DNA from: Paraflavitalea pollutisoli
GTDB lineage: Bacteria > Bacteroidota > Bacteroidia > Chitinophagales > Chitinophagaceae
Assembly: GCF_029360705.1 (NCBI RefSeq)
Contig: NZ_JARKMX010000004.1
Span: 558,001-622,000 of the forward strand
Direction: 5' to 3'
Length of the DNA: 64,000 nucleotides
The notes under the pieces were generated by a model. The model was not told the DNA's origin, did not search any database, and saw only the letters and a program-made list of their open reading frames with translations. A program made the position numbers and the translations under genes. Below are positions 1-64,000 of the stretch, one piece after another (the stretch's first letter is position 1; each line of letters starts with the position of its first letter).

Positions 1-2
1 TA

Positions 3-2090
3 GTGATTGCGCAAGCCAACTTCAAACCCCTGGTGACCGATACCACCCATCTCATCGTCAATGGTCAGCGGGTATCGGCTTTCGCCAACGATTCAAACCA
101 GGTCATTTTCATCATGCCTGTATTGCCTGCTGGAAAGGTCACGGTTGATTACAGTTCCATCGGTGCACCCAAGCAACTCCCGCTAACCATCAATGCTTAC
201 ACGGCGATCACGCAGGCTGATAAAGCGATTGCCAGCTTTACCACCAATATTGACCAGGTAATTAAAGTACTGGAAAAGCAGCTGGACAATGAAGCAGTCA
301 ACCTCGGTACCGGCTACATCACAACGCTTCGGTATATGCAGGAGACGATTACGGAAAACCAGTCCTCGCTGAGCCCGGCCGATCAGTTGACGCTCGCGTA
401 TTTTCTGCAGAATAACCAACCCGATCCGGCAGCATTTGCTGTGGATACGCTTAATCCGCTGTTCTATCGGGTCAACCAGCTCGATATCGACCCGGGCGAA
501 AGGTTGTTCAAAGTAGCCATCGGATTCAAGAACAGCGTGATCCGTACAGTCACTTTTCTGGGAATCGGTACCGGGCTCGCGATGTTGCCCTCTCCCGACC
601 TGTTTACCAAGTTGCTGGCCTTCGGCTCGTTTGTAACCGGCACAGTATACCTGGTAGATGCCATTGCCAAAGTAGAAGAGATAGGCACCCTGAAAGGTGT
701 TGCCGAACAATTGACAGACTTTACAGCCCGGCTCGGCGTGGAGGATAAAGAGCTCAAATTTTATAAAGATGTGGCGAAAACGGTATCGTTTCGCGCCAGC
801 TACCGTCCGGTGATCCAAACGGATCAAAGCTCTAAGATCCCGGTGATAGCAGATATCTTCGCGGCCGAAAAAAGTGTTGGCAAAATACATGCTGGTATGT
901 TAGCTGCTTACGACAGGATCACTAAATGGTTTAAAAAACTGGCGCCTGTTTTTCCTGCATATACCAATCCAATTAAAACGTCCAAAACTACCATCAGTTA
1001 CCCGATGGCTGGCAGCAAACTCAAGCTTAGCAATGTATCAGATACAGCCGTCAGAATAACTTTTACAACGGCAGATACCACCCTGTCGATAAAGGCTGCC
1101 AGTGCGAGTCTCAAAGCAGATAAGGCCTTCACGTTTGATGTCGTATTTACTGACCCAAATCTGGGGGTAACAGTTACTCAAAAGATAAAAGCCTTGTACC
1201 AGGTAAAACCTATCGGTACTGTGGTTGCAGGCAATAATGGGTACGGTAGTGCGGCTAACCAGTTTCAAACGCCCGAGGTACTGCTCATCGATGCGGCCGG
1301 CAATTTCATCATTCTGGACAAATTCAACAACCGGGTGCAGCGATGGACGCCAGGGGCTACAACCGGCGTTACGATTGCAGGCGGTAATGGCATAGGCACC
1401 GATTCCAATAAACTCAACAGCCCCTATGGCATGGCCATGGCGCCCGATGGCAGCTTATATATTCTGAATGCAGATGGACATATTAAACGTTGGGTACCGG
1501 GCGCCGCATATGGTACCACGGTCTATAAATTCGAAGATTTGGAAAAGTATGGTTATATCTCAAACATGGCCATCAGTCCGGCCGGTCAGCTGTATATAGT
1601 TAGTGATGACAAAAACCAGGTAGTGCGTTTTGCACTCGGATCAAAAACAGGTACGATCGTAGCTGGAGGGAACGGAAAAGGCAGTGCAGCCAACCAACTC
1701 TCGAGGCCCGAGGGCGTAACGATCGATGCAGCTGGAAACCTGTACATCTCCGATTACGATAACAACCGCGTCCAAAAATGGGCACCCGGCGCCACCAGCG
1801 GCACTACCGTTGCCGGAGGCAACGGCAAAGGTGCAGCCGATAACCAGGTCATTGGCCCTGTAGAGGTCGTACTCGATGCTCAAAGCAACTTGTACATCGC
1901 TGAAGCAGGCGGTAATCAGGTGTCGGTATGGAAGGCAGGTGCCGCCAGCGGAACAAAAATAGCCAGTACTCCCTACGGCAATGCCTTGGGTGAACTCTGG
2001 GGCGCGGTCAGCATCAAACTTGATGGCAAGGGATCGATCTACATCCTGGAAAGCGGCAATGGACGCGTTACTAAATGGCTGCTGCCGTAA
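3..2090 (+). CDS. NHL-repeat protein, 5' end cut by the window
   Basis: The frame is open to the left edge, so the true start and any signal peptide are outside the window; 695 residues are visible. The first ~95 residues look like an immunoglobulin-like (IPT/TIG-type) segment. The middle is helical with a hydrophobic stretch near residues 185-215. From about residue 400 to the end there are about six NHL-type repeats, each with a 'GNG.G.aaNQ...P.gv.iDa.GNlyI.D..NnRVqkW.pGa' pattern, expected to fold as a beta-propeller. NHL propellers usually bind protein or glycan ligands at the cell surface or periplasm; no catalytic residue is evident. A strong terminator follows at 2232. The repeats make the fold call secure; the ligand is unknown. 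Confidence 0.8.
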   Translation: MIAQANFKPLVTDTTHLIVNGQRVSAFANDSNQVIFIMPVLPAGKVTVDYSSIGAPKQLPLTINAYTAITQADKAIASFTTNIDQVIKVLEKQLDNEAVNLGTGYITTLRYMQETITENQSSLSPADQLTLAYFLQNNQPDPAAFAVDTLNPLFYRVNQLDIDPGERLFKVAIGFKNSVIRTVTFLGIGTGLAMLPSPDLFTKLLAFGSFVTGTVYLVDAIAKVEEIGTLKGVAEQLTDFTARLGVEDKELKFYKDVAKTVSFRASYRPVIQTDQSSKIPVIADIFAAEKSVGKIHAGMLAAYDRITKWFKKLAPVFPAYTNPIKTSKTTISYPMAGSKLKLSNVSDTAVRITFTTADTTLSIKAASASLKADKAFTFDVVFTDPNLGVTVTQKIKALYQVKPIGTVVAGNNGYGSAANQFQTPEVLLIDAAGNFIILDKFNNRVQRWTPGATTGVTIAGGNGIGTDSNKLNSPYGMAMAPDGSLYILNADGHIKRWVPGAAYGTTVYKFEDLEKYGYISNMAISPAGQLYIVSDDKNQVVRFALGSKTGTIVAGGNGKGSAANQLSRPEGVTIDAAGNLYISDYDNNRVQKWAPGATSGTTVAGGNGKGAADNQVIGPVEVVLDAQSNLYIAEAGGNQVSVWKAGAASGTKIASTPYGNALGELWGAVSIKLDGKGSIYILESGNGRVTKWLLP

Positions 2091-2231
2091 ATGATAAAAG
2101 CTCATCATACCAGCAAACCTTATCCTATAGCATCGTGCATACACGCCAGCCGGTATGGCTGTACAAATCGCCCGTTAAAACGTGCCGTTTGAAAAGCTCA
2201 CTGACATAGCAACACAGCCTTATTAATCTAC

Positions 2232-2267
2232 TGATCCCCGGCCCAGGCCGGGGATCAACTTTTTTTA
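2232..2267 (+). terminator. Rho-independent terminator after the NHL gene
   Basis: Perfect 10-bp stem (2232-2241 with 2248-2257, arm TGATCCCCGG) with a six-base loop, followed by a T-rich run at 2260-2267. It separates the NHL gene from the ArsR operon. Confidence 0.85.
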
Positions 2268-2368
2268 TAGCTACAAATCAATCACTTAGCGGCCAAAATG
2301 CCACCTGCTGCCAAGAAATATTTGCGTAGTTAAATAGCTACATATAAATTTGTAGTCAAATAGCTACA
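2268..2368 (+). promoter_or_regulatory. Promoter and likely ArsR operator of the arsR-SRPBCC-DoxX operon
   Basis: A textbook Bacteroidota promoter: TTTG at 2321-2324, 20 bp spacer, TAAATTTG at 2345-2352, so transcription should start near 2359, about 12 nt before the ATG. The octamer TAGCTACA occurs three times, at 2268, 2335 and 2361. The second copy pairs with an inverted TGTAG at 2351-2355 that overlaps the -7 box. Repeats around the promoter of an ArsR-type gene suggest autorepression; that part is inference. Confidence 0.7.
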
Positions 2369-2370
2369 CA

Positions 2371-2694
2371 ATGAACCTACGACGAGACGTTTTCCAGGCC
2401 ATTGCAGACCCCACCAGGCGGGCGATCCTCTTACTGGTAGCCTCCCACGCCATGACAGCAGGCGCTATCGCCGCCCAGTTTGATACAGCCCGGCCCACCG
2501 TGTCCAAGCACCTGTCCATCCTCACCGAATGCGAACTGCTGAAGCAGGAGCAAAACGGTCGCGAAATACTTTATCACCTCAATCCCCAAAAGATGAAAGA
2601 CATAGCCGAGTTCATCGAGCCGTTCCGGCAATTCTGGGACGACCGTTTCAACAAGCTGGAAGACATCATGAAAAATTACAAACCTAAAAATTAG
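2371..2694 (+). CDS. ArsR/SmtB-family winged-helix transcriptional regulator
   Basis: A 107-residue winged-helix protein of normal ArsR length. The recognition helix is around residues 45-60 ([19 protein letters not shown]) and the beta-wing around 62-72 ([11 protein letters not shown]). It lacks the paired cysteines or histidines of the metal-sensing members, so it is more like the SdpR/autorepressor branch that sits beside SRPBCC genes. It is the first gene of an apparent operon; the AHSA1-type SRPBCC gene begins 7 nt after its stop. Repeats flanking its promoter suggest that it represses its own operon. The signal that releases it is not visible. Confidence 0.9.
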
Positions 2695-2701
2695 CCATAC
2701 T

Positions 2702-3190
2702 ATGGAAAGAAAAACGCAAATACAAGCCGAAACAGGCAAGCAGGACCTGTTGATCACCCGGGAGTTTGAATTGCCCGTTGAACTACTCTTCAAAGCCTAT
2801 GAAGACGCAGACATCGTGGCGCAATGGATGGGCACCAAAGTGCTGAAGCTTGAAAACAGGAACCACGGCGGATATGTGTTCGAAACATCCGACCCCAAAG
2901 GGAATGTATTGATGCGGGCCAATGGGGCCATTCATGAATTTGTGCCCAACCAACGCATCACCCGCACCTTCGAAATGGAGAATGGCCCTTTTGGTATCAC
3001 GATGGAATACCTGACGTTTGAAGCTATGGGCGAAGACAACAGTAAATTGACGATGCACGTGGTCTATAAGTCGCCCGCTTTGAGAGACGAGAACCTCAAA
3101 CTGCCTTTCTCATACGGAGTCAATATGGCGCACGACCGCCTGCAGGAAGTAGTCGCAAACCTTAAAACAACCAACCATGAGCAAGCGTAA
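2702..3190 (+). CDS. SRPBCC/AHSA1-type protein
   Basis: 162 residues with the START-like helix-grip fold of the AHSA1 (Aha1 C-terminal-like) family. It opens with 'ITREFELPVELLFKAYEDADIVAQWMG' and ends with a long C-terminal helix containing 'LQEVVANL'. In bacteria these proteins bind small hydrophobic ligands in an internal cavity and are very often encoded directly after an ArsR regulator, as here. It overlaps the DoxX gene by 14 nt, so the two are probably translated together. No catalytic residue can be named; the ligand is unknown. Confidence 0.88.
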   Translation: MERKTQIQAETGKQDLLITREFELPVELLFKAYEDADIVAQWMGTKVLKLENRNHGGYVFETSDPKGNVLMRANGAIHEFVPNQRITRTFEMENGPFGITMEYLTFEAMGEDNSKLTMHVVYKSPALRDENLKLPFSYGVNMAHDRLQEVVANLKTTNHEQA

Positions 3191-3554
3191 TAAGATCATC
3201 TACTGGATCGCCACCATCTGGCTTTGCCTCGGCATGACGGCCACCGGCATGGTACAAATGTTCAAGTTTGAAGGACAGGATGATTTTGCCACCAAACTGG
3301 GCTATCCTTCCTACTTCGTGACCATACTGGGCGTGTTTAAAATACTCGGTGTAGTAGCGGTATTGATCCCGAAATTCCCTTTGGTGAAAGAATGGGCTTA
3401 TGCCGGCTTTGCTTTTGCCATGACAGGCGCTATTTTTTCACAGCTGGGTGCAGGGCAGCCCGTCGTGGAGATATTTCCGGCATTATTGCTGCTGGTATTG
3501 ACGATAGTATCCTGGTATTTCCGGCCAGCCGATCGAAAGCTGGCCCTCGCATAA
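3177..3554 (+). CDS. DoxX-like integral membrane protein
   Basis: 125 residues with four predicted transmembrane helices (approx. 8-28, 45-65, 70-90, 95-113), matching the DoxX-like family. It starts inside the end of the SRPBCC gene (14 nt overlap), indicating translational coupling. ArsR-SRPBCC-DoxX cassettes recur in Bacteroidota; DoxX-like proteins have been linked to redox or sulfur metabolism in the membrane, but the role of this branch is unproven. It ends just before a gap of 30 nt to the DUF4256 gene. Confidence 0.85.
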   Translation: MSKRNKIIYWIATIWLCLGMTATGMVQMFKFEGQDDFATKLGYPSYFVTILGVFKILGVVAVLIPKFPLVKEWAYAGFAFAMTGAIFSQLGAGQPVVEIFPALLLLVLTIVSWYFRPADRKLALA

Positions 3555-3584
3555 ACAACCTTACTTATTTAAAAGAATGTAACC

Positions 3585-4160
3585 ATGAGCAAAACCACCC
3601 ATACAAAGAAAAAGCTATCCGCCGATGAGCAGACAGTCCTGCTCAAGGCGTTGAAAACACGGTTCGAGAAGAATATGGCACGTCATAAAGGCATTGCCTG
3701 GACGGATGTAGAGGCGAAGCTGGTTGCGAGCCCCGCGAAACTGTGGTCGCTGAATGCCATGGAGTCGACGGAAGGAGAGCCCGACGTAGTAGGATATGAT
3801 AAGAAGAGCGGTGAATACCTGTTTTACGATTGCTCGGCAGAAAGTCCTAAGGGGCGTAGAAGTATTTGCTATGACGGCGAAGCACTCGCAGCCCGCAAAG
3901 AGCACAAACCTGCTGACAGTGCCATCAACATGGCCGAAGAGATGGGTATTGAAATACTGAATGAAGAAGAATACCGCGCGTTGCAGGAGCTGGGCAAATT
4001 CGATCAGAAAACTTCCAGTTGGGTGAAGACACCCGGCGAGATCCGCAAACACGGGGGCGCCATTTTCTGCGATCGCCGCTACGAACACATCTTCACTTAC
4101 CACAATGGTGCCGACTCTTACTACGGCGCGAGAGCGTTTAGGGGGAAGGTGAGTGTGTAA
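3585..4160 (+). CDS. DUF4256 family protein
   Basis: 191 residues matching the uncharacterised DUF4256 family over the full length. Recognisable blocks are 'LKTRFEKNMARHKGIAW' near residue 26, 'ESTEGEPDVVG' near 60, 'DCSAESPKGRRSICYDGEAL' near 80 and the C-terminal 'YHNGADSYYGARAFRG'. No signal peptide or membrane helix; probably cytoplasmic. It lies 30 nt after the DoxX gene on the same strand and may be the last gene of the ArsR operon. The biochemical activity of the family is not known. Confidence 0.85.
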   Translation: MSKTTHTKKKLSADEQTVLLKALKTRFEKNMARHKGIAWTDVEAKLVASPAKLWSLNAMESTEGEPDVVGYDKKSGEYLFYDCSAESPKGRRSICYDGEALAARKEHKPADSAINMAEEMGIEILNEEEYRALQELGKFDQKTSSWVKTPGEIRKHGGAIFCDRRYEHIFTYHNGADSYYGARAFRGKVSV

Positions 4161-4296
4161 GGTTTACAGCGTATGATGGTTGAGGGGGGCTTGTTCTGTT
4201 TGCGAAAAAAAAAACAATACTGGTGGCAGTTAGTATATCTAAGGGTAATTGCCTATTTTGCCCCAAATTGCAACTCGCACCCCTAAAACCACGAAA

Positions 4297-4821
4297 ATGA
4301 AGAAATTCTGCAGTGTATTTTCCTTGTTGGTATTACCGTTTATTTTTATGATGCAGGTGAGTCTGACCTCCTGCGAAAAAGAAACCACCATTTATGACAC
4401 GGTTACAGTCATAAAAAAAGACACCATTATTATCAAGGACACAGCGTTGACCGTAGATATTTTAACCGCCAATGCCTGGAAGATGCAGGAGATGAGAGGT
4501 GTCCTCGGCAACAGTAACCGTTATTATCTGCGTGGAGGAAACAATAATACAGAGAGTTTGGATAACGAACATATCAGCTTTGGCTCCAATGGAACAGCAA
4601 CCTATGTCGAGAACAGTGGTATTCAACGTTCTGTCACCTGGAGTTTTTCCAACGAAGCGCGTACCAAGCTGACCATTCTGTTTTCAAATACACCGGCCAC
4701 TTTTACGGTAACCTGGGATAATATCAGGTATAAAAATAAAAGCCTGGATTACGATAATTATTATAGAGACGGAAACCTGAATATGTTCGAACATTCCCGG
4801 CAAATTCGCATTCCCCGGTAA
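4297..4821 (+). CDS. Putative lipoprotein, lipocalin-like
   Basis: The ATG at 4297 gives a clean lipoprotein signal (MKKFCSVFSLL...SLTSC, lipobox Cys26), which is why it is preferred over the upstream ATG at 4249. The mature part is about 150 residues, starting with a Ser/Thr/Asp-rich segment containing the alternating pattern 'YDTVTVIKKDTIIIKDT', followed by a beta-rich domain with 'WKMQEMRG' and 'NGTATYVENSG...TWSFS', a layout seen in small Bacteroidota lipocalin-like lipoproteins. Probably anchored in the outer membrane. No partner gene is obvious; a hairpin at 4845 ends the unit. Function unknown. Confidence 0.7.
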   Translation: MKKFCSVFSLLVLPFIFMMQVSLTSCEKETTIYDTVTVIKKDTIIIKDTALTVDILTANAWKMQEMRGVLGNSNRYYLRGGNNNTESLDNEHISFGSNGTATYVENSGIQRSVTWSFSNEARTKLTILFSNTPATFTVTWDNIRYKNKSLDYDNYYRDGNLNMFEHSRQIRIPR

Positions 4822-4844
4822 ATAAACTTTTCAAAGCGATAAAT

Positions 4845-4871
4845 CAGCTGGCATCCACGCGGTGCCGGCTG
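4845..4871 (+). terminator. Probable terminator after the 4297 lipoprotein
   Basis: Inverted repeat CAGCTGGCA / TGCCGGCTG (one mismatch, 9 bp arms at 4845-4853 and 4863-4871) followed by TTTATGTTTT. Confidence 0.55.
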
Positions 4872-5072
4872 TTTATGTTTTGGTTCAAAATACCCGACCT
4901 TGTTTCCTCAATCTACAACGCGACCATCTCCATCACTTTTCTGTTGCGCCGGCAAATGTTAAAGACTTGCCAAAAGACCACCCGGCGACCCCGCGGGCGA
5001 AAGGATGTATACCAGCTGTCGTCTAACCATATCCCTAAGAGAATCAAATCATTAAAGACGACAATTATTGTG

Positions 5073-7634
5073 ATGAAAAAGATTGGAAGTTTGTTGGCAT
5101 TGCTGGTTTTATCGATCAGCCTGTTTGCGCAGGACGGTCAGGGCCGTGGTCAAAGGCCCGAAGGTGCAGGCGCCAGTGAAGGACGTTTATATGGACGCAT
5201 ACTGGATGATAAGACCAATAAAGGCATAGAAGCAGCCTCCGTGCGTTTATATTTGATTGTAAAAGATGCCATGGGTGCACCCAAAGACAGCCTGGTGGGC
5301 GGCATGCTCTCTAAAGCCAATGGTGACTTCAGTGTTGAAGGACTTTCCACAGCTGCTAGGTTCAGGCTCACTATCAGCGCGATCGGGTTCAAAGCCATCG
5401 ACCAGGAAGTGGCCTTCAACCGCAAGGCCGGCAACGAAACCGACCTCGGCAATTTCAAACTGGAGCAGGAAGCCAATACCCTTGATGTGGTAACCGTCAC
5501 CGCGACCAAACCAGCCCTTCAAATGGGCATCGACCGCAAATTCTTCGATGTAGATAAAAGTCTGACCGCAGCAGGTGGTACTGGTGTAGATGTGATGAAG
5601 AACATTCCTTCCGTGAATGTGGATGTAGATGGCAACGTGACCTTGCGTAACAATACCCCGCAGATCTTTGTAGATGGTCGTCCTACGATCCTCACACTCG
5701 ATCAGATCCCTGCCGATAACATTGAAAGAGTAGAATTGATCACCAACCCCTCAGCCGCCTTCGATGCGTCGAGCACAGGCGGTGTGATCAACGTGATCCT
5801 CAAAAAGAACAAGAAACTCGGACTGAATGGCCTGGCTTCCTTAGGTGCCGGTTATCCCGATATCCTCAATGGCAACCTGACCCTGAACCTCCGTCAGAAT
5901 AAGTTCAACTTCTTTGTGAGCGGCAACTACAACCAGTCGGGCGGTATCGCTACCAGCAAGTCATTCCGGGAAAACAGGAAGGCAGGCATAGCACAGAATT
6001 ACTTCAACCAGGTATCCGATGCAGATCGACTCCGTAAGTTCGGTTCCGTGCGCTTTGGCGTCGATTACTTCCTCGACAACCGCAATACATTGACCCTGTC
6101 GCAAAACTTCGTCAACGGCAACGACCGCAACGATGAAACCCAGTCACAGCGTTATTTCACATTGAACAATGACCTGACCCAATACGGCGACCGACTGGCC
6201 AACAGCAAGAACGATTTCAACCGCAGCAATACCCAGTTGTTGTGGGAACATAAGTTTGCGGAAGCAGGCAAGAAACTGAATGCCGATGTTACTTTCAATA
6301 CAGGTAGCGGTAGCAGCCGTTCGCTGATCACCAATAGCTATTTCAATCCGGATGGAACAGTAGCGGCACCCACCAACGTGGTGCGCAATGACGGTGGAGA
6401 TAACAGCGACCAGCTGACCATCCAGATGGATTATGTTGATCCCAATGGCGATCACTCCAAGTTCGAAGCAGGCTTACGCACCTTCATCAACGATTCGCGC
6501 AGTAATTTTAATGCGTTTTCAGTGGCCAACGGAGCTGAGACCAAGCTGCCCCTCAGCAACAACTACAAGTATCGCGAGATGGTGAATGCCGCCTACGGTA
6601 CCTATAGCAACAAACTCGGTGACTTCAGATACCAGCTGGGTTTGCGCGCAGAGATCTCCAAATTCGACGGTGAGCTGATCGACAGCGCCAAGAAGTTTGG
6701 GTATACCTATCCCGATAAGATCGGCAACCTGTTCGATGCCCTGTTTCCCAGCGTATTCATCACCAAAGCACTGAGCGAGTCAGAAGATATCCAGATCAAT
6801 TATACACGCCGGATCCGCCGACCCAATTTCTGGCAGATGAATCCGTTTGTCGACATCAACGATCCGCTCAACCTGCGTCAGGGTAATCCTGCCTTAAGAC
6901 CGCAGTTTACCAACTCGTTTGAGTTCAATTACAACAAAACCTATAGCTCTGGCAGCTTCCTCGGTGTGGTGTATTACCGCCGCACGGAAGGGGATATAAC
7001 CCAGTTTAGCGATACCATCACGGCAGCACAATACGAGCAGTTGAACAATGCAGCGGTTGATCCCAATGCGATCGTCAATACCTTCATCAACGCCAACAAT
7101 ACCAATACCTGGGGTAGTGAATTGACGCTGCAACAGCGGGTAGGCAAGAACTTTGATTTCACCCCCACCGTGAGTTTGCAGTATACCAAGGTGAATGCCT
7201 TGCTCGATAAGGTTGACCTGAGCAATGAAGGATTTAACTGGGAGGCGAAACTGATTGCCAACTACCGCCTGGCCAGCAAATCGAAGATCCTGAACAAGCT
7301 GAGCCTGCAGGCGATCGGCGAATACGAATCGCCCGAGATTTTGCCACAGGGCAAGCGCAAAGATCAGTTGAGCTTGGATGCGGCCCTGCGGAAAGATTTT
7401 CTCAAAGGCAACAAGGGTACACTCACGTTTAGTGTGAACGACGTATTCAATAGCCGTCGCTGGGGTACCATTTATGATACGGATAACTTCTACCAGGACT
7501 CTTACCGCCGTCGTAACGTGCGCAGTTTCCGGGTAACGTTTACCTATAAATTCGGTAAGTCCGACTTCAACCTCTTCAAGCGCAAAGGTGGCGAAGGGGG
7601 TGGAATGGACGAAGGTGGTGGCGATAGGGGATAG
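5073..7634 (+). CDS. TonB-dependent outer-membrane receptor
   Basis: The frame extends to 4875, but the ATG at 5073 starts a clear signal peptide (MKKIGSLLALLVLSISLFAQ), giving 853 residues. After it come a carboxypeptidase-regulatory-like domain (about 40-125), a plug domain (about 140-240, containing 'GTGVDVMKNIPSVNVD', 'FVDGRPT' and 'IERVELITNPSAAFDASSTGGVINV') and a large beta-barrel of the outer-membrane beta-barrel type-3 kind. The C-terminus is a Gly-rich tail (GGEGGGMDEGGGDRG) beyond the last strand. No SusD partner is adjacent, so it is more likely a siderophore, peptide or vitamin receptor than a glycan-uptake SusC. Substrate unknown. Confidence 0.9.
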   Translation: MKKIGSLLALLVLSISLFAQDGQGRGQRPEGAGASEGRLYGRILDDKTNKGIEAASVRLYLIVKDAMGAPKDSLVGGMLSKANGDFSVEGLSTAARFRLTISAIGFKAIDQEVAFNRKAGNETDLGNFKLEQEANTLDVVTVTATKPALQMGIDRKFFDVDKSLTAAGGTGVDVMKNIPSVNVDVDGNVTLRNNTPQIFVDGRPTILTLDQIPADNIERVELITNPSAAFDASSTGGVINVILKKNKKLGLNGLASLGAGYPDILNGNLTLNLRQNKFNFFVSGNYNQSGGIATSKSFRENRKAGIAQNYFNQVSDADRLRKFGSVRFGVDYFLDNRNTLTLSQNFVNGNDRNDETQSQRYFTLNNDLTQYGDRLANSKNDFNRSNTQLLWEHKFAEAGKKLNADVTFNTGSGSSRSLITNSYFNPDGTVAAPTNVVRNDGGDNSDQLTIQMDYVDPNGDHSKFEAGLRTFINDSRSNFNAFSVANGAETKLPLSNNYKYREMVNAAYGTYSNKLGDFRYQLGLRAEISKFDGELIDSAKKFGYTYPDKIGNLFDALFPSVFITKALSESEDIQINYTRRIRRPNFWQMNPFVDINDPLNLRQGNPALRPQFTNSFEFNYNKTYSSGSFLGVVYYRRTEGDITQFSDTITAAQYEQLNNAAVDPNAIVNTFINANNTNTWGSELTLQQRVGKNFDFTPTVSLQYTKVNALLDKVDLSNEGFNWEAKLIANYRLASKSKILNKLSLQAIGEYESPEILPQGKRKDQLSLDAALRKDFLKGNKGTLTFSVNDVFNSRRWGTIYDTDNFYQDSYRRRNVRSFRVTFTYKFGKSDFNLFKRKGGEGGGMDEGGGDRG

Positions 7635-7715
7635 GCATCGGTGGGCAGGATGCTTCCGATGGAAAGCACCTGGACATTGCACTTCGCCCCGGCGTAGCCT
7701 TCGAAGGCATGGGAG

Positions 7716-8576
7716 TTAAGAAGAATCACAGGGTTGGCAAACAGCAACTGCTGGTTGTCGCCCACCCAATATAGTTCGCGTGCCGGTTCGTCTTTTGCGT
7801 GTGACGGCCGGCACGCGTTGTTGTTGTTGTTGAATACCGTGTTGATTGATGGCCCAATCGCCGTATACTGGTACGGTGAGTCTGCCCCTGGCCAATGTCC
7901 GCCGCCGCGTCGGCCAAGCGCGTTTTCTACCTTTTGCTGGCTTATCTACTACTGCCGGTCGCTCAATAGTCAACCAGGTTGCAGCCCGCGCCCCGCGTTC
8001 AGCTTCCTGCAGCGCAATCACAGCCGCCTTCGCCGCGGCTCGCGCAGCCAGTTGCTCGACCCAGGTTTGCCGCCGTTCTTCTTCGGCCCGCTTATTATCC
8101 TCCCGGATCTCGGCCCTCGATCGCGAAGCCTTCAGTCGCCTTTGAATGGTTTCAGCACTGTATTGCCGCCGCTTGCGAACCCTGACAGGCACTGGTTGCC
8201 AGATGATATTGTCGGGATCGGCCGCCCGGCGCTGCTCCCAATACGCCACATAACACACACTGAGTTGAGCCGTGATCGCTTCCTCGGTCAGGGAGGTATG
8301 TTTGAGCAGGGTAAAAGCCTCGCCGGTAAAGGAGCGGTACATCCAGAACTGCCGCCAGCGGGGTGGGAGGGCTTTGTAAATAGCGGCGCCAATCCGGGAG
8401 GCACGGGCCATACGCCGGGCACTCATCATTGTCAGCCTGAAACGGGGACTGGTTTTTACGCGTTCGCTGGTAAGACAGCTTTTGGTGCGGCAATAGTATT
8501 GCCCATCCATCTTGTAGAAAGTGAGGTCATCGATCGTGCCCTCGAGAAAGCAGAGTCCGGCTATTTGTTTTGCCAT
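7716..8576 (-). CDS. Conserved hypothetical protein with Arg/Ala-rich C-terminus
   Basis: The start at 8576 (MAKQIAGLCFLEGTIDDLTFYKMDGQYY) is chosen over 8612 because the first 100 residues match a recurrent but unnamed Bacteroidota family with 'GTIDDLTFYKMDGQYY', 'KSCLTSERVKTSPRF' and 'MYRSFTGEAFTLLK' blocks. After about residue 145 it becomes strongly basic and Ala/Arg-rich (160-200, probably a long helix), and a QQQQQ run is encoded by a GTT microsatellite near 7818. 286 residues, no signal peptide. Monocistronic and convergent with the TonB receptor. Function not known. Confidence 0.7.
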   Translation of the reverse strand: MAKQIAGLCFLEGTIDDLTFYKMDGQYYCRTKSCLTSERVKTSPRFRLTMMSARRMARASRIGAAIYKALPPRWRQFWMYRSFTGEAFTLLKHTSLTEEAITAQLSVCYVAYWEQRRAADPDNIIWQPVPVRVRKRRQYSAETIQRRLKASRSRAEIREDNKRAEEERRQTWVEQLAARAAAKAAVIALQEAERGARAATWLTIERPAVVDKPAKGRKRAWPTRRRTLARGRLTVPVYGDWAINQHGIQQQQQRVPAVTRKRRTGTRTILGGRQPAVAVCQPCDSS

Positions 8577-8594
8577 GGGATATAGGTTATATAG

Positions 8595-8625
8595 CAAATT
8601 TACAAATATCAAAAAGCGATTCCAA
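8595..8625 (-). promoter_or_regulatory. Probable promoter of the 7716-8576 gene
   Basis: On the minus strand, TAAATTTG (8602-8595) fits the Bacteroidota -7 box and TTGG (8625-8622) lies 19 bp upstream as a weak -33 box. The start site would be near 8588, a leader of about 12 nt before the ATG at 8576. Confidence 0.45.
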
Positions 8626-8628
8626 GTA

Positions 8629-8919
8629 TTTGAGCCATTTTGAGCCGAAATGAACCAAAATAGACTGACATGCGGCAGATCCGATAGTTGCTTTTACAAA
8701 ACGAGCGATCAGGCCAGTCATCAGTCGCTGGCATACCGTTCCCCGGGGCGCATTAATACCGCTCCCGTAGCGCTCCCGTACCGCTACCCTAGTAAAGGCG
8801 CATTTTCCTAAAACACCGACTCGAAGGGTCTGCCCGCACCTGACTGTATGGATACTGTATAGATGCCGGCAGGATGCTGTATAGATACGGCGTAGTAAAG
8901 GCGCATTTTACTAAAACAC
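8629..8919. repeat. Short direct repeats in the 8577-9047 intergenic region
   Basis: This 470-base region has no convincing gene but several direct repeats. TTTGAGCC occurs at 8629 and 8639, exactly 10 bp apart. GCTCCCGTA occurs at 8761 and 8772. A 26-bp unit starting AGTAAAGGCGCATTTT occurs at 8791-8816 and 8894-8919 with one mismatch. TGTATAGAT occurs twice between 8856 and 8886. The rest up to 9047 presumably carries the promoter of the BACON lipoprotein. Confidence 0.6.
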
Positions 8920-9047
8920 ACCCCCCAACTTCGTTTGTCCGGCTACGCAATAAAATAAATGCCGCGGATTGCTTTAAAATATTGGTTGCCAGCATTATTT
9001 TAGGTGCAGATCGATAACCCGTCGTTAAACCCATAACCTGCCACCAC

Positions 9048-10586
9048 ATGAAAAAATGGTTCACTTCCTGCCTCCTGGCAATGGTCGTCCTTGCTTTTGT
9101 AGCTTGCCAGAAAGAGGTTGAAATGGTGACCGAACTGTCTGTTGACAAAAACGAACTCACCCTCGGTGGGTTTATCGGCGCCGTGGATAGCTTTGCGATC
9201 ACCAGCAACAAAGCCTGGTACATCGAGGTCGATTCGGCCACCGATTGGCTGCAGGTCGATGTCGATAGTGGCACCAACAACAAAACGATTGTTGTCAGAA
9301 CGACCAAAGAACTCACCGCAACGGCCGCACCAGCTACCCTGACCATCCGGTCCGCAGACCCCGGTCAGCCACCCGTTACCGTGAGGGTGGTCAGGAACGT
9401 TACCGCAACGAAAGTATTTATCCGTCTATACGAACGGAATGACTATGTGTTGTTCCACAATGCAGTCGCCACGCCCGACAGTGGATTGATCGTGGTGGGG
9501 ATTACCGGTAAGGGCGTGCTGGGGAACCTGGCGTACGACGGATTGATCGTACGGCTTTCTGCCACTGGTGAAGTGGTGTGGGCGAAACAACTGGGAGGTT
9601 CGCAGGTAGATGATTTCATGGACATAGTGGCGACGTCAGATGGTAATTATGTGGCCGTTGGAGAATCACAAAGCAAAAACGGCGATGTAATCGGCAACCA
9701 CGGAGCACAGGATGTATGGGCCGTCAAGTTTGATGAGTCCGGAACGATCATCTGGAACAAATGCTTTGGTGGAAAATTGGGCGATCACATTTTTGGCCTG
9801 GGTGCTTTGCCCAACGGCAGTTTCCTGATGCTCTGCAATACGAAAAGCATGGAAGGCGACGTCCCTGTATCGGCGCCCTCCAGCTACTATAAGACCTGGA
9901 TCACAACGGTCGACGCAGCAGGAGCTTTGCAGGGAGGTACTATTATAGAAGATTCGACACGAAATGTATTTTTCAGAAACCTGGCAGCGACCAACGATAG
10001 CAATTTCATCGTGGGAGGGTTCAGGTCAGCCATGTATGGTGTTGAATCAGTAGCCTGTCTGGTCAAAATAACACCGACTGGCAATATCCTGTGGGAGAAA
10101 AGATTTGATACCGGGGTGCTGGTGCCCTCGACGGCACCGGTGGTAGCCACCGAAGATGGAGGCTACCTGATGAGTTATTCCCAGGATGGTCCCCAAACTC
10201 AGTATTATGATGCACGGTTCATCAAGACCGATGCAGCCGGCAATAAAGTCTGGGAAAAAACATACGGCGGCAACGATGACGAAATAACACACACCATGAT
10301 TGTTCAACCGGGCGGAAAAGGTTATTTCGCCGTATTGCAGACCGACAGCTATGAAGGAGGTGTTCCCGGGTTTCGTGGCGACAATGATATCTGGCTGGCC
10401 AACCTCGACCTGGCCGGGAATATCAAATGGTCAAATCCACTGGGTGGTTCAAAGTTCGACATCGGCTATAAGATCATTCGCACCGCAGACAATCGATTCG
10501 TAATAGTAGGCGGTAGCCAAAGCGACGATGGCGATATCGGTGGTGTGAACGGCATCTTTGCTGGTTTGATCTACAAATTCGAATAG
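9048..10586 (+). CDS. BACON-domain lipoprotein with propeller-like repeats
   Basis: 512 residues. Lipoprotein signal with lipobox FVAC (Cys20). Residues about 25-118 form a BACON domain (pattern 'L.L..ag....f.itsnkaW.i...atdWL.v......n.tivv...'), a Bacteroidota module that often precedes glycan-active or adhesive domains. Residues about 125-512 carry repeated blocks of the type 'DGLIV+l...G.vvW.k.fGGs..D....i....DG.y..vG...S.dGDv....G..D.W..k.d' that should form a beta-propeller. No catalytic motif is evident, so a surface binding or adhesion role is likeliest. Monocistronic, convergent with the protease gene that ends 11 nt downstream. Confidence 0.8.
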   Translation: MKKWFTSCLLAMVVLAFVACQKEVEMVTELSVDKNELTLGGFIGAVDSFAITSNKAWYIEVDSATDWLQVDVDSGTNNKTIVVRTTKELTATAAPATLTIRSADPGQPPVTVRVVRNVTATKVFIRLYERNDYVLFHNAVATPDSGLIVVGITGKGVLGNLAYDGLIVRLSATGEVVWAKQLGGSQVDDFMDIVATSDGNYVAVGESQSKNGDVIGNHGAQDVWAVKFDESGTIIWNKCFGGKLGDHIFGLGALPNGSFLMLCNTKSMEGDVPVSAPSSYYKTWITTVDAAGALQGGTIIEDSTRNVFFRNLAATNDSNFIVGGFRSAMYGVESVACLVKITPTGNILWEKRFDTGVLVPSTAPVVATEDGGYLMSYSQDGPQTQYYDARFIKTDAAGNKVWEKTYGGNDDEITHTMIVQPGGKGYFAVLQTDSYEGGVPGFRGDNDIWLANLDLAGNIKWSNPLGGSKFDIGYKIIRTADNRFVIVGGSQSDDGDIGGVNGIFAGLIYKFE

Positions 10587-10597
10587 CAGCAATACCC

Positions 10598-11866
10598 TTA
10601 TTGCACAAAATCCACATACATATACTTGAAGTTGATCACCAGCTCCCGGAACTGGTACATCACATCCTGGCCCAGATTGCCATAGTAAAACCGGTCCTTG
10701 CTGTTGGCGCTGTGCGTCTTCACATTCAGGTTGGGTACGTTGACCGTTTCGCCACCCACCGTAAACCGGGTCAGCGGTAACTGCCAGGCCTTGCTGGTCG
10801 CATAACCACCCGCACCGCCCTGCTTCATCTCGATGGCCTTTCCCGTCGATTCCACCAGTGAGGTGTAGCGATCATAAAAAGGCTCGTTGAGGTCGGTGAT
10901 CTGAGCGCCGGTATCGAAAGTAAAAGGCAGCGTATCGTTGTTGACGTGGATATTGATCACCGGCATCAGCTCGTCGATGCCAAAATTGTGGATCGGCTTG
11001 TCCACTGCTACCTGGGGTACTGAAACAAAGCCCGCTTTGTCGATTCGCACTTCTCCCAGCTGCTCGATCACGGGAAAACCAATGATGCCATTGATCGTAT
11101 ACGCCCCGCCGGCAAAGGAGAGCACACTATCCGGAAACACGATGAACACGGCATTTTGCACTTCTACATCGCCCAGCTTCAAACTGCGGGCAATGCCCAG
11201 CCTGGCATCTACCTCGATGCCCGTAATAGCCCGCACCTTGAACACCACCGGGCGCACATCGACACTAGCTTTAGCAGCATAGCTTTCCGTGATCACCGAC
11301 AGGTTGGCCCCGGTATCGAATACAAAATCATAGGTGCTATCGCGAAACGACACCGGAACGTTCACCAGTCCGGCCTTGTCTCTTTTATAGGCGATCCGGC
11401 TGTCACGGGCAATGGTGGTACGCTGCGCAGGCACATCGGCCAACCCCTTCCAGATGAGATTCGTATTGAGCACATCGTTCCGGTCTTCCTCCGATAAACT
11501 GCTACCGTATTTTGACAGCAACAACTGGTTGGTCGCATACGCTTCCCGGTATTCGTACAGCTTCGAGTGATTATCGGCCTTCTTGCCCAGTAGGCGGCCC
11601 AGTTCCTTATCGGTAAAATGTTTCCGGTACTTCTTGAAGATGGTTTCGATAGCCCGGTTGGAGGCCGGCAGGTCATGAAAGAAATTATGGACATAAGCCT
11701 CGTAATACAACCGCCGATGCTGTGGCAAAGATGCTTCGGCAGGGGAGGCCAGGGCCGACCGCAAGCGAAAATAGTCGCGCTGCTGCAACAGGCTGTCTAT
11801 GGGTGTGGTCTCGGCGTGTAAGGCAAACGTAGCCATCAGCACAGCTACAACGATTAATACTCTCAT
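10598..11866 (-). CDS. Exported retropepsin-like aspartyl protease with two domains
   Basis: 422 residues with signal peptide MRVLIVVAVLMATFALHA. An N-terminal helical (TPR-like) region of about 140 residues is followed by two aspartic-protease half-domains, each with a DTGA motif: Asp184 in 'FVFDTGANLSVI' and Asp318 in 'FTFDTGAQITDL'. Two DTGA motifs in one chain should allow an intramolecular active site, unlike dimeric retropepsins. Matches the 'aspartyl protease/pepsin-like' proteins common in Bacteroidota periplasm. Monocistronic; substrate unknown. The GIIGFPV and YYGNLGQDV segments are the flap-distal hydrophobic-Gly motifs expected for this fold. Confidence 0.85.
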   Translation of the reverse strand: MRVLIVVAVLMATFALHAETTPIDSLLQQRDYFRLRSALASPAEASLPQHRRLYYEAYVHNFFHDLPASNRAIETIFKKYRKHFTDKELGRLLGKKADNHSKLYEYREAYATNQLLLSKYGSSLSEEDRNDVLNTNLIWKGLADVPAQRTTIARDSRIAYKRDKAGLVNVPVSFRDSTYDFVFDTGANLSVITESYAAKASVDVRPVVFKVRAITGIEVDARLGIARSLKLGDVEVQNAVFIVFPDSVLSFAGGAYTINGIIGFPVIEQLGEVRIDKAGFVSVPQVAVDKPIHNFGIDELMPVINIHVNNDTLPFTFDTGAQITDLNEPFYDRYTSLVESTGKAIEMKQGGAGGYATSKAWQLPLTRFTVGGETVNVPNLNVKTHSANSKDRFYYGNLGQDVMYQFRELVINFKYMYVDFVQ

Positions 11867-12056
11867 ATAATTGGCTTATTCAAAGATGCAAAGTAGTATA
11901 ACATACCAGCAGGATATTAGTTAAGGCATTGTGAATTGTGTTAAAAGAGTCATGAATTGTACCCTGATAATTTGAAACAAACCCGCCCAGGCAACCTATA
12001 ACCCGTTCCGGCCCCAGCTTTTCCTGAATGCGTAAATGTTACGAACCCCGGCATTC

Positions 12057-12064
12057 TATCTTTG
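12057..12064 (+). promoter_or_regulatory. -7 box of the nitroreductase gene
   Basis: TATCTTTG fits TAnnTTTG and predicts a start site near 12071. That would put the ATG at 12062 upstream of the transcript and supports translation from 12083. No good -33 box is seen. Confidence 0.45.
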
Positions 12065-12082
12065 CTGCTCAAATTGATAAGT

Positions 12083-12679
12083 ATGATCGACGTGCCATCC
12101 ATACCGTCCACACCAGCCACCATCAATGAGGTGATCCGTACCCGCCGCAGCGTGTTTACCCAGCAGTTTGACCCCGGCCAACCGGTCGACGACCAGGTCA
12201 TCTGGCAAATGCTGCAAAATGCCAACTGGGCGCCCACCCACAAGCGTACCGAACCCTGGCGTTTTACCGTATTCAGCGGCGAAAGCCGGAAGACCCTGGC
12301 CGAACAACAGGCTGCTATCTATAAAGCATATGCCGGGGACAAATTCAAGCAAGGCAAATACGAACAGTTGAAGCAGTTGCCCATGTTGTGTTCGCACGTC
12401 ATTGCCATTGCCATGAAGCGCAACCTGGCCGTACCGGAAATGGAAGAGATTGCCGCCGTAGCCTGCGCCGTACAGAATATGGCCCTTACTGCCCAGGCTT
12501 ACGGCGTAGGTGGCTACTGGAGCACGGGCGGTATTACCTTTATTGAAGAAGCGAAAGCGCTCTTCAACCTCGCGCCCGAAGATAGACTGATGGGCTTTTT
12601 CTACGTAGGCCAGGTACGCATTCCCTCCGGCGATGGGCATCGCGGCAATATAGAAGAGAAAGTAACCTGGTTGAAATAG
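12083..12679 (+). CDS. Nitroreductase family protein
   Basis: 198 residues from the ATG at 12083, chosen because a -7 box (TATCTTTG, 12057) lies just upstream. It has the flavin-binding nitroreductase fold: 'INEVIRTRRSVFTQQF' with the Arg-Arg-Ser FMN phosphate motif near residues 22-24, 'NANWAPTHKRTEPWRF' in the dimer-interface FMN pocket, and 'GYWSTGG' near residue 153. Such enzymes are FMN-dependent NAD(P)H oxidoreductases of cytoplasmic quinones, enones or nitro compounds. Monocistronic; a shared hairpin at 12721 separates it from the convergent hydrolase gene. Physiological substrate unknown. Confidence 0.88.
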   Translation: MIDVPSIPSTPATINEVIRTRRSVFTQQFDPGQPVDDQVIWQMLQNANWAPTHKRTEPWRFTVFSGESRKTLAEQQAAIYKAYAGDKFKQGKYEQLKQLPMLCSHVIAIAMKRNLAVPEMEEIAAVACAVQNMALTAQAYGVGGYWSTGGITFIEEAKALFNLAPEDRLMGFFYVGQVRIPSGDGHRGNIEEKVTWLK

Positions 12680-12720
12680 ATGGCCTGCCATCATACGCGC
12701 TCGCAGGAACACACCTATAA

Positions 12721-12760
12721 AAGCAGATCGCCCCACCGAATCCGGCGGGGCGATCTGCTT
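12721..12760. terminator. Bidirectional terminator between convergent genes
   Basis: Perfect 14-bp stem, AAGCAGATCGCCCC at 12721-12734 pairing with 12747-12760. It sits between the nitroreductase (+) and the glycoside-hydrolase-like gene (-), with a T-rich flank on the minus strand. Confidence 0.8.
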
Positions 12761-12778
12761 ATGTAAGTGAAACAGCTG

Positions 12779-14809
12779 TTACTGTTCCGTCACGATAATG
12801 TATTGAGGGCCCTCATTCACCTCCGGCACCGTTACTGAGCCATTCTTGACCGCCAGCGGCGTGCGTGTACCTTCTTCTTTACCGATGGCCATGGTCACCA
12901 ACGTCGCGCTCGTCGCCTTGCCCACATTGACCGCATAGTTCTTGGAGCTCGATCCATTATAAGTGCCACGCACCACATAATATACTTTTTGCTTGGGGTT
13001 GCTCACATGGTCATAGCGCGTCACCGTCACCCCGGTGCTGTCCCCATCTTTGATCATGGTCGACCAGCCCTTGTAATCGTGCAACACATTCATACGCGCC
13101 GCATACCACCACCATAGTGGCAGCCTCTTAGATCCGCTATAAGCATACGTAGTCTTGTCAAATTGCTCCGCCACCATAAACATCGTCCCAAACGTGCCCG
13201 ACCCATCGGATGTATGGAAATAGTTGTACACCGTCTCCAGGCCATTCGGCACAGCGGCCGCACGCTCCAGCGTACGCACCATGAAATTGGCTGTGACAAC
13301 CGTATCCGGGATGCCGGGCACCGCCTTTACATTGTAGTCGCTGTTACCAACGGCATAGCCGATCTCCGTCCACCGCAAACCCTTGCCGGGAAACAGCCGG
13401 TCGCGGAAGCTGGCGTAGGCCTTGATGCGCTCCGTTACCTGAAACTGCTCAGGGCTCACGGCATCGGCTTCGGTACCATGGCTCTGACCACCATAATTAT
13501 TGCTGATGTATTGGTTGAAGCAAAAGCCATCGGCGGGGAATGGCTGACCGGGATATTTCCAGTAGTTGAGGAAGTAAAGGGCCTTCCATTTCACCGTATC
13601 GGCACTCAGCATGGCGCCCACATAGACTTTCGATTTTGGGTCCACCGACTTGATCGAATCCCAGGCTACCTTCAGCTTTTGCAGGATCACCGTAGGGGAG
13701 TGATAAGCCGTAGGGCCAAACCAGTTCTTGTCATCTTCATTCCCGATCTCAAACACCTTGATCAGGTCCTGACCTGCCGACAGGTTGGGGTTGGTAGTAC
13801 CATATACCCGGTAGTCGGGGCCGAGCTGGCTGCTCTTATTACTGGCCCACAGGTGAGCAATCACCTTCCACATACGGCCATGGCTCTTGGTCCAGGGCTC
13901 GTACGCCGTACTATCTGATCCTGGCGGAATGTCTTTATAATTATTTGTCTGCGACAGCGCATTGTAATCATTCGCATCCTTCAGCGTCGGTACGGTTTTG
14001 ACGTTCGCACCATTGATATACAACATTACCGGCGTGCCGAGTTGCTTTTGGTATTGAAGCGTATTCTTGGCAAAGTCGCCAAACTTATCGATCTCGAACG
14101 ACTGCTTGTCGATCGGCGCTTTGAGGTCATGCACCCACACAAATACATTCGAAGGAGAACGGAAGGATCCATAGAGGGGCAATCCGCTGCTCAGTTTCAT
14201 ATAAGCGGGATCTTTACCGCCGATGGCCGAGCCACCCTGAAAATGATAACCGGGGTCGGGGAGTGGCGCGGCCTTCGCCTTGGGTACGACCGGTGAGCAT
14301 TTGGCGACGGGATTGCCGTAGAGGCGGATCTCGCGTACATCCGAACTGGGATTGAGTGTCTCAAATTTGATAAACCGGATGGGATCGGCAATGCTGCTCA
14401 GGTTACCCTGCAGTAATTCCCACTTGTTACTGCCACCGGTAATTTTGAAACTGCCTTTTTCCACCCGGTTACTGTCATATACCGAAATGGTCCAGTCGCT
14501 GGCGCCATAGCCGTGGAAGTAATCGATGGACATATTATTATAGCAACTATCGCCCAGCGATAGGAAAAACGTCATCGGACTGGCAAACACATTGTTCATG
14601 AAGTACTCCTGGTCCATCTTGTTGCCTTCGGCCACACTGTTGTCAAACAGCAGCTCGGGGTTCTTGCGACCAGTGATATTCCAGAGATCGCGACCGGGCG
14701 AAACCTTGATGAGTTGGGAGCCGGCAGGTGGAATCCTGCTGTCGGCAGGTTCGGCGGCGCAGCCTGCCAGGGCCAGGGGAAGAATAAGGTGGATCAATCT
14801 ACACTTCAT
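12779..14809 (-). CDS. Glycoside-hydrolase-like lipoprotein
   Basis: The ATG at 14809 is preferred over 14974 because it gives a lipoprotein signal (MKCRLIHLILPLALAGC, Cys17); 676 residues. Residues about 40-170 look like a beta-sandwich, discoidin/F5-8C-like module. Residues about 210-590 look like a clan GH-A TIM barrel: Asn357-Glu358 in 'FEIGNEDDKNWFG' fits the acid/base pair and Glu482 in 'LRWTEIGYAVG' fits the nucleophile. A C-terminal beta domain closes the chain. Likely cleaves an extracellular glycan. Which GH family cannot be told by eye. Transcribed alone; the region upstream contains a TTTCTAAT octamer at 14947. Confidence 0.72.
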   Translation of the reverse strand: MKCRLIHLILPLALAGCAAEPADSRIPPAGSQLIKVSPGRDLWNITGRKNPELLFDNSVAEGNKMDQEYFMNNVFASPMTFFLSLGDSCYNNMSIDYFHGYGASDWTISVYDSNRVEKGSFKITGGSNKWELLQGNLSSIADPIRFIKFETLNPSSDVREIRLYGNPVAKCSPVVPKAKAAPLPDPGYHFQGGSAIGGKDPAYMKLSSGLPLYGSFRSPSNVFVWVHDLKAPIDKQSFEIDKFGDFAKNTLQYQKQLGTPVMLYINGANVKTVPTLKDANDYNALSQTNNYKDIPPGSDSTAYEPWTKSHGRMWKVIAHLWASNKSSQLGPDYRVYGTTNPNLSAGQDLIKVFEIGNEDDKNWFGPTAYHSPTVILQKLKVAWDSIKSVDPKSKVYVGAMLSADTVKWKALYFLNYWKYPGQPFPADGFCFNQYISNNYGGQSHGTEADAVSPEQFQVTERIKAYASFRDRLFPGKGLRWTEIGYAVGNSDYNVKAVPGIPDTVVTANFMVRTLERAAAVPNGLETVYNYFHTSDGSGTFGTMFMVAEQFDKTTYAYSGSKRLPLWWWYAARMNVLHDYKGWSTMIKDGDSTGVTVTRYDHVSNPKQKVYYVVRGTYNGSSSKNYAVNVGKATSATLVTMAIGKEEGTRTPLAVKNGSVTVPEVNEGPQYIIVTEQ

Positions 14810-14946
14810 TATAGTATTAATAATAATTGCAATGGGATAAGGTTCAGGCGGTTGGACAAAGCCATACCCGACAAATATATCCCTCTTTCGGTTGGCGGTC
14901 AATAGCTGGCGAAACAATACGTAGTTCCACCGCCAGGGTTTAACAG

Positions 14947-14954
14947 TTTCTAAT
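14947..14954 (+). promoter_or_regulatory. TTTCTAAT octamer
   Basis: One of five intergenic copies of TTTCTAAT seen in the window (14947, 20445, 22953, 24688 on +, and 57780 on -). It lies between the divergent hydrolase and LytS genes. Same core as the TCTAA array at 24690-25244. Functional role is inferred only. Confidence 0.3.
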
Positions 14955-15128
14955 GAACTCGTTACTGGCCGCACCCCGAGATTTTACCGATCCATGCCCG
15001 CCCTTACCTTCCGGGCAGTAGGTCAATCCTGATCACGCCTATGCCGCCTCTTGTCGACACACTAGGTCATCTTGTCGCAAAATCACGCTTGAAAGCCCCG
15101 CCCGGCACCGCCGCAGTTCCGAAAAGGG

Positions 15129-15136
15129 TATTTTTG
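15129..15136 (+). promoter_or_regulatory. Possible -7 box of the 15145 kinase gene
   Basis: TATTTTTG fits TAnnTTTG, but it is only 8 nt before the ATG, so the mRNA would be leaderless or nearly so. No -33 TTTG lies at the right distance. Weak call. Confidence 0.3.
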
Positions 15137-15144
15137 TTAAGACT

Positions 15145-16176
15145 ATGCAGTTATCCCGGAAACAGTGGGTCAACCTCCTGCTGCACATATTATTTACTAC
15201 GATCATCATCCTGGTGCCCATTTTCCTGATGCCGCTCAAGGAATCGGCGATCACTGGCCAGCGTGACTTCTACAATTTCCCGGTGATCCTGCTGACCGCC
15301 CTGGCTACCATCGCCTGTTACACCAGCGCCTATGTTTTGTATCCGCGGTTCCTGCTCCGCAAGAAGATTGCCGCCTATCTCGGCTTTTCGCTGGGAATTT
15401 CCCTGTTAATTGCCGTCTTATCGGGTATTGCCAACCTGCTGATGCCAGATCCACCCGCCTTTATCTGGGCGCATATCATCGTGAAGTTCTTTATCGTGCT
15501 ATTCGTGATTGGTACTGGCACAGCTTATCGCTTCGTTATGGACGTGATGAAGCTCGAAAGCCAGCAAAAGGAAAGTATGACGATGGAGCTATCGTTCCTG
15601 CGCTCACAGGTAAGTCCGCATTTCATGTTCAATACGCTCAACAGCATGGTGGCGCTGGCGCGGAAGAAAAGCGATAAGCTCGAGCCCGCCCTCATCGAGC
15701 TCAGCAACCTGATGCATTACATGCTCTACGAATCGGACCAGGAGAAGGTCAACATCTCGAAAGAGATCGACTATATACAGAGCTACATCGACCTGCAAAC
15801 CCTGCGCTTCGGACACAATGTGCGCATCCTGTTCAATGTGCAGAAGCCGCATCCCGGCGATCCTTCCATCGAACCCATGTTGTTGATCCCGCTCATCGAA
15901 AATGCCTTCAAGCACGGCATCGGCATGATCCACGAGCCGGAGATCGATATCCGCCTGCTGGTCGATCAGCAGGAACTGCATTTATCGGTACATAATAAAT
16001 ACAATGATACGGTGCGCGAAGCGCGCGATAATTCGTCAGGTATCGGCCTGGTCAACCTGGAGCGGCGGCTGAAGCTGCTCTATCCGCAAAAGCACCACAT
16101 CGACCTGAAAAAAGAAGGAGACTATTTCAATGCATCCCTAAAATTACAATGGCATGATCCGGTGTGTGGCTGTTGA
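15145..16176 (+). CDS. LytS-type sensor histidine kinase
   Basis: 343 residues. Four membrane helices (about 10-30, 45-65, 77-98, 108-130) are followed by a His_kinase (PF06580-type) domain with the phospho-acceptor His159 in 'QVSPHFMFNTLNS' and an ATPase N-box 'IPLIENAFKHG', then 'GIGLVNLERRL'. No extracellular sensor domain, so the signal is probably sensed in the membrane. Overlaps the LytTR regulator gene by 23 nt, indicating a coupled two-component pair. A second TonB receptor lies downstream and is a plausible but unproven target. Confidence 0.9.
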   Translation: MQLSRKQWVNLLLHILFTTIIILVPIFLMPLKESAITGQRDFYNFPVILLTALATIACYTSAYVLYPRFLLRKKIAAYLGFSLGISLLIAVLSGIANLLMPDPPAFIWAHIIVKFFIVLFVIGTGTAYRFVMDVMKLESQQKESMTMELSFLRSQVSPHFMFNTLNSMVALARKKSDKLEPALIELSNLMHYMLYESDQEKVNISKEIDYIQSYIDLQTLRFGHNVRILFNVQKPHPGDPSIEPMLLIPLIENAFKHGIGMIHEPEIDIRLLVDQQELHLSVHNKYNDTVREARDNSSGIGLVNLERRLKLLYPQKHHIDLKKEGDYFNASLKLQWHDPVCGC

Positions 16177-16954
16177 CGATGAGCTGTTATCGCTCGAGCT
16201 GCTGGAAGACAATATCCGGCGCATCCCGTTCCTGCACCTCGTGGGGCGCTGTTTCAATGCCTATGAAGCGCTGGAGATCTTGCGCCGTGAGCCCGTCGAC
16301 CTCATTTTTCTCGATATTCAGATGGGCGGCATTACAGGCATGCAGTTTTTGCAAAGCCTGTCTACGATGGCCGCGCGCCCCATGGTGATCTTTGTCACGG
16401 CCTATAAAAAGTACGCCCTCGATGGCTTCGATCTCGATGTGCTCGACTACCTCGTAAAGCCCGTTGCTTTCGAGCGCTTCCTGAAAGCGGTGAACAAGGC
16501 CGCCGAATACCATGCTTTGAAGACGGCTGTTTATCTGCCAGCGACGGGTAGTGCTGCTACCGCGCCTACGCTGGCCGCCAACGCATCGTCTCCATCCATC
16601 ACCCTGGCGCCCGCGGCAACCTTCATCCCAGACTATCTCTTTGTAAATGTAGAATACAACCTGGTGAAGATCGAGATCAGTCAGATCTGTTTCATAGAAG
16701 GGTTGAAGGACTATATCAAGATATACAAGCAGGGCGTGGATAAGCCTATCATAACACGCTTACCGATGAAGTCGATCGCTGAAAAGCTGCCCCCCAATAG
16801 CTTCGTGCGCATCCACAAGTCATACATCATCGCAGTCGATAAGATCAGCTCCATCCGCAAGAACCGCATCTACCTGCAGCAACATATCATTCCCATCAGC
16901 GACTCCTATCGCGACGACCTGTTCCGCCTCATCGATCCGCAAAAGATACTATAG
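16154..16954 (+). CDS. LytTR-family response regulator
   Basis: 266 residues: a receiver domain (1-120, phospho-acceptor Asp54 in 'LIFLDIQMGG', conserved Lys in 'DYLVKPVAF') and a C-terminal LytTR DNA-binding domain (about 165-263, with 'CFIEGLKDYIKIY' and 'FVRIHKSYII'). The linker between them is unusually long and rich in Ala, Thr and Ser (about 130-158). It is the cognate partner of the overlapping kinase at 15145. LytTR regulators bind direct repeats upstream of target genes; none was identified here. Confidence 0.9.
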   Translation: MIRCVAVDDELLSLELLEDNIRRIPFLHLVGRCFNAYEALEILRREPVDLIFLDIQMGGITGMQFLQSLSTMAARPMVIFVTAYKKYALDGFDLDVLDYLVKPVAFERFLKAVNKAAEYHALKTAVYLPATGSAATAPTLAANASSPSITLAPAATFIPDYLFVNVEYNLVKIEISQICFIEGLKDYIKIYKQGVDKPIITRLPMKSIAEKLPPNSFVRIHKSYIIAVDKISSIRKNRIYLQQHIIPISDSYRDDLFRLIDPQKIL

Positions 16955-16969
16955 GTGTATCCGGTTTCC

Positions 16970-17110
16970 ATGCCCTCGTCCATTCAAATCTCTGCCACCC
17001 CCATAGGGGTACTGGCCGCTTCCGTTGTCTACACATTACCCGCGTATGTCGCATTGTTGGTCTGCCTCGTATACTTCGTTTTTAGCGCGATGTACCCGTG
17101 GCTATTTTAG
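16970..17110 (+). CDS. Possible membrane microprotein, 46 aa
   Basis: An ATG 15 nt after the LytTR stop opens a 46-codon frame, MPSSIQISATPIGVL..., with one strongly hydrophobic segment (about 12-40) and the ending YPWLF. It stops 21 nt before the TonB-receptor ATG. The absence of charged residues and position between regulator and receptor are compatible with a small membrane protein, but a chance frame cannot be excluded. Confidence 0.35.
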   Translation: MPSSIQISATPIGVLAASVVYTLPAYVALLVCLVYFVFSAMYPWLF

Positions 17111-17131
17111 ACCAGCAATACCAACCTAAAT

Positions 17132-19501
17132 ATGAAATATTCACTCATCGCCTGGCTACTCCTGGTAGCCAGCCTGTCATCCTTTGCTCAAAACAACACC
17201 CAGACGGTCTCTGGCACCGTCATCGACAAAGCGTCCGAGCGGCCACTCACCAACGTGTCGGTCAGCATCGTCGGCTTGCGCATCGGCGCCTCCACCGATT
17301 CCCTGGGTCGATTTGTGCTGCCATCCGTTCCGATCGGACGTCATCAGGTAAGCTTTACGTACGTGGGCTACAAGACCGTTACCATCCCCGAAGTGCTCGT
17401 CACCAGCGGAAAGCAGGTGGTCCTCGACGTGCCCCTCGATCAGCAGATTGCTGCCTTGAATGCCGTAACGGTTACTGCAGGTAAGGTGCGCAAGGGTATG
17501 GCATCCAATGAATTTGCTGGTAGTAGTGCGCGCTCTTTCAGCATGGATGACGTAACGCGTTACGCTGGCGGGCGCAACGACCCCGCCAAGCTCGCGAGCA
17601 ATTTTGCCGGCGTTGCCAACACCAACGATTCACGCAACGATATCGTGGTACGGGGCAATTCACCCACCGCGGTACTCTGGCGCATGGAGGGAATTCCAAT
17701 CCCCAATCCCAATCACTTTTCAACCCTTGGTACTACCGGAGGCCCGGTAAGCGCGCTCAATACCAACGCCCTCAAGAACTCCGATTTCTATACCGGCGCT
17801 TTTCCGGCTGAGTTTGGAAACGCTACCGGCGCCGTGTTCGATATCGGTTTGCGTACCGGCAACAAAGACAAGTTGGAGAAGACTATCCAGCTGAACATGT
17901 TCAGCGGACTGGAAGCGATGCTCGAAGGGCCGCTGGGTAAAAAGGGGAATGGCTCGTCTTTCCTGGTAGGCTACCGGTATTCCTTTGCGCAGATCGGACA
18001 GTCGCTCGGGTTCGACATCGGTACCGACGCCGTTCCTAAATACCAGGACCTGATCTTCCACCTCAATTTTGCCAAAGGCAAACTGGGCAAGTTTAGTTTG
18101 TTTGGCATGGGCGGTACCAGCAGCATCGACATGATCGGGGCCGACATCGATTCCACCGATCTCTTCGCCAACAAAGACGAAGACACCTATTATAAATCGA
18201 AGATCGGATTGGTGGGGTTAAAACACACGCTCGATCTGGGGCGCAACAGCTACCTGCGGACCCTTGTTTCCTACTCGTATGTCAGCAACGAAGGCGATAT
18301 CTATAAATACAATGAAGGGCAGCCCGAAAGGCAGTACATGACCGACCAATCGACCGTCAATACCGGCCTGCGTTTCTCCTCTTTCATCAATTCTAAGATC
18401 AATACCCGCTTTACGTTGCGTGGGGGGATGCTGGCCGAGTTGATCGGGCTCAATACGAAGATGCTGACGCGTGAGGACCGACCCGATTGGGAAACGGTTC
18501 GTGATTATGATGGCAATGCCTGGTTGTTGCAGCCGTACGTGCAGGGCAAATACCGCTTTACGGAAAAGCTATCGCTCAATGCAGGCCTGCATGGCATCTG
18601 GTACGGTATGAATGAGACATCGGCAATCGAGCCTCGGGCTTCGTTGAGTTACCAGCTGGCGTCCAATCAAACCATCACCCTCAGTTATTGCATGCACCAC
18701 CAGCAGCAGCCGTTGCCGGTATACCTGTACCAGGAAAGAAAGCCGGACGGAAGCTATGATCGGCGCAACCGCGACCTCGACTTCACCCGGGCGCAGCATT
18801 ATGTGTTGGGGTACGATTGGGCTTTTGCACGTGACTGGCGCCTGAAGGCGGAAGCGTACCACCAAAACATCAGCAATGTGCCGGTAGAGCGCACGCCCAG
18901 TGGGTTTTCTGTGCTGAACAGTGGGGCCGATTTCTCTTTTCCCGAAAAGGCAGGCCTGGTGAATGGTGGTACCGGCACTAATACCGGCATAGAGTTGACC
19001 CTGGAAAAGTTCTTCAGCCGTGGGTACTACCTGCTGACGACCGCTTCCTTCTTCGATGCCAAATACAAGGGGAGTGATGGCATCGAACGCAATACAGCTT
19101 TCAACAACAAGGCGGTCGTGAATGTACTGGCGGGCAAAGAGTGGAAGATGGGACCCGGCGGACGCAATGCGTTTACCATCGATATCAAGGCCACGCAGTC
19201 GGGCGGCCGTTATTTTACCCCGATCGATGTGGAGCGGTCAGCGGCCACCGGATTCGAGCAATTGGATGAAAGCCGGTACAACAGCCAGCAGTTTAGCAGT
19301 TACTTCCGGTTGGATACCCGTTTCGGAATCCGCCTCAACAGCGCGAAGCGCAAGCTCTCCCATACTTTCTACCTCGATATACAGAATGTAACCAATCGTG
19401 AGAATGTATTCATACAGCGATACAACCGGGTCATGAAGCAGGTGGGGGTAGTAAACCAGGTAGGGTTCTTTCCGGATATCCTCTACAGGTTGCAGTTTTA
19501 A
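17132..19501 (+). CDS. TonB-dependent outer-membrane receptor
   Basis: 789 residues with signal peptide MKYSLIAWLLLVASLSSFAQ, a carboxypeptidase-regulatory-like domain (about 25-110), a plug (about 130-250, with 'NDIVVRGNSPTAVLWRMEGIPIPNPNHF' and 'FPAEFGNATGAVFDI') and a 22-strand-type barrel ending in the aromatic 'ILYRLQF' expected for BAM recognition. This type, with 'SPxGxxWRxEGIPIPNPNHF', is common in Bacteroidota without a SusD partner. It lies downstream of a LytS/LytTR pair with which it may be co-regulated. Ligand unknown. Confidence 0.9.
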   Translation: MKYSLIAWLLLVASLSSFAQNNTQTVSGTVIDKASERPLTNVSVSIVGLRIGASTDSLGRFVLPSVPIGRHQVSFTYVGYKTVTIPEVLVTSGKQVVLDVPLDQQIAALNAVTVTAGKVRKGMASNEFAGSSARSFSMDDVTRYAGGRNDPAKLASNFAGVANTNDSRNDIVVRGNSPTAVLWRMEGIPIPNPNHFSTLGTTGGPVSALNTNALKNSDFYTGAFPAEFGNATGAVFDIGLRTGNKDKLEKTIQLNMFSGLEAMLEGPLGKKGNGSSFLVGYRYSFAQIGQSLGFDIGTDAVPKYQDLIFHLNFAKGKLGKFSLFGMGGTSSIDMIGADIDSTDLFANKDEDTYYKSKIGLVGLKHTLDLGRNSYLRTLVSYSYVSNEGDIYKYNEGQPERQYMTDQSTVNTGLRFSSFINSKINTRFTLRGGMLAELIGLNTKMLTREDRPDWETVRDYDGNAWLLQPYVQGKYRFTEKLSLNAGLHGIWYGMNETSAIEPRASLSYQLASNQTITLSYCMHHQQQPLPVYLYQERKPDGSYDRRNRDLDFTRAQHYVLGYDWAFARDWRLKAEAYHQNISNVPVERTPSGFSVLNSGADFSFPEKAGLVNGGTGTNTGIELTLEKFFSRGYYLLTTASFFDAKYKGSDGIERNTAFNNKAVVNVLAGKEWKMGPGGRNAFTIDIKATQSGGRYFTPIDVERSAATGFEQLDESRYNSQQFSSYFRLDTRFGIRLNSAKRKLSHTFYLDIQNVTNRENVFIQRYNRVMKQVGVVNQVGFFPDILYRLQF

Positions 19502-19775
19502 TAGGCAGTTGCAGGGTCGGGAGGTGTGGTGACCTGAGTGCCCGTATCAAAAAATGTTGGGCCTGTTTTAAAACATCCATGGGGCATGTTCGTCTACCGG
19601 ATTAGTAAGTAGCATGCCTCAGTTGTCGAGAGGCGCCACCATGCCCGAGGATACAGCCATTGAATTACAAATAGAAAAACCAAAGCCTGTGCAAGCCCCG
19701 ATGCCTGCTCTCATGCAAGGGGTTTGAGTCGATGGGAAGAGGTGCTTGCCAGGCTATTTTAAACCAAACTGAAAT

Positions 19776-20351
19776 ATGAAGTCAATTCCTTTTTTAATTG
19801 GATTTGTGTTGATTGTGCCGTCTGTCGATGTTTTTTCTGCAGGTACAAAGCGCTCGGTTCAGCAGGTGAGTAGGCACGGTGTCGGGGCCTTGTTGTATGC
19901 TGAGCAGGCGATACTGCACGACTCGATCAAAGAAGATATCTGTCATGAAGCGAGTGTGATTTGGGTAGGTGGTCCGGCAGGCTCGGATCCGATATCCCGG
20001 CTGGCGGTGGAGATGATCATGTGCAATACCAGGTTTATCTCCGTGGCGAATGCCTGGTACCGGGTGTCATCGCCAGGGTTGAGGCATGCTGGCGCTGTCG
20101 GGCAGGCGGCAGGTGGATTGGGTGGAGGGCTTCGTGGGCGGCTGTCGGTGGGGGATGGAAGAGGGCTGTCGTTGGCGCCGCTGAGTAGTGGTGGTATATT
20201 GGTGACCCTGTTTGGCGAAGAGGCAGGTATTTTGGCGGAATCGGGAGAAGACGGTTCGCCCGAAATGGCCATCGTAGTAGAACGCTATGCAGATGTGCAG
20301 GTGCCCAAATCGCAATGGCAGAGAAGTCAGTTGCGGGTAGTGGCTGGGTAG
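19776..20351 (+). CDS. Uncertain small exported protein
   Basis: A 191-codon frame with a plausible signal peptide (MKSIPFLIGFVLIVPSVDVFSAG) but no recognisable domain; residues about 100-140 are very Gly-rich (AAGGLGGGLRGRLSVGDGRG). The opposite strand is also open over the same stretch, which weakens the call. The 274 bases before it (19502-19775) hold no clear gene or hairpin. May be a young or decaying gene. Low confidence. Confidence 0.35.
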   Translation: MKSIPFLIGFVLIVPSVDVFSAGTKRSVQQVSRHGVGALLYAEQAILHDSIKEDICHEASVIWVGGPAGSDPISRLAVEMIMCNTRFISVANAWYRVSSPGLRHAGAVGQAAGGLGGGLRGRLSVGDGRGLSLAPLSSGGILVTLFGEEAGILAESGEDGSPEMAIVVERYADVQVPKSQWQRSQLRVVAG

Positions 20352-20444
20352 TGTTGTTCATTTCCTGTAGTGGCTGGAAAATGTAGTTCAGTTGCGGCAT
20401 ATAGCCCTGCTCGTCGCTATAACGCATAATAAATTTCTTATCAG

Positions 20445-20482
20445 TTTCTAATGCAGGCCCTCCCGATTAGGGGTTATTTTTG
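20445..20482 (+). promoter_or_regulatory. Promoter region of the OmpR-type regulator with TTTCTAAT
   Basis: TATTTTTG at 20475-20482 fits the -7 box, predicting a start near 20489 and a leader of about 47 nt. TTTCTAAT at 20445-20452 lies 22 bp upstream of it, near the -33 position, so a protein bound there could affect initiation. The spacing to a good TTTG is not met. Confidence 0.4.
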
Positions 20483-20535
20483 TAGATGTTCCGTTGCCGA
20501 AATGTTGCGGAGCTGGCACAAATAAATAGAACTGT

Positions 20536-21210
20536 ATGAAGGTATTATTGGTTGAAGATGAGGCAGCTGTGGCAACAATGCTGAAAAAGGGTTTAAGTGA
20601 AAGTGGGTATGCGGTAACAGTTGCTCCTGATGGTCGATCGGGGCTTGATATGGGTACTTCCAGCTCTTACGATGTCATGATCCTCGACATTATGTTACCA
20701 GGAATCAATGGTCTGGAGTTGTGTAAAATGCTGCGTCGCGATGGTATCGATACACCGATTCTCATGCTGACAGCGCTGGGTACTACCGAAAACATCGTGG
20801 CTGGCCTCGACAGTGGCGCCGACGATTACCTGGTGAAGCCGTTCAAATTTGCCGAATTGGAAGCTCGCCTGCGTACCCTTAGCCGTCGCAAAGCTGGGGC
20901 CGCCAAAGCCAACGACCTCCTTCATATTGGAGATATAACCGTCAATACCGCCGCCAAGAATGTGATCCGCAACGGCAAAGAGATTGCGCTCACCTCTACC
21001 GAATACCGCTTGCTCGAATTCATGGTGCGCAACCGGGGCAGGGTTCTGTCACGTATCGAGTTGCTGGAAAATGTTTGGGGTATCGACTTCAATATGGGGA
21101 CCAATGTCGTAGATGTATACGTCAACTACCTTCGCAAGAAACTGGGCAACGAAAACGACCGCAAGCTGATACATACCGTGATCGGCATGGGGTATATTAT
21201 AAAAGAGTAA
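20536..21210 (+). CDS. OmpR/PhoB-family response regulator
   Basis: 224 residues: receiver domain 1-118 (acidic pocket Glu7-Asp8, phospho-acceptor Asp51, Lys in 'DYLVKPFKF') and OmpR-type winged helix 127-222 ('LTSTEYRLLEFMVRNRGRVLSRIELLENVWG', 'VDVYVNYLRKKLG', 'IHTVIGMGYIIKE'). The kinase gene starts 6 nt after its stop, so the two are a classic pair. A TAnnTTTG box at 20475 and a TTTCTAAT octamer at 20445 lie upstream. Target genes are not evident. Confidence 0.93.
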   Translation: MKVLLVEDEAAVATMLKKGLSESGYAVTVAPDGRSGLDMGTSSSYDVMILDIMLPGINGLELCKMLRRDGIDTPILMLTALGTTENIVAGLDSGADDYLVKPFKFAELEARLRTLSRRKAGAAKANDLLHIGDITVNTAAKNVIRNGKEIALTSTEYRLLEFMVRNRGRVLSRIELLENVWGIDFNMGTNVVDVYVNYLRKKLGNENDRKLIHTVIGMGYIIKE

Positions 21211-21216
21211 GTACCC

Positions 21217-22590
21217 ATGCGCATACAGATCAAGACGAGCTTGCTTTTTACCTTCATTACAGCCGGGATCATCCTGTTCCTGAGTCTGACCGTTTACTAT
21301 TTCGCCAGCCGTTTTACTTACAATGACTTCCTCAAACGGCTGGAGCTACGTGCCAGGATTACCGCCCGCATCCATTTCGAAGGTGACGAGTCCACCACGG
21401 CCGCCTTCCAGGAGCTTCGCGAGCAATACCTCTCGGCTCTCCCCAATGAAAGATTCTTTATTCTTCGATACGACAGTGTATCCGGATCGGTAAAGAATGA
21501 TACGGGGCCGCAATTGCCACAATCGTTCTATGAGGCCATTGTCGATAACAAGGGGCAGACGACCTTCAAGCTGGTAGATCATGTGCACTACGCCGGTATC
21601 CTTCATCGCGACCGGCATAATGATCATTTTCTGGTGATCAGTTCGGCCACCAATTTATACGGCGAAACCGTTATCAGCAACTTGCGGGAGATATTGGTTA
21701 TCACATTTATTACATCGGTTATTGTTGTTTTTACTGTTGGTATATTTTTCTCTCATAAGGTCTTCGCGCCGGTACGGCAGATCATGAACCAGGTGAAGGA
21801 CATCAGTGTCCAAAACCTGCATTTGCGGTTGAAAGAAGGGGATGGGAAAGATGAGCTGACGGAACTCTCCCGCACCTTCAACAACATGCTCGACCGGCTG
21901 GAAGCCTCCTTCGAAACCCAAAACAATTTCGTGAGCAATGCCTCCCATGAGTTCAGAACACCACTGACGTCTATCATCGGGGAAGCCGAAATCGCCTTGT
22001 CCAGGGAACGGTCGTGTGAGGAATATCAGCAAACCCTCCAGGTGATACAGCAGGAAGCGTCACGCCTGCAGCATGTGACCAAGGGGTTGCTGCAGTTGGC
22101 GCAGTCAGGTTTTGATGGCAAAAAACAGGATTGGGGTTTCATCCGGATCGATGAACTGATCATGAATGTCAAGCGCACTACCGATGAGATCGAACCCAAT
22201 AACCGCGTCAAGGTCTCTTTGCAGATGCCCGAACTGGAGAAGCTGGTGACCGTACAAGGCAATGAACACCTACTGCACCAGGCTTTGAGTAATATTGTAT
22301 TAAATGCTTGTAAATACTCTGATAATAAATCTGTTTTGCTTTCGCTAACTACCTCCGAAAATAGGATCATCATCGTGATAGTGGATGAGGGAATTGGCAT
22401 TCCGGCGGGCGAGGTGAAGTACATTTTTGATCCATTCTTCCGGGCTTCCAACACCAATCGATACGAGGGATATGGTATTGGATTGCCGCTGACCCATACG
22501 ATTATCCGGCTGCACAAAGGCGATATCAGGATCCAATCCCGGGAGGGGAAGGGGACAACGGTGATTGTCACATTACCGTCGATCTGTTGA
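21217..22590 (+). CDS. HAMP-domain sensor histidine kinase
   Basis: 457 residues. Two membrane helices (about 8-30 and 158-179) bracket a periplasmic sensor of about 125 residues; a HAMP linker (about 180-232) leads to the dimerisation domain with His244 in 'ASHEFRTPLTSI' and an HATPase with N-box 'ALSNIVLNACKYS', 'DEGIGIPAGEV' (G1), 'FRASNTNRYEGYGIGLPL' (F/G2). Partner of the regulator 6 nt upstream. The periplasmic domain has no recognised ligand motif; the order regulator-kinase is the OmpR-family norm. Confidence 0.92.
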   Translation: MRIQIKTSLLFTFITAGIILFLSLTVYYFASRFTYNDFLKRLELRARITARIHFEGDESTTAAFQELREQYLSALPNERFFILRYDSVSGSVKNDTGPQLPQSFYEAIVDNKGQTTFKLVDHVHYAGILHRDRHNDHFLVISSATNLYGETVISNLREILVITFITSVIVVFTVGIFFSHKVFAPVRQIMNQVKDISVQNLHLRLKEGDGKDELTELSRTFNNMLDRLEASFETQNNFVSNASHEFRTPLTSIIGEAEIALSRERSCEEYQQTLQVIQQEASRLQHVTKGLLQLAQSGFDGKKQDWGFIRIDELIMNVKRTTDEIEPNNRVKVSLQMPELEKLVTVQGNEHLLHQALSNIVLNACKYSDNKSVLLSLTTSENRIIIVIVDEGIGIPAGEVKYIFDPFFRASNTNRYEGYGIGLPLTHTIIRLHKGDIRIQSREGKGTTVIVTLPSIC

Positions 22591-23058
22591 TAAAACAACG
22601 CCAGGCGATTTTCTTCAAATCTATCAACTCACAATTGGGCCGAATGCCACCAGGCACCCAGCCTCTGCAATAATCAGCCGTTCAGGTATCCGGGCAATGA
22701 GAAAAGCCGCTTGGTAATGGTTTTATTATGTTAAGTAAGGAGTTGGTTGCAGACGGCCATCACAGTAATCTAAGAAAGCGATGAGAAAATGGTCGCATTA
22801 TGTGGTGCTCATATAAATAATTGATTATAAATTATATGTGGCCTATTTATATCAACGGGTAAAATTGAACCAACCTCCCTGTGTTTAAGTTTGCAGCCAA
22901 TGTCCGGGTAATCGCCACACATTTCTTATGCCGTTTTAATAACATTTATCTGTTTCTAATCGCCATCTCATTATCTTCTAATTGGTCCTTTAAGCCAGCC
23001 TAATGGCCGTGGTGCAATTTTGTAATCGAAAACCAATAATCGTTACAAAATAGATACC
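22591..23058. other. AT-rich intergenic region with promoter-like elements
   Basis: 468 bases without a gene. It is markedly AT-rich in the middle: an inverted repeat CATATAA (22810-22816) / TTATATG (22832-22838) flanks a run of A and T. TAAGTTTG at 22886-22893 fits a -7 box. TTTCTAAT at 22953-22960 and TCTAAT at 22977-22982 lie further down, and CAATTTTG at 23015-23022 with TTTA at 22989 is the closest promoter-like pair to the stress-protein gene. Confidence 0.5.
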
Positions 23059-23622
23059 ATGAGAAATGTATTGATCCCTACAGATTTTTCTGTAGCCTCT
23101 ATTGAACTGGTTGATAAAACAGCCCAAACATTGGAAGGTGAGTCGCTGAACATTATCCTGTTTCATGCTTTTGAGATTCCCTTTTTCGTGAGCGATGTAT
23201 TCGATCTCCGCGGAAAATTACCCTATGCCGAGTTGGTGACCGAGCCCTTCCGCAATGCCTGCAAGCGCGCAAAGCTGCAGTATCCCAAGACCATTCGCAG
23301 CATCGTCATTCGGCATCAATACGGCAGCACAGCCGCGGTTTTCCGAAACTTCGTTGATGCCAATGATATCGACCTCATTGTGTGCCCGGATTTCTTTGTA
23401 TTCCAGTCGGTCCATACCGGTAGTGTGAACCCGGTAGCCATGTTCCAGAAAGGCGGCGTACCGATGATGAAAGAGTTTAAGCTGAAGCGGAAAACAGCCG
23501 AAGAATCGGCCTCCAAACCAGCTGTGGCAGAACCCAGATTTGAAGAATACACCAAAGAAAAAAATTATGCTGTTAAAGAAGAACATCCCGTTCCGGTACA
23601 TATTCGGCAAAATACAGTATGA
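23059..23622 (+). CDS. Universal stress protein-like protein
   Basis: 187 residues. The first ~140 match the USP fold ('RNVLIPTDFSVASIELV' with the N-terminal Asp, then 'FRNFVDANDIDLIVCPDFFVF'), but there is only one domain and the nucleotide-binding Gly-rich GxxGxxS motif is not visible, so ATP binding is doubtful. A charged C-terminal tail of about 40 residues follows and its coding part overlaps the bestrophin start by 56 nt. Likely co-expressed with that channel. Function in stress is inferred from the family. Confidence 0.72.
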   Translation: MRNVLIPTDFSVASIELVDKTAQTLEGESLNIILFHAFEIPFFVSDVFDLRGKLPYAELVTEPFRNACKRAKLQYPKTIRSIVIRHQYGSTAAVFRNFVDANDIDLIVCPDFFVFQSVHTGSVNPVAMFQKGGVPMMKEFKLKRKTAEESASKPAVAEPRFEEYTKEKNYAVKEEHPVPVHIRQNTV

Positions 23623-24487
23623 GCTACTGGTCATACTCATCTATACCTCCATTATCGCGCTATTGCACGAATTTGACCGGGTATTGCCCATATCGATCCC
23701 GCTGGCCATTCCGGCCTTATTGGGTACTGTGATCTCCTTGCTCCTGGGTTTCCGGAGCAACCAGGCTTATGACCGCTGGTGGGAAGCCCGGCACATCTGG
23801 GGGGCCATCGTAAACGAATCACGCACCCTGGCCCGCCAAATCCTGACCTTCACGGATGTCGTGGAAGAGGGCGATGACGTCCAGTATTTTCGCGACCGGA
23901 TGATCCGCCGGCAGATCGCCTGGAATTACAGCCTGGGGCAAAGTCTGCGGGGGATGAGCCCGACACAAGGATTGGAGAAATACTTCAGTAAACGCGAGCT
24001 CGAGAGCCTCGGGAACTATACCAATGTGCCGTCGGCTATCCTGGAAATGCATGGTCGGGAGTTGAAAAAAGCCCTGGAAAATGGGTGGATCAACCGGTAC
24101 CAGCAGGTTGAACTGGACCGTACACTGACGCGGCTTTGTGATGCGATGGGCAAGTGTGAACGGATCAAGAATACGGTTTTCCCGCACACCTACAGCCTGT
24201 ACATTCATTTTGCCTTATTGCTGTTCATCAGCCTGCTGCCTTTCGGTGTGATCGAATATTTCGGGTTTCTGGAAATTCCTCTCGTAATGGCGGTTTCCGC
24301 GAGCTTTCTGCTGATCGAAAAGATGGCCATCCACCTGCAAGATCCGTTCGAAAACAAGCCCACGGATACACCCATGACGACCATTGCCCGTAACATTGAG
24401 CGTGACCTGCGACAGATGATGCGCGACAACGAGGGGCCAACTATCCAGGAGTTTGAGCGACCAGCAAGGGCCTTCTACGTATTATAA
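23567..24487 (+). CDS. Bestrophin-like (UPF0187) anion channel
   Basis: Start taken at the ATG 23567 (MLLKKNIPFRYIFGKIQYEL), which aligns with usual bestrophin N-termini; an upstream TTG would add nine residues. 306 residues with four membrane segments (about 20-42, 45-65, 210-232, 235-255) and the family blocks 'LLGFRSNQAYDRWWEARHIWGAIVNESR' and 'LQDPFENKPTDTPM'. Bacterial homologues form pentameric pores that conduct ions, cations in the one crystallised. Its first 56 nt overlap the stress-protein gene in another frame. Terminator at 24520. Confidence 0.9.
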   Translation: MLLKKNIPFRYIFGKIQYELLVILIYTSIIALLHEFDRVLPISIPLAIPALLGTVISLLLGFRSNQAYDRWWEARHIWGAIVNESRTLARQILTFTDVVEEGDDVQYFRDRMIRRQIAWNYSLGQSLRGMSPTQGLEKYFSKRELESLGNYTNVPSAILEMHGRELKKALENGWINRYQQVELDRTLTRLCDAMGKCERIKNTVFPHTYSLYIHFALLLFISLLPFGVIEYFGFLEIPLVMAVSASFLLIEKMAIHLQDPFENKPTDTPMTTIARNIERDLRQMMRDNEGPTIQEFERPARAFYVL

Positions 24488-24519
24488 ATTATTGTCATTG
24501 TATCCTTTGTTTTATCTAA

Positions 24520-24553
24520 AAAAGGGTGCTTCAAATGCCTGAAGCACCCTTTT
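24520..24553 (+). terminator. Terminator after the bestrophin gene
   Basis: Perfect 14-bp stem, AAAAGGGTGCTTCA (24520-24533) pairing with 24540-24553, with a six-base loop and a terminal T run. It insulates the next gene. Confidence 0.85.
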
Positions 24554-24663
24554 CATATTCGGAGGTAGGGGCGTTTAAAAATCGTATACGCGATTCTCAG
24601 GGCCTTCATTTTTAAGCCATTTTGGGGGGATTTTTGGCTGATTTCCCCAAATTAGCCCTCCGC

Positions 24664-24672
24664 TGTGTATAA
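24664..24672 (-). promoter_or_regulatory. Isolated DnaA-box-like 9-mer
   Basis: TGTGTATAA on the plus strand is TTATACACA on the minus strand, a match to the TTATnCACA DnaA box. It lies 26 bp upstream of the first TCTAA motif. No second box was seen nearby, so on its own it does not define an origin. Confidence 0.25.
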
Positions 24673-24689
24673 GTAATAACATTCCTCTT

Positions 24690-25244
24690 TCTAATGTTAG
24701 TTAGTTTTGGTCTAAACGGCTCCCCATGCGCACCATTCAGATAGCTGAAGACACCTACAAATTCTTACAGTCTAAAGCAATTCCCTTTGAAGAGCAACCA
24801 GATGACACCATTAAAAGACTCCTGGGGGTAGGTGAGAAATCTATTGAAAATCAGACAACTATCAATAATTCTAATGATTCTAATGCTCTTAAAGGGGAGT
24901 TACCGACCGAAGAAAAGACCATAAACACTCAGCAGTCTAGCAGGCAAAGCCTGAGGGACTTCTATTCTAATATATTAGATAAGCATAACTCTAAATCAAT
25001 GGAAAGCGGGAGAGAATCTGCTCTAAACAACCACAATTCTAATAAATCATTAGAAAACCGCTCTAATCTCAGCCATTTATTAGAGGACAACTCTAATTCT
25101 AATCAATTAAATCATTCTAATTCTAAAGAGTTATCGCTAGAGGGTTCTAATTCTAAACTCCATTCATCTAACCTATTTGACTCTAATATTCCTGTAAATC
25201 AACCAGTAGTATCGTCTACGGAAAAGTATTCTAATATTTCTAAC
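24690..25244 (+). repeat. Dense array of TCTAA motifs through a promoter and coding region
   Basis: TCTAA starts at 24690, 24711, 24771, 24870, 24879, 24966, 24990, 25022, 25038, 25062, 25092, 25098, 25116, 25122, 25146, 25152, 25167, 25182, 25230 and 25239 (20 copies, 12 as TCTAAT). The complement TTAGA occurs at 24975, 25050 and 25080. At 24966-24979 the two orientations form a perfect 14-bp palindrome. Chance expectation for one strand is about 0.5 copy. Seventeen copies are in frame as Ser-Asn or Ser-Lys, one is out of frame and two are upstream of the gene. Confidence 0.85.
24702..24716 (+). promoter_or_regulatory. -7 box of the RHH/RAMA gene, flanked by TCTAA copies
   Basis: TAGTTTTG at 24702-24709 fits TAnnTTTG and predicts a start near 24716. 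One TCTAAT (24690) lies just upstream of the box and one TCTAAA (24711) at the start site, an arrangement expected for an autoregulated promoter if the product binds TCTAA. Confidence 0.4.
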
Positions 25245-25571
25245 TCAGGAGGAACAGCCAAAGGCAAAAAGAAACCTAAAACAAGTTTGCCAGAACTAGT
25301 CAGAGATGGCCTGGTGAAGGAGAATGAGCGGGTTTATTTCCAAAACTACCGGGGCGTCAAATTTCCGCAATACGAAGTGACGGTTGCCGACGGACAGCTT
25401 AAATGGAATGGCAACCGGTACTCGATGAGTGACCTGGCCAGCAAAATACTGAAGGACCTGGATCCAAAACAGGATAATGATTTCGTTCGTGGACCTGTTT
25501 TATGGGTGAATGCGGCCGGCAAAACAATGGCCGATCTCTGGGACATTTACCTGGCGAAAAAAGGAGTGTAG
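24726..25571 (+). CDS. RHH (SeqA-N-like) and RAMA-like domain protein with Ser/Asn linker
   Basis: 281 residues in three parts. Residues 1-36 (MRTIQIAEDTYKFLQSKA...DDTIKRLLG) read as a ribbon-helix-helix segment similar in spacing to the SeqA N-domain. Residues about 40-175 are disordered, rich in Ser and Asn, encoded by the TCTAA array. Residues about 187-277 (LPELVRDGLVKENERVYF, VTVADGQLKWNGNRYSMSDLASKIL, GPVLWVNAAGKTMADLWDIYL) resemble the RAMA domain, proposed to read modified DNA beside restriction and methylase modules. So a DNA-binding protein, probably multimeric. No methylase or nuclease gene is adjacent. The linker DNA is far more AT-rich than its neighbours. Domain calls are by eye. 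Confidence 0.65.
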   Translation: MRTIQIAEDTYKFLQSKAIPFEEQPDDTIKRLLGVGEKSIENQTTINNSNDSNALKGELPTEEKTINTQQSSRQSLRDFYSNILDKHNSKSMESGRESALNNHNSNKSLENRSNLSHLLEDNSNSNQLNHSNSKELSLEGSNSKLHSSNLFDSNIPVNQPVVSSTEKYSNISNSGGTAKGKKKPKTSLPELVRDGLVKENERVYFQNYRGVKFPQYEVTVADGQLKWNGNRYSMSDLASKILKDLDPKQDNDFVRGPVLWVNAAGKTMADLWDIYLAKKGV

Positions 25572-25730
25572 CCATCCCCAGGCTGTTCTCTGAAACGTTT
25601 AAGACGTCCCTACGTCAATCTGTTGCAGGTTTATTGGCAGGTTAGTCAAGTGAGGGAAGACCCAGGATGGCTGTTAACAGCTGTTGAGTCATTCAGTAAT
25701 AACCTGGAACAGGCCCCAGGAATCGGTTAT

Positions 25731-25892
25731 TTAGGGTTTTTGGCGCTGAGCAAGCTGTTGGGCCAATTCTCCATCACGTTTACCAGATCGATATCCGAGC
25801 TTGTAGCCGATAAATCCCACCAGCAACAACAAACCAATACCGAAAAGCAAGAAAAAAAACAAAGGACCCAATTGCGGTTGTAAAAGCGACAT
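25731..25892 (-). CDS. Single-pass membrane microprotein, 53 aa
   Basis: Read from the ATG at 25892: MSLLQPQLGPLFFFLLFGIG, then a hydrophobic stretch to about residue 30, then a basic amphipathic tail containing GYKLGYRSGKRDGELAQQ. The tail motif GYRSGxxxGEL recurs in the microprotein at 26413-26592, which supports both as real genes, since two random frames would not share it. The topology is N-out with a cytoplasmic charged tail, judged from the positive residues after the helix. The opposite strand frame over this region (25623-25883) has no such feature and is discounted. Function unknown. Confidence 0.68.
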   Translation of the reverse strand: MSLLQPQLGPLFFFLLFGIGLLLLVGFIGYKLGYRSGKRDGELAQQLAQRQKP

Positions 25893-26412
25893 GCGGTTGG
25901 TTTGTGTAAATGTATCTCAGCTCCGGCAAACATCAAAACTTAGACTCGCAAATGGCGTAAGGCTGTCGGCCAATAATAAATCGTATAAACCTGCATCCAG
26001 TAAGTTTGGGTTTACGTAAATAAACCCAAGCGCCAGTAGTTATTTAAGCCCTTAAAAACTACTGGCGCTATTTGGTTATAATTGATATTATGTTAAGTAG
26101 CATATTTGTAAGTATTTGATAAATAGCTGATTGTTGAATTTGTGCTGAGCCTCTAACATTCATTTCCAAAAAGATGAACAAGTATCATCATCTCCCCCTC
26201 CATTTAACAACAAAAGCTGTCTTCGACTTTTCCGTACAAGCTCAACAGACATTTTTCAAGAAAAACTCATGTCCGATCCATCAGATAAGTGTTGGGCATC
26301 CTCCCTGCCCATCATTGCTGTCAGACAAAAGGAAAAAGGCAAAGCTGGTTGCTCTGCCTTTCAATGTTTTTGGTGTAGTTGCTCGTCGGTTGGTTGTACA
26401 ATTGGGTTACGG
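25893..26412. other. 520-base non-coding region with tandem hairpins
   Basis: No supportable gene. It holds two abutting inverted repeats. The first is TGGGTTTA / TAAACCCA (26007-26014 and 26021-26028); the second is a perfect 13-bp stem AGCGCCAGTAGTT (26029-26041 with 26057-26069). The following 26075-26165 is AT-rich and ends with a TCTAAC at 26152. The frame on the plus strand at 26174-26518 has no domain and opposes the second microprotein. Confidence 0.65.
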
Positions 26413-26592
26413 CTATGCCGAAGCCGCCGCATCGGATAAGCCAGGTGTGGTCTCCTGGCCTTTGTCTTTAATGTCCTTGTACACCCTCAATTCGCCCGAT
26501 TTTTCACCGCTTCGGTAGCCCATCCAATACGTAAAAGCTGGTACTGTAACGAGAATAAACACGATTAGCAGCAAATCGTTGTAGGTTGACAT
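26413..26592 (-). CDS. Single-pass membrane microprotein, 59 aa
   Basis: From the ATG at 26592: MSTYNDLLLIVFILVTVPAF forms a membrane helix, then TYWMGYRSGEKSGELRVYKDIKD and a short polar tail. Shares the GYRSGxxxGEL motif and layout (membrane helix followed by this motif) with the 53-aa protein at 25731-25892 on the same strand. Probably an anchored adaptor or assembly factor, but no partner is visible. It lies divergently oriented from nothing in particular; the TPR gene upstream on the minus strand ends at 26729, beyond a terminator at 26639. Confidence 0.68.
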   Translation of the reverse strand: MSTYNDLLLIVFILVTVPAFTYWMGYRSGEKSGELRVYKDIKDKGQETTPGLSDAAASA

Positions 26593-26638
26593 GACGCAGG
26601 TTGTTTAAAGGTTAGGAACTGCTTTAAAAGTACAAAAA

Positions 26639-26662
26639 AAACCCTCGTATTAACGAGGGTTT
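26639..26662 (-). terminator. Terminator of the TPR gene
   Basis: Perfect 10-bp stem AAACCCTCGT / ACGAGGGTTT with a four-base loop; on the minus strand it is followed by a run of seven T. It ends the minus-strand TPR transcript. Confidence 0.85.
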
Positions 26663-26728
26663 CCTTACTATATTCTGATCGCAATACCGGCTTCCCGGGC
26701 CCTATTTCAGGCTGCTATGGGTTTCCGC

Positions 26729-28111
26729 TTAGTGCTTGCGATCTACGTTGTTGAACTTCTCGGTGAAAGCTGTGGTCTGATCCTGCAGCTTCTTGATATC
26801 AGCTTCGTACTGCTTTACTTCTGCTGCCTTCTTGGCCAGCTCAGCAGCATTACGTTTGCTTTCCAGTTGTGCGGTCTTTTCTTCGTTGACGGTGATCATC
26901 AGATCCAATGCATTCTTCAGGATCTCTTTTTCGTCCATCTTCAGCTTCGCTTGCTTGTCGAGCAGGTCCACTACTTTTTGGAAGTAAGGAGTTGCTTCGT
27001 CAAACTTCTTAACCACTTCCAAACGCAGCTCTTCCTTCTTTTTCAGTTGGTCGGGCGTCAGTTTGGTGCCACCTTGGGGACGGATCGCCTTGTTTTCTGT
27101 ATTGACATCAACCCCCTGGTTGTACAGGATCTGACCCATTACCATATTGGCGTTCGCGTAGTCAGGCTTCTTTTCCAGGGTACGTTTCATCATTTCAGCA
27201 GCCTTGTTGATCAGCTCTTTGGAGTTGGCCGGGCGCTTGGTGACGTCTTCGTTATATCCTTCTTTGTAGAGCTCTACTGCGTAGTTGAACAGGAAGATGT
27301 GGTTGTCGGGATTTTCCTTGATCACGTCTTCGTATTTCTTGAACAGGTCAGCCTTGGTGCCTTTTTCGCTCAGCATTTCCAGGTCAAAACCAGTCCAGAA
27401 AGGATCCTGGGGATATACTTCTTTACCAAGGGCGGAGAACTTCTGCGAAGTGGCCACATCGCCTTTTTGGCGGTAGTGGTCAGCCAGCCATTTGTAGATC
27501 TCTACGAAGCCATCGCTTTTCGCTTTTGCTTCGGCGATCTTGCCGTAGTAAACCGCTGCTTCTTCAGGCTTGTTGGCCTTTTCTGCAGAGATACCAGCGT
27601 ACAAAGTGGTGGTGGTATCGAGCGCCATAGGAACGATCTTCTTGGCGTACAGGATGTCGAAGGTTTCGAGGGTCTTCTTGAAGTTGGTCAACGCGTCGTT
27701 GTAGTTGCTGGCGTTGTAAAAAGAAGCACCATCTTTGGAATAACCGGAATAGACATCGATCAGGGCGGCATTACCATCGAGGGTGGCGGCCATATACCTT
27801 TTCGCAGGATCTTTCTCCCTGGCGTCTTCCAGCTCAGTATACTTTTTCAGGGAAGCCAGTACTTGCTCACGGGCATCCGGTACGCTTCCTTTCAGCGAAG
27901 AATCTTTGCTGATCTCTGCATAGATCTTTGCCCGGGTGTACCAGGCATCGGAGTTGCTGGCTGTCTTTTCAGCAGCTACAACGCCGTCGATCTCTGTCTT
28001 TGCATCGTTCAACTTTTTCTTTCCGAGCAGGTCTTTCGCCTTATCCAGTTTTTGGGCATAGAGGCCAAATCCTGTGGCTCCCAGCAATACGGTCAGCAAT
28101 ACTTTTTTCAT
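26729..28111 (-). CDS. Exported TPR-repeat protein
   Basis: 460 residues with signal peptide MKKVLLTVLLGATGFGLYAQ. The rest is all-helical with TPR-like repeats: 'AWYTRAKIYAEIS', 'AGISAEKANKPEEAAVYYGKIAEAKAKSDGFVEIYKWLADHYRQKGDVATSQKF', 'HIFLFNYAVELYKEGYNEDVTKR', 'ANMVMGQILYNQGVD', and a long C-terminal coiled helix (about 350-455, Lys/Glu-rich). Periplasmic scaffold is the usual role of such proteins. It starts 32 nt downstream of the gyrA stop on the same strand and may be partly co-transcribed with it; a terminator follows at 26639. Confidence 0.85.
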   Translation of the reverse strand: MKKVLLTVLLGATGFGLYAQKLDKAKDLLGKKKLNDAKTEIDGVVAAEKTASNSDAWYTRAKIYAEISKDSSLKGSVPDAREQVLASLKKYTELEDAREKDPAKRYMAATLDGNAALIDVYSGYSKDGASFYNASNYNDALTNFKKTLETFDILYAKKIVPMALDTTTTLYAGISAEKANKPEEAAVYYGKIAEAKAKSDGFVEIYKWLADHYRQKGDVATSQKFSALGKEVYPQDPFWTGFDLEMLSEKGTKADLFKKYEDVIKENPDNHIFLFNYAVELYKEGYNEDVTKRPANSKELINKAAEMMKRTLEKKPDYANANMVMGQILYNQGVDVNTENKAIRPQGGTKLTPDQLKKKEELRLEVVKKFDEATPYFQKVVDLLDKQAKLKMDEKEILKNALDLMITVNEEKTAQLESKRNAAELAKKAAEVKQYEADIKKLQDQTTAFTEKFNNVDRKH

Positions 28112-28143
28112 TGTTTGCTTATAGTTTAAAGTGATAGTTGGTT

Positions 28144-30807
28144 TTATGATGGGTTTTCTGTCTCAGTACTTTCACCAGATGCGGATTCGTCATCGCCGGT
28201 TGCCTGCTCATCAGTATTTAATCCTTCGGCGGCGACCTCTCCTGTTTCAACGACTGCTTCACCGGTTTCTCCTGTTACATCTTCCGCAGGCATAGCAGCT
28301 AATGCCTGATTTTCAGCATTTTCTTCTTCATCCTCGTCGAGTTTGGTGATGGCGGCGATCTCGTCACCTTCATTCAGGCGGATCAGTTTCACCCCTTGTG
28401 TAGCACGGCCCTGCTCGCTGACGCCCTTGATCGGCATCCGGATGGTAACCCCACTCTTACAAGTGATCATCAGATCTTCTTTTTCGGTAACGTCGAGAAT
28501 ACCTACCAGCGGGCCGGTCTTATCTGTTACACTGATGGTTTTCACGCCCTTACCACCCCTGTTGGTGATGCGGTATTCGTCGATCGCCGTACGTTTTCCG
28601 TAACCTTTCTCACTCACTACCAGTACTGTACGGGATTTGTCGTCCTTGTTGACACATATCATGCCAATAACCTCATCAGTGGCGTCATCCAACTCTACAC
28701 CGGTAACACCAGTGGCGCCACGGCCCGTTGTTCTTACTTTGTCTTCGGGGAAACGGATGGCACGTCCGCTCTTGATAGCCAGCATGATCTCACTGTTGCC
28801 GTCGGTCATCCGGGCTTCGAGCAGTTCATCGCCTTCGAGGATATTGATGGCGTTCACACCAGTTCTGCGGGGATTGCTGAAGTCGAGCAGTTCGGTCTTT
28901 TTCAGGATGCCCTTCTTAGTGCAAAGTACGATATTATGGCTGGTCACAAAGTCTTTGTCGTCCAGGTCCCTTACGTCGATGATGGCGCGAACCTTATCGT
29001 CAGGCGGTATTTGGATCATATTCTGAATGGCGCGGCCTTTGCCGGTCTTTTCACCGTCGGGGATCTGGTACACATTGAGCCAGAAACAACGTCCTTTTTC
29101 GGTAAAGAACAACATGGTGTGGTGGGTAGAAGCTACGAACAGGTGCTCAATAAAATCCTCTTCCCGGGTACGACCGCCGATCACACCACGGCCACCTCTC
29201 TTCTGTGCACGGTATTCAGCAGCAGGCGTACGTTTGATATAACCCAGGTGCGAGATCGTGATCACCACGTCTTCTTCCTTGATCAGGTCCTTGATGCTTA
29301 CTTCATCGTCGAGGTAGGTGATCTCGGTTTTGCGGGCGTCGCCAAACTTTTCCTTGATCTCGATCAGCTCGGTCTTGATCAGGTCGTACCGCATGCCTTC
29401 GTTGGCGAGCAGTTCCTGCAGGTGCGCAATCAGTTTCATCAGCTCGTCGTATTCTTCCTTGATCTTTTCGCGCTCCATGCCGGTCAAGCGTTGGAGACGT
29501 AGTTCGAGGATCGCTTTGGCCTGGATCTCATCGAGGCCCCAACCTGCGTTGACCAGGTTTTCTTTGGCGATCTCGGGGGTAGCTGAGGCACGGATCATCG
29601 CGATCACTTCATCGAGGTGATCGAGTGCGATCAGGTAGCCTTGCAGTATGTGTGCTTTCTTTTGAGCTTCTCTCAGTTCGAATTCGGTACGGCGTACCAC
29701 CACTTCGTGGCGGAACTCTACAAACTCGGCAATCATCTCCCGAACGCTCAGGATCTTCGGACGGCCTTTTACCAGGGCTACGTTGTTGATACCGTAGGAG
29801 GTTTGCAGTTCGGTGAATTTGTACAGCTGATTGACCACTACGTTGGCGATGGCGTCACGCTTGAGGTCAACTACGATACGGGTACCTTCTTTTTCGTTCG
29901 ATTCGTTGTTCACGTGGGCGATACCTTCCACGATCTTTTCGTTTACCAGCTGGCCGATGCGGTCGCAGAGCGCGTCACGGTTTACCTGGTAAGGCACTTC
30001 GGTGATGATGATCTGTTCGCGGCCGCTGGGCTTGGCGTCCAGCATGACGCGACCGCGCAATACCACCCGGCCACGGCCTGTAGCCATACCGGCTTTCACC
30101 CCTTCCATACCGTAGATGATACCACCGGTGGGGAAGTCGGGCGCTTTCACGTAGTTCATCATCTCTTCGATGGTGATCTCGCGGTTGTCGATATAGGCGA
30201 TACAACCATCGATGACTTCGGTGAGGTTGTGCGGCATGATGTTCGTGGCCATACCCACCGCGATACCGCTGGAACCGTTGAGCAACAGGTTGGGCAGACG
30301 GGAAGGCAGTACGGTTGGTTCTTTCAGCGAGTCGTCGAAGTTGAGCTGGAAGTCGACGGTGTCCTTGTCGATGTCTTCCAACATGGCTTCAGCCATTTTC
30401 TCCAGACGCACCTCAGTATAACGCATGGCCGCCGGTCCGTCACCGTCCTGGCTACCAAAGTTACCCTGGCTGTCTACGAGTGTATAGCGCATGCTCCATT
30501 CCTGCGCCATACGCACCATGGCGTCGTATACGGAGCTATCACCGTGTGGGTGATACTTACCGAGTACGTCACCCACAATACGGGCCGACTTTTTATACGG
30601 CTTGTTGTAAGTAACCCCCATTTCATTCATCGCATACAGGATGCGCCGGTGTACCGGCTTCAAACCGTCCCGTACGTCGGGTAAGGCACGCCCCACGATC
30701 ACCGACATGGAATAGTCGATGTAGGCTGTTTTCATCTGTTCTTCAATGTTCACGGGAACGATCCTGTTCTGATCATTCGTTTCTGATGGTGTGAGATTCT
30801 CTTCCAT
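28144..30807 (-). CDS. gyrA: DNA gyrase subunit A
   Basis: 887 residues, the expected size plus an acidic C-terminal tail of about 60 residues. The winged helix carries the catalytic Arg129-Tyr130 pair ('[10 protein letters not shown]') that cleaves and rejoins DNA. The quinolone-interacting positions are Ser91 and Asp95 ('GDSSVYD'), the susceptible-type residues. The C-terminal pinwheel contains the gyrase signature '[11 protein letters not shown]', distinguishing it from ParC. Start ATG at 30807. The acidic Glu/Asp-rich tail is typical of many GyrA proteins. No gyrB in the window. Single-copy housekeeping gene. Confidence 0.97.
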
Positions 30808-30979
30808 AGCTGTATTGAGCTGATTTAATCCATTTTATGGCCGTCGGGATGACAGTCCGTGATGGGGGGCAAATCTACCTTATTTGGACCTATAAACCCG
30901 TTAACGATCTGTGTTTTTTGACTTCACTTTTCCACTTTTGTGGAGAATTACAAGCCGCTGAATACGAAAGTCTTTGCCA

Positions 30980-31897
30980 TCATTTTACCGGTACGATCTG
31001 CACCTTCCAGCCCGGTCCCGAACGGATGTGAAACGAGTCGGCAAAACTACCCATATTGATCGCGAGCGAAAAGTTCATCAGGCTGTTCAGGTATCCCAAT
31101 ACCTGGCCCTCGGGTACCTCGCCAAAAGTATGAGCGACGGGCAGCTCCTGGTCAAAGAAATCGACCCCTCCCCTGCTGATCTTTACTTTTACTTTTTTGG
31201 CAGATGATAGCTTCAACTGATTGAAAATCGAATCGTTGATGTTTGTCCAGATATTCCCATATTGAATGTCTAATACCGGTATCCCACCGGTGATCGTATC
31301 GTCTTTTAAGACCGGTTTCTCGTAAGCAATTTTCACCACCGAGTCGCCGATCGGCTTGCCGACCTGCTCAAAGCCGATCACGCCGCCCGCCAGGCGGGCA
31401 CCGGTGTAAGCATACACATCCCTTCCGTGAAAAGTATAGGATTGTTGACTGTTTAGTCTTCTATTTGTTGCTTCATCAATCTCTCTGATTGATTCTATAC
31501 CAATTGATTCGCTGATTAACGTGAGTGTCCCGTTGTCGGGTGTTACAATGTACTGGCCGGCGCGCGTTTTGGCCACTACCGACTTTCTGTTCGTACCTAC
31601 TCCTGGATCGACCACCGACACGAAGACGGTACCAGCCGGCCAGTAAGGGACGGTTTGTTGCAAGCGGTAGGCGGCTTCCCAGATGTTGTAGGCGGGGATC
31701 TCGTGGGTGAGGTCATAGAGCTTGAGGTCGGGATCGACGCCCGTGGCGACCCCTTTCATGGCGCTGACGGCACCATCACGCAGGCCAAAGTCTGTTTGGA
31801 ATACGAGGGCCGGTTTATGGACTGGCTGTTGCTTGCAGGCGGGTGCCAACAGGCAGGTGACAAGCAACAGGAAACAGGACGATTGTATTTGCTGCAT
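30980..31897 (-). CDS. Predicted exported S-adenosylmethionine hydrolase
   Basis: 305 residues of the SAM hydroxide adenosyltransferase (DUF62) family, which hydrolyses SAM to adenosine and methionine: 'FQTDFGLRDGAVSAMKG' with the conserved N-terminal Asp, 'SVVDPGVGTNRKSVV' and 'TPDNGTLTLI'. The N-terminus is a lipoprotein signal (MQQIQSSCFLLLVTCLLAPAC, Cys21), so the enzyme would work outside the cytoplasm, which is not what the family is known for. Starts just upstream of a minus-strand gap after gyrA. Family call firm; secretion inferred from the signal. Confidence 0.85.
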   Translation of the reverse strand: MQQIQSSCFLLLVTCLLAPACKQQPVHKPALVFQTDFGLRDGAVSAMKGVATGVDPDLKLYDLTHEIPAYNIWEAAYRLQQTVPYWPAGTVFVSVVDPGVGTNRKSVVAKTRAGQYIVTPDNGTLTLISESIGIESIREIDEATNRRLNSQQSYTFHGRDVYAYTGARLAGGVIGFEQVGKPIGDSVVKIAYEKPVLKDDTITGGIPVLDIQYGNIWTNINDSIFNQLKLSSAKKVKVKISRGGVDFFDQELPVAHTFGEVPEGQVLGYLNSLMNFSLAINMGSFADSFHIRSGPGWKVQIVPVK

Positions 31898-31948
31898 AAG
31901 GTTATAATCTTGGCGGCCAGCGATGGCCTACTTGTAAATGTACAACAC

Positions 31949-32257
31949 ATGACCCCTCAAAAACTCCAACAGCGTATCCGCCGCATGATCATTCTGTTCC
32001 TGGTATTGCTGATGCTGAGCGGCATTACTGCTTTTCCTGTTTACTCAGGGCTTGCGTCCGGATTTCTTCGGGAATTCTTCGTGTTTCCATTGGTAATCCC
32101 CCGGTATTTCCCGAAGAAGACACGAATAAGAGGCGAAGAAGCCTCGAATCAAACCCGGCTGATTCTGAATGAGGGGACCTGCATGAGCGTAGCAGTCGAC
32201 CCATGGCTTTTGAGCATTTATCACCTATCCCACCTGTACCCGCTGGCTTATGGGTAA
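31949..32257 (+). pseudogene. Truncated small membrane protein remnant
   Basis: From the ATG at 31949 the frame reads MTPQKLQQRIRRMIILFLVLLMLSGITAFPV, an N-terminus I recognise from a Bacteroidota membrane-protein family of about 170-200 residues. After residue ~35 the similarity stops and the frame ends at 102 residues with a short 'YPLAYG' echo of the family's 'YPFLAYG' segment. A 9-bp inverted repeat CTTCGGGAA (32066-32074) / TTCCCGAAG (32108-32116) sits at the breakpoint and may mark an inserted segment. Could instead be a short genuine gene. Confidence 0.4.
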
Positions 32258-32340
32258 AATGCCCCCTTGGCCCACGTTGCGTACTTTCCGATTAACCACC
32301 TATCGATTATTATATTAATTTCACGCCCAAAGCCTACACT

Positions 32341-33717
32341 TTGAAGCTGTTGAAATCTTCCTTTTGGTTACACTCGATCTTCTATACCCTGTTACAACGT
32401 TTTTCCCTGTTCTTTTTCGGTGCGGTATCGTTCATGATCCTGGTTCGCGGTTTTGGCAAGCAGGATCATGGGGTGGAAACCTATGGGGTGTGGGCCATCT
32501 ACCTCACTACCCTTTCGCTGTTTGAAACCATCAAACAGGGCCTGCTCCGCAACCCTACGATCAAGTTTCTGGGCTCGTCGGAGTACACAGATAAGAAAAA
32601 GGAAGTTCAGACTTCTGCATTGATTTTGAATATTTTTTGCTCGATACTTGCTATTTTATTATTTACTGCTGGCGGTAGATTTCTGGCTGAGATATTAAAG
32701 AGCGTGGAGCTGATCCCGATGCTAACCTGGAGTGTATTGTTTGTGGTATTGCTTATCCCTTACAATCATTATGAAGTGCTACTGCAGGCGCATTACCAGT
32801 TCCCTCAGATTTTCTGGGCGTACTTTGTAAGGCAGGGTATTTTCTTTGTGGGGGTGATCCTGCTGAGCTTCGTGTGGCCCGCCTACCTGTCGCTGACCAA
32901 CCTGGTGTTGCTGCAGATCGGGGCTTTGTTCGTGGGCTCGGTGATCTTGTTTGTGGCAACCAAGCCTTACCGCCTGCGCGGTTTTCATTACGATGGCAAG
33001 ACCATGCGAGCCATGTTCCATTTTGGCAAGTACATTTTCGGCACCAACGTGTTTTCAAATATTGCCCGTTCCTTCGATCACTATATCACCGCCTCTCTGC
33101 TGGCACCTGAGGTCGGCAAGCGCTTTGTTTCTTACTACAATACGGTTGGGCGGATCAACAACATGGTGGATGTGCCGTCGCTGGCTGCCGCCGATGTGCT
33201 GTTTCCCAAGAACGTGGAGTCGGTGGAAACGGACGGGTTGGCGAAAGTGAAATACTATTTCGAGCGGATGACGGGTACCATCATGGCCATCATTGTGCCG
33301 ATCTCGCTGGTCATTTTCATTTTTCCCAAACTCATCATTACCATCCTGGCGCCTACGCTGATGGATGCGGTGCCGATCCTGCAGCTGACCATCCTGTTCA
33401 GCCTCGTTCGGCCCCTGGGTTTCCAGTTTGGCAATACCTTGGATGCGATCGGTAAACCACAGATCAATTTCTATGTAAGCGTGTGCCTGATGCTGGTGAA
33501 CCTGGCGACGACTTCGTTTGGCTTATACCATTTCGGGGGCCCGGGCGCTGCTTATGGCACCATCGTGTACAATGTTATTTCTGCGATTGTAATTCTTGCC
33601 GTGCTGAAAAAGTACGTACACATCGAGGTGAAGAATATCTGGGTATACATGATGCAGGCCTATCGCGACCTGTTTGGTTTTGCCCGCAAAAAACTACTGC
33701 GCACCAGTGGATCTTAA
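32341..33717 (+). CDS. Polysaccharide/lipid flippase (oligosaccharide-flippase family)
   Basis: 458 residues with about 12-14 membrane helices of the MATE-like flippase superfamily: 'LRNPTIKFLGSSEYTDKKK' after helix 2, 'FGTNVFSNIARSFDHYITASLL' near 230, 'RPLGFQFGNTLDAIGKP' near 362. Translocates lipid-linked oligosaccharide across the inner membrane. No ATG precedes the first helix: TTG at 32341 or 32350 is the likely start, which is unusual. It overlaps the HEAT-like gene by 11 nt, and a glycosyltransferase follows, so the three form a small envelope-glycan cluster. Confidence 0.82.
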   Translation: MKLLKSSFWLHSIFYTLLQRFSLFFFGAVSFMILVRGFGKQDHGVETYGVWAIYLTTLSLFETIKQGLLRNPTIKFLGSSEYTDKKKEVQTSALILNIFCSILAILLFTAGGRFLAEILKSVELIPMLTWSVLFVVLLIPYNHYEVLLQAHYQFPQIFWAYFVRQGIFFVGVILLSFVWPAYLSLTNLVLLQIGALFVGSVILFVATKPYRLRGFHYDGKTMRAMFHFGKYIFGTNVFSNIARSFDHYITASLLAPEVGKRFVSYYNTVGRINNMVDVPSLAAADVLFPKNVESVETDGLAKVKYYFERMTGTIMAIIVPISLVIFIFPKLIITILAPTLMDAVPILQLTILFSLVRPLGFQFGNTLDAIGKPQINFYVSVCLMLVNLATTSFGLYHFGGPGAAYGTIVYNVISAIVILAVLKKYVHIEVKNIWVYMMQAYRDLFGFARKKLLRTSGS

Positions 33718-34219
33718 GAAAGCCATATTAGCAGAACATTCCAAGGAGCAGGCCGATCGCATTGTGCAATACATAGGCCGAAACCAGGCACGGTTTGACG
33801 CATTGATGCTGCTGTTTTTGTCGGACGACCCGGTCTTGCAGCAACGGGCGGGCTGGCCGATGAGTGCAGTGGCAGAGGATCAACCGGGTTGGGTACTCCC
33901 CCATCTTGGCCGCCTGGTAAAGCTGCTGGAGCGGAAGGATGTACACAATGCTGTACTGCGGAATACGGTGCGCGCCCTGCAGCATGTGACGATCCCGGAG
34001 CTGTACCAGGGTGAGGTGATGAACGCCTGTTTTGAGTTTGTGGCCGATCCGGCGCAGGCAGCGGCGGTCAAAGCTTTTTCGCTGACCGTGCTGGAACACC
34101 TGGCAGCGGCTTATCCCGATATTGTGCCTGAACTGAAGCTGATTATCGAGGAGCGTTGGGCTACTGAAACACCGGCTTTTCATTCACGGGCCCGGAAGAT
34201 CCTGAAGAAATTTGCCTGA
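33707..34219 (+). CDS. HEAT-repeat-like cytoplasmic protein
   Basis: GTG at 33707 (MDLKKAILAEHSKEQADRIV) is taken as start because it gives an 11-nt overlap with the flippase stop; the frame extends a little further up with only TTG codons. 170 residues, all-helical, with HEAT-like helical pairs ('ALMLLFLSDDPVLQQRAGWPMSAVA', 'LVKLLERKDVHNAVLRNTVRALQ', 'FSLTVLEHLAAAYPDIVPELKLIIEERW'). No signal peptide. Translationally coupled to the flippase, so perhaps accessory to it. A scaffold by fold; partner unknown. Confidence 0.75.
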   Translation: MDLKKAILAEHSKEQADRIVQYIGRNQARFDALMLLFLSDDPVLQQRAGWPMSAVAEDQPGWVLPHLGRLVKLLERKDVHNAVLRNTVRALQHVTIPELYQGEVMNACFEFVADPAQAAAVKAFSLTVLEHLAAAYPDIVPELKLIIEERWATETPAFHSRARKILKKFA

Positions 34220-34380
34220 GCTGGACGGATACCGGCGATGGAGCTGTTATAGCGTACGCCAGGTTTGCTAACCGGACGAAATAAGCCGGGTTGGTGGAGA
34301 GGAACCGATTGACAGACACCAGACTTTTATCGCCATCGTTTTTCTATTATCTTTCGGCCGAATTGTAGAATAGTTTTAAT

Positions 34381-35406
34381 ATGAAGATCGCTTTTACAAC
34401 CTGTACCAATAGTTGGGTACCTTTTACCCGGGTAGTTGCCAAAACCTTGTTGCAGCACAATCCCGAGTACAAGTTTTTTATCTGTATCACCGATAAGCGC
34501 ACAGCGGATATGGAGCCTTACTATGAAGGCTATGAGGTGGTACCCTGTGAGGAGATCGGCGCCCATGGACTGGATGATATGGTGCTGCGTTATGGCATCA
34601 ATATCAAGAATGCCCTGAAGCCTTTTTACTTCGATTATTTCGCCCAAAAATACCCGGATGCTGAACATATCTTCTTCATCGATCCGGATATGGTGATCTA
34701 TAATAAGTTAACGGAGATCGAGCGCTTGCACCAGACTGCGGATGTGTTGTTGTTCCCCCACCTGTTGCAGCCGCAACCATTTGACGGGAAAACACCCAAC
34801 GAGATCTCCTACCTGTCGACCGGAACGTACAACCTCGGCCTCATTTCCGTAAAACCTACGGAGAATGGCCGTCAGTTCATTGCCTGGTGGCGCGATCGGT
34901 TGCGGGAATACTGTGTATTCGATTGGAAGGCCGGCCTGTTTTCTGATCAGAAATGGGTGAACCTGGCACCGGTATTTTTCGACAAGGTGGCCAATGTAAA
35001 GCACCCTGGCTACAACATCGGGTACTGGAACCTGCACGAGCGCAAAGTGGCGCGGGTGAATGGCGAGCTGGTTGTAAACAACGATTTCCCCTTGGTGATC
35101 TATCACTTCAGCAATATCAACATCAGGCAGCAAAAGCTGTTCGATACACAGCAAAACCGCTGGACGGAAGCCGATTTCCCGCTGCTGATGGAGCTGCTGG
35201 CAGATTATCGTCGTATGTCTTTCGAAGAAGGCTACGAGCAGGTGATCAAGAAGCCTTGCTATTATGCCCAGGTGCATGCCACTTACCATCATGCGGAAGC
35301 ACGCAAAACCTTGAAGGGGCGTCTGAAGCTGTGGGTGAAGAACAATGTGCCGAAAAGCTTCCGGGCGAAAATGAAGAAGGCGCTGGGCGGACTGGTGGGC
35401 GGATAG
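34381..35406 (+). CDS. Glycosyltransferase (GT-A, family-8-like)
   Basis: 341 residues with no signal peptide. The GT-A layout is visible: Rossmann start 'MKIAFTTCTNSWVPFTRVVAKTLL', 'ALKPFYFDYF' and the DxD-type metal/nucleotide-sugar site Asp101-Pro-Asp103 in 'IFFIDPDMVIYNKL'. 'NLGLISVKPTENGRQFIAWW' and 'IYHFSNINIRQQ' are typical C-terminal elements. The C-terminus is basic (about 310-341) and probably membrane-associating. It follows the flippase pair by 160 nt on the same strand; a role in building a surface glycan is inferred from this. Confidence 0.75.
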   Translation: MKIAFTTCTNSWVPFTRVVAKTLLQHNPEYKFFICITDKRTADMEPYYEGYEVVPCEEIGAHGLDDMVLRYGINIKNALKPFYFDYFAQKYPDAEHIFFIDPDMVIYNKLTEIERLHQTADVLLFPHLLQPQPFDGKTPNEISYLSTGTYNLGLISVKPTENGRQFIAWWRDRLREYCVFDWKAGLFSDQKWVNLAPVFFDKVANVKHPGYNIGYWNLHERKVARVNGELVVNNDFPLVIYHFSNINIRQQKLFDTQQNRWTEADFPLLMELLADYRRMSFEEGYEQVIKKPCYYAQVHATYHHAEARKTLKGRLKLWVKNNVPKSFRAKMKKALGGLVGG

Positions 35407-35448
35407 CGACTTGTCGTCTGCCTGCTGCAGGATGTTGAAGGACGCCAG

Positions 35449-35916
35449 TTACCAGCTCTGATAGGGACGTCGGGCCAGGCTGGCATTGGAGTAACGTTTA
35501 TCGTCGGATACTTCCTGGTCAATCCAGTGTGGCAGGTCGAAGGTTTCGGCTTCGTGGGTCAATTCGATCTCGGCTACGATCAGTCCGGCATTATCGCCCA
35601 GGAACTCATCCACTTCCCATCGTTTACCGTTGTAATCGACTTCAAAGCGGTATTTGATAATTGGCTGTGCGCACAATTCGCCGAGTAATTGATTGGCATC
35701 ATTGACCGGTATCTCGTACTCAAACTCGCTTTTGGCAATGCCTTTCGACGGGCCCTTGATGGTCAGGAATGCTTTATCGCCGGCCACGCGTACCCGTACG
35801 GTGGCGCCTGGTTCAGTAGGGATGTATCCCTGCACATAATACTTCCCGGTTCCTTTTTCCACTGCTGTCCATAGGTCCTGCTTCACCAGGAATTTTCTTT
35901 CGATCTCGATGGCCAT
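35449..35916 (-). CDS. CYTH-domain phosphohydrolase
   Basis: 155 residues. The N-terminus MAIEIERKFLV carries the CYTH signature ExExK (Glu4, Glu6, Lys8), which with 'ATVRVRV', 'LTIKG' and 'FEYEIP' marks the eight-strand triphosphate tunnel. Standalone bacterial CYTH proteins of this size are usually tripolyphosphatases or nucleoside triphosphatases; adenylate cyclase activity cannot be excluded. Cytoplasmic. On the minus strand downstream of the sigma-54-type regulator, separated from it by a strong terminator at 36047. Confidence 0.88.
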   Translation of the reverse strand: MAIEIERKFLVKQDLWTAVEKGTGKYYVQGYIPTEPGATVRVRVAGDKAFLTIKGPSKGIAKSEFEYEIPVNDANQLLGELCAQPIIKYRFEVDYNGKRWEVDEFLGDNAGLIVAEIELTHEAETFDLPHWIDQEVSDDKRYSNASLARRPYQSW

Positions 35917-36046
35917 TTGTCTGTACGTTAATTGGACGGCAAATTACTGTTTGTGGGTGATTTGCCATTGTGAAATTTGTTTACAATCCTTAAGCATGCA
36001 GTGTTTGCAGGATAGATCGAACATGATCCCTGAGGTTGTAAAAGCA

Positions 36047-36077
36047 AACGGGTTCGCAGCGTAGCTGCGAACCCGTT
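36047..36077 (-). terminator. Terminator of the NtrC-like regulator gene
   Basis: Perfect 14-bp stem AACGGGTTCGCAGC (36047-36060 with 36064-36077) and a three-base loop, followed by T residues on the minus strand. Confidence 0.85.
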
Positions 36078-36096
36078 CGTATATCAATCCGTGGTG

Positions 36097-37260
36097 TTAT
36101 TTCTTGGGGAGTACGTAGGTTTCGACGTCTTCCTTGACGATGGTTTTACCCGACAGGATGATCAGGCGCTCCACCACGTTGCGTAGTTCGCGGATATTGC
36201 CCGTCCAGTTGTGCTCTTTCAGGGCTTCGAGGGCATCGGGTTCGATGGCCTTTTTGGCAATGCCGTAATCGGCGCAGATATCGCCCAGGAACTTATCGAC
36301 CAGCAAGGGAATATCATCGCGACGATCATTGAGCGACGGTACGTGAATGATGATCACGCTCAGGCGGTGGTATAAGTCAAGACGGAAATTCTTGTCTTCC
36401 ACTTCCTGCAGCAGGTCTTTATTGGTGGCCGCAATCACACGTACGTCCACGCTGATGTCTTTGTCGCCACCTACGCGAGTTATCTTACCTTCCTGGAGAG
36501 CGCGCAGCACTTTGGCTTGTGCGCTGAGGCTCATATCGCCGATCTCGTCGAGGAAGAGCGTACCCCCATGGGCTTGCTCGAACTTGCCAATACGTTGTTT
36601 TACGGCAGAAGTAAACGACCCTTTTTCATGGCCAAAGAGCTCGCTTTCGATCAGCTCACTGGGAATGGCGGCACAGTTCACTTCCACCAGCGGACCAGTT
36701 ACCCGGTTGCTTTTCTCGTGTACCCAGCGGGCCACCAGCTCCTTACCTACCCCATTTTCGCCAGTCACCAGGATACGCGCATCGGTAGGTGCTACCTTTT
36801 CGATGGTTTCTTTGATGCGGCCAATGGGGCCCGACTCGCCGATCATCTCTTCTACCTTGCTCACCTTGCGTTTGAGCACTTTGGTTTCTGCGACCAGGTT
36901 GGTCTTGTCCATCGCGTTGCGAATGGTGATGAGCAGGCGGTTGAGGTCTGGTGGTTTGGATATATAGTCGTAAGCACCCTTTTTAACGGCCTCTACGGCT
37001 GTTTCGATGGTGCCGTGTCCGGAGATCATGATCACCGGCACATCGGGGTTGGCTTCCCGGGCTTTGTCGAGGAATTCAATGCCATCGAGTTTGGGCATCT
37101 TGATGTCGCACAATACGACATCATAGCTTTTCTCCTTGAATTTCTTCAGTCCTTCTTCCCCATCGCCTGCCTCGTCGATCTTGTATCCTTCATAAGAAAG
37201 GATCTCGCTGAGCGTTTTCCGGATTGCCTTTTCGTCGTCGATAATTAGGATGTTTGACAT
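36097..37260 (-). CDS. NtrC-type response regulator without DNA-binding domain
   Basis: 387 residues: receiver (1-120, Asp52 in 'VVLCDIKMPK') and AAA+ ATPase (about 140-380) with Walker A Gly167-Lys173 (GENGVGK) and Walker B Asp238-Glu239 ('TLFLDEIGD'). The L1 loop that contacts sigma-54 reads GSFTSA (214-219, bases 36604-36621) instead of GAFTGA. The chain stops at 387, right after the AAA+ lid ('NIRELRNVVERLII'), so the C-terminal Fis-type HTH is absent. It may activate sigma-54 from solution, or act by a different mechanism. Divergent from the DUF4846 gene. No partner kinase is nearby. Confidence 0.9.
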   Translation of the reverse strand: MSNILIIDDEKAIRKTLSEILSYEGYKIDEAGDGEEGLKKFKEKSYDVVLCDIKMPKLDGIEFLDKAREANPDVPVIMISGHGTIETAVEAVKKGAYDYISKPPDLNRLLITIRNAMDKTNLVAETKVLKRKVSKVEEMIGESGPIGRIKETIEKVAPTDARILVTGENGVGKELVARWVHEKSNRVTGPLVEVNCAAIPSELIESELFGHEKGSFTSAVKQRIGKFEQAHGGTLFLDEIGDMSLSAQAKVLRALQEGKITRVGGDKDISVDVRVIAATNKDLLQEVEDKNFRLDLYHRLSVIIIHVPSLNDRRDDIPLLVDKFLGDICADYGIAKKAIEPDALEALKEHNWTGNIRELRNVVERLIILSGKTIVKEDVETYVLPKK

Positions 37261-37328
37261 AAGCTTATAAATCTTTATCTATGGAAAAAAAGCCATTTTG
37301 CATCTCGCCAAAAGTAAAACCAAAAATA

Positions 37329-38168
37329 ATGATATGTGTTGACCGCCGGCCGGCTAATTTTTATTTCCTCCTATGGTCAATTATCCTGCCGTTTTTGGGT
37401 AGTTGCGGAGGTACGATGGCTCAACCCTATTCAAAACCAATGCCAACTGACGAAAAGGCCACTCCTGTAGAAGCGGTTGGTACCGTAGTGCCGGGACTGG
37501 ACGCATTGCAAAAAGTAGGTGACATAGCTTTGCCAGCCGGTTACAAACGGATCGACGGCGGCGATACAGCTTTTGCGCGCTGGCTGCGGCGGGTGGAGCT
37601 GAAGTCGGATACGAAGGTATATCTCTACGACGGACGGTTGAAGTACAATCAGTCGGCCCAATATGCGGTGCTGGATATTCCCATTGGCAACAAGGACCTG
37701 CAACAGTGTGCAGATGCGGTCATGCGGTTACGGGCTGAGTTCTTTTACGGGCAACGGAAATATGACCGGATCTGGTTTGCTGATAACAACGGAAAGAAAT
37801 ATGCTTGTCCGGCCGGAGCCGATCGCGCCCGGTTTGAAAAGTACCTGGAAACGGTCTATGCGTGGTGTGGTACTTTGTCGCTGGAGAAGCAACTGAAGAA
37901 AGTACAGGTGTTCGGTGCTATTCAACCGGGTGATGTGCTGATCAAAGGTGGCTCACCGGGGCATGCCGTGATCGTGATGGATGTGGCAGCCAATGCAGCC
38001 GGGGAAAAGATCTACCTGCTGGCGCAGAGTTATATGCCAGCGCAAAGCATACATATTTTGAAAAACCCGATGGATGGAGCGCTGAGTCCATGGTACAGAG
38101 CAGGAAATGAGTCGGTTATAGTGACGCCGGAGTGGAATTTTACGCAACAGCAATTGCGTCGGTGGTAG
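37329..38168 (+). CDS. DUF4846 family lipoprotein
   Basis: Start at the ATG 37329 gives a signal ending in the lipobox FLGSC (Cys26); the ATG at 37281 would put a polar extension in front of it and lies only 21 nt from the divergent regulator's start. 279 residues. The mature part matches DUF4846 ('YLYDGRLKYNQSAQYAVLDIPIGNKDLQQCADAVMRLRAEFFY', 'VYAWCGTLSLEKQL', 'GDVLIKGGSPGHAVIVMDVA', 'LAQSYMPAQSIHIL'). The Cys/His in 'AWCGTLS' and 'SPGHAV' are arranged like a papain-type pair, but activity is unproven. Probably periplasmic, lipid-anchored. Confidence 0.8.
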   Translation: MICVDRRPANFYFLLWSIILPFLGSCGGTMAQPYSKPMPTDEKATPVEAVGTVVPGLDALQKVGDIALPAGYKRIDGGDTAFARWLRRVELKSDTKVYLYDGRLKYNQSAQYAVLDIPIGNKDLQQCADAVMRLRAEFFYGQRKYDRIWFADNNGKKYACPAGADRARFEKYLETVYAWCGTLSLEKQLKKVQVFGAIQPGDVLIKGGSPGHAVIVMDVAANAAGEKIYLLAQSYMPAQSIHILKNPMDGALSPWYRAGNESVIVTPEWNFTQQQLRRW

Positions 38169-38269
38169 TTAAAAGTTCGTAAAAGTCCTATTGCACAAGT
38201 TGGCGCAACTTGCTACTTTAGTGTCATCATCATCCTTTGAAAACAATTTTATAATCTAAAAAGGTCCCT

Positions 38270-38407
38270 ATGAAGGCTCAGCTCCAAATTCAGAATCCGT
38301 CTGTCAGCAAAACTGTTATGCGTCTTACGTTTGTGGGTGGCATTCTCTTAGCCGCCGTGTATGCTTTCCTCATGCTTTGTTCGTCAGCTATTCAAGTCAT
38401 TCAATAG
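38270..38407 (+). CDS. Membrane microprotein, 45 aa
   Basis: From the ATG at 38270: MKAQLQIQNPSVSKTVMRLT, then a hydrophobic helix FVGGILLAAVYAFLMLCSSA (21-40) and IQVIQ. A purine-rich AAAAAGG lies eight bases before the start and a strong Rho-independent terminator at 38441 ends it, so it looks like a self-contained transcription unit between two convergent genes. Upstream is a short inverted repeat AGTTGGCGCAACT near 38198 and TACTTTAG that may be its promoter. Function unknown. Confidence 0.65.
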   Translation: MKAQLQIQNPSVSKTVMRLTFVGGILLAAVYAFLMLCSSAIQVIQ

Positions 38408-38440
38408 GTCGGAAGATTCTATTGGCAAGCAATAAAGGCA

Positions 38441-38467
38441 ATGCCGGCGTAAGCCGGCATTTTTGTT
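38441..38467 (+). terminator. Terminator after the 45-aa gene
   Basis: Perfect stem ATGCCGGC / GCCGGCAT (38441-38448 and 38453-38460) with loop GTAA, followed by TTTTTGTTT. Confidence 0.9.
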
Positions 38468-38492
38468 TGGTATCATGGATGTTCAGTGCCGA

Positions 38493-39821
38493 TCACCTCA
38501 CAATCTCCATCTCCAGCACTGTATCATATTCTTCTTTTGGAATGGCTTTGGTATCGATTACCACATAGCCGTCGGCGAGCACCTGGTATTTCACGGGTGA
38601 TTTGCCGGTGAATGTCTTCAGCGATTTGATCTTGTAGGGAATCTTCAGGAGGAGCTTTTCTTCGGGCGCCTTGAGCAGGTGCAGGTACACGGTATTGTCC
38701 TTTTCCGTGACTGCCCCCCACTCCTGCGGAGCAACAAATCCTCCCTTCGTGCCATAGATCGTACTGCCGTAAGTTTTGAGCCAGGTTCCCATTGCGGCCA
38801 GGCGTTCGGTAAATTCCGGCTGAATAGCTCCATTGGGCATTGGCCCGATGTTGAGCAGGAAATTGGCATTGTGGCCAGCTGCTTTTACCAGGTAATGGAT
38901 CAGTGCTTTAGTCGATTTGTAGTTGCGGTCGGTGATGTTGAAGCCCCAGCTGTCGTTGATGGTTTCACAGGTTTCGAGTGGCAGTTGCGACACAGAAGCA
39001 CCGCCAAAGCCACTGGTATTGGCTCCGGGGAGGTCTTTCTCGAAAGCCTGGAAATCTTCGCCGGGAATGGGGCTCAGGTGGTGGTTATTGCTGATGAGGC
39101 ACTGTGGCTGCAATTTATGGATGAGGCTATAGATCTCCTCGTATTTCCAGTCGACTTTCGATACCGCCTGTTTGTTGTGGTCGTTTTCGAGTTGGTCCCA
39201 ATGACCATCGAACCAGATGCCGGCTACTTCACCATAGTTGGTGAGTAGTTCGGTGAGTTGGGCTTTCATGAAATTGATATAGCTGGGCCAATTGCTTTTC
39301 TCGGTGCGGCCAGTGCCTTTGCCGGTACGGCCGGTTTCGTATTGGTAGTCGGTCCGATACCAGTCGAGCAGGGAGTAATAGAACATCAGCTTCATGCCCT
39401 GGCGATGGCATTCGTCGGCGATTTGTTTGACGATGTCTTTGTGGTAGGGCGTACCCATGATGCTCCAGTCGGATTGTTTGGTATCCCAGAGGCTGAATCC
39501 ATCGTGGTGGCGGGTGATGAGGGTGATGTATTGCATCCCGGCGTTCTTAGCGGTGCTGACCCAGGTTTTTGCGTCGAAAGCGGTGGGATTGAAAATATCG
39601 ATGAGGCGACGATATTCTTTTACCTGGATATTGCGTTGGTTCATGACCCATTCGCCGTGACCGAGTACACTGGAGGCGCCCCAGTGAATGAACATACCAA
39701 AGCGGGCATCTTCAAACCACTTCCGTGCTTCCAGGTTTTGCGGTGAGGGCGTGTAGCTGGTCTGACTGAAAGAGGCGATGGTCGTGATGAGGAACAGGAT
39801 GGCAATCGTTAATGATCTCAT
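38493..39821 (-). CDS. Alpha-L-fucosidase, GH29
   Basis: The ATG at 39821 is chosen because it starts a signal peptide (MRSLTIAILFLITTIASFSQ); upstream ATG 39941 would add a polar leader. 442 residues. The TIM barrel has 'WFEDARFGMFIHWGASSVLG', 'YITLITRHHDGFSLWDTK' (His-His substrate binding), 'MKLMFYYSLLDWYRTDYQ' and the retaining nucleophile Asp205 in 'EVAGIWFDGHWDQL'. A beta-sandwich follows from about 350. Hydrolyses alpha-linked fucose from glycans in the periplasm or outside. Monocistronic. Confidence 0.92.
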   Translation of the reverse strand: MRSLTIAILFLITTIASFSQTSYTPSPQNLEARKWFEDARFGMFIHWGASSVLGHGEWVMNQRNIQVKEYRRLIDIFNPTAFDAKTWVSTAKNAGMQYITLITRHHDGFSLWDTKQSDWSIMGTPYHKDIVKQIADECHRQGMKLMFYYSLLDWYRTDYQYETGRTGKGTGRTEKSNWPSYINFMKAQLTELLTNYGEVAGIWFDGHWDQLENDHNKQAVSKVDWKYEEIYSLIHKLQPQCLISNNHHLSPIPGEDFQAFEKDLPGANTSGFGGASVSQLPLETCETINDSWGFNITDRNYKSTKALIHYLVKAAGHNANFLLNIGPMPNGAIQPEFTERLAAMGTWLKTYGSTIYGTKGGFVAPQEWGAVTEKDNTVYLHLLKAPEEKLLLKIPYKIKSLKTFTGKSPVKYQVLADGYVVIDTKAIPKEEYDTVLEMEIVR

Positions 39822-39993
39822 AGCTGGAAATTTGGAGAAAGGAAGATAGGAAGAAATCCGGCTTCGGTGCGGTGTCAGCCAATTTAGCGCAACGGATTGC
39901 ATAGACCTTGAACGCGATTCAGCGTCCAATTGGGTGGCCATTCTGTGTAAGGCTATGCGGCTTTAATTCGTCGGGAGGTGAAAGTCAGCGGGA

Positions 39994-40083
39994 TTAGCCG
40001 GATCGTATCGTACGACGTACCAGCATGACCATGCCACCTATCAGGGCGGCCAGTCCGAGTGTAAACAACAGGAAGGTTTGCAT
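39994..40083 (-). CDS. Possible membrane microprotein, 29 aa
   Basis: A 29-codon frame, MQTFLLFTLGLAALIGGMVM followed by LVRRTIRSG: a hydrophobic helix and a basic tail. It lies just downstream of the pdhB terminator (40099) and upstream of the fucosidase on the minus strand, with no obvious promoter. Its composition is that of a real single-pass protein, but so short a frame can arise by chance. Confidence 0.35.
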   Translation of the reverse strand: MQTFLLFTLGLAALIGGMVMLVRRTIRSG

Positions 40084-40098
40084 ACCCCAAAATAAAAA

Positions 40099-40121
40099 AT
40101 CCCGGAGAAATTCTCCGGGAT
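40099..40121 (-). terminator. Terminator of pdhB
   Basis: Perfect 10-bp stem ATCCCGGAGA / TCTCCGGGAT with loop AAT; on the minus strand it is followed by TTTTTTATTTT. Confidence 0.88.
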
Positions 40122-40141
40122 CGTATGCAATTGTTCGAAAC

Positions 40142-41128
40142 TTATTTCTTCACGTACATCACTTCTTTTACCAGCTTCACGGTGCGGGGAACGTCGGGCA
40201 GCGCGGCTGCTACGAGGTTGGGCGCATAGTGCAGGGGCGCGTCTGCAGCCGTAATACGGCGGATCGGCGCGTCGAGGTAATCGAAAGCTTCTTTCTGGAT
40301 GCGGTAAGCGATCTCCGAAGATACAGAACACATAGGCCACTGCTCTTCTACGATCACCAGGCGGTTGGTTTTCTTCACGCTCTCTACGATGGTCATCCAG
40401 TCGAGGGGACGGATGGTACGGAGGTCGATCACTTCTGCGCTGATGCCTTCTTTTTCCAGCTCAGCAGCAGCACCGAGGGCCACCTTCATCATCTTGTTGT
40501 AGGAAACGATGGTCACGTCACGACCTTGTCTTTTCACATCGGCTTTACCGATGGGAATGATGTATTCTTCCTCAGGTACTTCACCTTTGTCGCCGTACAT
40601 CACCTCACTCTCCATGAACATGACGGGGTCGTTGTCGCGGATGGCCGCCTTCATCAAACCTTTCGCGTCGTATGGGTTGGAGGGAGATATAACTTTAATG
40701 CCGGGAATGTTGGCATAATAGCTCTCGAAAGCGGTAGAGTGTTGTGCACCCAATTGACCGGCAGAGCCGTTGGGGCCACGGAATACGATGGGACAGCTGA
40801 TCTGTCCACCACTCATTGCCAGCATCTTGGAAGCGGTATTCAGGATCTGGTCCAGGGCCAGTACGGCGAAGTTCCAGGTCATGAACTCTACAATCGGACG
40901 CAAACCGTTCTGGGCGGCGCCTACTGCGATACCGGTAAAACCCAACTCAGCGATGGGGGTATCGATGATCCGCTTGGGGCCGAATTCGTCGAGCATACCC
41001 TGGCTAACTTTATAAGCGCCATTGTATTCTGCCACTTCTTCACCCATCAGGAATACATTAGGATCTCTTCTCATTTCTTCGCTCATCGCTTCGCGCAGCG
41101 CTTCACGAAATGCTATTAATCTTGCCAT
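40142..41128 (-). CDS. pdhB: Pyruvate dehydrogenase E1 component, beta subunit
   Basis: 328 residues, normal length for an E1 beta subunit. Contains the transketolase-like pyrimidine-binding start 'FREALREAMSEEMRRDPNVFLMGEEVAEYNGAYKVSQGM' (Glu30-Glu31 near the TPP aminopyrimidine), 'NFAVLALDQILNTASKM', 'GPNGSAGQLGAQHS' and the C-terminal 'VEEQWPMCSVSSEIA' segment. With an alpha subunit and E2/E3 it decarboxylates pyruvate to acetyl-CoA; a branched-chain oxoacid E1 is an alternative by sequence type. No E1 alpha or E2 gene is adjacent, so the complex is encoded at several loci. Own terminator at 40099. Confidence 0.92.
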   Translation of the reverse strand: MARLIAFREALREAMSEEMRRDPNVFLMGEEVAEYNGAYKVSQGMLDEFGPKRIIDTPIAELGFTGIAVGAAQNGLRPIVEFMTWNFAVLALDQILNTASKMLAMSGGQISCPIVFRGPNGSAGQLGAQHSTAFESYYANIPGIKVISPSNPYDAKGLMKAAIRDNDPVMFMESEVMYGDKGEVPEEEYIIPIGKADVKRQGRDVTIVSYNKMMKVALGAAAELEKEGISAEVIDLRTIRPLDWMTIVESVKKTNRLVIVEEQWPMCSVSSEIAYRIQKEAFDYLDAPIRRITAADAPLHYAPNLVAAALPDVPRTVKLVKEVMYVKK

Positions 41129-41295
41129 CCGGTAATTGGTTTAATTGTTCTTTGTTCCCGAGTGCATCAAATGGTCCTTCGGGCGACGCAAAATTATTGG
41201 TTGAGAGGCAGATAAACAAACTTGGTGCAAAAATCCTCAGACCACCAAAATCTGCCCATACGTCAAACGCTTTTCCCCCTCCCTGCCACACCGGC

Positions 41296-41303
41296 TAGGT
41301 TTG
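41296..41303 (+). promoter_or_regulatory. -7 box of the acyltransferase gene
   Basis: TAGGTTTG fits TAnnTTTG; TTTT at 41271-41274 lies 21 bp upstream as an imperfect -33. Start site near 41310, about 10 nt before the ATG. Confidence 0.45.
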
Positions 41304-41319
41304 TGAAAAATAACCAACT

Positions 41320-42537
41320 ATGCAACCTGCAAATCGTCAAACCTACCTCGACTGGCTGCGGATCCTGGCCATTTTGGGCGTGCTGGTCTTCCATTCAGGT
41401 ATGGCCTATGTAGCCGAAGAATCCTGGCATATCAAAAATAAGGAAACCAGCCACCTGCTGCTGGAGTTCAACTACTGGCTCAGCCGGTTCCGGATGCCCC
41501 TCCTGTTCTTCATTTCCGGTACGGTGGCATTTTTCATGCTTAAAAACAAGTCGGCCAAGACCTTTATCGGCCTCCGTTTCCGCCGCCTGCTCATTCCGCT
41601 CCTTTTCGGGATGCTGGTGGTGGTACCGCCCCAGATCTATGTAGAGCGGCTAACACAGGGCTACCAGGGCAATTACTGGCAGTTTTGGGCCACTGTGTTC
41701 GAATTCAAGCCCTACCCCATCGGTGGCAGCTTCAGCTGGCATCACCTGTGGTTTATCTTATATCTCTTTATTTACGATGTGTTGTTTACGCCAGTATTCA
41801 AATGGACCTTCAGCGAACGTGGCCAGCGGGTTATGCAAAAACTGTCGGTGCTGGGCCGGGGCCAGCGGGTATACTGGCTGATCGTGCCAGGTATTGTTCT
41901 CTATACCAGCCTGGTGCTGCAATTCCCCGGCACTAATGATCTTATTCACGATTGGTGTAATGTATTTTACTGGTTACAGTTTTTACTGGTAGGTTTCGGG
42001 TGCATGGCCATTCCTACGCTGGTGGAGAGCCTGGAGCGCAACCGGCGTATCTCGCTGACCTTCGCTTTCCTCAGCATGGTAGCGATCAACTATTTCCGGT
42101 GGAACAGCCTGGAGCCCTGGGATACGATCCCTAACTGGGGGCAAGACTGGCGCACGTATGCCTTTCTGGCCCTGACGCCCATCATGGCCTGGAGCTGGGT
42201 GTTGACGGCCATCGGTTACGGCAAACGCTACCTGAACCGCCGTCATCGGGCAATGGACTATCTTAATCAGGCGGTGTATCCTTTCTATATCTTGCACCAG
42301 ACGGTGATGCTGGTTTTCGTATACTATTTCGTGCAGATCGAGGAAACGATCGGTATGAAGTATGTGTTTACCATTGGCGCCACCTTCTTTGTGTCCATGC
42401 TGATCTACCAGGTATTGATCAGGCCATTTGGGGTGATGCGCTTTCTGTTTGGCATGAAGCCGGCGGACAAGCAACCCAAGCGGCAGGAAAGCCGACCTGC
42501 TCCTTCTGTAACGCCTGACCCGGTTTTAGTAAATTAA
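41320..42537 (+). CDS. Membrane acyltransferase (acyltransferase-3 family)
   Basis: 405 residues with about ten membrane helices. The N-terminus 'RQTYLDWLRILAILGVLVFHSGMAY' holds the conserved Arg and the catalytic-type His of acyltransferase-3 proteins; 'RMPLLFFISGTVAFFM' and 'FSWHHLWFILYLFIYDVLF' are other family blocks. Resembles MdoC/OpgC-like members that transfer acyl groups to surface glycans or glucans from the cytoplasmic side. It is followed by a LytS/LytTR pair 16 nt downstream, an arrangement seen for this type of transferase and suggesting shared regulation. Confidence 0.85.
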   Translation: MQPANRQTYLDWLRILAILGVLVFHSGMAYVAEESWHIKNKETSHLLLEFNYWLSRFRMPLLFFISGTVAFFMLKNKSAKTFIGLRFRRLLIPLLFGMLVVVPPQIYVERLTQGYQGNYWQFWATVFEFKPYPIGGSFSWHHLWFILYLFIYDVLFTPVFKWTFSERGQRVMQKLSVLGRGQRVYWLIVPGIVLYTSLVLQFPGTNDLIHDWCNVFYWLQFLLVGFGCMAIPTLVESLERNRRISLTFAFLSMVAINYFRWNSLEPWDTIPNWGQDWRTYAFLALTPIMAWSWVLTAIGYGKRYLNRRHRAMDYLNQAVYPFYILHQTVMLVFVYYFVQIEETIGMKYVFTIGATFFVSMLIYQVLIRPFGVMRFLFGMKPADKQPKRQESRPAPSVTPDPVLVN

Positions 42538-42553
42538 TGCTAATTTTCTATTG

Positions 42554-43582
42554 ATGAAATGGTTCTGGAAATACCTGTTTCCCGCTTTGTATGGATTGTT
42601 GATCTACTTCACCATCCGGCTCATCAATGATACCTTGTCATATGATCCGTTTTGGGATCGTTCGTGGAAGCTGAATGCCTTTGAAATGTTTTGCAGCGTA
42701 GTTATGGCGTATATCATGGTGTATGCCCTGCAACGGCTGTTCCGGTATTTCGACCGGTCATTGGCTACCGGCGTGGGCTACAAAACGGTGCTGCATGAAT
42801 TGCTGTGGGTGTTTATCGTGACGGAGGTGAGCGTCAACCTGTTGATGACGCCGATGGCTGCGCTGACAGACGATGGGTTATCGATCGGCGACGCGGCGAT
42901 CATCAATGTCATCCCGGTAATGTACAACCTGATCTACTATACTGTCGTGCGGGCCAACAAGCTGCTGAAGGCTTATATCGACAAGCAAATGCAGCTGGAG
43001 AAGATCACCAATGACCAATTGCAAACCGAACTGAAATTCCTGAAGGCCCAATACCATCCGCATTTCCTGTTCAATGCGCTCAATACCGTGTATTTTCAAA
43101 TGGATGACGATATCCAGGCGGCGAAGCGCAGCATTGAAAAATTCTCAGGGTTGCTGCGTTACCAGCTGTACGACCAGCAGCAAACGGTGCCCCTGAGCCA
43201 GGAAATACAATACCTGCAGAACTTCATCGAACTACAACAGGTACGTACGTCGGATAAACTGCAGCTGAATGTTCACTTCGACAGCGGGCTGAATGGTCAG
43301 CAGATCTATCCCCTGCTGTTGTTGCCCCTGGTAGAAAATGCTTTTAAATATGTAGGTGGCCGTTACCAGTTGCGCATCGATGCCCGGTTGGTCCACGACA
43401 AACTGGTGTTTGCCGTGGAGAACAATGTGCCGGAACATATACCGGTGAAAGTGGATAGCGGCATAGGCCTCGAAAACTTGAAGCGCAGGCTGGAACTGTT
43501 GTATGCGGGTAAGAGTACCTTGACGACAGCAAAAAAAGGCGATGTTTTTCATGCTGAATTGCACATAAACCTGGAACGATGA
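42554..43582 (+). CDS. LytS-type sensor histidine kinase
   Basis: ATG at 42554 (MKWFWKYLFPALYGLLIYF) is taken over the TTG at 42551. 342 residues with four membrane helices (about 8-26, 40-62, 80-101, 113-133) and a His_kinase domain with His170 in 'QYHPHFLFNALNTVYF'. The N-box reads 'PLVENAFKYVGG', where family members usually have NAFKHG, so nucleotide binding may differ. Overlaps the downstream LytTR gene by 4 nt. Belongs to a tandem of two such pairs in 42.5-46.1 kb. Confidence 0.9.
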   Translation: MKWFWKYLFPALYGLLIYFTIRLINDTLSYDPFWDRSWKLNAFEMFCSVVMAYIMVYALQRLFRYFDRSLATGVGYKTVLHELLWVFIVTEVSVNLLMTPMAALTDDGLSIGDAAIINVIPVMYNLIYYTVVRANKLLKAYIDKQMQLEKITNDQLQTELKFLKAQYHPHFLFNALNTVYFQMDDDIQAAKRSIEKFSGLLRYQLYDQQQTVPLSQEIQYLQNFIELQQVRTSDKLQLNVHFDSGLNGQQIYPLLLLPLVENAFKYVGGRYQLRIDARLVHDKLVFAVENNVPEHIPVKVDSGIGLENLKRRLELLYAGKSTLTTAKKGDVFHAELHINLER

Positions 43583-44274
43583 CAAGAACAATCAGTTGTA
43601 TCATTACTGACGACGAACCACTGGCCCGTAAAGGGCTGCAGGGTTATGTGGAGAAGATCGATTTCCTGCAGCTGGCGGGTGTTTGCGAAGATGCCCTGCA
43701 ATTGAATAGCCTGTTACGTCAGCAACCGGTCGACCTGCTGTTCCTCGATATTGAAATGCCTTATATCACAGGCATTGAATTTTTGCAGCAAACCTCCCAT
43801 CCACCGAAAGTCATCTTCACGACAGCGTATGAGCAGTATGCCATCCGGGGGTATGAATTGGATGTACTGGATTACCTGCTGAAACCCATCCCCTTTGAAC
43901 GGTTTTTGAAGGCGGCCAATAAAGCGTATGATTATTTCCAGCCATCGACGTCGGGTGAGCGGGACCACCTGTTTGTGAAGACCGATAGCCGGTTGGAAAA
44001 GGTTCGTTTTGCCGACATCCTGTTGGTGGAGGCCATGGAAAACTATGTCGCCATCTACGTGGGCGATAAAAAGCTGATCACCCATTCTACCTTAAAGGGT
44101 TTGCAGGATAGCCTGCCGCCGGGGCGGTTTATCCAGCCGCATAAGTCGTACCTGGTCAATCTGGAGGCCATTGGTGCCGTGGAAGGAAATATCCTGCATG
44201 TGGGCCGTTACCAGGTCCCGATCTCAAAATACCAGAAGGATGAGGTGATGGGAAAGATCGGGTATCGTAAGTAA
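43579..44274 (+). CDS. LytTR-family response regulator
   Basis: 231 residues: receiver with Asp57 ('LLFLDIEMPYITG') and Lys in 'DYLLKPIPF', short linker, LytTR DNA-binding domain (about 130-228: 'LVEAMENYVAIYVGDKKLITHSTLKGLQDSLPPGRFIQPHKSYLVN'). The ATG overlaps the kinase stop by 4 nt. Paralogue of 16154 and 45430. Targets unknown; the adjacent acyltransferase is a candidate by proximity. Confidence 0.9.
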   Translation: MTRTISCIITDDEPLARKGLQGYVEKIDFLQLAGVCEDALQLNSLLRQQPVDLLFLDIEMPYITGIEFLQQTSHPPKVIFTTAYEQYAIRGYELDVLDYLLKPIPFERFLKAANKAYDYFQPSTSGERDHLFVKTDSRLEKVRFADILLVEAMENYVAIYVGDKKLITHSTLKGLQDSLPPGRFIQPHKSYLVNLEAIGAVEGNILHVGRYQVPISKYQKDEVMGKIGYRK

Positions 44275-44381
44275 GCGATTGGTAGCGAGTAGGTTGGCAG
44301 GTAATTGGTTGTTCATGGGGACCAAGCTGCGGTTAGTACAATTTTACCGGTTGTGATCGGCTTTTTTACGATTTTTATACA

Positions 44382-45458
44382 GTGAAGAACAGACTGCGAT
44401 TACACTTGCTTTTTTGGCTGGCTTACATCGTGCACGAGAATATCCTCGAGTATGCCTGGTTCCAATCTTATTTTCCTTCGCTGGAACCGGGAGCGCGCGC
44501 CTGGTTGGCCTTTAAAACGGTCTTATGTATTCTGCCGCCGAAGGTCTTATTTGCTTATTTTCTGTTGTGGGCGGTAGGACGTGGTCTCAACCGCAGCAGG
44601 GATATACCGTGGTTGATTCCCGCCACCACCCTGGCGCTGGCCGCTGCCGTGACCTTTTACCGGGCGATCTTATATTACTATGCGGTGCCGTTGATGTTGA
44701 ACAATGCGTGGAAGGAGATCAGTCTGTTTGCGCTCGGCAGGGTGCTGAATGCCTTTATCGATATCAGCCTGGTAGCTGCCTGTGCGGTGGCGATGAAGTT
44801 TCTCCGGTTGAGCTGGCTAAGTCGCATGCGGGAAAAGAAGCTGATGCAGGAAAAGCTAGAGGCGGAACTGAAGTTTCTGCGCACGCAAACGAACCCCCAT
44901 TTTCTGTTCAATACGCTGAACAATATTTATGCGCTGGCGCGTAAGAAATCGGACGATACAGCAGATGTGGTGATGAAACTGGCAAAGTTGCTGCGGTTTA
45001 TGCTGTACGAGTCGCGTAAGCAACGGATACCGTTGAGTGTGGAGATCCGGATGATCGAAGATTACCTGGAATTGGAAAAGATCCGGTACAGCGACCGGCT
45101 GACGATCCGGTTCGAAAAAGAGATCGACGATGCCTCCCACCCTATTGCACCATTGCTGTTGCTGCCCTTTATCGAGAATGCTTTCAAGCATGGGGCGAGT
45201 GAAACGCGCTTCGATTCCTTTATCCATATCAAAGTGGCTTTGCAGGAAGGAGTGCTGGATTTTAGTATCGATAACTCGAAGGAAGAAAATGGGGATACTT
45301 CGGTGACGGAAAACATCGGGTTGAGCAATGTGCGGCGGCAGTTGGAACTGATGTACCAGGAGCACGACCTGCAGGTAGCGAATCACCGGGAGGAATTCCG
45401 GGTTCACTTAACCATTAACCTTAACAACGATGCAACGATATCATTGTCTCATTATTGA
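44382..45458 (+). CDS. LytS-type sensor histidine kinase
   Basis: GTG start at 44382 (MKNRLRLHLLFWLAYIVHENI). 358 residues with four membrane helices and the His_kinase domain: phospho-acceptor His173 in 'QTNPHFLFNTLNNIYALARKKSD' and a canonical N-box 'PFIENAFKHG'. The 'ALARKKSD' after the H-box is shared with the 15145 kinase and not with its neighbour at 42554, so the neighbouring pair did not arise by a recent tandem duplication. Overlaps the next gene by 29 nt. Confidence 0.9.
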   Translation: MKNRLRLHLLFWLAYIVHENILEYAWFQSYFPSLEPGARAWLAFKTVLCILPPKVLFAYFLLWAVGRGLNRSRDIPWLIPATTLALAAAVTFYRAILYYYAVPLMLNNAWKEISLFALGRVLNAFIDISLVAACAVAMKFLRLSWLSRMREKKLMQEKLEAELKFLRTQTNPHFLFNTLNNIYALARKKSDDTADVVMKLAKLLRFMLYESRKQRIPLSVEIRMIEDYLELEKIRYSDRLTIRFEKEIDDASHPIAPLLLLPFIENAFKHGASETRFDSFIHIKVALQEGVLDFSIDNSKEENGDTSVTENIGLSNVRRQLELMYQEHDLQVANHREEFRVHLTINLNNDATISLSHY

Positions 45459-46146
45459 AGACGAGCCGCTGGCAGCGGAGGTGCTGCAGGATTATATCCG
45501 GCAGGTACCTTTCCTGGAATTGAAGGGCGTGGCCAGTGATGCAATCTATGCCATGGAACTCATGCAGCAGCAACCGGTGGACCTGATCTTCCTCGATATT
45601 CATTTACCGAAGCTGAAAGGGTTCGATTTTATCCGTACGCTGAAGCAGCCGCCTCATATCATCATCACCTCGGCTTACCACGAGTATGCATTACAGGGCT
45701 ATGAATACAATGTGGTGGATTACCTGCTGAAGCCGATCGAGTTCAGCCGTTTTCTGATGGCAGTCAACAAGCTGAAGCAATCGCCTGTACCGGCGGTCAG
45801 CATTCATACGCTGCTGGCACCGGCTGAACGTGCTTACCTGTTCTTCAATGTGAGCAAGAAAAAGGTGAAGGTCTACCTGGATGAGATCCTGTACATCGAG
45901 AGCCTGAAGGAGTATATCCGTATTTACACGAAGACCAAGAATATCCTAACCAAGTTTCAGTTGGGCCAGATCGAAGAGATGCTGGCGAAAAACAATTTCG
46001 TACGGATCCACCGGTCGTTTATCGTGGCCAAGGACAAGGTGGATGCGTTTACTGCCACGGATGTGGAGATCAATGGCAAGCAGATCCCGATTGGCCGCAG
46101 CTATAAAGAATTGGTGCAGGCGGTGCTGGAGAAAAGCACGGGATGA
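45430..46146 (+). CDS. LytTR-family response regulator
   Basis: 238 residues: receiver with Asp56 ('LIFLDIHLPKLKG') and Lys in 'DYLLKPIEF', then LytTR domain (about 140-235: 'YLDEILYIESLKEYIRIYTKTKNILTKFQLGQIEEMLAKNNFVRIHRSFIV'). Starts within the last 29 nt of its partner kinase. Its first helix and beta-strand order are those of the other two LytTR regulators in the window, so cross-regulation is possible. No target site identified. Confidence 0.9.
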   Translation: MQRYHCLIIEDEPLAAEVLQDYIRQVPFLELKGVASDAIYAMELMQQQPVDLIFLDIHLPKLKGFDFIRTLKQPPHIIITSAYHEYALQGYEYNVVDYLLKPIEFSRFLMAVNKLKQSPVPAVSIHTLLAPAERAYLFFNVSKKKVKVYLDEILYIESLKEYIRIYTKTKNILTKFQLGQIEEMLAKNNFVRIHRSFIVAKDKVDAFTATDVEINGKQIPIGRSYKELVQAVLEKSTG

Positions 46147-46377
46147 GGGTGTGTGAAGGACTGTGGCGGCCGCGTTGTGGGTTGCTGGTACAGCAGCAGG
46201 TAGTTGCTCTGAATGACGGATTGGGGCGGATGAATGACGGTCGCGCAATACCCGGTGACATAATGCAAACGGAAAAGGTGTCTGGTGGACGGATCAGCGA
46301 TACTCGTTGATTAGTGCCGAAGGCCGTGCAACAACAAGATGGGTTCAAGTATCTTATCAAAGTATAGCAGTATAGCC
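46147..46377. other. Intergenic stretch before the 46378 remnant
   Basis: 231 bases between the LytTR gene and the broken secreted-protein frame. A possible -35/-7 type promoter was not identified and no RNA structure stands out. Together with 46378-46658 it makes a region of about 510 bases without an intact annotated gene. Confidence 0.5.
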
Positions 46378-46590
46378 ATGAAAAAAATGATGATCCCCCC
46401 TCGTGCTGGTGACGGGCATGTTGTGCCTGGCCCCGGTACGAGGGCATGTGGGGCACTGGACGTTGCCTTGTGCACACAGGCACCAGCCACCAGAGCGGGA
46501 ACCCTTGCCGGTCGAGCTGTTGTGGTGGCGTTCCGGCGCTTTGTAAAGCCATTGCGGCCGGCGAAGCACCGGGTTTTGTTGGTGTACGGG

Positions 46591-46612
46591 GAACAGGTCT
46601 CGGGACCTGTTC
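46591..46612 (+). terminator. First of two tandem hairpins
   Basis: Perfect 9-bp stem GAACAGGTC / GACCTGTTC (46591-46599 and 46604-46612) with a four-base loop. No T-run follows directly; the next hairpin begins four bases later. Confidence 0.5.
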
Positions 46613-46616
46613 ATGG

Positions 46617-46649
46617 AAACCGGCCGTCTACTGGTGACGGGCCGGTTTT
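46617..46649 (+). terminator. Second tandem hairpin with T tail
   Basis: Stem AAACCGGCC / GGCCGGTTT (46617-46625 and 46640-46648) continued inwards by GTC / GAC, with one bulge, followed by TTTTG. It probably ends the transcript starting near 46378. Confidence 0.65.
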
Positions 46650-46658
46650 GTGGCGTCG

Positions 46659-47051
46659 TTATTGATTGGCGCTGCCCGCCAACTTTTGTGTCCTGTTTCG
46701 CACGATGATGCATTTATCTTCGCCTACTTCTTTCAGCCCGTACTCATAGCAGTAGTAGTAAGTTTCCTTGTCTTTATTGGTAAACGAGCTGGTGAAGAAA
46801 TCGAACCGGTATCCCATTTTGGCCAGCTCGGATTTTGAGCGGGCAGTCGCTTTTTCTACACCAGTCATGGCCTCCTCCAGGATACGCCTGTTGCGCCGGA
46901 GTATGTTGTTGACATTGCGTACGTAATTGATGGAGTCGCTGTTGAGCTGGTTATTGTACTGGTTGCGGCAGGCGTCGTCGCAAAACTTCTTATCGATCCT
47001 TCCTTTGATATTTCTTCCACAAGCAAGGCAGGTCCTGGTTTCTTCGTTCAT
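46659..47051 (-). CDS. Zinc-ribbon protein, conserved in Bacteroidota
   Basis: ATG at 47051 (MNEETRTCLACGRNIKGRIDKKFCDDAC) is chosen because it starts the zinc-ribbon; 130 residues. Cys8-Cys11 and Cys24-Cys28 form a CxxC...CxxxC site for one zinc ion. Residues 30-75 are a basic helical stretch (VRNVNNILRRNRRILEEAM), and the C-terminal part (about 80-130) is a compact domain with 'GYRFDFFTSSF'. Likely a nucleic-acid-binding or ribosome-associated protein, but the family is uncharacterised. Divergent from ssb across a promoter region with a palindrome at 47127. Confidence 0.78.
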   Translation of the reverse strand: MNEETRTCLACGRNIKGRIDKKFCDDACRNQYNNQLNSDSINYVRNVNNILRRNRRILEEAMTGVEKATARSKSELAKMGYRFDFFTSSFTNKDKETYYYCYEYGLKEVGEDKCIIVRNRTQKLAGSANQ

Positions 47052-47126
47052 GATTAATTTTTTATGCACAGAATGGGTTCTTCCTGGCAATACGCCAGCT
47101 TTTCAGGAATTGGGGTGGGGAGTAGC

Positions 47127-47167
47127 CGTTTGTAAGCGCTTACAAACGTTTACAAACACTTACATCC
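47127..47167. promoter_or_regulatory. LacI-type palindromic operator with phased repeats
   Basis: A perfect 22-bp palindrome at 47127-47148 has the core TGTAAGCGCTTACA, the symmetric form recognised by many LacI/GalR-type repressors (CcpA cre class). TTACAAAC recurs at 47140 and 47150, and TTACATCC at 47160, that is, at 10-bp intervals on one face of the helix. A second palindrome-like TACAAACGTTTACA overlaps at 47141-47154. It sits between the divergent Zn-ribbon and ssb genes. No LacI-type gene is in the window. Confidence 0.6.
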
Positions 47168-47276
47168 GACTATAAACGACAAATAACCGACTACGGATTT
47201 CGGCGGGGTGCACATTTGTGGTGTCGCCGGGAGGTTGTGAACGGCGGTATCAAAAAGTTTCCATCATAAATTAAAC

Positions 47277-47681
47277 ATGTCAATTATGTACGCTTTAAGA
47301 AACAAAGTTCAGTTGATCGGTCACCTGGGTAATATGCCTGAAATAAGGACTACAGAAAAGGGTAAAAAATGGGCGCGTATTTCTTTGGCGACACACGAGC
47401 GTTATAAAAATATGCTGGGTGAGAAGGTCACAGAAACGCAATGGCACCAATTGGTGGCCTGGGGTAAGGTGGCTGATATTGTCGAGAAGTTTCTGACGAA
47501 GGGCAAAGAGATTGCCATCGAGGGAAAACTGGTGAACCGGAGCTATACTGATAAAGAAGGCATCAAACGGTACACCACGGAGATATTGGTCAGCGAGCTG
47601 TTGCTGCTGGGCAGTGCCCGGCCAGGCGACTCGGAGCGGGCTGTACCTGCCGAGGTGCAGTTGATGGAGGTTACAGCCTGA
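47277..47681 (+). CDS. ssb: Single-stranded DNA-binding protein, short form
   Basis: 134 residues; OB-fold with 'NKVQLIGHLGNMPEIRTTEKGKKWARISLATHERYKN', 'TQWHQLVAWGKVADIVEKFLTKGKEIAIEGKLVNRSYTDKEGIKRYTTEILVSELLLLG', all standard SSB elements. The start could be 47277 or 47286; both give the same domain. It ends in 'AVPAEVQLMEVTA' and lacks the acidic DDxPF-type tail through which SSB recruits partner proteins. So it may be a second, specialised SSB rather than the replicative one. Preceded by a palindromic operator; monocistronic. Confidence 0.88.
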   Translation: MSIMYALRNKVQLIGHLGNMPEIRTTEKGKKWARISLATHERYKNMLGEKVTETQWHQLVAWGKVADIVEKFLTKGKEIAIEGKLVNRSYTDKEGIKRYTTEILVSELLLLGSARPGDSERAVPAEVQLMEVTA

Positions 47682-48096
47682 TCAGTTACTTGATAAATGT
47701 ATTACTACGTGGCGGGGTTAGTTCCGGTGGCCATGGGTAGGTTGGGTGGTTGAGGCCTGATTAGTTAGCTCTTGGGTAATCAATTGAAGCCGACTGTATA
47801 CTCCCCTTGTTGGTTTGTTTCATGGTTCAACATAGCGGCGCCAGGCGGCGCATCCGTACGCTTGAAAACTGGCAAAGTGCGCAACCGGTGCCCTGGGTAA
47901 AGGCAACACGGCTTGTGTACTTTGCTTTTTGATGTTGTTCAGCGGCAGATAAGGCTTGCGGGTTGGGCCCATGATCGATCCTGCCATCACGCCTGGTCAT
48001 TGTTTTGCCACGTTTCAAGGAGAGATCAGGCGTACATGAATGGCTTGATTTGCCGGAGATCATTGACTATTCTATTTTTAATTAAACTTTTTGCTG
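47682..48096. other. Non-coding 415-base region
   Basis: I see no gene. The stretch near 47836-47856 has GGCGC-rich repeats, and a minus-strand frame at 47827-48063 shows no domain or signal. No terminator-like hairpin for ssb was recognised. Confidence 0.5.
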
Positions 48097-49521
48097 ATGC
48101 GTTTGAGCAAGCTATTTATAGGCGGGTTTCTTTTTCTGGGGTTGTTGATCGCCGGGTTCATCCTGTTACTCAGGAGTTGCCTGGCCCAGTTTGACGAACG
48201 TTTTGCACTGGCGCCCGTATTGTATTTCGAGCGGGATGGCCGTAGTGTATTGTTTAGCCTGGTGCAATATGATGAAACGAATAATTATTCGCGGAATGGT
48301 GGCATGGTCAATAAATCGGTCACCACCAGCTACCTGGTACAACAGCAGGATGGCGTAACAGGTGCGCGGCAGGCAATGCGGGAAATAAAAGAACACCGTG
48401 ATATTAAGAATTTCCCGGTGGATGTGCTGGGTGCGTCGGGGCAATTGGCCTGGGTATTTATGGGTGAATTGATGGCTTTCGATCCCTTTACGCTGAAGGT
48501 AAAAGCCGATGTATCGATACTGGAGCGCAGTAACCCATCGCTGAAAGGAAAGTTTCCCGCCGAGCGGCGGTACTATCAATTTGATCCGGCTGATGGGCAG
48601 CTCTATTTTACAGCCAGTGATGGCTCGAAATGGCAATTGAATACCACAACGCTGGCGGCAGTTGCCAGTGACCGTGATCCCGATAAAAACGCTTTTACTG
48701 CAGCCAAAGAGTCGGTAGAGCAAGCGATCGTATTGAATCGCGGCCAGCAGGATTCGCTGTATAAAAACGAATACCCTGGCAAATTATATAGCCAGGGTAA
48801 GATCAGCGCGTCGGAATACCAGCGTCGCCAGATAGCTTTTGCGGCCCATCAAAAAGCGCTTTACCGGGAACGGGATAGCCTGTACCAGGTGCAATCGGTG
48901 CTGCGCACCGAGGAGTCGCAGTCGAGGCAACTGGAGTCGGCCATTGCGTCTCTGCAACGATCGCACCCTTCTTTTTCGCAGATCAAGGTGAACCAGGACA
49001 CCATCGACGGACGATGGATGGGATTATATGATCGTGAGGAGTTTGAGCAATTGTATGACCGGGTGGCGTGGCGACCGGCGTATGAAGAGGCGGCACGCCG
49101 ACAGTTGTATGTGGGAGAATGGTCGACGGGGCGGAATGGCGACTTGCTGATTGATAAAGAGAAGGCACGTGTACAGGTGCCTGATGTCTATTTCCTGGAG
49201 GCTGGTTTTCTGGTCGACAAAAAGACGGCATTGCCCATCCGGTTATCCGGACCTGCGGGTTACCTGGTAATACACAAGGATAAGATCGGTCGCGAAGGGT
49301 TGATCCAGGTGACGCGGATTGGGCTGGATGGGAAGGCGATCTGGAAATTATCTTCGGGGCTTGCTGATTGGGTAGATTGGCTCTACACGGGCCGGCAATT
49401 ATTTCTCCTGGGCGTGAGTAATCCGGAGCTGTCGGGCACGCAGGCGAATCTGTTGCAGGTGGTCGATCTGGCGACCGGCAAGGTGAGTAGTTATGATTAC
49501 TTCGAGGATCGGGGGAAATAG
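48097..49521 (+). CDS. Large membrane-anchored protein, function unknown
   Basis: The ATG at 48097 (MRLSKLFIGGFLFLGLLIAGFILL) is taken over a TTG at 48091. 474 residues. The N-terminal hydrophobic helix (about 7-28) is uncleaved or a signal anchor; the bulk (about 30-474) is soluble, with beta-rich blocks including 'PVLYFERDGRSVLFSLVQYDE', 'AWVFMGELMAFDPFTLKV' and 'YYQFDPADGQLYFTASDGSKWQLNTTTL' that look like a WD/PQQ-type propeller, interrupted by a long coiled-coil helix (about 205-285). I do not recognise the family with certainty. Probably faces the periplasm. Monocistronic. Confidence 0.65.
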   Translation: MRLSKLFIGGFLFLGLLIAGFILLLRSCLAQFDERFALAPVLYFERDGRSVLFSLVQYDETNNYSRNGGMVNKSVTTSYLVQQQDGVTGARQAMREIKEHRDIKNFPVDVLGASGQLAWVFMGELMAFDPFTLKVKADVSILERSNPSLKGKFPAERRYYQFDPADGQLYFTASDGSKWQLNTTTLAAVASDRDPDKNAFTAAKESVEQAIVLNRGQQDSLYKNEYPGKLYSQGKISASEYQRRQIAFAAHQKALYRERDSLYQVQSVLRTEESQSRQLESAIASLQRSHPSFSQIKVNQDTIDGRWMGLYDREEFEQLYDRVAWRPAYEEAARRQLYVGEWSTGRNGDLLIDKEKARVQVPDVYFLEAGFLVDKKTALPIRLSGPAGYLVIHKDKIGREGLIQVTRIGLDGKAIWKLSSGLADWVDWLYTGRQLFLLGVSNPELSGTQANLLQVVDLATGKVSSYDYFEDRGK

Positions 49522-49529
49522 ATTGGCAT

Positions 49530-50048
49530 TTATAGTTCTTTCTTCATCAGCCAATCCGTTTGCGGGTCATCTCCGAGGGCGAAGATATGGTCGTCGAATT
49601 TGGTAAAGCCCCATTTGGTATAGAAGTCGATGGCGCGTTGGTTGTGTTCCCATACGCCCAGCCAGATGATTTGCATGCCCAGTTTGCGGGCCACTTCGAT
49701 GCAATGTTCGATCAGGATACTACCCACTCCCCTGCCGATCATTTTGCTGATGGTATAAATGCGGGCGATTTCGATGGAAGGCGCTTCGCCAAGGGCGGTT
49801 GGGTTGGGCGATTCGCGCAGGCGTGTATAACCGACCACTTCGCCTTCGATTTCGGCCAATAAAAAAATGCTATTGGGATCGTATAACTCTGCCATCAGCT
49901 TTTCCCGGGAGAACTGATCGTTCATGAATTTCTCCATGTTCTCCGGAGTATTGTCGGCAGCAAAGGTTTCATAAAAAGTAGCACGGCTGATATCGGCAAC
50001 AAGGGCCGCATCAGCCGTAGACGCTAATCTTATGGTAACGGTACTCAT
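49530..50048 (-). CDS. GNAT-family N-acetyltransferase
   Basis: ATG at 50048 overlaps the thiolase stop by 4 nt (ATGA), so start 50048 is chosen over 50090; 172 residues. GNAT fold: 'VTIRLASTADAALVADIS', motif A with the acetyl-CoA pyrophosphate loop 'RIYTISKMIGRGVGSILIEHCIEVARK' (Gly-Arg-Gly-Val-Gly), and 'WLGVWEHNQRAIDFYTKWGF' (motif B). Transfers acetyl from acetyl-CoA to an amine; the acceptor is not known. Translationally coupled to the thiolase. Confidence 0.88.
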   Translation of the reverse strand: MSTVTIRLASTADAALVADISRATFYETFAADNTPENMEKFMNDQFSREKLMAELYDPNSIFLLAEIEGEVVGYTRLRESPNPTALGEAPSIEIARIYTISKMIGRGVGSILIEHCIEVARKLGMQIIWLGVWEHNQRAIDFYTKWGFTKFDDHIFALGDDPQTDWLMKKEL

Positions 50049-51226
50049 AGACTGATGACCATGGCGCTGGCTCCTCCGCCACCGTTGCAAATACCGGCAG
50101 CTCCATATTTTCCGTTGTTTTGTTGCAGGATATTGATCAGCGTAACGATGATACGGGCACCACTGGCTCCCAATGGGTGGCCGATACTCACCGCGCCGCC
50201 GTGGGCATTCACTTTCGCAGGGTCGAGTTTCATGCGGCGCGTATTTTCGATACCCACTACGGAAAACGCTTCATTGAGTTCGAAATAATCGATCTGGTCG
50301 ATCGAAAGACCTGCCTTGGCTACCGCTTTGGGCAGGGCTATCGCCGGTGTAGTGGTGAACCACTCGGGCGCCTGTTCGGCATCTGCATACGATACCACTT
50401 TCGCAATTGGTTTCAGGCCAAGTTCATCCGCCTTCTCTTTGCTCATGAGTACGAGTGCCGCGGCGCCGTCATTCATGGTGGAAGCATTGGCAGCTGTAAC
50501 GGTGCCGTCCTTCTGGAAGGCAGGCTTCAACTCGGGGATCTTATCAAACTTAACGTTGAAAGGTTCTTCGTCTTTGGCAAAAAGTATGGGATCGCCTTTG
50601 CGTTGGGGGATCGAAACGGGAACGATTTCGTCATCGAACTTACTGCCTGCCCAAGCAGCCTGGCTGCGCTTGTAACTTTCGATGGCAAATGCGTCCTGGT
50701 CCTCGCGGCTGATGCCACATTCCTTCGCACACAGCTCGGCAGCATTGCCCATGGCCTTGCCGTCGTACACATCGGTGAGACCGTCTTTAGCCAATCCATC
50801 GATGAGGTTGGTATTGCCGTATTTGTTGCCCCAGCGTAGCTGATCAACATAAAAAGGCACATTGCTCATGCTTTCCATACCACCAGCTACGACAATATCG
50901 GCGTCGCCAAGCGCAATACTTTGTGCTGCCTGGGCGATGGCTTTCATACCGCTGGCGCATACTTTATTGACCGTCGTGCAATTCACTTCATTGGGCAGAC
51001 CAGCGAATTTCGCGGCCTGGCGGGCGGGTGCCTGGCCGAGGTTGGCCTGTATCACACAGCCCATGAGTACGTCCTGAACCTGTTCGGGTTTGATGCCTGC
51101 TTTTTCTACTGCACCTTTGATGGCAATGGCGCCCAGTTGGGTGGCGCTGAAGTCTTTCAGCGCACCGCCAAAACTGCCGAGGGGGGTACGGACGGCGGAT
51201 ATAATATAGACCTCACGTTTATTCAT
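50045..51226 (-). CDS. Acetyl-CoA C-acyltransferase (thiolase)
   Basis: 393 residues with the thiolase catalytic set: nucleophile Cys90 in 'NKVCASGMKAI', the His in 'GGAVSIGHPLGASGARI' (near 350) and the second Cys in 'GICNGGGGASAM' (near 381). Reads as a biosynthetic acetyl-CoA acetyltransferase type (AtoB/PhaA-like), which condenses two acetyl-CoA or thiolyses acetoacetyl-CoA; fatty-acid beta-oxidation is an alternative. First gene of a two-gene minus-strand unit with the GNAT gene. No other beta-oxidation gene is nearby. Confidence 0.92.
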   Translation of the reverse strand: MNKREVYIISAVRTPLGSFGGALKDFSATQLGAIAIKGAVEKAGIKPEQVQDVLMGCVIQANLGQAPARQAAKFAGLPNEVNCTTVNKVCASGMKAIAQAAQSIALGDADIVVAGGMESMSNVPFYVDQLRWGNKYGNTNLIDGLAKDGLTDVYDGKAMGNAAELCAKECGISREDQDAFAIESYKRSQAAWAGSKFDDEIVPVSIPQRKGDPILFAKDEEPFNVKFDKIPELKPAFQKDGTVTAANASTMNDGAAALVLMSKEKADELGLKPIAKVVSYADAEQAPEWFTTTPAIALPKAVAKAGLSIDQIDYFELNEAFSVVGIENTRRMKLDPAKVNAHGGAVSIGHPLGASGARIIVTLINILQQNNGKYGAAGICNGGGGASAMVISL

Positions 51227-51657
51227 ACAGCTGATCTTTAATGGATTATGGCTTTAGTGCTAAATTTGGGTTCGTAAAGATAACGATTGTTAGTTTGATT
51301 TGGAAGTGGGGTATGCTTGATTGGGAAAGCAGCCTCAATAATTATGCTTGGTTAGCTGTGCGATCATAGTGTTTCGGGAACTTTGCGGAGTTTCCTGTAG
51401 GCGACGTATATCAGGGCAAATCGATATACGGGCAAAAGAAAACCCGCATGGTCGATGCGGGTCGATATGCTGTTGCAGTTGCTATTTTTCCTGTCCAAAT
51501 TCATTCATTGCCAGTTTTGGTATAGCAATGAACGTAATCCCTACCCGATGGATTTACAACAGAAAACTCCCTGTTTTAGCTCATTCCTTTCGACTAATCA
51601 AAAAAGCTGACCACTTGCGTGATCAGCTTCTACTCATAGCGTACGGATTGAAGATAG
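51227..51657. other. 431-base intergenic region
   Basis: No supportable gene. It contains a hairpin ACCCGCAT / ATGCGGGT (51442-51462) and the terminator of the SRPBCC gene at 51604. The part next to 51226 should hold the thiolase promoter; no clear TAnnTTTG was found. Confidence 0.5.
51604..51629 (-). terminator. Terminator of the SRPBCC gene
   Basis: Near-perfect stem AAGCTGA..CAC / GTG..TCAGCTT with one mismatch (51604-51614 and 51619-51629) and loop TTGC; the minus strand continues with TTTTTTGATTAG. Confidence 0.7.
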
Positions 51658-52395
51658 CTATCTGGTGGTCAGTTCATATTCGGCAGGCGTGATGCCTTCA
51701 ATGTATTCCTTAAACTGTTTGATGTCGTTTGATACGATGCGCGCGAAGGCGGGATTCAACAACTTCGCCAGTACCACACCGATATCGCCCGCAGGTGGAC
51801 GATAGGTGATCACCACGCGCACCTCCGTACCATCGTCGTAATCGCGAAACTCTACTTTCCCCGCATTCTCGATGGCCGACCCGGCAATCGACTGCCAGCC
51901 GATCAGGACTCCGTATTCATCTTTTACGATCTCTGCATTCCAGCGTACACGGCCCAGGTTAGCGGGCACGATCGCTTCCCAACGCGAGTGCACCGGATCT
52001 ACCTCCCTTACTTTCGCCAGGTGGTGCATGAATGATGGCAGGTTTTCGAGGTTACGCCAGAAGCGGTATACCTCATGTCTCGGTTTATTGACAACGATCG
52101 TCTCCCGTACGTTGATCGCCGGTGTCCGGTGTACATTATTCGTTTTTCCCATCGCTGCATAGGCCGGACAGCTACCCGATGCACCTCTGTACAACAGGAA
52201 ACCACCGATCACACTCTGCATAAAACTTCTGACAGGATGTTTGGTAAAATTGCGGACCCCACTTCCAATGAGTGCCACGCCGGTCGTTGCCGACAACAGC
52301 CTTTCGGGCCAGCCGACATTGATCACATTATTGGTTTTTATATTGGGCAAAACCGGATCGTCCATCCAGCTTTCCATTGCATCATAGTCTTGCAT
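51658..52395 (-). CDS. SRPBCC protein with N-terminal DUF2892-like membrane segment
   Basis: 245 residues. Residues about 25-85 resemble the two-helix YgaP/DUF2892 membrane module ('NVGWPERLLSATTGVALIGSGVRNFT', 'QSVIGGFLLYRGASGSCPAYAAMG'). Residues about 95-240 form a polyketide-cyclase-type SRPBCC domain ('ETIVVNKPRHEVYRFWRNLENLPSFMHHLAKVREVD', 'AEIVKDEYGVLIGWQSIAG', 'GTEVRVVITYRPPAGDIG'). Such two-part proteins are common in soil bacteria and are thought to carry lipids or coenzyme-like ligands at the membrane. The ligand is not known. Monocistronic with its own terminator. Confidence 0.82.
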   Translation of the reverse strand: MQDYDAMESWMDDPVLPNIKTNNVINVGWPERLLSATTGVALIGSGVRNFTKHPVRSFMQSVIGGFLLYRGASGSCPAYAAMGKTNNVHRTPAINVRETIVVNKPRHEVYRFWRNLENLPSFMHHLAKVREVDPVHSRWEAIVPANLGRVRWNAEIVKDEYGVLIGWQSIAGSAIENAGKVEFRDYDDGTEVRVVITYRPPAGDIGVVLAKLLNPAFARIVSNDIKQFKEYIEGITPAEYELTTR

Positions 52396-52527
52396 AGTCC
52401 TTGTTTTAGTGATTGACTACCAAAATCCTGCCTCTGCTCCCGTATGCCGTCGCTAGATCGTTGTGTGGAAGATGGGCAACAATTTCCCGATTTCAGCAAG
52501 CCAGTTTGTTTCGGTATATTTAGATGG

Positions 52528-52689
52528 ATGAAAATCAACAAAGCCTGGCACGAACAACACCGCATGCCTAAAAATCCCAGCTTTGAGCAACGGGTTAAAT
52601 GGCACCTGGGGCACCAGCAACATTGTTCCTGCCGGCCCATCCCAGCTAAACTGGCGGAGGAAATGAAGAAAAAAGGTATCAAATCCTGA
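52528..52689 (+). CDS. Small conserved protein, 53 aa
   Basis: The ATG at 52528 starts MKINKAWHEQHRMPKNPSFE, QRVKWHLGHQQHCSCRPIPA, KLAEEMKKKGIKS, a short family I recognise from many bacteria (Cys-x-Cys before an Ile-Pro-x-Lys-Leu helix). The codons upstream of it in the same frame do not fit the family and were left out. Basic and cytoplasmic. His and two Cys could bind a metal, but nothing is proven. It lies upstream of the S41 protease on the same strand with an 84-nt gap. Confidence 0.7.
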   Translation: MKINKAWHEQHRMPKNPSFEQRVKWHLGHQQHCSCRPIPAKLAEEMKKKGIKS

Positions 52690-52773
52690 TTGGATTATGG
52701 AATTTTACCCGGTTTGCATCTATACCCTCCGGGGAAGTATAGCCGGTGACATTCAAAACTTTCAAAGACCGAT

Positions 52774-53802
52774 ATGCAGCGTTATCTACTGTTTGGTTTG
52801 CTTTTAATGGGTTCCTTCGCGAATGGTCAGTCTGGCCGTGCGTCTGCTGCCGGCATGACGACTACCCTGCTTTCCGGGCAAGACAGTGCCCTGCAGCTTT
52901 TCGAACAGGCACTCACCTACATTCAACGCAATCCCTTCAAAAAAGAACTGGCCTGGGACTCGCTCGTCTGCAATGCCCGGGAACAATTGTCGGATGCCAG
53001 CACGGTACGCGACGCTTATGCCGCGATCAACCAATGCCTGCAACAGGTGCGCGGTGGACATAGTTTCCTGATGCCCGCCAAACGCGCGGCCTTGTACCAC
53101 AACGATACCACTTCGCTCAAACGCTCATCTGCCCTGCACGAAGTGATGGGTACCATTACGGCCCGTCTCGAAGACGGCAATATCGGCTACCTCGAAGTGC
53201 CCTGGATCAGTACTACCGACAAAGCCATTTGTACACGCATCGCCGATAGCCTGCAAACGCTCATTGGTCAGCTGGCCGACCGCGGCGCTACCCGCTGGGT
53301 AATAGACCTACGTCGTAATTCGGGCGGTAATTGCTGGCCCATGCTGGCAGGTATGGGACCGCTGCTGGGTGACGGCGTTTGCGGATTTTTTGTACGCAGT
53401 GGTAAAGCAACAGGATTTAAGTATGAAGCGGGCGCCGCACTCTATGGTACCAACCTGATGTGCCGGGTGAGTCAGCCCATCGCTTTGACCGCCGTACAGC
53501 GCAAACAGATCGTCGTCCTGACCGGCCCCAAAACGTCGAGCTCAGGCGAAATTCTTGCCCTCGCGTTTAAAGGAATGCCCAACGCCAAACACATCGGAGA
53601 ACCCACTGCGGGTTTTACTACTGCCAATACCACCTATAGCCTGCTGGATGGCTCCACCCTGGTGATGTCGATTAGCCAGGAGGCCGATCGCACAGGCCGC
53701 ATTTATGAGGGGAAGATCGCTCCCGATGAATTGGTGCGCGCCGGCAATCCGTCGGAAGATACCGTCAAGGGGCGCGCCCTCATGTGGCTCCAGAGTCTGT
53801 AG
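52774..53802 (+). CDS. S41-family (C-terminal processing-like) peptidase
   Basis: 342 residues with signal peptide MQRYLLFGLLLMGSFANG. A short N-terminal helical domain (30-110) precedes the S41 catalytic domain: 'ARLEDGNIGYLEVPW', 'TRWVIDLRRNSGGNCWPMLAG', and the nucleophile Ser in 'GPKTSSSGEILALAFK' (254-259), with 'HIGEPTAGFTTAN' and Lys in 'YEGKIAPDEL'. There is no PDZ domain, unlike CtpA-type proteins, so it belongs to the PDZ-less Tricorn-core-like group. Exported protease; substrate unknown. Confidence 0.85.
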   Translation: MQRYLLFGLLLMGSFANGQSGRASAAGMTTTLLSGQDSALQLFEQALTYIQRNPFKKELAWDSLVCNAREQLSDASTVRDAYAAINQCLQQVRGGHSFLMPAKRAALYHNDTTSLKRSSALHEVMGTITARLEDGNIGYLEVPWISTTDKAICTRIADSLQTLIGQLADRGATRWVIDLRRNSGGNCWPMLAGMGPLLGDGVCGFFVRSGKATGFKYEAGAALYGTNLMCRVSQPIALTAVQRKQIVVLTGPKTSSSGEILALAFKGMPNAKHIGEPTAGFTTANTTYSLLDGSTLVMSISQEADRTGRIYEGKIAPDELVRAGNPSEDTVKGRALMWLQSL

Positions 53803-53910
53803 GCATCCCATAGTTGCTCCGTCCGGTGCCTTGGCAGGCACGCGGGGGCCTGCAAAACCGGTCGATCCAGACCGCTGTTTTATTCGTACCTTATGGTAAA
53901 ATCTTTCCAT

Positions 53911-54177
53911 ATGGCACAAAGCAGGCACCGGCACAAACATGGGCATCACCATGCACATCCCCACCCTCCTTCAAACCATCAGGTTCGTCGTCAGGCTGCA
54001 CGCGGCAAGGGTTCACGGATCATGATGATCTTCCTCGGTACATTGGGTGTTTTTGTAGCTTATATTTCTGCAGGGCCCGAGCTGCTATGGCTCATCGCAG
54101 GTGCACTGTTGGGCGTGGTAGGCGGCTATTTTGTGGGAAGAAGTATGGACCGGGCAACCAGGGCGGCTACCAAATAA
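53911..54177 (+). CDS. His-rich small membrane protein
   Basis: The ATG at 53911 (MAQSRHRHKHGHHHAHPHPP) is taken over 53893 as the latter adds only six residues. 88 residues. The first 23 hold nine histidines, a likely metal-binding segment (nickel, zinc or copper), followed by a basic spacer and two membrane helices (about 41-60 and 64-82) ending with 'GRSMDRATRAATK'. Might be a metal-buffering membrane protein, but that is inferred from the composition only. Lies between the protease and a minus-strand gene. Confidence 0.65.
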   Translation: MAQSRHRHKHGHHHAHPHPPSNHQVRRQAARGKGSRIMMIFLGTLGVFVAYISAGPELLWLIAGALLGVVGGYFVGRSMDRATRAATK

Positions 54178-54240
54178 AAAAAGTGACACCCCCTTCACAA
54201 GGTATCACTCAAACATTAACAAAGCAGGGCAAGCAAACGT

Positions 54241-54495
54241 TTAGTTATCTAATGCCGAGAAGAAGAAACCTTCTTCACTCAGTACATGTTCATTGGGTAT
54301 AAAGCGCAACAACGATTCCCGCACCATGTCCTCGGCAGCCTGCTGGTAGCGGGTGCCTACTTCCGGTGTCTTCAAAGCGAATTTCCAGCTTTGTATCTTC
54401 AGAATTGCAATCTTACTCGCATGGATGGTATGATTTTCCATCAGCTTGAATTTCTCGGCCAGGTAATCCTGGTCATTCTGGATATTGGGGTTCAT
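54241..54495 (-). CDS. Small conserved protein, 84 aa
   Basis: 84 residues from the ATG at 54495: MNPNIQNDQDYLAEKFKLME, NHTIHASKIAILKIQSWKFA, then 'VGTRYQQAAEDMVRESLLRFIPNEHVLSEEGFFFS'. All-helical, cytoplasmic, no signal. It is convergent with the His-rich protein. Not recognised with certainty; the clean start and amphipathic helices make it plausible. Close to its 3' end is a TCTAAT (54248). Confidence 0.55.
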   Translation of the reverse strand: MNPNIQNDQDYLAEKFKLMENHTIHASKIAILKIQSWKFALKTPEVGTRYQQAAEDMVRESLLRFIPNEHVLSEEGFFFSALDN

Positions 54496-54671
54496 AGGGG
54501 ATAATTGCTTTTAGTCAATAGACTTGTGTTTAATTAACGATGGGGTAATTCGGAAATTGTGTTGTTCTACAAGAAATTTACGATGCAGAAACCACCCGCC
54601 ATCATAGCAGGTTTCCGCGGCTTTTTTACATAGGCAGGCATTGTATTTATTGTTATCAGTAACCCATTCAT

Positions 54672-57563
54672 ATGAACAAAGTTTCCACAGCCTGGTACAA
54701 TCAATCGAAAGAAGAAATAGCGACCCATTTTTCTGTAGATCCCAATGGCTTATCATCGGCTGAAGCGGATAAGCGACGACAGGAACATGGACCTAATGCG
54801 TTACCGCCACCCACAGTGAAAAGTCTTTGGGCCATCTTCTTTTCCCAATTCCTCAGTCCGCTGATCTATGTCCTGATCGGTGCAGCCATCCTGTCTGTAG
54901 TAGCCAGGGAGATCAGCGACGCGATCTTTATAGCTGCCATCATTGTGATCAATGCGGTGTTGGGTGCCTGGCAGGAATGGCAGGCGGAAAACAGTGCAGC
55001 AGCGCTCAAGAACCTGGTTACCGTAAAAGCGCGTATTAAAAGAGACGGCAAAGTAATAGAAAAGGATGCAACCGAACTGGTGCCAGGCGACGTGGTACTA
55101 CTTGAATCAGGTGTGAAGGTGCCTGCTGATCTGCGACTGGCGGAGGCGCAAGATCTTCATGTTGAAGAAGCTCTGTTGACAGGTGAGTCACAACCGGTGA
55201 CCAAATCAACGGATGTTTTATCCGATACGGAACTGCCACCCGGCGACCAAATTAACATGGCTTTTACAGCGACTACTGTCGTAAAAGGCCGCGGATGGGG
55301 GTATGTGGTAGCAACTGCGAAAGAAACAGAGATCGGACGCATCGCCGGATCACTGACGGAAGGCAAAGCGGAAAAGCCACCACTCATCCGTCGTATGGAC
55401 GTATTCTCGAAGAAGATCAGCATTGCCGTGTTGATCGTATGCGTATTGCTGGGACTCATTGGCTGGTACCGGGGCATGCCCATCATGGAGATCTTTTTCC
55501 TGATGATCGCTGTGGGGGTATCCGCCATTCCCGAAGGGTTGCCGGTAGCCTTAACAGTTGGGCTATCGATCGGAACACGCCGCATGGCAAAACGCAACGT
55601 GATCGTCAGGCGGCTGCCGGCCGTAGAAGGCCTGGGTAGCTGCACAATGATCGCTTCCGACAAAACAGGCACGCTTACCATGGACCAGCAATCGGTGAAG
55701 AAAATTGTGTTGCCCGACAATCAGACGTTCGCCGTAGATGGCGAAGGATATGATGGAGAGGGCAAGATTAAACAAGGCGATCAGGAACTGTCTGAATTGC
55801 CACCTGCCCTGCAATCGTTTATACAAATAGCGGTATTGTCGAATGAAGGCGAACTGCGACAGGAAGGTGATCACTGGGAGCATACCGGCGATGCCATGGA
55901 CGTGGCACTGCTCGCCATGGCGCATAAAAGTGGCAAAACGCCTGATGCATTCAAGGAAGCAGTAGAGGTCGTGCAGATGGTTCCGTACGAGTCGGAAAAC
56001 AAATTCTCGGGCGTGTTCTTCAAGCAAGACGGCACGTTGCACTTCGCGATGAAAGGAGCGCTGGAGATCATTGCTGAAAAATTGCCGGAAGACCAGCGCA
56101 AGCAGGCCCATGAAGAGTCGGAGAAACTCGCTGCCGATGGATACCGCGTGCTGGCCTTTGCCAGGGAGCAAGTGAACGATACGAAACTGGATCAGCTGCC
56201 AACCTTGACATGGGCAGGCCTGGCCGGACTGATCGATCCGCTGAGACCCGAGGCTATCAAATCAGTGAAAGAATGCCAGGAAGCCGGTGTTTCGGTCGTG
56301 ATGGTAACTGGCGATCACCCTGCCACTGCCTTGTTCATCGCCAAAGAGCTGGGCATTGCCAGCGATAAAAAGGAAGTGATCACGGGCCGCGAACTCGGCG
56401 GCGCCAAAGAAAGCAAGGAGCAACGGGGCGAGCAGCAAGAAAAGGCCGCCACTCCCCTAGCCGATAAAGCGGCGACACCGGTAGTTCAGAAAACGAAAAG
56501 TGATCAGGCAGCATCAACCACTGCGGATACGAACAATAACCCCACCACCGGGGAAACGTCCAGCCCAGCTCCCCGGGCAACAAGCAAGCGCGACAGCGCT
56601 TCCAAAGAAGACAAATCAACTGAGCCGGAGCCAACGCCCGTAGACGCCGGGTTCGACGAGCGGCTGGCAGGTAAAAAAGTATTTGCCCGCGTAACCCCTT
56701 TGCAGAAAAAACTGATCGTGGAAGGACTGAAACGGGAAGGTCATTTCGTGGCCGTGACAGGCGACGGCGCCAACGACGCGCCTGCCCTGCGCTCGGCCCA
56801 TATCGGTATTGCCATGGGCAGCGGCACCGACCTCACCAAAGAGACCGCCTCCATCATCGTTACCGACAACAATTTTGCTTCGATCGCCGCGGGGGTGGAA
56901 GAAGGTCGTTTTACGTACGACAACCTGCGCAAGATCATTTACCTGCTAATCTCTACCGGCGTGGCCGAGATATTACTGGTGGCCATTCCGCTGATCCTTG
57001 GTATGCCCATCCCCTTTGTGCCGGTACAGCTGTTGTGGCTCAACCTGGTCACCAACGGCATCCAGGAGATCGCCCTCGCCTTCGAAAAAGGTGATATGGC
57101 CGTGATGAAAAAGCCGCCCCGTAAGCCCGAAGAAAGCATCTTCGATCCCCTGATGTTGCAGGAGGTATTCATTTCGGCGGCGGTGATGACGGTCATCACC
57201 TTTGGTGCCTGGTATTACCTCATCGAGATCATGGGTATGGAAGCACGCCACGCGCGTACAGATATCATGATGCTGATGGTGCTGTTGCAAAATTTTCATG
57301 TGCTCAACTGCCGGTCTGAAACCCGCTCCCTGTTCAAAATGCCTTTCTCCAACAACAAACTCATCGTGGTGGGCGTGCTGCTGGCGCAGGGTATTCATAT
57401 CCTGGCCGCCTATATTCCCGGGCTCAATGATACCCTGCAGCTGGAACCGGTGCGGATGAACGAATGGCTGGTCTTATTAGGCCTCTCTTGCACCATTGTG
57501 CTCGTGATGGAAGTTTTCAAGTTCTTCAAGCGGCGCCAACTGCGTACACGGAAAACGGCCTGA
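54672..57563 (+). CDS. P-type cation-transporting ATPase with a long insert
   Basis: 963 residues of the P2 (calcium-type) class: actuator 'LLTGESQPVTK' (170-173), M4 'AIPEGLPVALTV' (PEGLP), phosphorylation Asp330 in 'IASDKTGTLT', hinge 'VTGDGANDAPAL' (696-705), and M6 'LWLNLVTNGIQEIALAFEKGD', as in bacterial Ca2+/Mn2+-type pumps. Between about 577 and 658 (bases 56400-56645) there is an Ala/Ser/Thr/Lys/Glu-rich disordered insert, not usual in the family, inside the P-domain between 'ITGRELGG' and 'VFARVTPLQK'. Ten membrane helices. Transported ion not certain. Monocistronic. Confidence 0.9.
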   Translation: MNKVSTAWYNQSKEEIATHFSVDPNGLSSAEADKRRQEHGPNALPPPTVKSLWAIFFSQFLSPLIYVLIGAAILSVVAREISDAIFIAAIIVINAVLGAWQEWQAENSAAALKNLVTVKARIKRDGKVIEKDATELVPGDVVLLESGVKVPADLRLAEAQDLHVEEALLTGESQPVTKSTDVLSDTELPPGDQINMAFTATTVVKGRGWGYVVATAKETEIGRIAGSLTEGKAEKPPLIRRMDVFSKKISIAVLIVCVLLGLIGWYRGMPIMEIFFLMIAVGVSAIPEGLPVALTVGLSIGTRRMAKRNVIVRRLPAVEGLGSCTMIASDKTGTLTMDQQSVKKIVLPDNQTFAVDGEGYDGEGKIKQGDQELSELPPALQSFIQIAVLSNEGELRQEGDHWEHTGDAMDVALLAMAHKSGKTPDAFKEAVEVVQMVPYESENKFSGVFFKQDGTLHFAMKGALEIIAEKLPEDQRKQAHEESEKLAADGYRVLAFAREQVNDTKLDQLPTLTWAGLAGLIDPLRPEAIKSVKECQEAGVSVVMVTGDHPATALFIAKELGIASDKKEVITGRELGGAKESKEQRGEQQEKAATPLADKAATPVVQKTKSDQAASTTADTNNNPTTGETSSPAPRATSKRDSASKEDKSTEPEPTPVDAGFDERLAGKKVFARVTPLQKKLIVEGLKREGHFVAVTGDGANDAPALRSAHIGIAMGSGTDLTKETASIIVTDNNFASIAAGVEEGRFTYDNLRKIIYLLISTGVAEILLVAIPLILGMPIPFVPVQLLWLNLVTNGIQEIALAFEKGDMAVMKKPPRKPEESIFDPLMLQEVFISAAVMTVITFGAWYYLIEIMGMEARHARTDIMMLMVLLQNFHVLNCRSETRSLFKMPFSNNKLIVVGVLLAQGIHILAAYIPGLNDTLQLEPVRMNEWLVLLGLSCTIVLVMEVFKFFKRRQLRTRKTA

Positions 57564-57895
57564 CGCACGCCAGCAAGACCGGACAGTTTTTTTAGCCTGC
57601 CGCCCCTTCGTCATACGCCTCCCGTGGCGTATTTCTCACCGCACACCTACTGCAGCGGGTACAATTCTGCTACCCGGTTCAAAATCCACCACCGCGGGTT
57701 AAAAAAGTATTATGATTAAAAGTTGATTTTTTGCTAAATGCTTTTAGTTGGCTATCTTGGCCCCTTATTGGAAAATAAGATTAGAAAGTTACCCACGTCC
57801 TTCCACTTATAAAAAAACGGGATCGGATTTATGGCGTACGCTTTAAATCTTTTACATTTACGCCACCTTTTTACCTTAAATATTAAACTTGCCAT
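57564..57895. other. Intergenic region upstream of the GMC dehydrogenase
   Basis: 332 bases without a gene. It becomes AT-rich after 57700. ATTAGAAA at 57780-57787 is the TTTCTAAT octamer on the minus strand. A promoter close to the GMC start is likely (TAAACTTG near 57884 is the closest match to TAnnTTTG) but not certain. Confidence 0.45.
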
Positions 57896-59644
57896 ATGGG
57901 CGATCTGCAAATCAAAAAAAGTGCAAAGCAGTATGACGCGGTAATTGTAGGTTCCGGAGCCGGCGGCGGCATGGCAGCTTATATCCTGGCCAATGCAGGA
58001 TTGAAAGTGTGCCTGGTAGAAGCAGGACCTATGTATGACCCAAGGACAAACGTTACCCAATTTAAGAATCCCTGGGAGTCGCCCCGTCGTGGTGCGAGCA
58101 CCAAGTACCGTCCATTTGGCGATTTTGATGCCTGCTACTGGGGCTGGGAGATCGATGGTGAGCCGTATACCAAGGAATCCGGTACGCAATGGGATTGGTG
58201 GCGCGCCCGTATGCTCGGTGGCCGTACCAACCACTGGGGCCGTATCTCGCTCCGTTTTGGACCCAAAGACTTCAAACGCAGAAGCATCGATGGTCTGGGT
58301 GAAAACTGGCCCATCGGTTATGATGATATCAAGCCTTTTTACGATCGCGTAGATAAAATGATCGGTGTGTTTGGTACCAATGAAGGCCTGGAAAATGATC
58401 CCGATGGATTCTTCCTGCCTCCCCCCAAGCCCCGTTTGCATGAATTGATGATCAAGAAAGCGGGCATCGCTTCCGGCGTACCCGTGATCCCTTCCCGCCT
58501 GTCGATCCTGACAAAAGCATTACCTGGCAATAAAGACCGTGGCGAGTGTATGTTCTGCGCCCAGTGCGGACGTGCCTGTTCGTACGCTTATGCGGATTTC
58601 TCTTCTTCTTCCGTATTGGTGAATCCTGCCCTCAAAACCGGCAACGTAGACCTCGTGGTGAATGCCATGGTGCGTGAAGTAATGACCGATCGCGAAGGAA
58701 AGGCAACCGGCGTATCTTATGTGAGCAAAGACGATATGAACGAATACCAGGTGAATGGCCGTGTGGTGATCCTCGCTGCCAGTGCCTGCGAAAGCGCCCG
58801 TATCCTGCTCAACTCCAAATCTCAACGTCACCCCAACGGCCTGGCCAACAGCAGCAATGTCGTAGGTAAATACCTGCACGACTCGACCGGTACTGCCATG
58901 GGTGGTGTATTGCCACAACTTTTTGGCCGCAAACGCTACAACGAAGACGGTGTAGGCGGTATGCACGTATATTCACCCTGGTGGGGCGACAACAAGAAGC
59001 TCGACTTCCCCCGCGGTTACCACATCGAGTATTGGGGTGGCATGGGCCAGCCAGCCTACGGTGTAGGTTGGGGTACCGAAGGCATGAACGGTAAATACAC
59101 CGTGAATGGCCAGAAGAAAGAAGCCGGTGGTTACGGTGCTTCGCTGAAAGAGGACGTTCGTTACTTCTACGGCGCCAGCGTGGGTATGGCCGGCCGTGGT
59201 GAAGCCCTCTCGCTCGAAAGCAACTACTGCGCGATCGATCCGAACGTTGTCGACAAATACGGTATTCCTGTATTGAAGTTCAATGTGAAGTGGTCCGAGC
59301 ATGAGATCAACCAGGCCAAGCACATGAAGGAAACCTTCCGCGAGATCATGCACAATATGGGCGCGATCATTACCTGGGGCGATGACGGTACCAAAGAGAA
59401 CAACTACGGTATCGATACACCCGGTAAGATCATTCACGAAGCAGGCACCATCCGGATGGGTGACGATTCCAAAAAGTCGGCACTCAACAAATGGAGCCAG
59501 GCGCATGATTGTCCGAACCTGTTCAATGTGGACGGTGGTCAGTTCGTATCACAAGCTGATAAGAACATCACCTGGACCATTCTTGCTTTATCGATGCGTG
59601 CGAGTGAGTACATCATCGATGAGATGAAGAAACAGAATCTCTAA
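57896..59644 (+). CDS. GMC-family FAD-dependent dehydrogenase, Fe-S type
   Basis: 582 residues. FAD-binding 'YDAVIVGSGAGGGMAAYILANAG' (GxGxxG, 18-25), 'ARMLGGRTNHWGRISLR', and the C-terminal active-site block 'HEAGTIRMGDD' (His) with 'NLFNVDGGQFVSQADKNITWTI'. In place of the Cys-x5-Cys-x3-Cys of the bacterial FAD-glucose-dehydrogenase type (3Fe-4S), it has Cys218-Met-Phe-Cys221-Ala-Gln-Cys224-Gly-Arg-Ala-Cys228, i.e. CxxCxxCxxxC. No signal peptide; it probably rides out through the Tat path with the subunit encoded next. Oxidises a sugar or alcohol; no cytochrome subunit gene follows. Confidence 0.9.
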   Translation: MGDLQIKKSAKQYDAVIVGSGAGGGMAAYILANAGLKVCLVEAGPMYDPRTNVTQFKNPWESPRRGASTKYRPFGDFDACYWGWEIDGEPYTKESGTQWDWWRARMLGGRTNHWGRISLRFGPKDFKRRSIDGLGENWPIGYDDIKPFYDRVDKMIGVFGTNEGLENDPDGFFLPPPKPRLHELMIKKAGIASGVPVIPSRLSILTKALPGNKDRGECMFCAQCGRACSYAYADFSSSSVLVNPALKTGNVDLVVNAMVREVMTDREGKATGVSYVSKDDMNEYQVNGRVVILAASACESARILLNSKSQRHPNGLANSSNVVGKYLHDSTGTAMGGVLPQLFGRKRYNEDGVGGMHVYSPWWGDNKKLDFPRGYHIEYWGGMGQPAYGVGWGTEGMNGKYTVNGQKKEAGGYGASLKEDVRYFYGASVGMAGRGEALSLESNYCAIDPNVVDKYGIPVLKFNVKWSEHEINQAKHMKETFREIMHNMGAIITWGDDGTKENNYGIDTPGKIIHEAGTIRMGDDSKKSALNKWSQAHDCPNLFNVDGGQFVSQADKNITWTILALSMRASEYIIDEMKKQNL

Positions 59645-59702
59645 ACCGCGTACCACGCTTTTGTCGTAACAATATTTAGGATCATCCATACAAACAACTA
59701 TT

Positions 59703-60368
59703 ATGGACAGGAGAAAATCCCTTAAAGCATTAGCCTTAGGAACCCTTTCTGCCGGTGTATTGCTCGAAGCCTGTGGCGACGGCGATAAAAAGGCAGCCGA
59801 TGATGCCGCGAAAGCTTCGCAGCCTGCCGGTACCATCGACCGTATGAAGGAAGAAGAGGCACACTATAAACAAGTTACTTCCAGCACCTTCTTTACCCCC
59901 GAAGAACTGGCCACCATCACCATCCTGGGCGATATCATCATCCCCAAGGACGATGTGAGCGGCAGTGCCTCCGATGCGAAAGTGCCCGAGTGGATCGAAT
60001 TCATTGTGAAGGATATGCCCGAGCACCAGGTGCCCATGCGTGGCGGCCTGCGCTGGCTCGATATGCAATGCCTGCGCCGTTACGAAAAGGCGTTCAAGGG
60101 TTGCACCCAGCAACAACAGATGGAAATGGTAGACGAGATCGCCTGGCCCGCCAAGGCCAAGCCTGAAATGGCGCAGGGCGTAGCGTTCTTCAACCTGATC
60201 CGTAACCTGACGGTGACTGGTTTCTATACCTCCGAGATCGGGGTAAAAGACATCGGCTACAAAGGCAACACCCCCAACAAATGGAATGGGGTGCCCGACG
60301 ATGTGCTGAAACAGTACAACCTCGCGTATACAGACAAGGAAAATAAGGAGTGCGCGAGCTACACCTAG
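59703..60368 (+). CDS. Gluconate 2-dehydrogenase subunit 3-type small subunit
   Basis: 221 residues. N-terminus 'MDRRKSLKALALGTLSAGVLLEAC' carries the twin Arg of a Tat signal plus a possible lipobox Cys24. The rest matches the gluconate 2-dehydrogenase subunit-3 family ('FTPEELATITILGDIIIPKDDVSGSASDAKVPEWIEFIVKDM', 'GLRWLDMQCLRRYEKAF'). In this family it is needed for export and FAD loading of the GMC subunit, which has no signal of its own; the two genes are 58 nt apart. A terminator at 60399 closes the unit. Confidence 0.88.
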   Translation: MDRRKSLKALALGTLSAGVLLEACGDGDKKAADDAAKASQPAGTIDRMKEEEAHYKQVTSSTFFTPEELATITILGDIIIPKDDVSGSASDAKVPEWIEFIVKDMPEHQVPMRGGLRWLDMQCLRRYEKAFKGCTQQQQMEMVDEIAWPAKAKPEMAQGVAFFNLIRNLTVTGFYTSEIGVKDIGYKGNTPNKWNGVPDDVLKQYNLAYTDKENKECASYT

Positions 60369-60398
60369 TCAGCGTACCTCTTTAACAAAATACTAAGG

Positions 60399-60436
60399 AG
60401 ATCCCGGCCTGCTGCTTTGCGCAGTTGCCGGGATCT
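60399..60436 (+). terminator. Terminator of the dehydrogenase operon
   Basis: Stem AGATCCCGGC / GCCGGGATCT (60399-60408 and 60427-60436) with an 18-base loop containing a weaker inner hairpin (CTGC...GCAG), then TTGTATTTT. Confidence 0.8.
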
Positions 60437-60480
60437 TTGTATTTTACCCCAACGCAACGCTTCAGAAAACCTGTACAGCC

Positions 60481-61056
60481 ATGATCATACCTATTGTTGC
60501 CTACGGCCATGATATCCTGCGGCAATCCTGCGCCGAAGTGCCCCCGGATCTTCCCGGTATCGATACCTTCATTGAAAATATGTGGCAAACGATGTACGTG
60601 GCCAGTGGCTGCGGATTGGCAGCACCACAGGTCGACAAACCCTGGCGATTGTTTATCGTAGACAGTGCGCAGACCTATAGCAAAATGGACCAGCGCGATC
60701 GCAAGCGTTATTTCGATACCCATGGGGGTATACAGGAAACTTTTATCAATGCCCGGATCACCAGCCGCTCGGCGACCACCTGGGTAGAGGAAGAAGGCTG
60801 CCTCAGCATTCCCTCCATCGAGGGTGCCGTAGAGCGTTCCTGGTCGGTCACCGTCGAGTACCTCGACCGCAATTTTACGCCACGGGAACAGACGTTCAGC
60901 GGTACCACCGCACGTATGATACAGCATGAATACGACCATACGGAAGGCATCCTGTACCTCGATTACCTCAAGCCACTGAAACGCACTTTGCTCAAGAGCA
61001 AATTGCAGAAGATCAGGGACGGCAAAGTGACCGTAAAATACCCCATGAAGTTCTAA
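60481..61056 (+). CDS. def: Peptide deformylase
   Basis: 191 residues with all three motifs of the metallo-enzyme that removes the formyl group from nascent proteins: 'GCGLAAPQV' (43-51, GxGxAAxQ), 'EEGCLSIP' (Cys107, metal ligand) and 'IQHEYDHTEGILYLD' (His149 and His153 as metal ligands, Glu150 catalytic). The usual Leu after HExxH's second His is Thr here (HEYDHT). Length normal for type I. Start ATG at 60481 with the terminator of the previous operon just upstream. A peptidase gene follows 23 nt later on the same strand. Confidence 0.95.
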   Translation: MIIPIVAYGHDILRQSCAEVPPDLPGIDTFIENMWQTMYVASGCGLAAPQVDKPWRLFIVDSAQTYSKMDQRDRKRYFDTHGGIQETFINARITSRSATTWVEEEGCLSIPSIEGAVERSWSVTVEYLDRNFTPREQTFSGTTARMIQHEYDHTEGILYLDYLKPLKRTLLKSKLQKIRDGKVTVKYPMKF

Positions 61057-61079
61057 CCCTTGACTCACACGCATCCCTT

Positions 61080-62009
61080 ATGCTGAAACATTTTTTACTG
61101 CTCTCTTCGCTGATTGTTGTGATGCAGGCTGCTACAGCCGGCCATACGGTCACCGACACGATGCTCGTGCGCCAGCACCTGGTCGCCTTGACAAAGCAAA
61201 ACGGCTACCGGAATTACGAGGATACACAAGCCCTCAACAAAACGGCCGGTTATATCCGGCAGGTATTGCTTCAACATGCTGATACGGTGTACGAACAGAC
61301 CTACCAGGTGGAAGGTCGTACGTACAGGAACGTGATTGCGTCCTTTGGCGTCAGGCATGCCAAACGCATCATCGTGGGCGCCCACTACGATGTATGTGGC
61401 AAGCAGGAGGGGGCCGATGACAATGCCAGTGGTGTGGCGGGGCTATTGGAATTGGCGCGCCAGTTCAAGGGCAGGCCGCTCCACAAACGGATCGACCTGG
61501 TGGCCTATACACTGGAAGAGCCTCCTTTCTTTCGTACCAAACAGATGGGAAGTTATGTGCACGCGCAATCGCTGAAATCCATGAAGGCCGATGTGGTGGG
61601 CATGATCAGCCTGGAAATGATCGGCTATTTCCGGGATGAGCCAGGTAGTCAGCAATATCCTCATCCCGCGCTGAAAGATCAGTATGGAGACAAAGGTGAT
61701 TTCATCTCACTGGTGCGACTGTCGCGCCAGGATGCTTTTGTGGATGGCTTTACGCAGCATTTCCAGGCTGCCAATACGATCCGCTCCGTTCCCTTTGCCG
61801 CTCCTGCGGCGGTGACCGGTGTCGATTATTCGGATCATATGAACTATTGGCAAATGGGCATTTCCGCTTTAATGATTACGGATACGTCTTTCTTTCGCAA
61901 TCATCATTATCACCAGGCAGGCGACAAACTGGAAACACTGGATATCACACGCCTGTCGAAGGTGGTAGATGGTGTATTGTCGGCCATGCTGGCCATGGCG
62001 ACTGGTTAA
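61080..62009 (+). CDS. M28-family zinc aminopeptidase-like protein
   Basis: 309 residues with signal peptide MLKHFLLLSSLIVVMQAATA. The M28 co-catalytic zinc site is visible: His102 and Asp104 in 'VGAHYDVCGKQEGADDNASGVAG', Asp114 (bridging), Glu in 'LVAYTLEEPPFF' and His in 'FFRNHHYHQAGDKL' (C-terminal). The usual 'HYDS' is HYDV. Cleaves N-terminal residues or processes small peptides in the periplasm. Close (23 nt) to def, so probably co-transcribed. Confidence 0.88.
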   Translation: MLKHFLLLSSLIVVMQAATAGHTVTDTMLVRQHLVALTKQNGYRNYEDTQALNKTAGYIRQVLLQHADTVYEQTYQVEGRTYRNVIASFGVRHAKRIIVGAHYDVCGKQEGADDNASGVAGLLELARQFKGRPLHKRIDLVAYTLEEPPFFRTKQMGSYVHAQSLKSMKADVVGMISLEMIGYFRDEPGSQQYPHPALKDQYGDKGDFISLVRLSRQDAFVDGFTQHFQAANTIRSVPFAAPAAVTGVDYSDHMNYWQMGISALMITDTSFFRNHHYHQAGDKLETLDITRLSKVVDGVLSAMLAMATG

Positions 62010-62055
62010 TTTTTAACATTTTTGACTTATACGTATGTTAATAATACCCGATGCA

Positions 62056-62087
62056 TTTTATCAAATAACCAATGCGTCGTACATTTG
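62056..62087 (+). promoter_or_regulatory. Promoter of the 62130 small exported protein
   Basis: TACATTTG at 62080-62087 fits TAnnTTTG exactly, and TTTT at 62056-62059 lies exactly 20 bp upstream as an imperfect -33. Predicted start near 62094. A near-palindrome GATGCATT / AATGCGTC brackets the -33 region, possibly an operator. Confidence 0.55.
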
Positions 62088-62129
62088 CACCGCAGAACAA
62101 AAGATCAGACGAAGTGTATATTATTGGTT

Positions 62130-62471
62130 ATGAAGAGAAGCTGGACTAAATATATCATTGGCTGTTTTTTGATCGTCGCGTTCCTGTTCAATGGAATTGT
62201 GCCGGATGTGATGATTCTGTCGGGACATGTCAACCAGCAACTGGTGGAAGAAACCATGACCGGGCAGGATAAAACAAAATCTGAACGCAATACGGAAGAG
62301 AAACAAGCCGATCCCCGTGCTGAAAACCTGCCAGACGCTCCTTCCACTTTTTATATTGATCCGGTGATGGCCTTCTTTTCGGCCGATCACATCATTCCCA
62401 GGAATATTTCCTTTACTGATGCCGTGTGCATTCCGGTACCTACTCCCCCGCCCGATATAACGATCCTGTAA
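62130..62471 (+). CDS. Small membrane-anchored protein
   Basis: ATG at 62130 (MKRSWTKYIIGCFLIVAFLFNGI) is chosen because a promoter box at 62080 rules out the earlier ATG at 62022. 113 residues: an N-terminal hydrophobic anchor (8-28), a polar Gln/Glu/Lys-rich middle (about 40-75) and a C-terminus with 'PVPTPPPDITIL'. Similar small proteins with a Pro-rich end occur in Bacteroidota without known function. Could be a periplasmic anchored peptide. Monocistronic. Confidence 0.6.
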   Translation: MKRSWTKYIIGCFLIVAFLFNGIVPDVMILSGHVNQQLVEETMTGQDKTKSERNTEEKQADPRAENLPDAPSTFYIDPVMAFFSADHIIPRNISFTDAVCIPVPTPPPDITIL

Positions 62472-62561
62472 TCGATCCGTCAGGAATTTGATCCGATTTG
62501 CTTTTTGCAGGTAGTAGTGATACTATCCTGGGGTTCTTTTTTTCAATATAAATAATACACA

Positions 62562-63011
62562 ATGCTTACTAAAAATCAATATATCGTAAAATCGTTTTTT
62601 ATTGCTCTTTTCATGTTGGTAACGGCCGTGTCGATAGCTCAGGAGAGCAAGGATGGTGTAGTGCAGAAGAAAGTGGGTACCATCGATCACCCCGTGCAAA
62701 GCCTGGAGAAACTGGAGCCCGGCGTATTTGAATATGATCAGCAGCAATCGAAAACCCTGCAATTGCCCCAGGGCAAGCGCTATGGTTTTACCGTAGCCGA
62801 AGTAGAAGCTGTTTTTCCGCAGCTGATCAAGCATACCACCCGCACCTATATGTATGGTAAGAACACCTATCGTACCGCCACAGTGAAAACGGTAGACATG
62901 GAAAGCCTGATCCCGTTATTGGTGGCCTCCATCAAAGAACAACAACAGGAGATCGAACAATTGAAAAAAGAGCTGCAGGAACTGAAGAAGCCTGTAGCGG
63001 CTGTTAAATAA
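62562..63011 (+). CDS. Exported protein with S74/endosialidase-chaperone-like tail
   Basis: 149 residues with signal peptide MLTKNQYIVKSFFIALFMLVTAVSIAQ. The C-terminal half 'YGFTVAEVEAVFPQLIKHTTRTYMYGKNTYRTATVKTVDMESLIPLLVASIKEQQQEIEQLKKEL' fits the intramolecular-chaperone (peptidase S74) pattern 'GFIAQEVE.VFPELV...Y..L.PLLI.AIKEQQ..I..L', including the coiled-coil helix. The usual catalytic Ser-Asp dyad cannot be located by eye. Probably periplasmic. Ends before the YchF upstream region, which has a 290-base gap. Confidence 0.65.
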   Translation: MLTKNQYIVKSFFIALFMLVTAVSIAQESKDGVVQKKVGTIDHPVQSLEKLEPGVFEYDQQQSKTLQLPQGKRYGFTVAEVEAVFPQLIKHTTRTYMYGKNTYRTATVKTVDMESLIPLLVASIKEQQQEIEQLKKELQELKKPVAAVK

Positions 63012-63301
63012 TAGCAGACGGTTGGCGAGACCACGAAGGTCTGCTTGTACGGGTCCCCCTTGTGCTGCTGCATCAGTACCTGGGGGCTCGTTATTTTAAG
63101 CCCATTCTGCCCGTCTTCCGAGGTGTCATTTCCCCGCGTCCAACCGGTTGCGGACCCGATTTTCAAAAATGGGGCTTATACATCCCACGAATTGACTGCC
63201 AAAGACTTATTTCATCACGCCAAATTCCGTGTTTCGGCGTATCTTTGCGCGCCTGAAAAGGGCGGTGGCAGGTTGCCACCATCAATGAAAACTAATCTAT
63301 T
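63012..63301. other. Region upstream of ychF
   Basis: 290 bases with no gene. AGCAGAC / GTCTGCT (near 63013-63045) forms a hairpin after the S74-like gene. A further hairpin around AACCGGTT near 63145 is possible. The ychF promoter is presumably in the last 100 bases; none fits well. Confidence 0.4.
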
Positions 63302-64000
63302 ATGGCTTTACAAGCAGGCATCGTAGGATTGCCGAATGTAGGAAAATCAACTTTGTTCAACGCTGTGAGCAACAGCGCCAAGGCGCAGGCCAGCAATTAC
63401 CGTTTCTGTACCATCGAGCCCAATGTTGGCCTGGTAGATGTACCGGATGCCCGCCTGAGTAAACTGGCCGAACTGGTAGTGCCCAACCGGGTAGTGCCTA
63501 CACAGATCGAGATCGTGGACATCGCCGGCCTGGTGCGTGGCGCCAGCAAAGGCGAAGGATTGGGCAACCAGTTCCTGGGTAATATCCGGGAAGTAGACGC
63601 CATCATCCACGTAATCCGTTGTTTCGAAGATGAGAATGTACTGCGTGACGAAGGCGCCATCAACCCTGTAAGTGATAAAGAGATCATCGATACCGAACTG
63701 CAACTGAAAGACCTCGATAGCGTAGACCGCAAGATCGGTCGCGTAGAGAAGGCTGCCCGTACGGATCCCAAGATGAAATTGGAACTCGACGTTCTGCAGC
63801 GTTGCAAAGCGCACCTGGAGCAAGGTAAAAGCATTCGTGGACTGAACCTGTCGAAAGAAGACAAGGCAGCCATCGCCGATATGTTCCTGCTGACTGAAAA
63901 GCCCGTGTTGTATGTAGCCAACGTAGATGAGCCTTCCATGCATACCGGCAACAAGTTTTCCGAAGCGCTGGCCAAGGCTGCCAAAGAAGAAGGCGCCGAG
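63302..64000 (+). CDS. ychF: YchF/OLA1-type GTPase, cut at the window end
   Basis: Open frame running to the right edge with 233 residues visible, MALQAGIVGLPNVGKSTLFN onward. P-loop 'GLPNVGKST' (9-17), 'VDIAGLVRGASKGEGLGNQFL' (G3, switch II) and 'VANVDE' (position of G4, NxxE specificity) match YchF, the conserved Obg-like GTPase family whose members prefer ATP. The TGS domain lies beyond the window. Involved in ribosome or stress response control in other bacteria. Start ATG at 63302 is the only sensible one. Confidence 0.93.
   Translation, partial: MALQAGIVGLPNVGKSTLFNAVSNSAKAQASNYRFCTIEPNVGLVDVPDARLSKLAELVVPNRVVPTQIEIVDIAGLVRGASKGEGLGNQFLGNIREVDAIIHVIRCFEDENVLRDEGAINPVSDKEIIDTELQLKDLDSVDRKIGRVEKAARTDPKMKLELDVLQRCKAHLEQGKSIRGLNLSKEDKAAIADMFLLTEKPVLYVANVDEPSMHTGNKFSEALAKAAKEEGAE

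Follow-up and report, generated by a model that had tools for sequence, protein, structure and literature searches.

In phage lambda, the origin is made up of four long iterons, and the recognition sites of the O protein fall in the linker-coding part of its gene. The parS site lies inside spo0J, and the GATC clusters of SeqA are composed of short sites at variable spacing. Binding of regulators within coding sequence is common, as described in part of PMC9600179, and the 11-bp direct-repeat boxes of the OmpR family are documented for ArcA in the relevant passages of PMC3798270. With regard to the RAMA domain, the published structures treated in the section concerned of PMC9963953 contact the DNA backbone without base-specific contacts, and the data on 6mA reading given in parts of PMC9963953 and PMC11037411 are conflicting. 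Here, we analyzed a stretch of 64,000 nucleotides from Paraflavitalea pollutisoli (hereafter the window; genome G000), in which genes for a response regulator, a histidine kinase, a UspA-like protein and a bestrophin-like channel are followed by a gene carrying an array of the pentamer TCTAA (the array gene; Table 1). The bestrophin gene probably starts at 23567, with its listed ORF overlapping uspA and the orthologous ORF beginning at the matching Met.

Table 1. Coordinates of the TCTAA array, the array gene and neighbouring features in the window.
Feature	Position	Strand	Remarks
11-bp direct repeat TTCTTATcagtTTCTAAT, presumed response-regulator box	20435..20452	+	upstream of response-regulator gene; in 4/4 genomes compared
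OmpR-family response regulator gene	20536..21210	+	Response_reg 1.4e-29, Trans_reg_C 4.8e-26
Sensor histidine kinase gene	21217..22590	+	HATPase_c, HisKA, HAMP
Five 11-bp-spaced positions, presumed response-regulator boxes, read by eye	22954..23004	+	upstream of uspA; 4/4 genomes compared
UspA-like gene	23059..23622	+	PF00582 E=1.6e-4, just below cut-off
Bestrophin-like channel gene	23540..24487	+	PF25539 2.6e-65
Conserved 5' block	24585..24614	+	1 difference/30 bases vs. G003; single copy in window
DnaA-box-like TTATACACA	24664..24672	-	in 16-bp block identical in G003
TCTAA array	24690..25243	.	20 TCTAA (+), 3 TTAGA at 24975, 25050, 25080
Promoter TCTAA pair, 21 bp apart	24690..24715	+	flank TAGTTTTG
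Array gene	24726..25568	+	281 aa; SeqA_N-like, long linker, RAMA
SeqA_N-like N-terminal segment, residues 1-35	24726..24830	+	presumed multimerisation part; weak PF17206 match
Low-complexity linker, about residues 36-171	24831..25238	+	DNA carries most of array; helix predicted 67-88
RAMA domain, residues 172-279	25239..25562	+	sequence and fold match

A recount of the 20 TCTAA and three TTAGA copies in the array gene and its promoter (24690-25243) returned the numbers and positions given in a preliminary description of this DNA, and the case is now stronger than first noted. Codon listing agreed with that description as well: 17 copies are read in frame as TCT-AAY or TCT-AAA, giving Ser-Asn or Ser-Lys, the copy at 25022 is out of frame (GCT CTA AAC), the three inverted copies read TTA-GAN, and two precede the ATG, while the perfect palindrome reported at 24966-24979, within the array, is present as TCTAATATATTAGA. 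An orthologue of the array gene (61% identical) was found in another species of the genus (G003, record named Paraflavitalea sp. CAU 1676) and carries 25 sites, comprising 21 TCTAA and four TTAGA copies. The pentamer is directly followed by A or T at 21/23 sites in the window genome and 23/25 sites in the orthologue, a preference that is weak when AAT is tested against AAC (p 0.09 and 0.016, respectively). The motif is exact in P. pollutisoli, with none of the 15 one-mismatch pentamers enriched over within-gene synonymous shuffles; among the same 15 in the orthologue, only TCTTA was marginal (4 vs. 1.5, p=0.04, uncorrected). Same-strand spacings of up to 45 bp include neither 11 nor 22 in either species, and 11-bp phasing is absent from both.

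A chance origin of the cluster is excluded. On the contig that contains the window (C12; 645,287 bp), the array holds 23 sites in 600 bp against an expectation of 0.2, the next-densest 600 bp holds three, and no other pentamer forms as extreme a cluster (Poisson score, reverse complements pooled). The densest interval in 140 kb of another contig of the same genome holds four sites, and in 400 kb of G003 the orthologue (25 sites) is followed by an interval with four. Searching the 8.76-Mb genome for three TCTAA copies with gaps of up to 30 gave 11 matches in the forward direction, every one of them within the array gene, and none in reverse, compared to 3 and 3 matches for the reversed-pattern control; in G003, 10/12 matches fell inside the orthologue. 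No cluster of like density was seen elsewhere in the P. pollutisoli genome by pattern, or by density in 645 kb and 140 kb of that genome and 400 kb of G003.

Codon bias as the cause of the array is largely excluded. In a background set of crude ORFs of at least 200 codons (from C12 and 400 kb of G003:C17), Ser before Asn or Lys is encoded by TCT in 44/1020 dipeptides in P. pollutisoli and 27/615 in G003, compared to 17/18 in the array gene and 18/19 in the orthologue (binomial tails of 1e-22 and 7e-24). Ser in other contexts is TCT in 4/17 and 0/16 cases in these two genes, respectively, and Leu before Asp or Glu is TTA in 3/5 and 4/6. When synonymous codons were shuffled within the gene with the protein fixed, the observed total was reached in 2/5000 shuffles for the array gene and 0/5000 for the orthologue. 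Over the whole window, TCTAA is scarcer than a dinucleotide model predicts (45 observed vs. 86.6 expected). Restriction-type avoidance of the pentamer was considered and rejected, as observed/expected ratios of 0.75-0.79 in the carriers of the array gene and 0.82 in one non-carrier (G002) show no clear difference, and the scarcity is not peculiar to carriers.

DNA-level selection on the array is well supported by comparison with the orthologue. With one known orthologue, and an aligner that may be attracted by the repeats themselves, 18/23 sites in the window are common to both species at aligned positions, including both promoter copies, the copy in the SeqA_N-like part, the out-of-frame copy and all three inverted copies; the sites at 24870, 25116, 25122, 25167 and 25182 (5/23) have no aligned counterpart. 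The stretch 24966-25102 aligns gap-free and has 10 shared sites inside it. Pentamers at linker sites are identical in 15/20 cases, compared to 15/239 for other linker pentamers (p=2e-12), and the bases agree at 89/100 positions inside sites versus 137/290 elsewhere in the linker. TCTAA is retained despite an exchange of Asn and Lys at four or more of the shared sites, and one of the shared sites is not in frame. In both species, the inverted copies are separated from a TCTAA by 9, 12 and 18 bases, and this preserved spacing favours double-stranded DNA over RNA as the level of selection. Sites of the array are thus placed within the coding sequence of the gene itself and kept at the DNA level, making this a clean example of a linker apparently shaped by selection for DNA sites and not for protein.

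These results bear on two checks proposed in the preliminary description, namely aligning orthologues, where drifting linker residues with kept sites would favour selection on DNA, and counting TCTAA across the genome. Both came out favourably, and together the orthologue comparison and the uniqueness of the density support its claim of a DNA site cluster inside coding sequence. Its rejection of slippage is also largely borne out. That the array is a functionless product of TCTAAT microsatellite slippage and drift is scarcely credible: four tandem TCTAAT copies do occur in G003 and three tandem pairs in P. pollutisoli, but most sites are dispersed among unrelated flanks, some are out of frame, inverted or non-coding, the sites are kept in G003 while their flanks drift, and Tandem Repeats Finder, run at its default score, does not report an array at this place. 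Selection at the level of RNA or translation, acting on UCUAA in the mRNA, on rare codons or on hidden stops, seems very improbable, although 20/23 copies are on the sense strand and TCT, TTA and CTA are rare codons. Such selection is at odds with the conservation of the inverted copies (3/3, with spacing) and promoter copies (2/2), and with codon choice, given that TCA, which is about as rare as TCT, precedes Asn or Lys in neither gene and that TCT in the G003 gene occurs only before AA.

The Bacteroidetes -7 element has the consensus TAnnTTTG, and a sequence resembling it, TAGTTTTG, lies at 24702-24709 between the two promoter TCTAA sites. Both sites and TAGTTTTG are conserved in G003, and the presence of two promoter sites suggests autorepression. 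The DnaA-box-like sequence upstream was noticed after the fact and, as a frequent word (TTATNCACA occurs 26 times in 1.19 Mb of the P. pollutisoli genome), can be taken as a lead only; a check for proximity to oriC found C12 and 400 kb of G003:C17 to be free of DnaA-box clusters. We also took an Rfam match to RsaE (23.2 of 79 bits, E 0.31), which is far below the gathering score, as chance.

The N-terminus of the array-gene product is weakly supported as SeqA_N-like. PF17206 (SeqA_N) matched with E=0.0094 in the window protein and 0.0028 in the orthologue, below gathering in both, and the NCBIfam SeqA model with 8e-4 (19.4 bits vs. a cut-off of 185) and 1.2e-5, respectively. The AlphaFold model (mean pLDDT 53) is of low quality except in the RAMA part, with pLDDT <50 at residues 27-70, 87-147 and 149-185 and about 54-65 in the helix at 67-88, and the N-terminal fold is not readable from it. 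The C-terminus has the RAMA fold and resembles CcrM and MPND in fold, with sequence matches below the Pfam gathering cut-off in both carriers. By Foldseek alone, CcrM ranked first (E 0.16), and searching the PDB with the product sequence yielded no significant match, the single hit having E 0.4. With E values of up to 1 admitted, the Pfam and NCBIfam scans returned only SeqA-type, RAMA and one weak unrelated match, with no ParB or other partition domain, and the Pfam scan at E up to 1 found no SeqA C-terminal hemimethylated-GATC-binding domain, the C-terminus being RAMA.

The SeqA_N-RAMA relatives examined are short. One of them (L224) is above the cut-off for both Pfam families and has the same two-domain order as the array protein; it matched eight plasmid records, six of them over at least 80% of its length. 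The short SeqA_N-RAMA proteins that we viewed (L224 and L246-L249) are about 130-150 aa long, are annotated as DUF2924/DUF4357 or hypothetical, and occur on both chromosomes and plasmids; the Rhizobium gene (L247) lies divergent from a type I restriction-modification methylase/S-subunit pair. Their linker spans roughly 10-30 residues by eye, compared to about 136 in the array protein. At five short-relative loci (4/8 plasmid matches and G642), no comparable array was present, the best cluster scores being -7.3 for A-rich words (L250) and -5.6 for AGTCA (L246), both somewhat beyond their own control windows, versus -28.1 for the array in the window. The absence of both the long linker and a comparable array from the relatives examined suggests that linker and array go together. 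At L246 7500-8700, which holds a Variovorax SeqA_N-RAMA gene, AGTCA is mildly clustered (9 vs. 1.1 expected), slightly beyond 18 control windows.

The array gene itself is present in two of five genomes of the genus (P. pollutisoli and G003). An orthologue search returned 2/119 genomes, including the window's own, and a C-terminal profile search of the family returned 3/294, again including its own, with the third match being a different protein. At the order level, 1/396 genomes matched, namely P. pollutisoli itself (G003 was by inference outside this sample), and a search of a genome contig collection gave one locus, in G003's own record. No orthologue was found in plasmids (1e-5), phages (1e-2) or viral contigs. 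SeqA_N matched in 34/294 genomes of the family at E up to 0.1, none above the cut-off, and the best of these matches was rejected because its ORF runs antisense to one of 641 aa. Downstream of the bestrophin gene, G001 and G002 have a small ORF and the TPR-type gene, with no array gene in between, and the best bestrophin match in G004 is only 42% identical. Comparing carriers and non-carriers at the locus suggests a gain of the gene in one lineage, or its loss outside that lineage, at a fixed position.

We propose, with a probability of about 0.46, that the array is a cluster of recognition sites read by the gene's own product; binding, multimerisation and autorepression are what we infer from these sequences. 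TCTAA, mostly followed by A or T, would be the recognition site, embedded in the linker-coding DNA and the promoter and held there by selection on DNA. The SeqA_N-like segments would multimerise, the long linker would let the RAMA domains reach irregularly spaced sites in either orientation, and the array would nucleate a nucleoprotein complex. Such a complex would cover both promoter sites, shutting down or tuning expression of the array gene, and might in addition cover the boxes of the neighbouring two-component operon, which contain TCTAAT. This reading is favoured by the irregular spacing and mixed orientation of the sites, which suit DNA-binding domains on long linkers attached to a multimerising N-terminus, by the conservation of the sites, the exact pentamer, the SeqA_N-like and RAMA parts and the co-occurrence of linker and array, and by the two sites flanking the -7-like element in both species. 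It is weakened by the backbone-only contacts of RAMA in the structures covered by that section of PMC9963953, by SeqA_N and RAMA matches that lie under gathering cut-offs in both carriers, and by the 5/23 unshared sites, an alignment possibly drawn by repeats, the weak A/T preference and the single orthologue.

It is further weakened by the neighbouring response regulator, whose boxes have the same core and which may be the reader. The main rival, which we regard as unlikely but serious, is that the array acts as a sponge or control region for this OmpR-family regulator, by titration or by blocking transcription. The 11-bp TTCTAAT-type repeats upstream of the response-regulator gene and uspA are presumed to be autoregulated OmpR-family boxes, which are 11-bp direct repeats according to the cited part of PMC3798270. 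Both repeats were found in all four genomes compared, including two without the array gene, and the run upstream of uspA reads TTCTAAT, ATCTCAT, TTCTAAT, CCTTTAA (weak) and GCCTAAT. The boxes have the TCTAAT core in common with the array and lie only 1.7-4.3 kb from it, so that a coincidence of motifs is unlikely, and comparable pairs of boxes lie on either side of a second two-component operon in 5/5 genomes (genes viewed in three). Against this, the array lacks 11-bp phasing, occurs in both orientations and keeps its pentamer exact, whereas the response-regulator boxes vary (TTCTTAT, ATCTCAT, GCCTAAT) and are in most cases bordered by T on either side. The missing phasing counts only partly against the regulator, given that in-frame sites can lie only multiples of three apart, which forbids spacings of 11 and 22.

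Tandem TCTAA pairs with 11-bp spacing are present in all five genomes, and an outward pair of pairs about 2.1-2.2 kb apart is found in each. The second two-component operon is bracketed by outward TCTAATnnnnTTCTAA pairs at L160 4737 and 6959 (G000:C15:972737, 974959), with like pairs in G001-G004; on one side in P. pollutisoli, four 11-bp repeats stand in a row. Its genes were viewed by eye in 3/5 genomes, with the kinase seen in 3/3 and the regulator in 2/3, the third being hidden by an overlapping ORF. Outside the array, four close TCTAA pairs lie on the minus strand within 3.2 kb at G000:C6:722791-725952. A paired-TCTAA regulon was rejected: pairs within 30 bp number 88 in the P. pollutisoli genome, 16 of them in the array, versus 170 for the reversed-pattern control, and the apparent 11-bp excess consists of the pairs present in all five genomes, carriers or not, some of the inspected ones being situated at two-component operons.

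We consider it improbable that the array is read by a third factor requiring this exact pentamer, for instance a nucleoid protein or an adenine methyltransferase, with the RAMA protein possibly reading the resulting mark. Such a factor would fit the all-or-none pentamer and the similarity in fold between this RAMA domain and that of CcrM, but PF01555 methyltransferases, the only type searched for, number one in P. pollutisoli and none in G003, and avoidance of TCTAA is not carrier-specific (0.75-0.79 in carriers vs. 0.82 in G002). The lack of a PF01555 adenine methyltransferase common to both carriers also weakens reading by the gene's own product, which may in addition depend on adenine methylation.

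Returning to the own product as reader, we tentatively suggest a further step, namely that the linker may have evolved chiefly as a carrier of the gene's own TCTAA sites, with its residues as a by-product, and that the protein may condense the array into a self-regulating nucleoprotein centre that overlaps the neighbour's regulon and is perhaps tied to replication via the DnaA box. If the product reads the array, this would give a sequence-specific role to a RAMA domain, which would be new judging from the parts of PMC9963953 and PMC11037411 concerned, and would mean that a SeqA-like multimeriser can carry a second, unrelated DNA-reading module. Reading by the neighbouring response regulator would instead make the array a natural decoy hidden in coding sequence.

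The preliminary description had compared the array with SeqA-read GATC clusters and with parS arrays. Its embedded DNA site cluster stands, but membership in either system does not, and the rival reader suggested by the neighbour's TTCTAAT boxes, which it does not mention, was missed. As a parS-type system the locus fails because the product has no ParB or known partition domain (Pfam/NCBIfam, E up to 1). The SeqA comparison holds in part, in that the N-terminus is weakly SeqA_N-like, with a short relative above the cut-off, the sites form a short-site cluster and a DnaA-box-like sequence lies nearby; however, the protein ends in RAMA rather than in the DNA-binding domain of E. coli SeqA, and TCTAA is asymmetric, compared to the palindromic GATC. 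The protein differs from CcrM and MPND in having no methyltransferase or peptidase part, and the array differs from OmpR/PhoB boxes in lacking 11-bp phasing and box degeneracy, while having the TCTAAT core in common with the neighbour's boxes. We know of no other array of about twenty exact pentamers kept in the drifting linker of a chromosomal gene, and among the matches listed, the open-access literature held no study of a TCTAA array or a SeqA_N-RAMA protein. A close likeness in layout is to phage lambda, where ori lies within gene O (the part of PMC6022878 concerned) and the recognition sites of a DNA-binding protein lie inside its own gene, as is proposed for the array gene; however, lambda ori is a phage origin, whereas the array consists of 23 dispersed pentamers in both orientations in a chromosomal gene with no replication initiator beside it. 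That a protein's sites can lie inside its own gene was already known; what would be new is about twenty exact pentamers in the drifting linker of a chromosomal gene.
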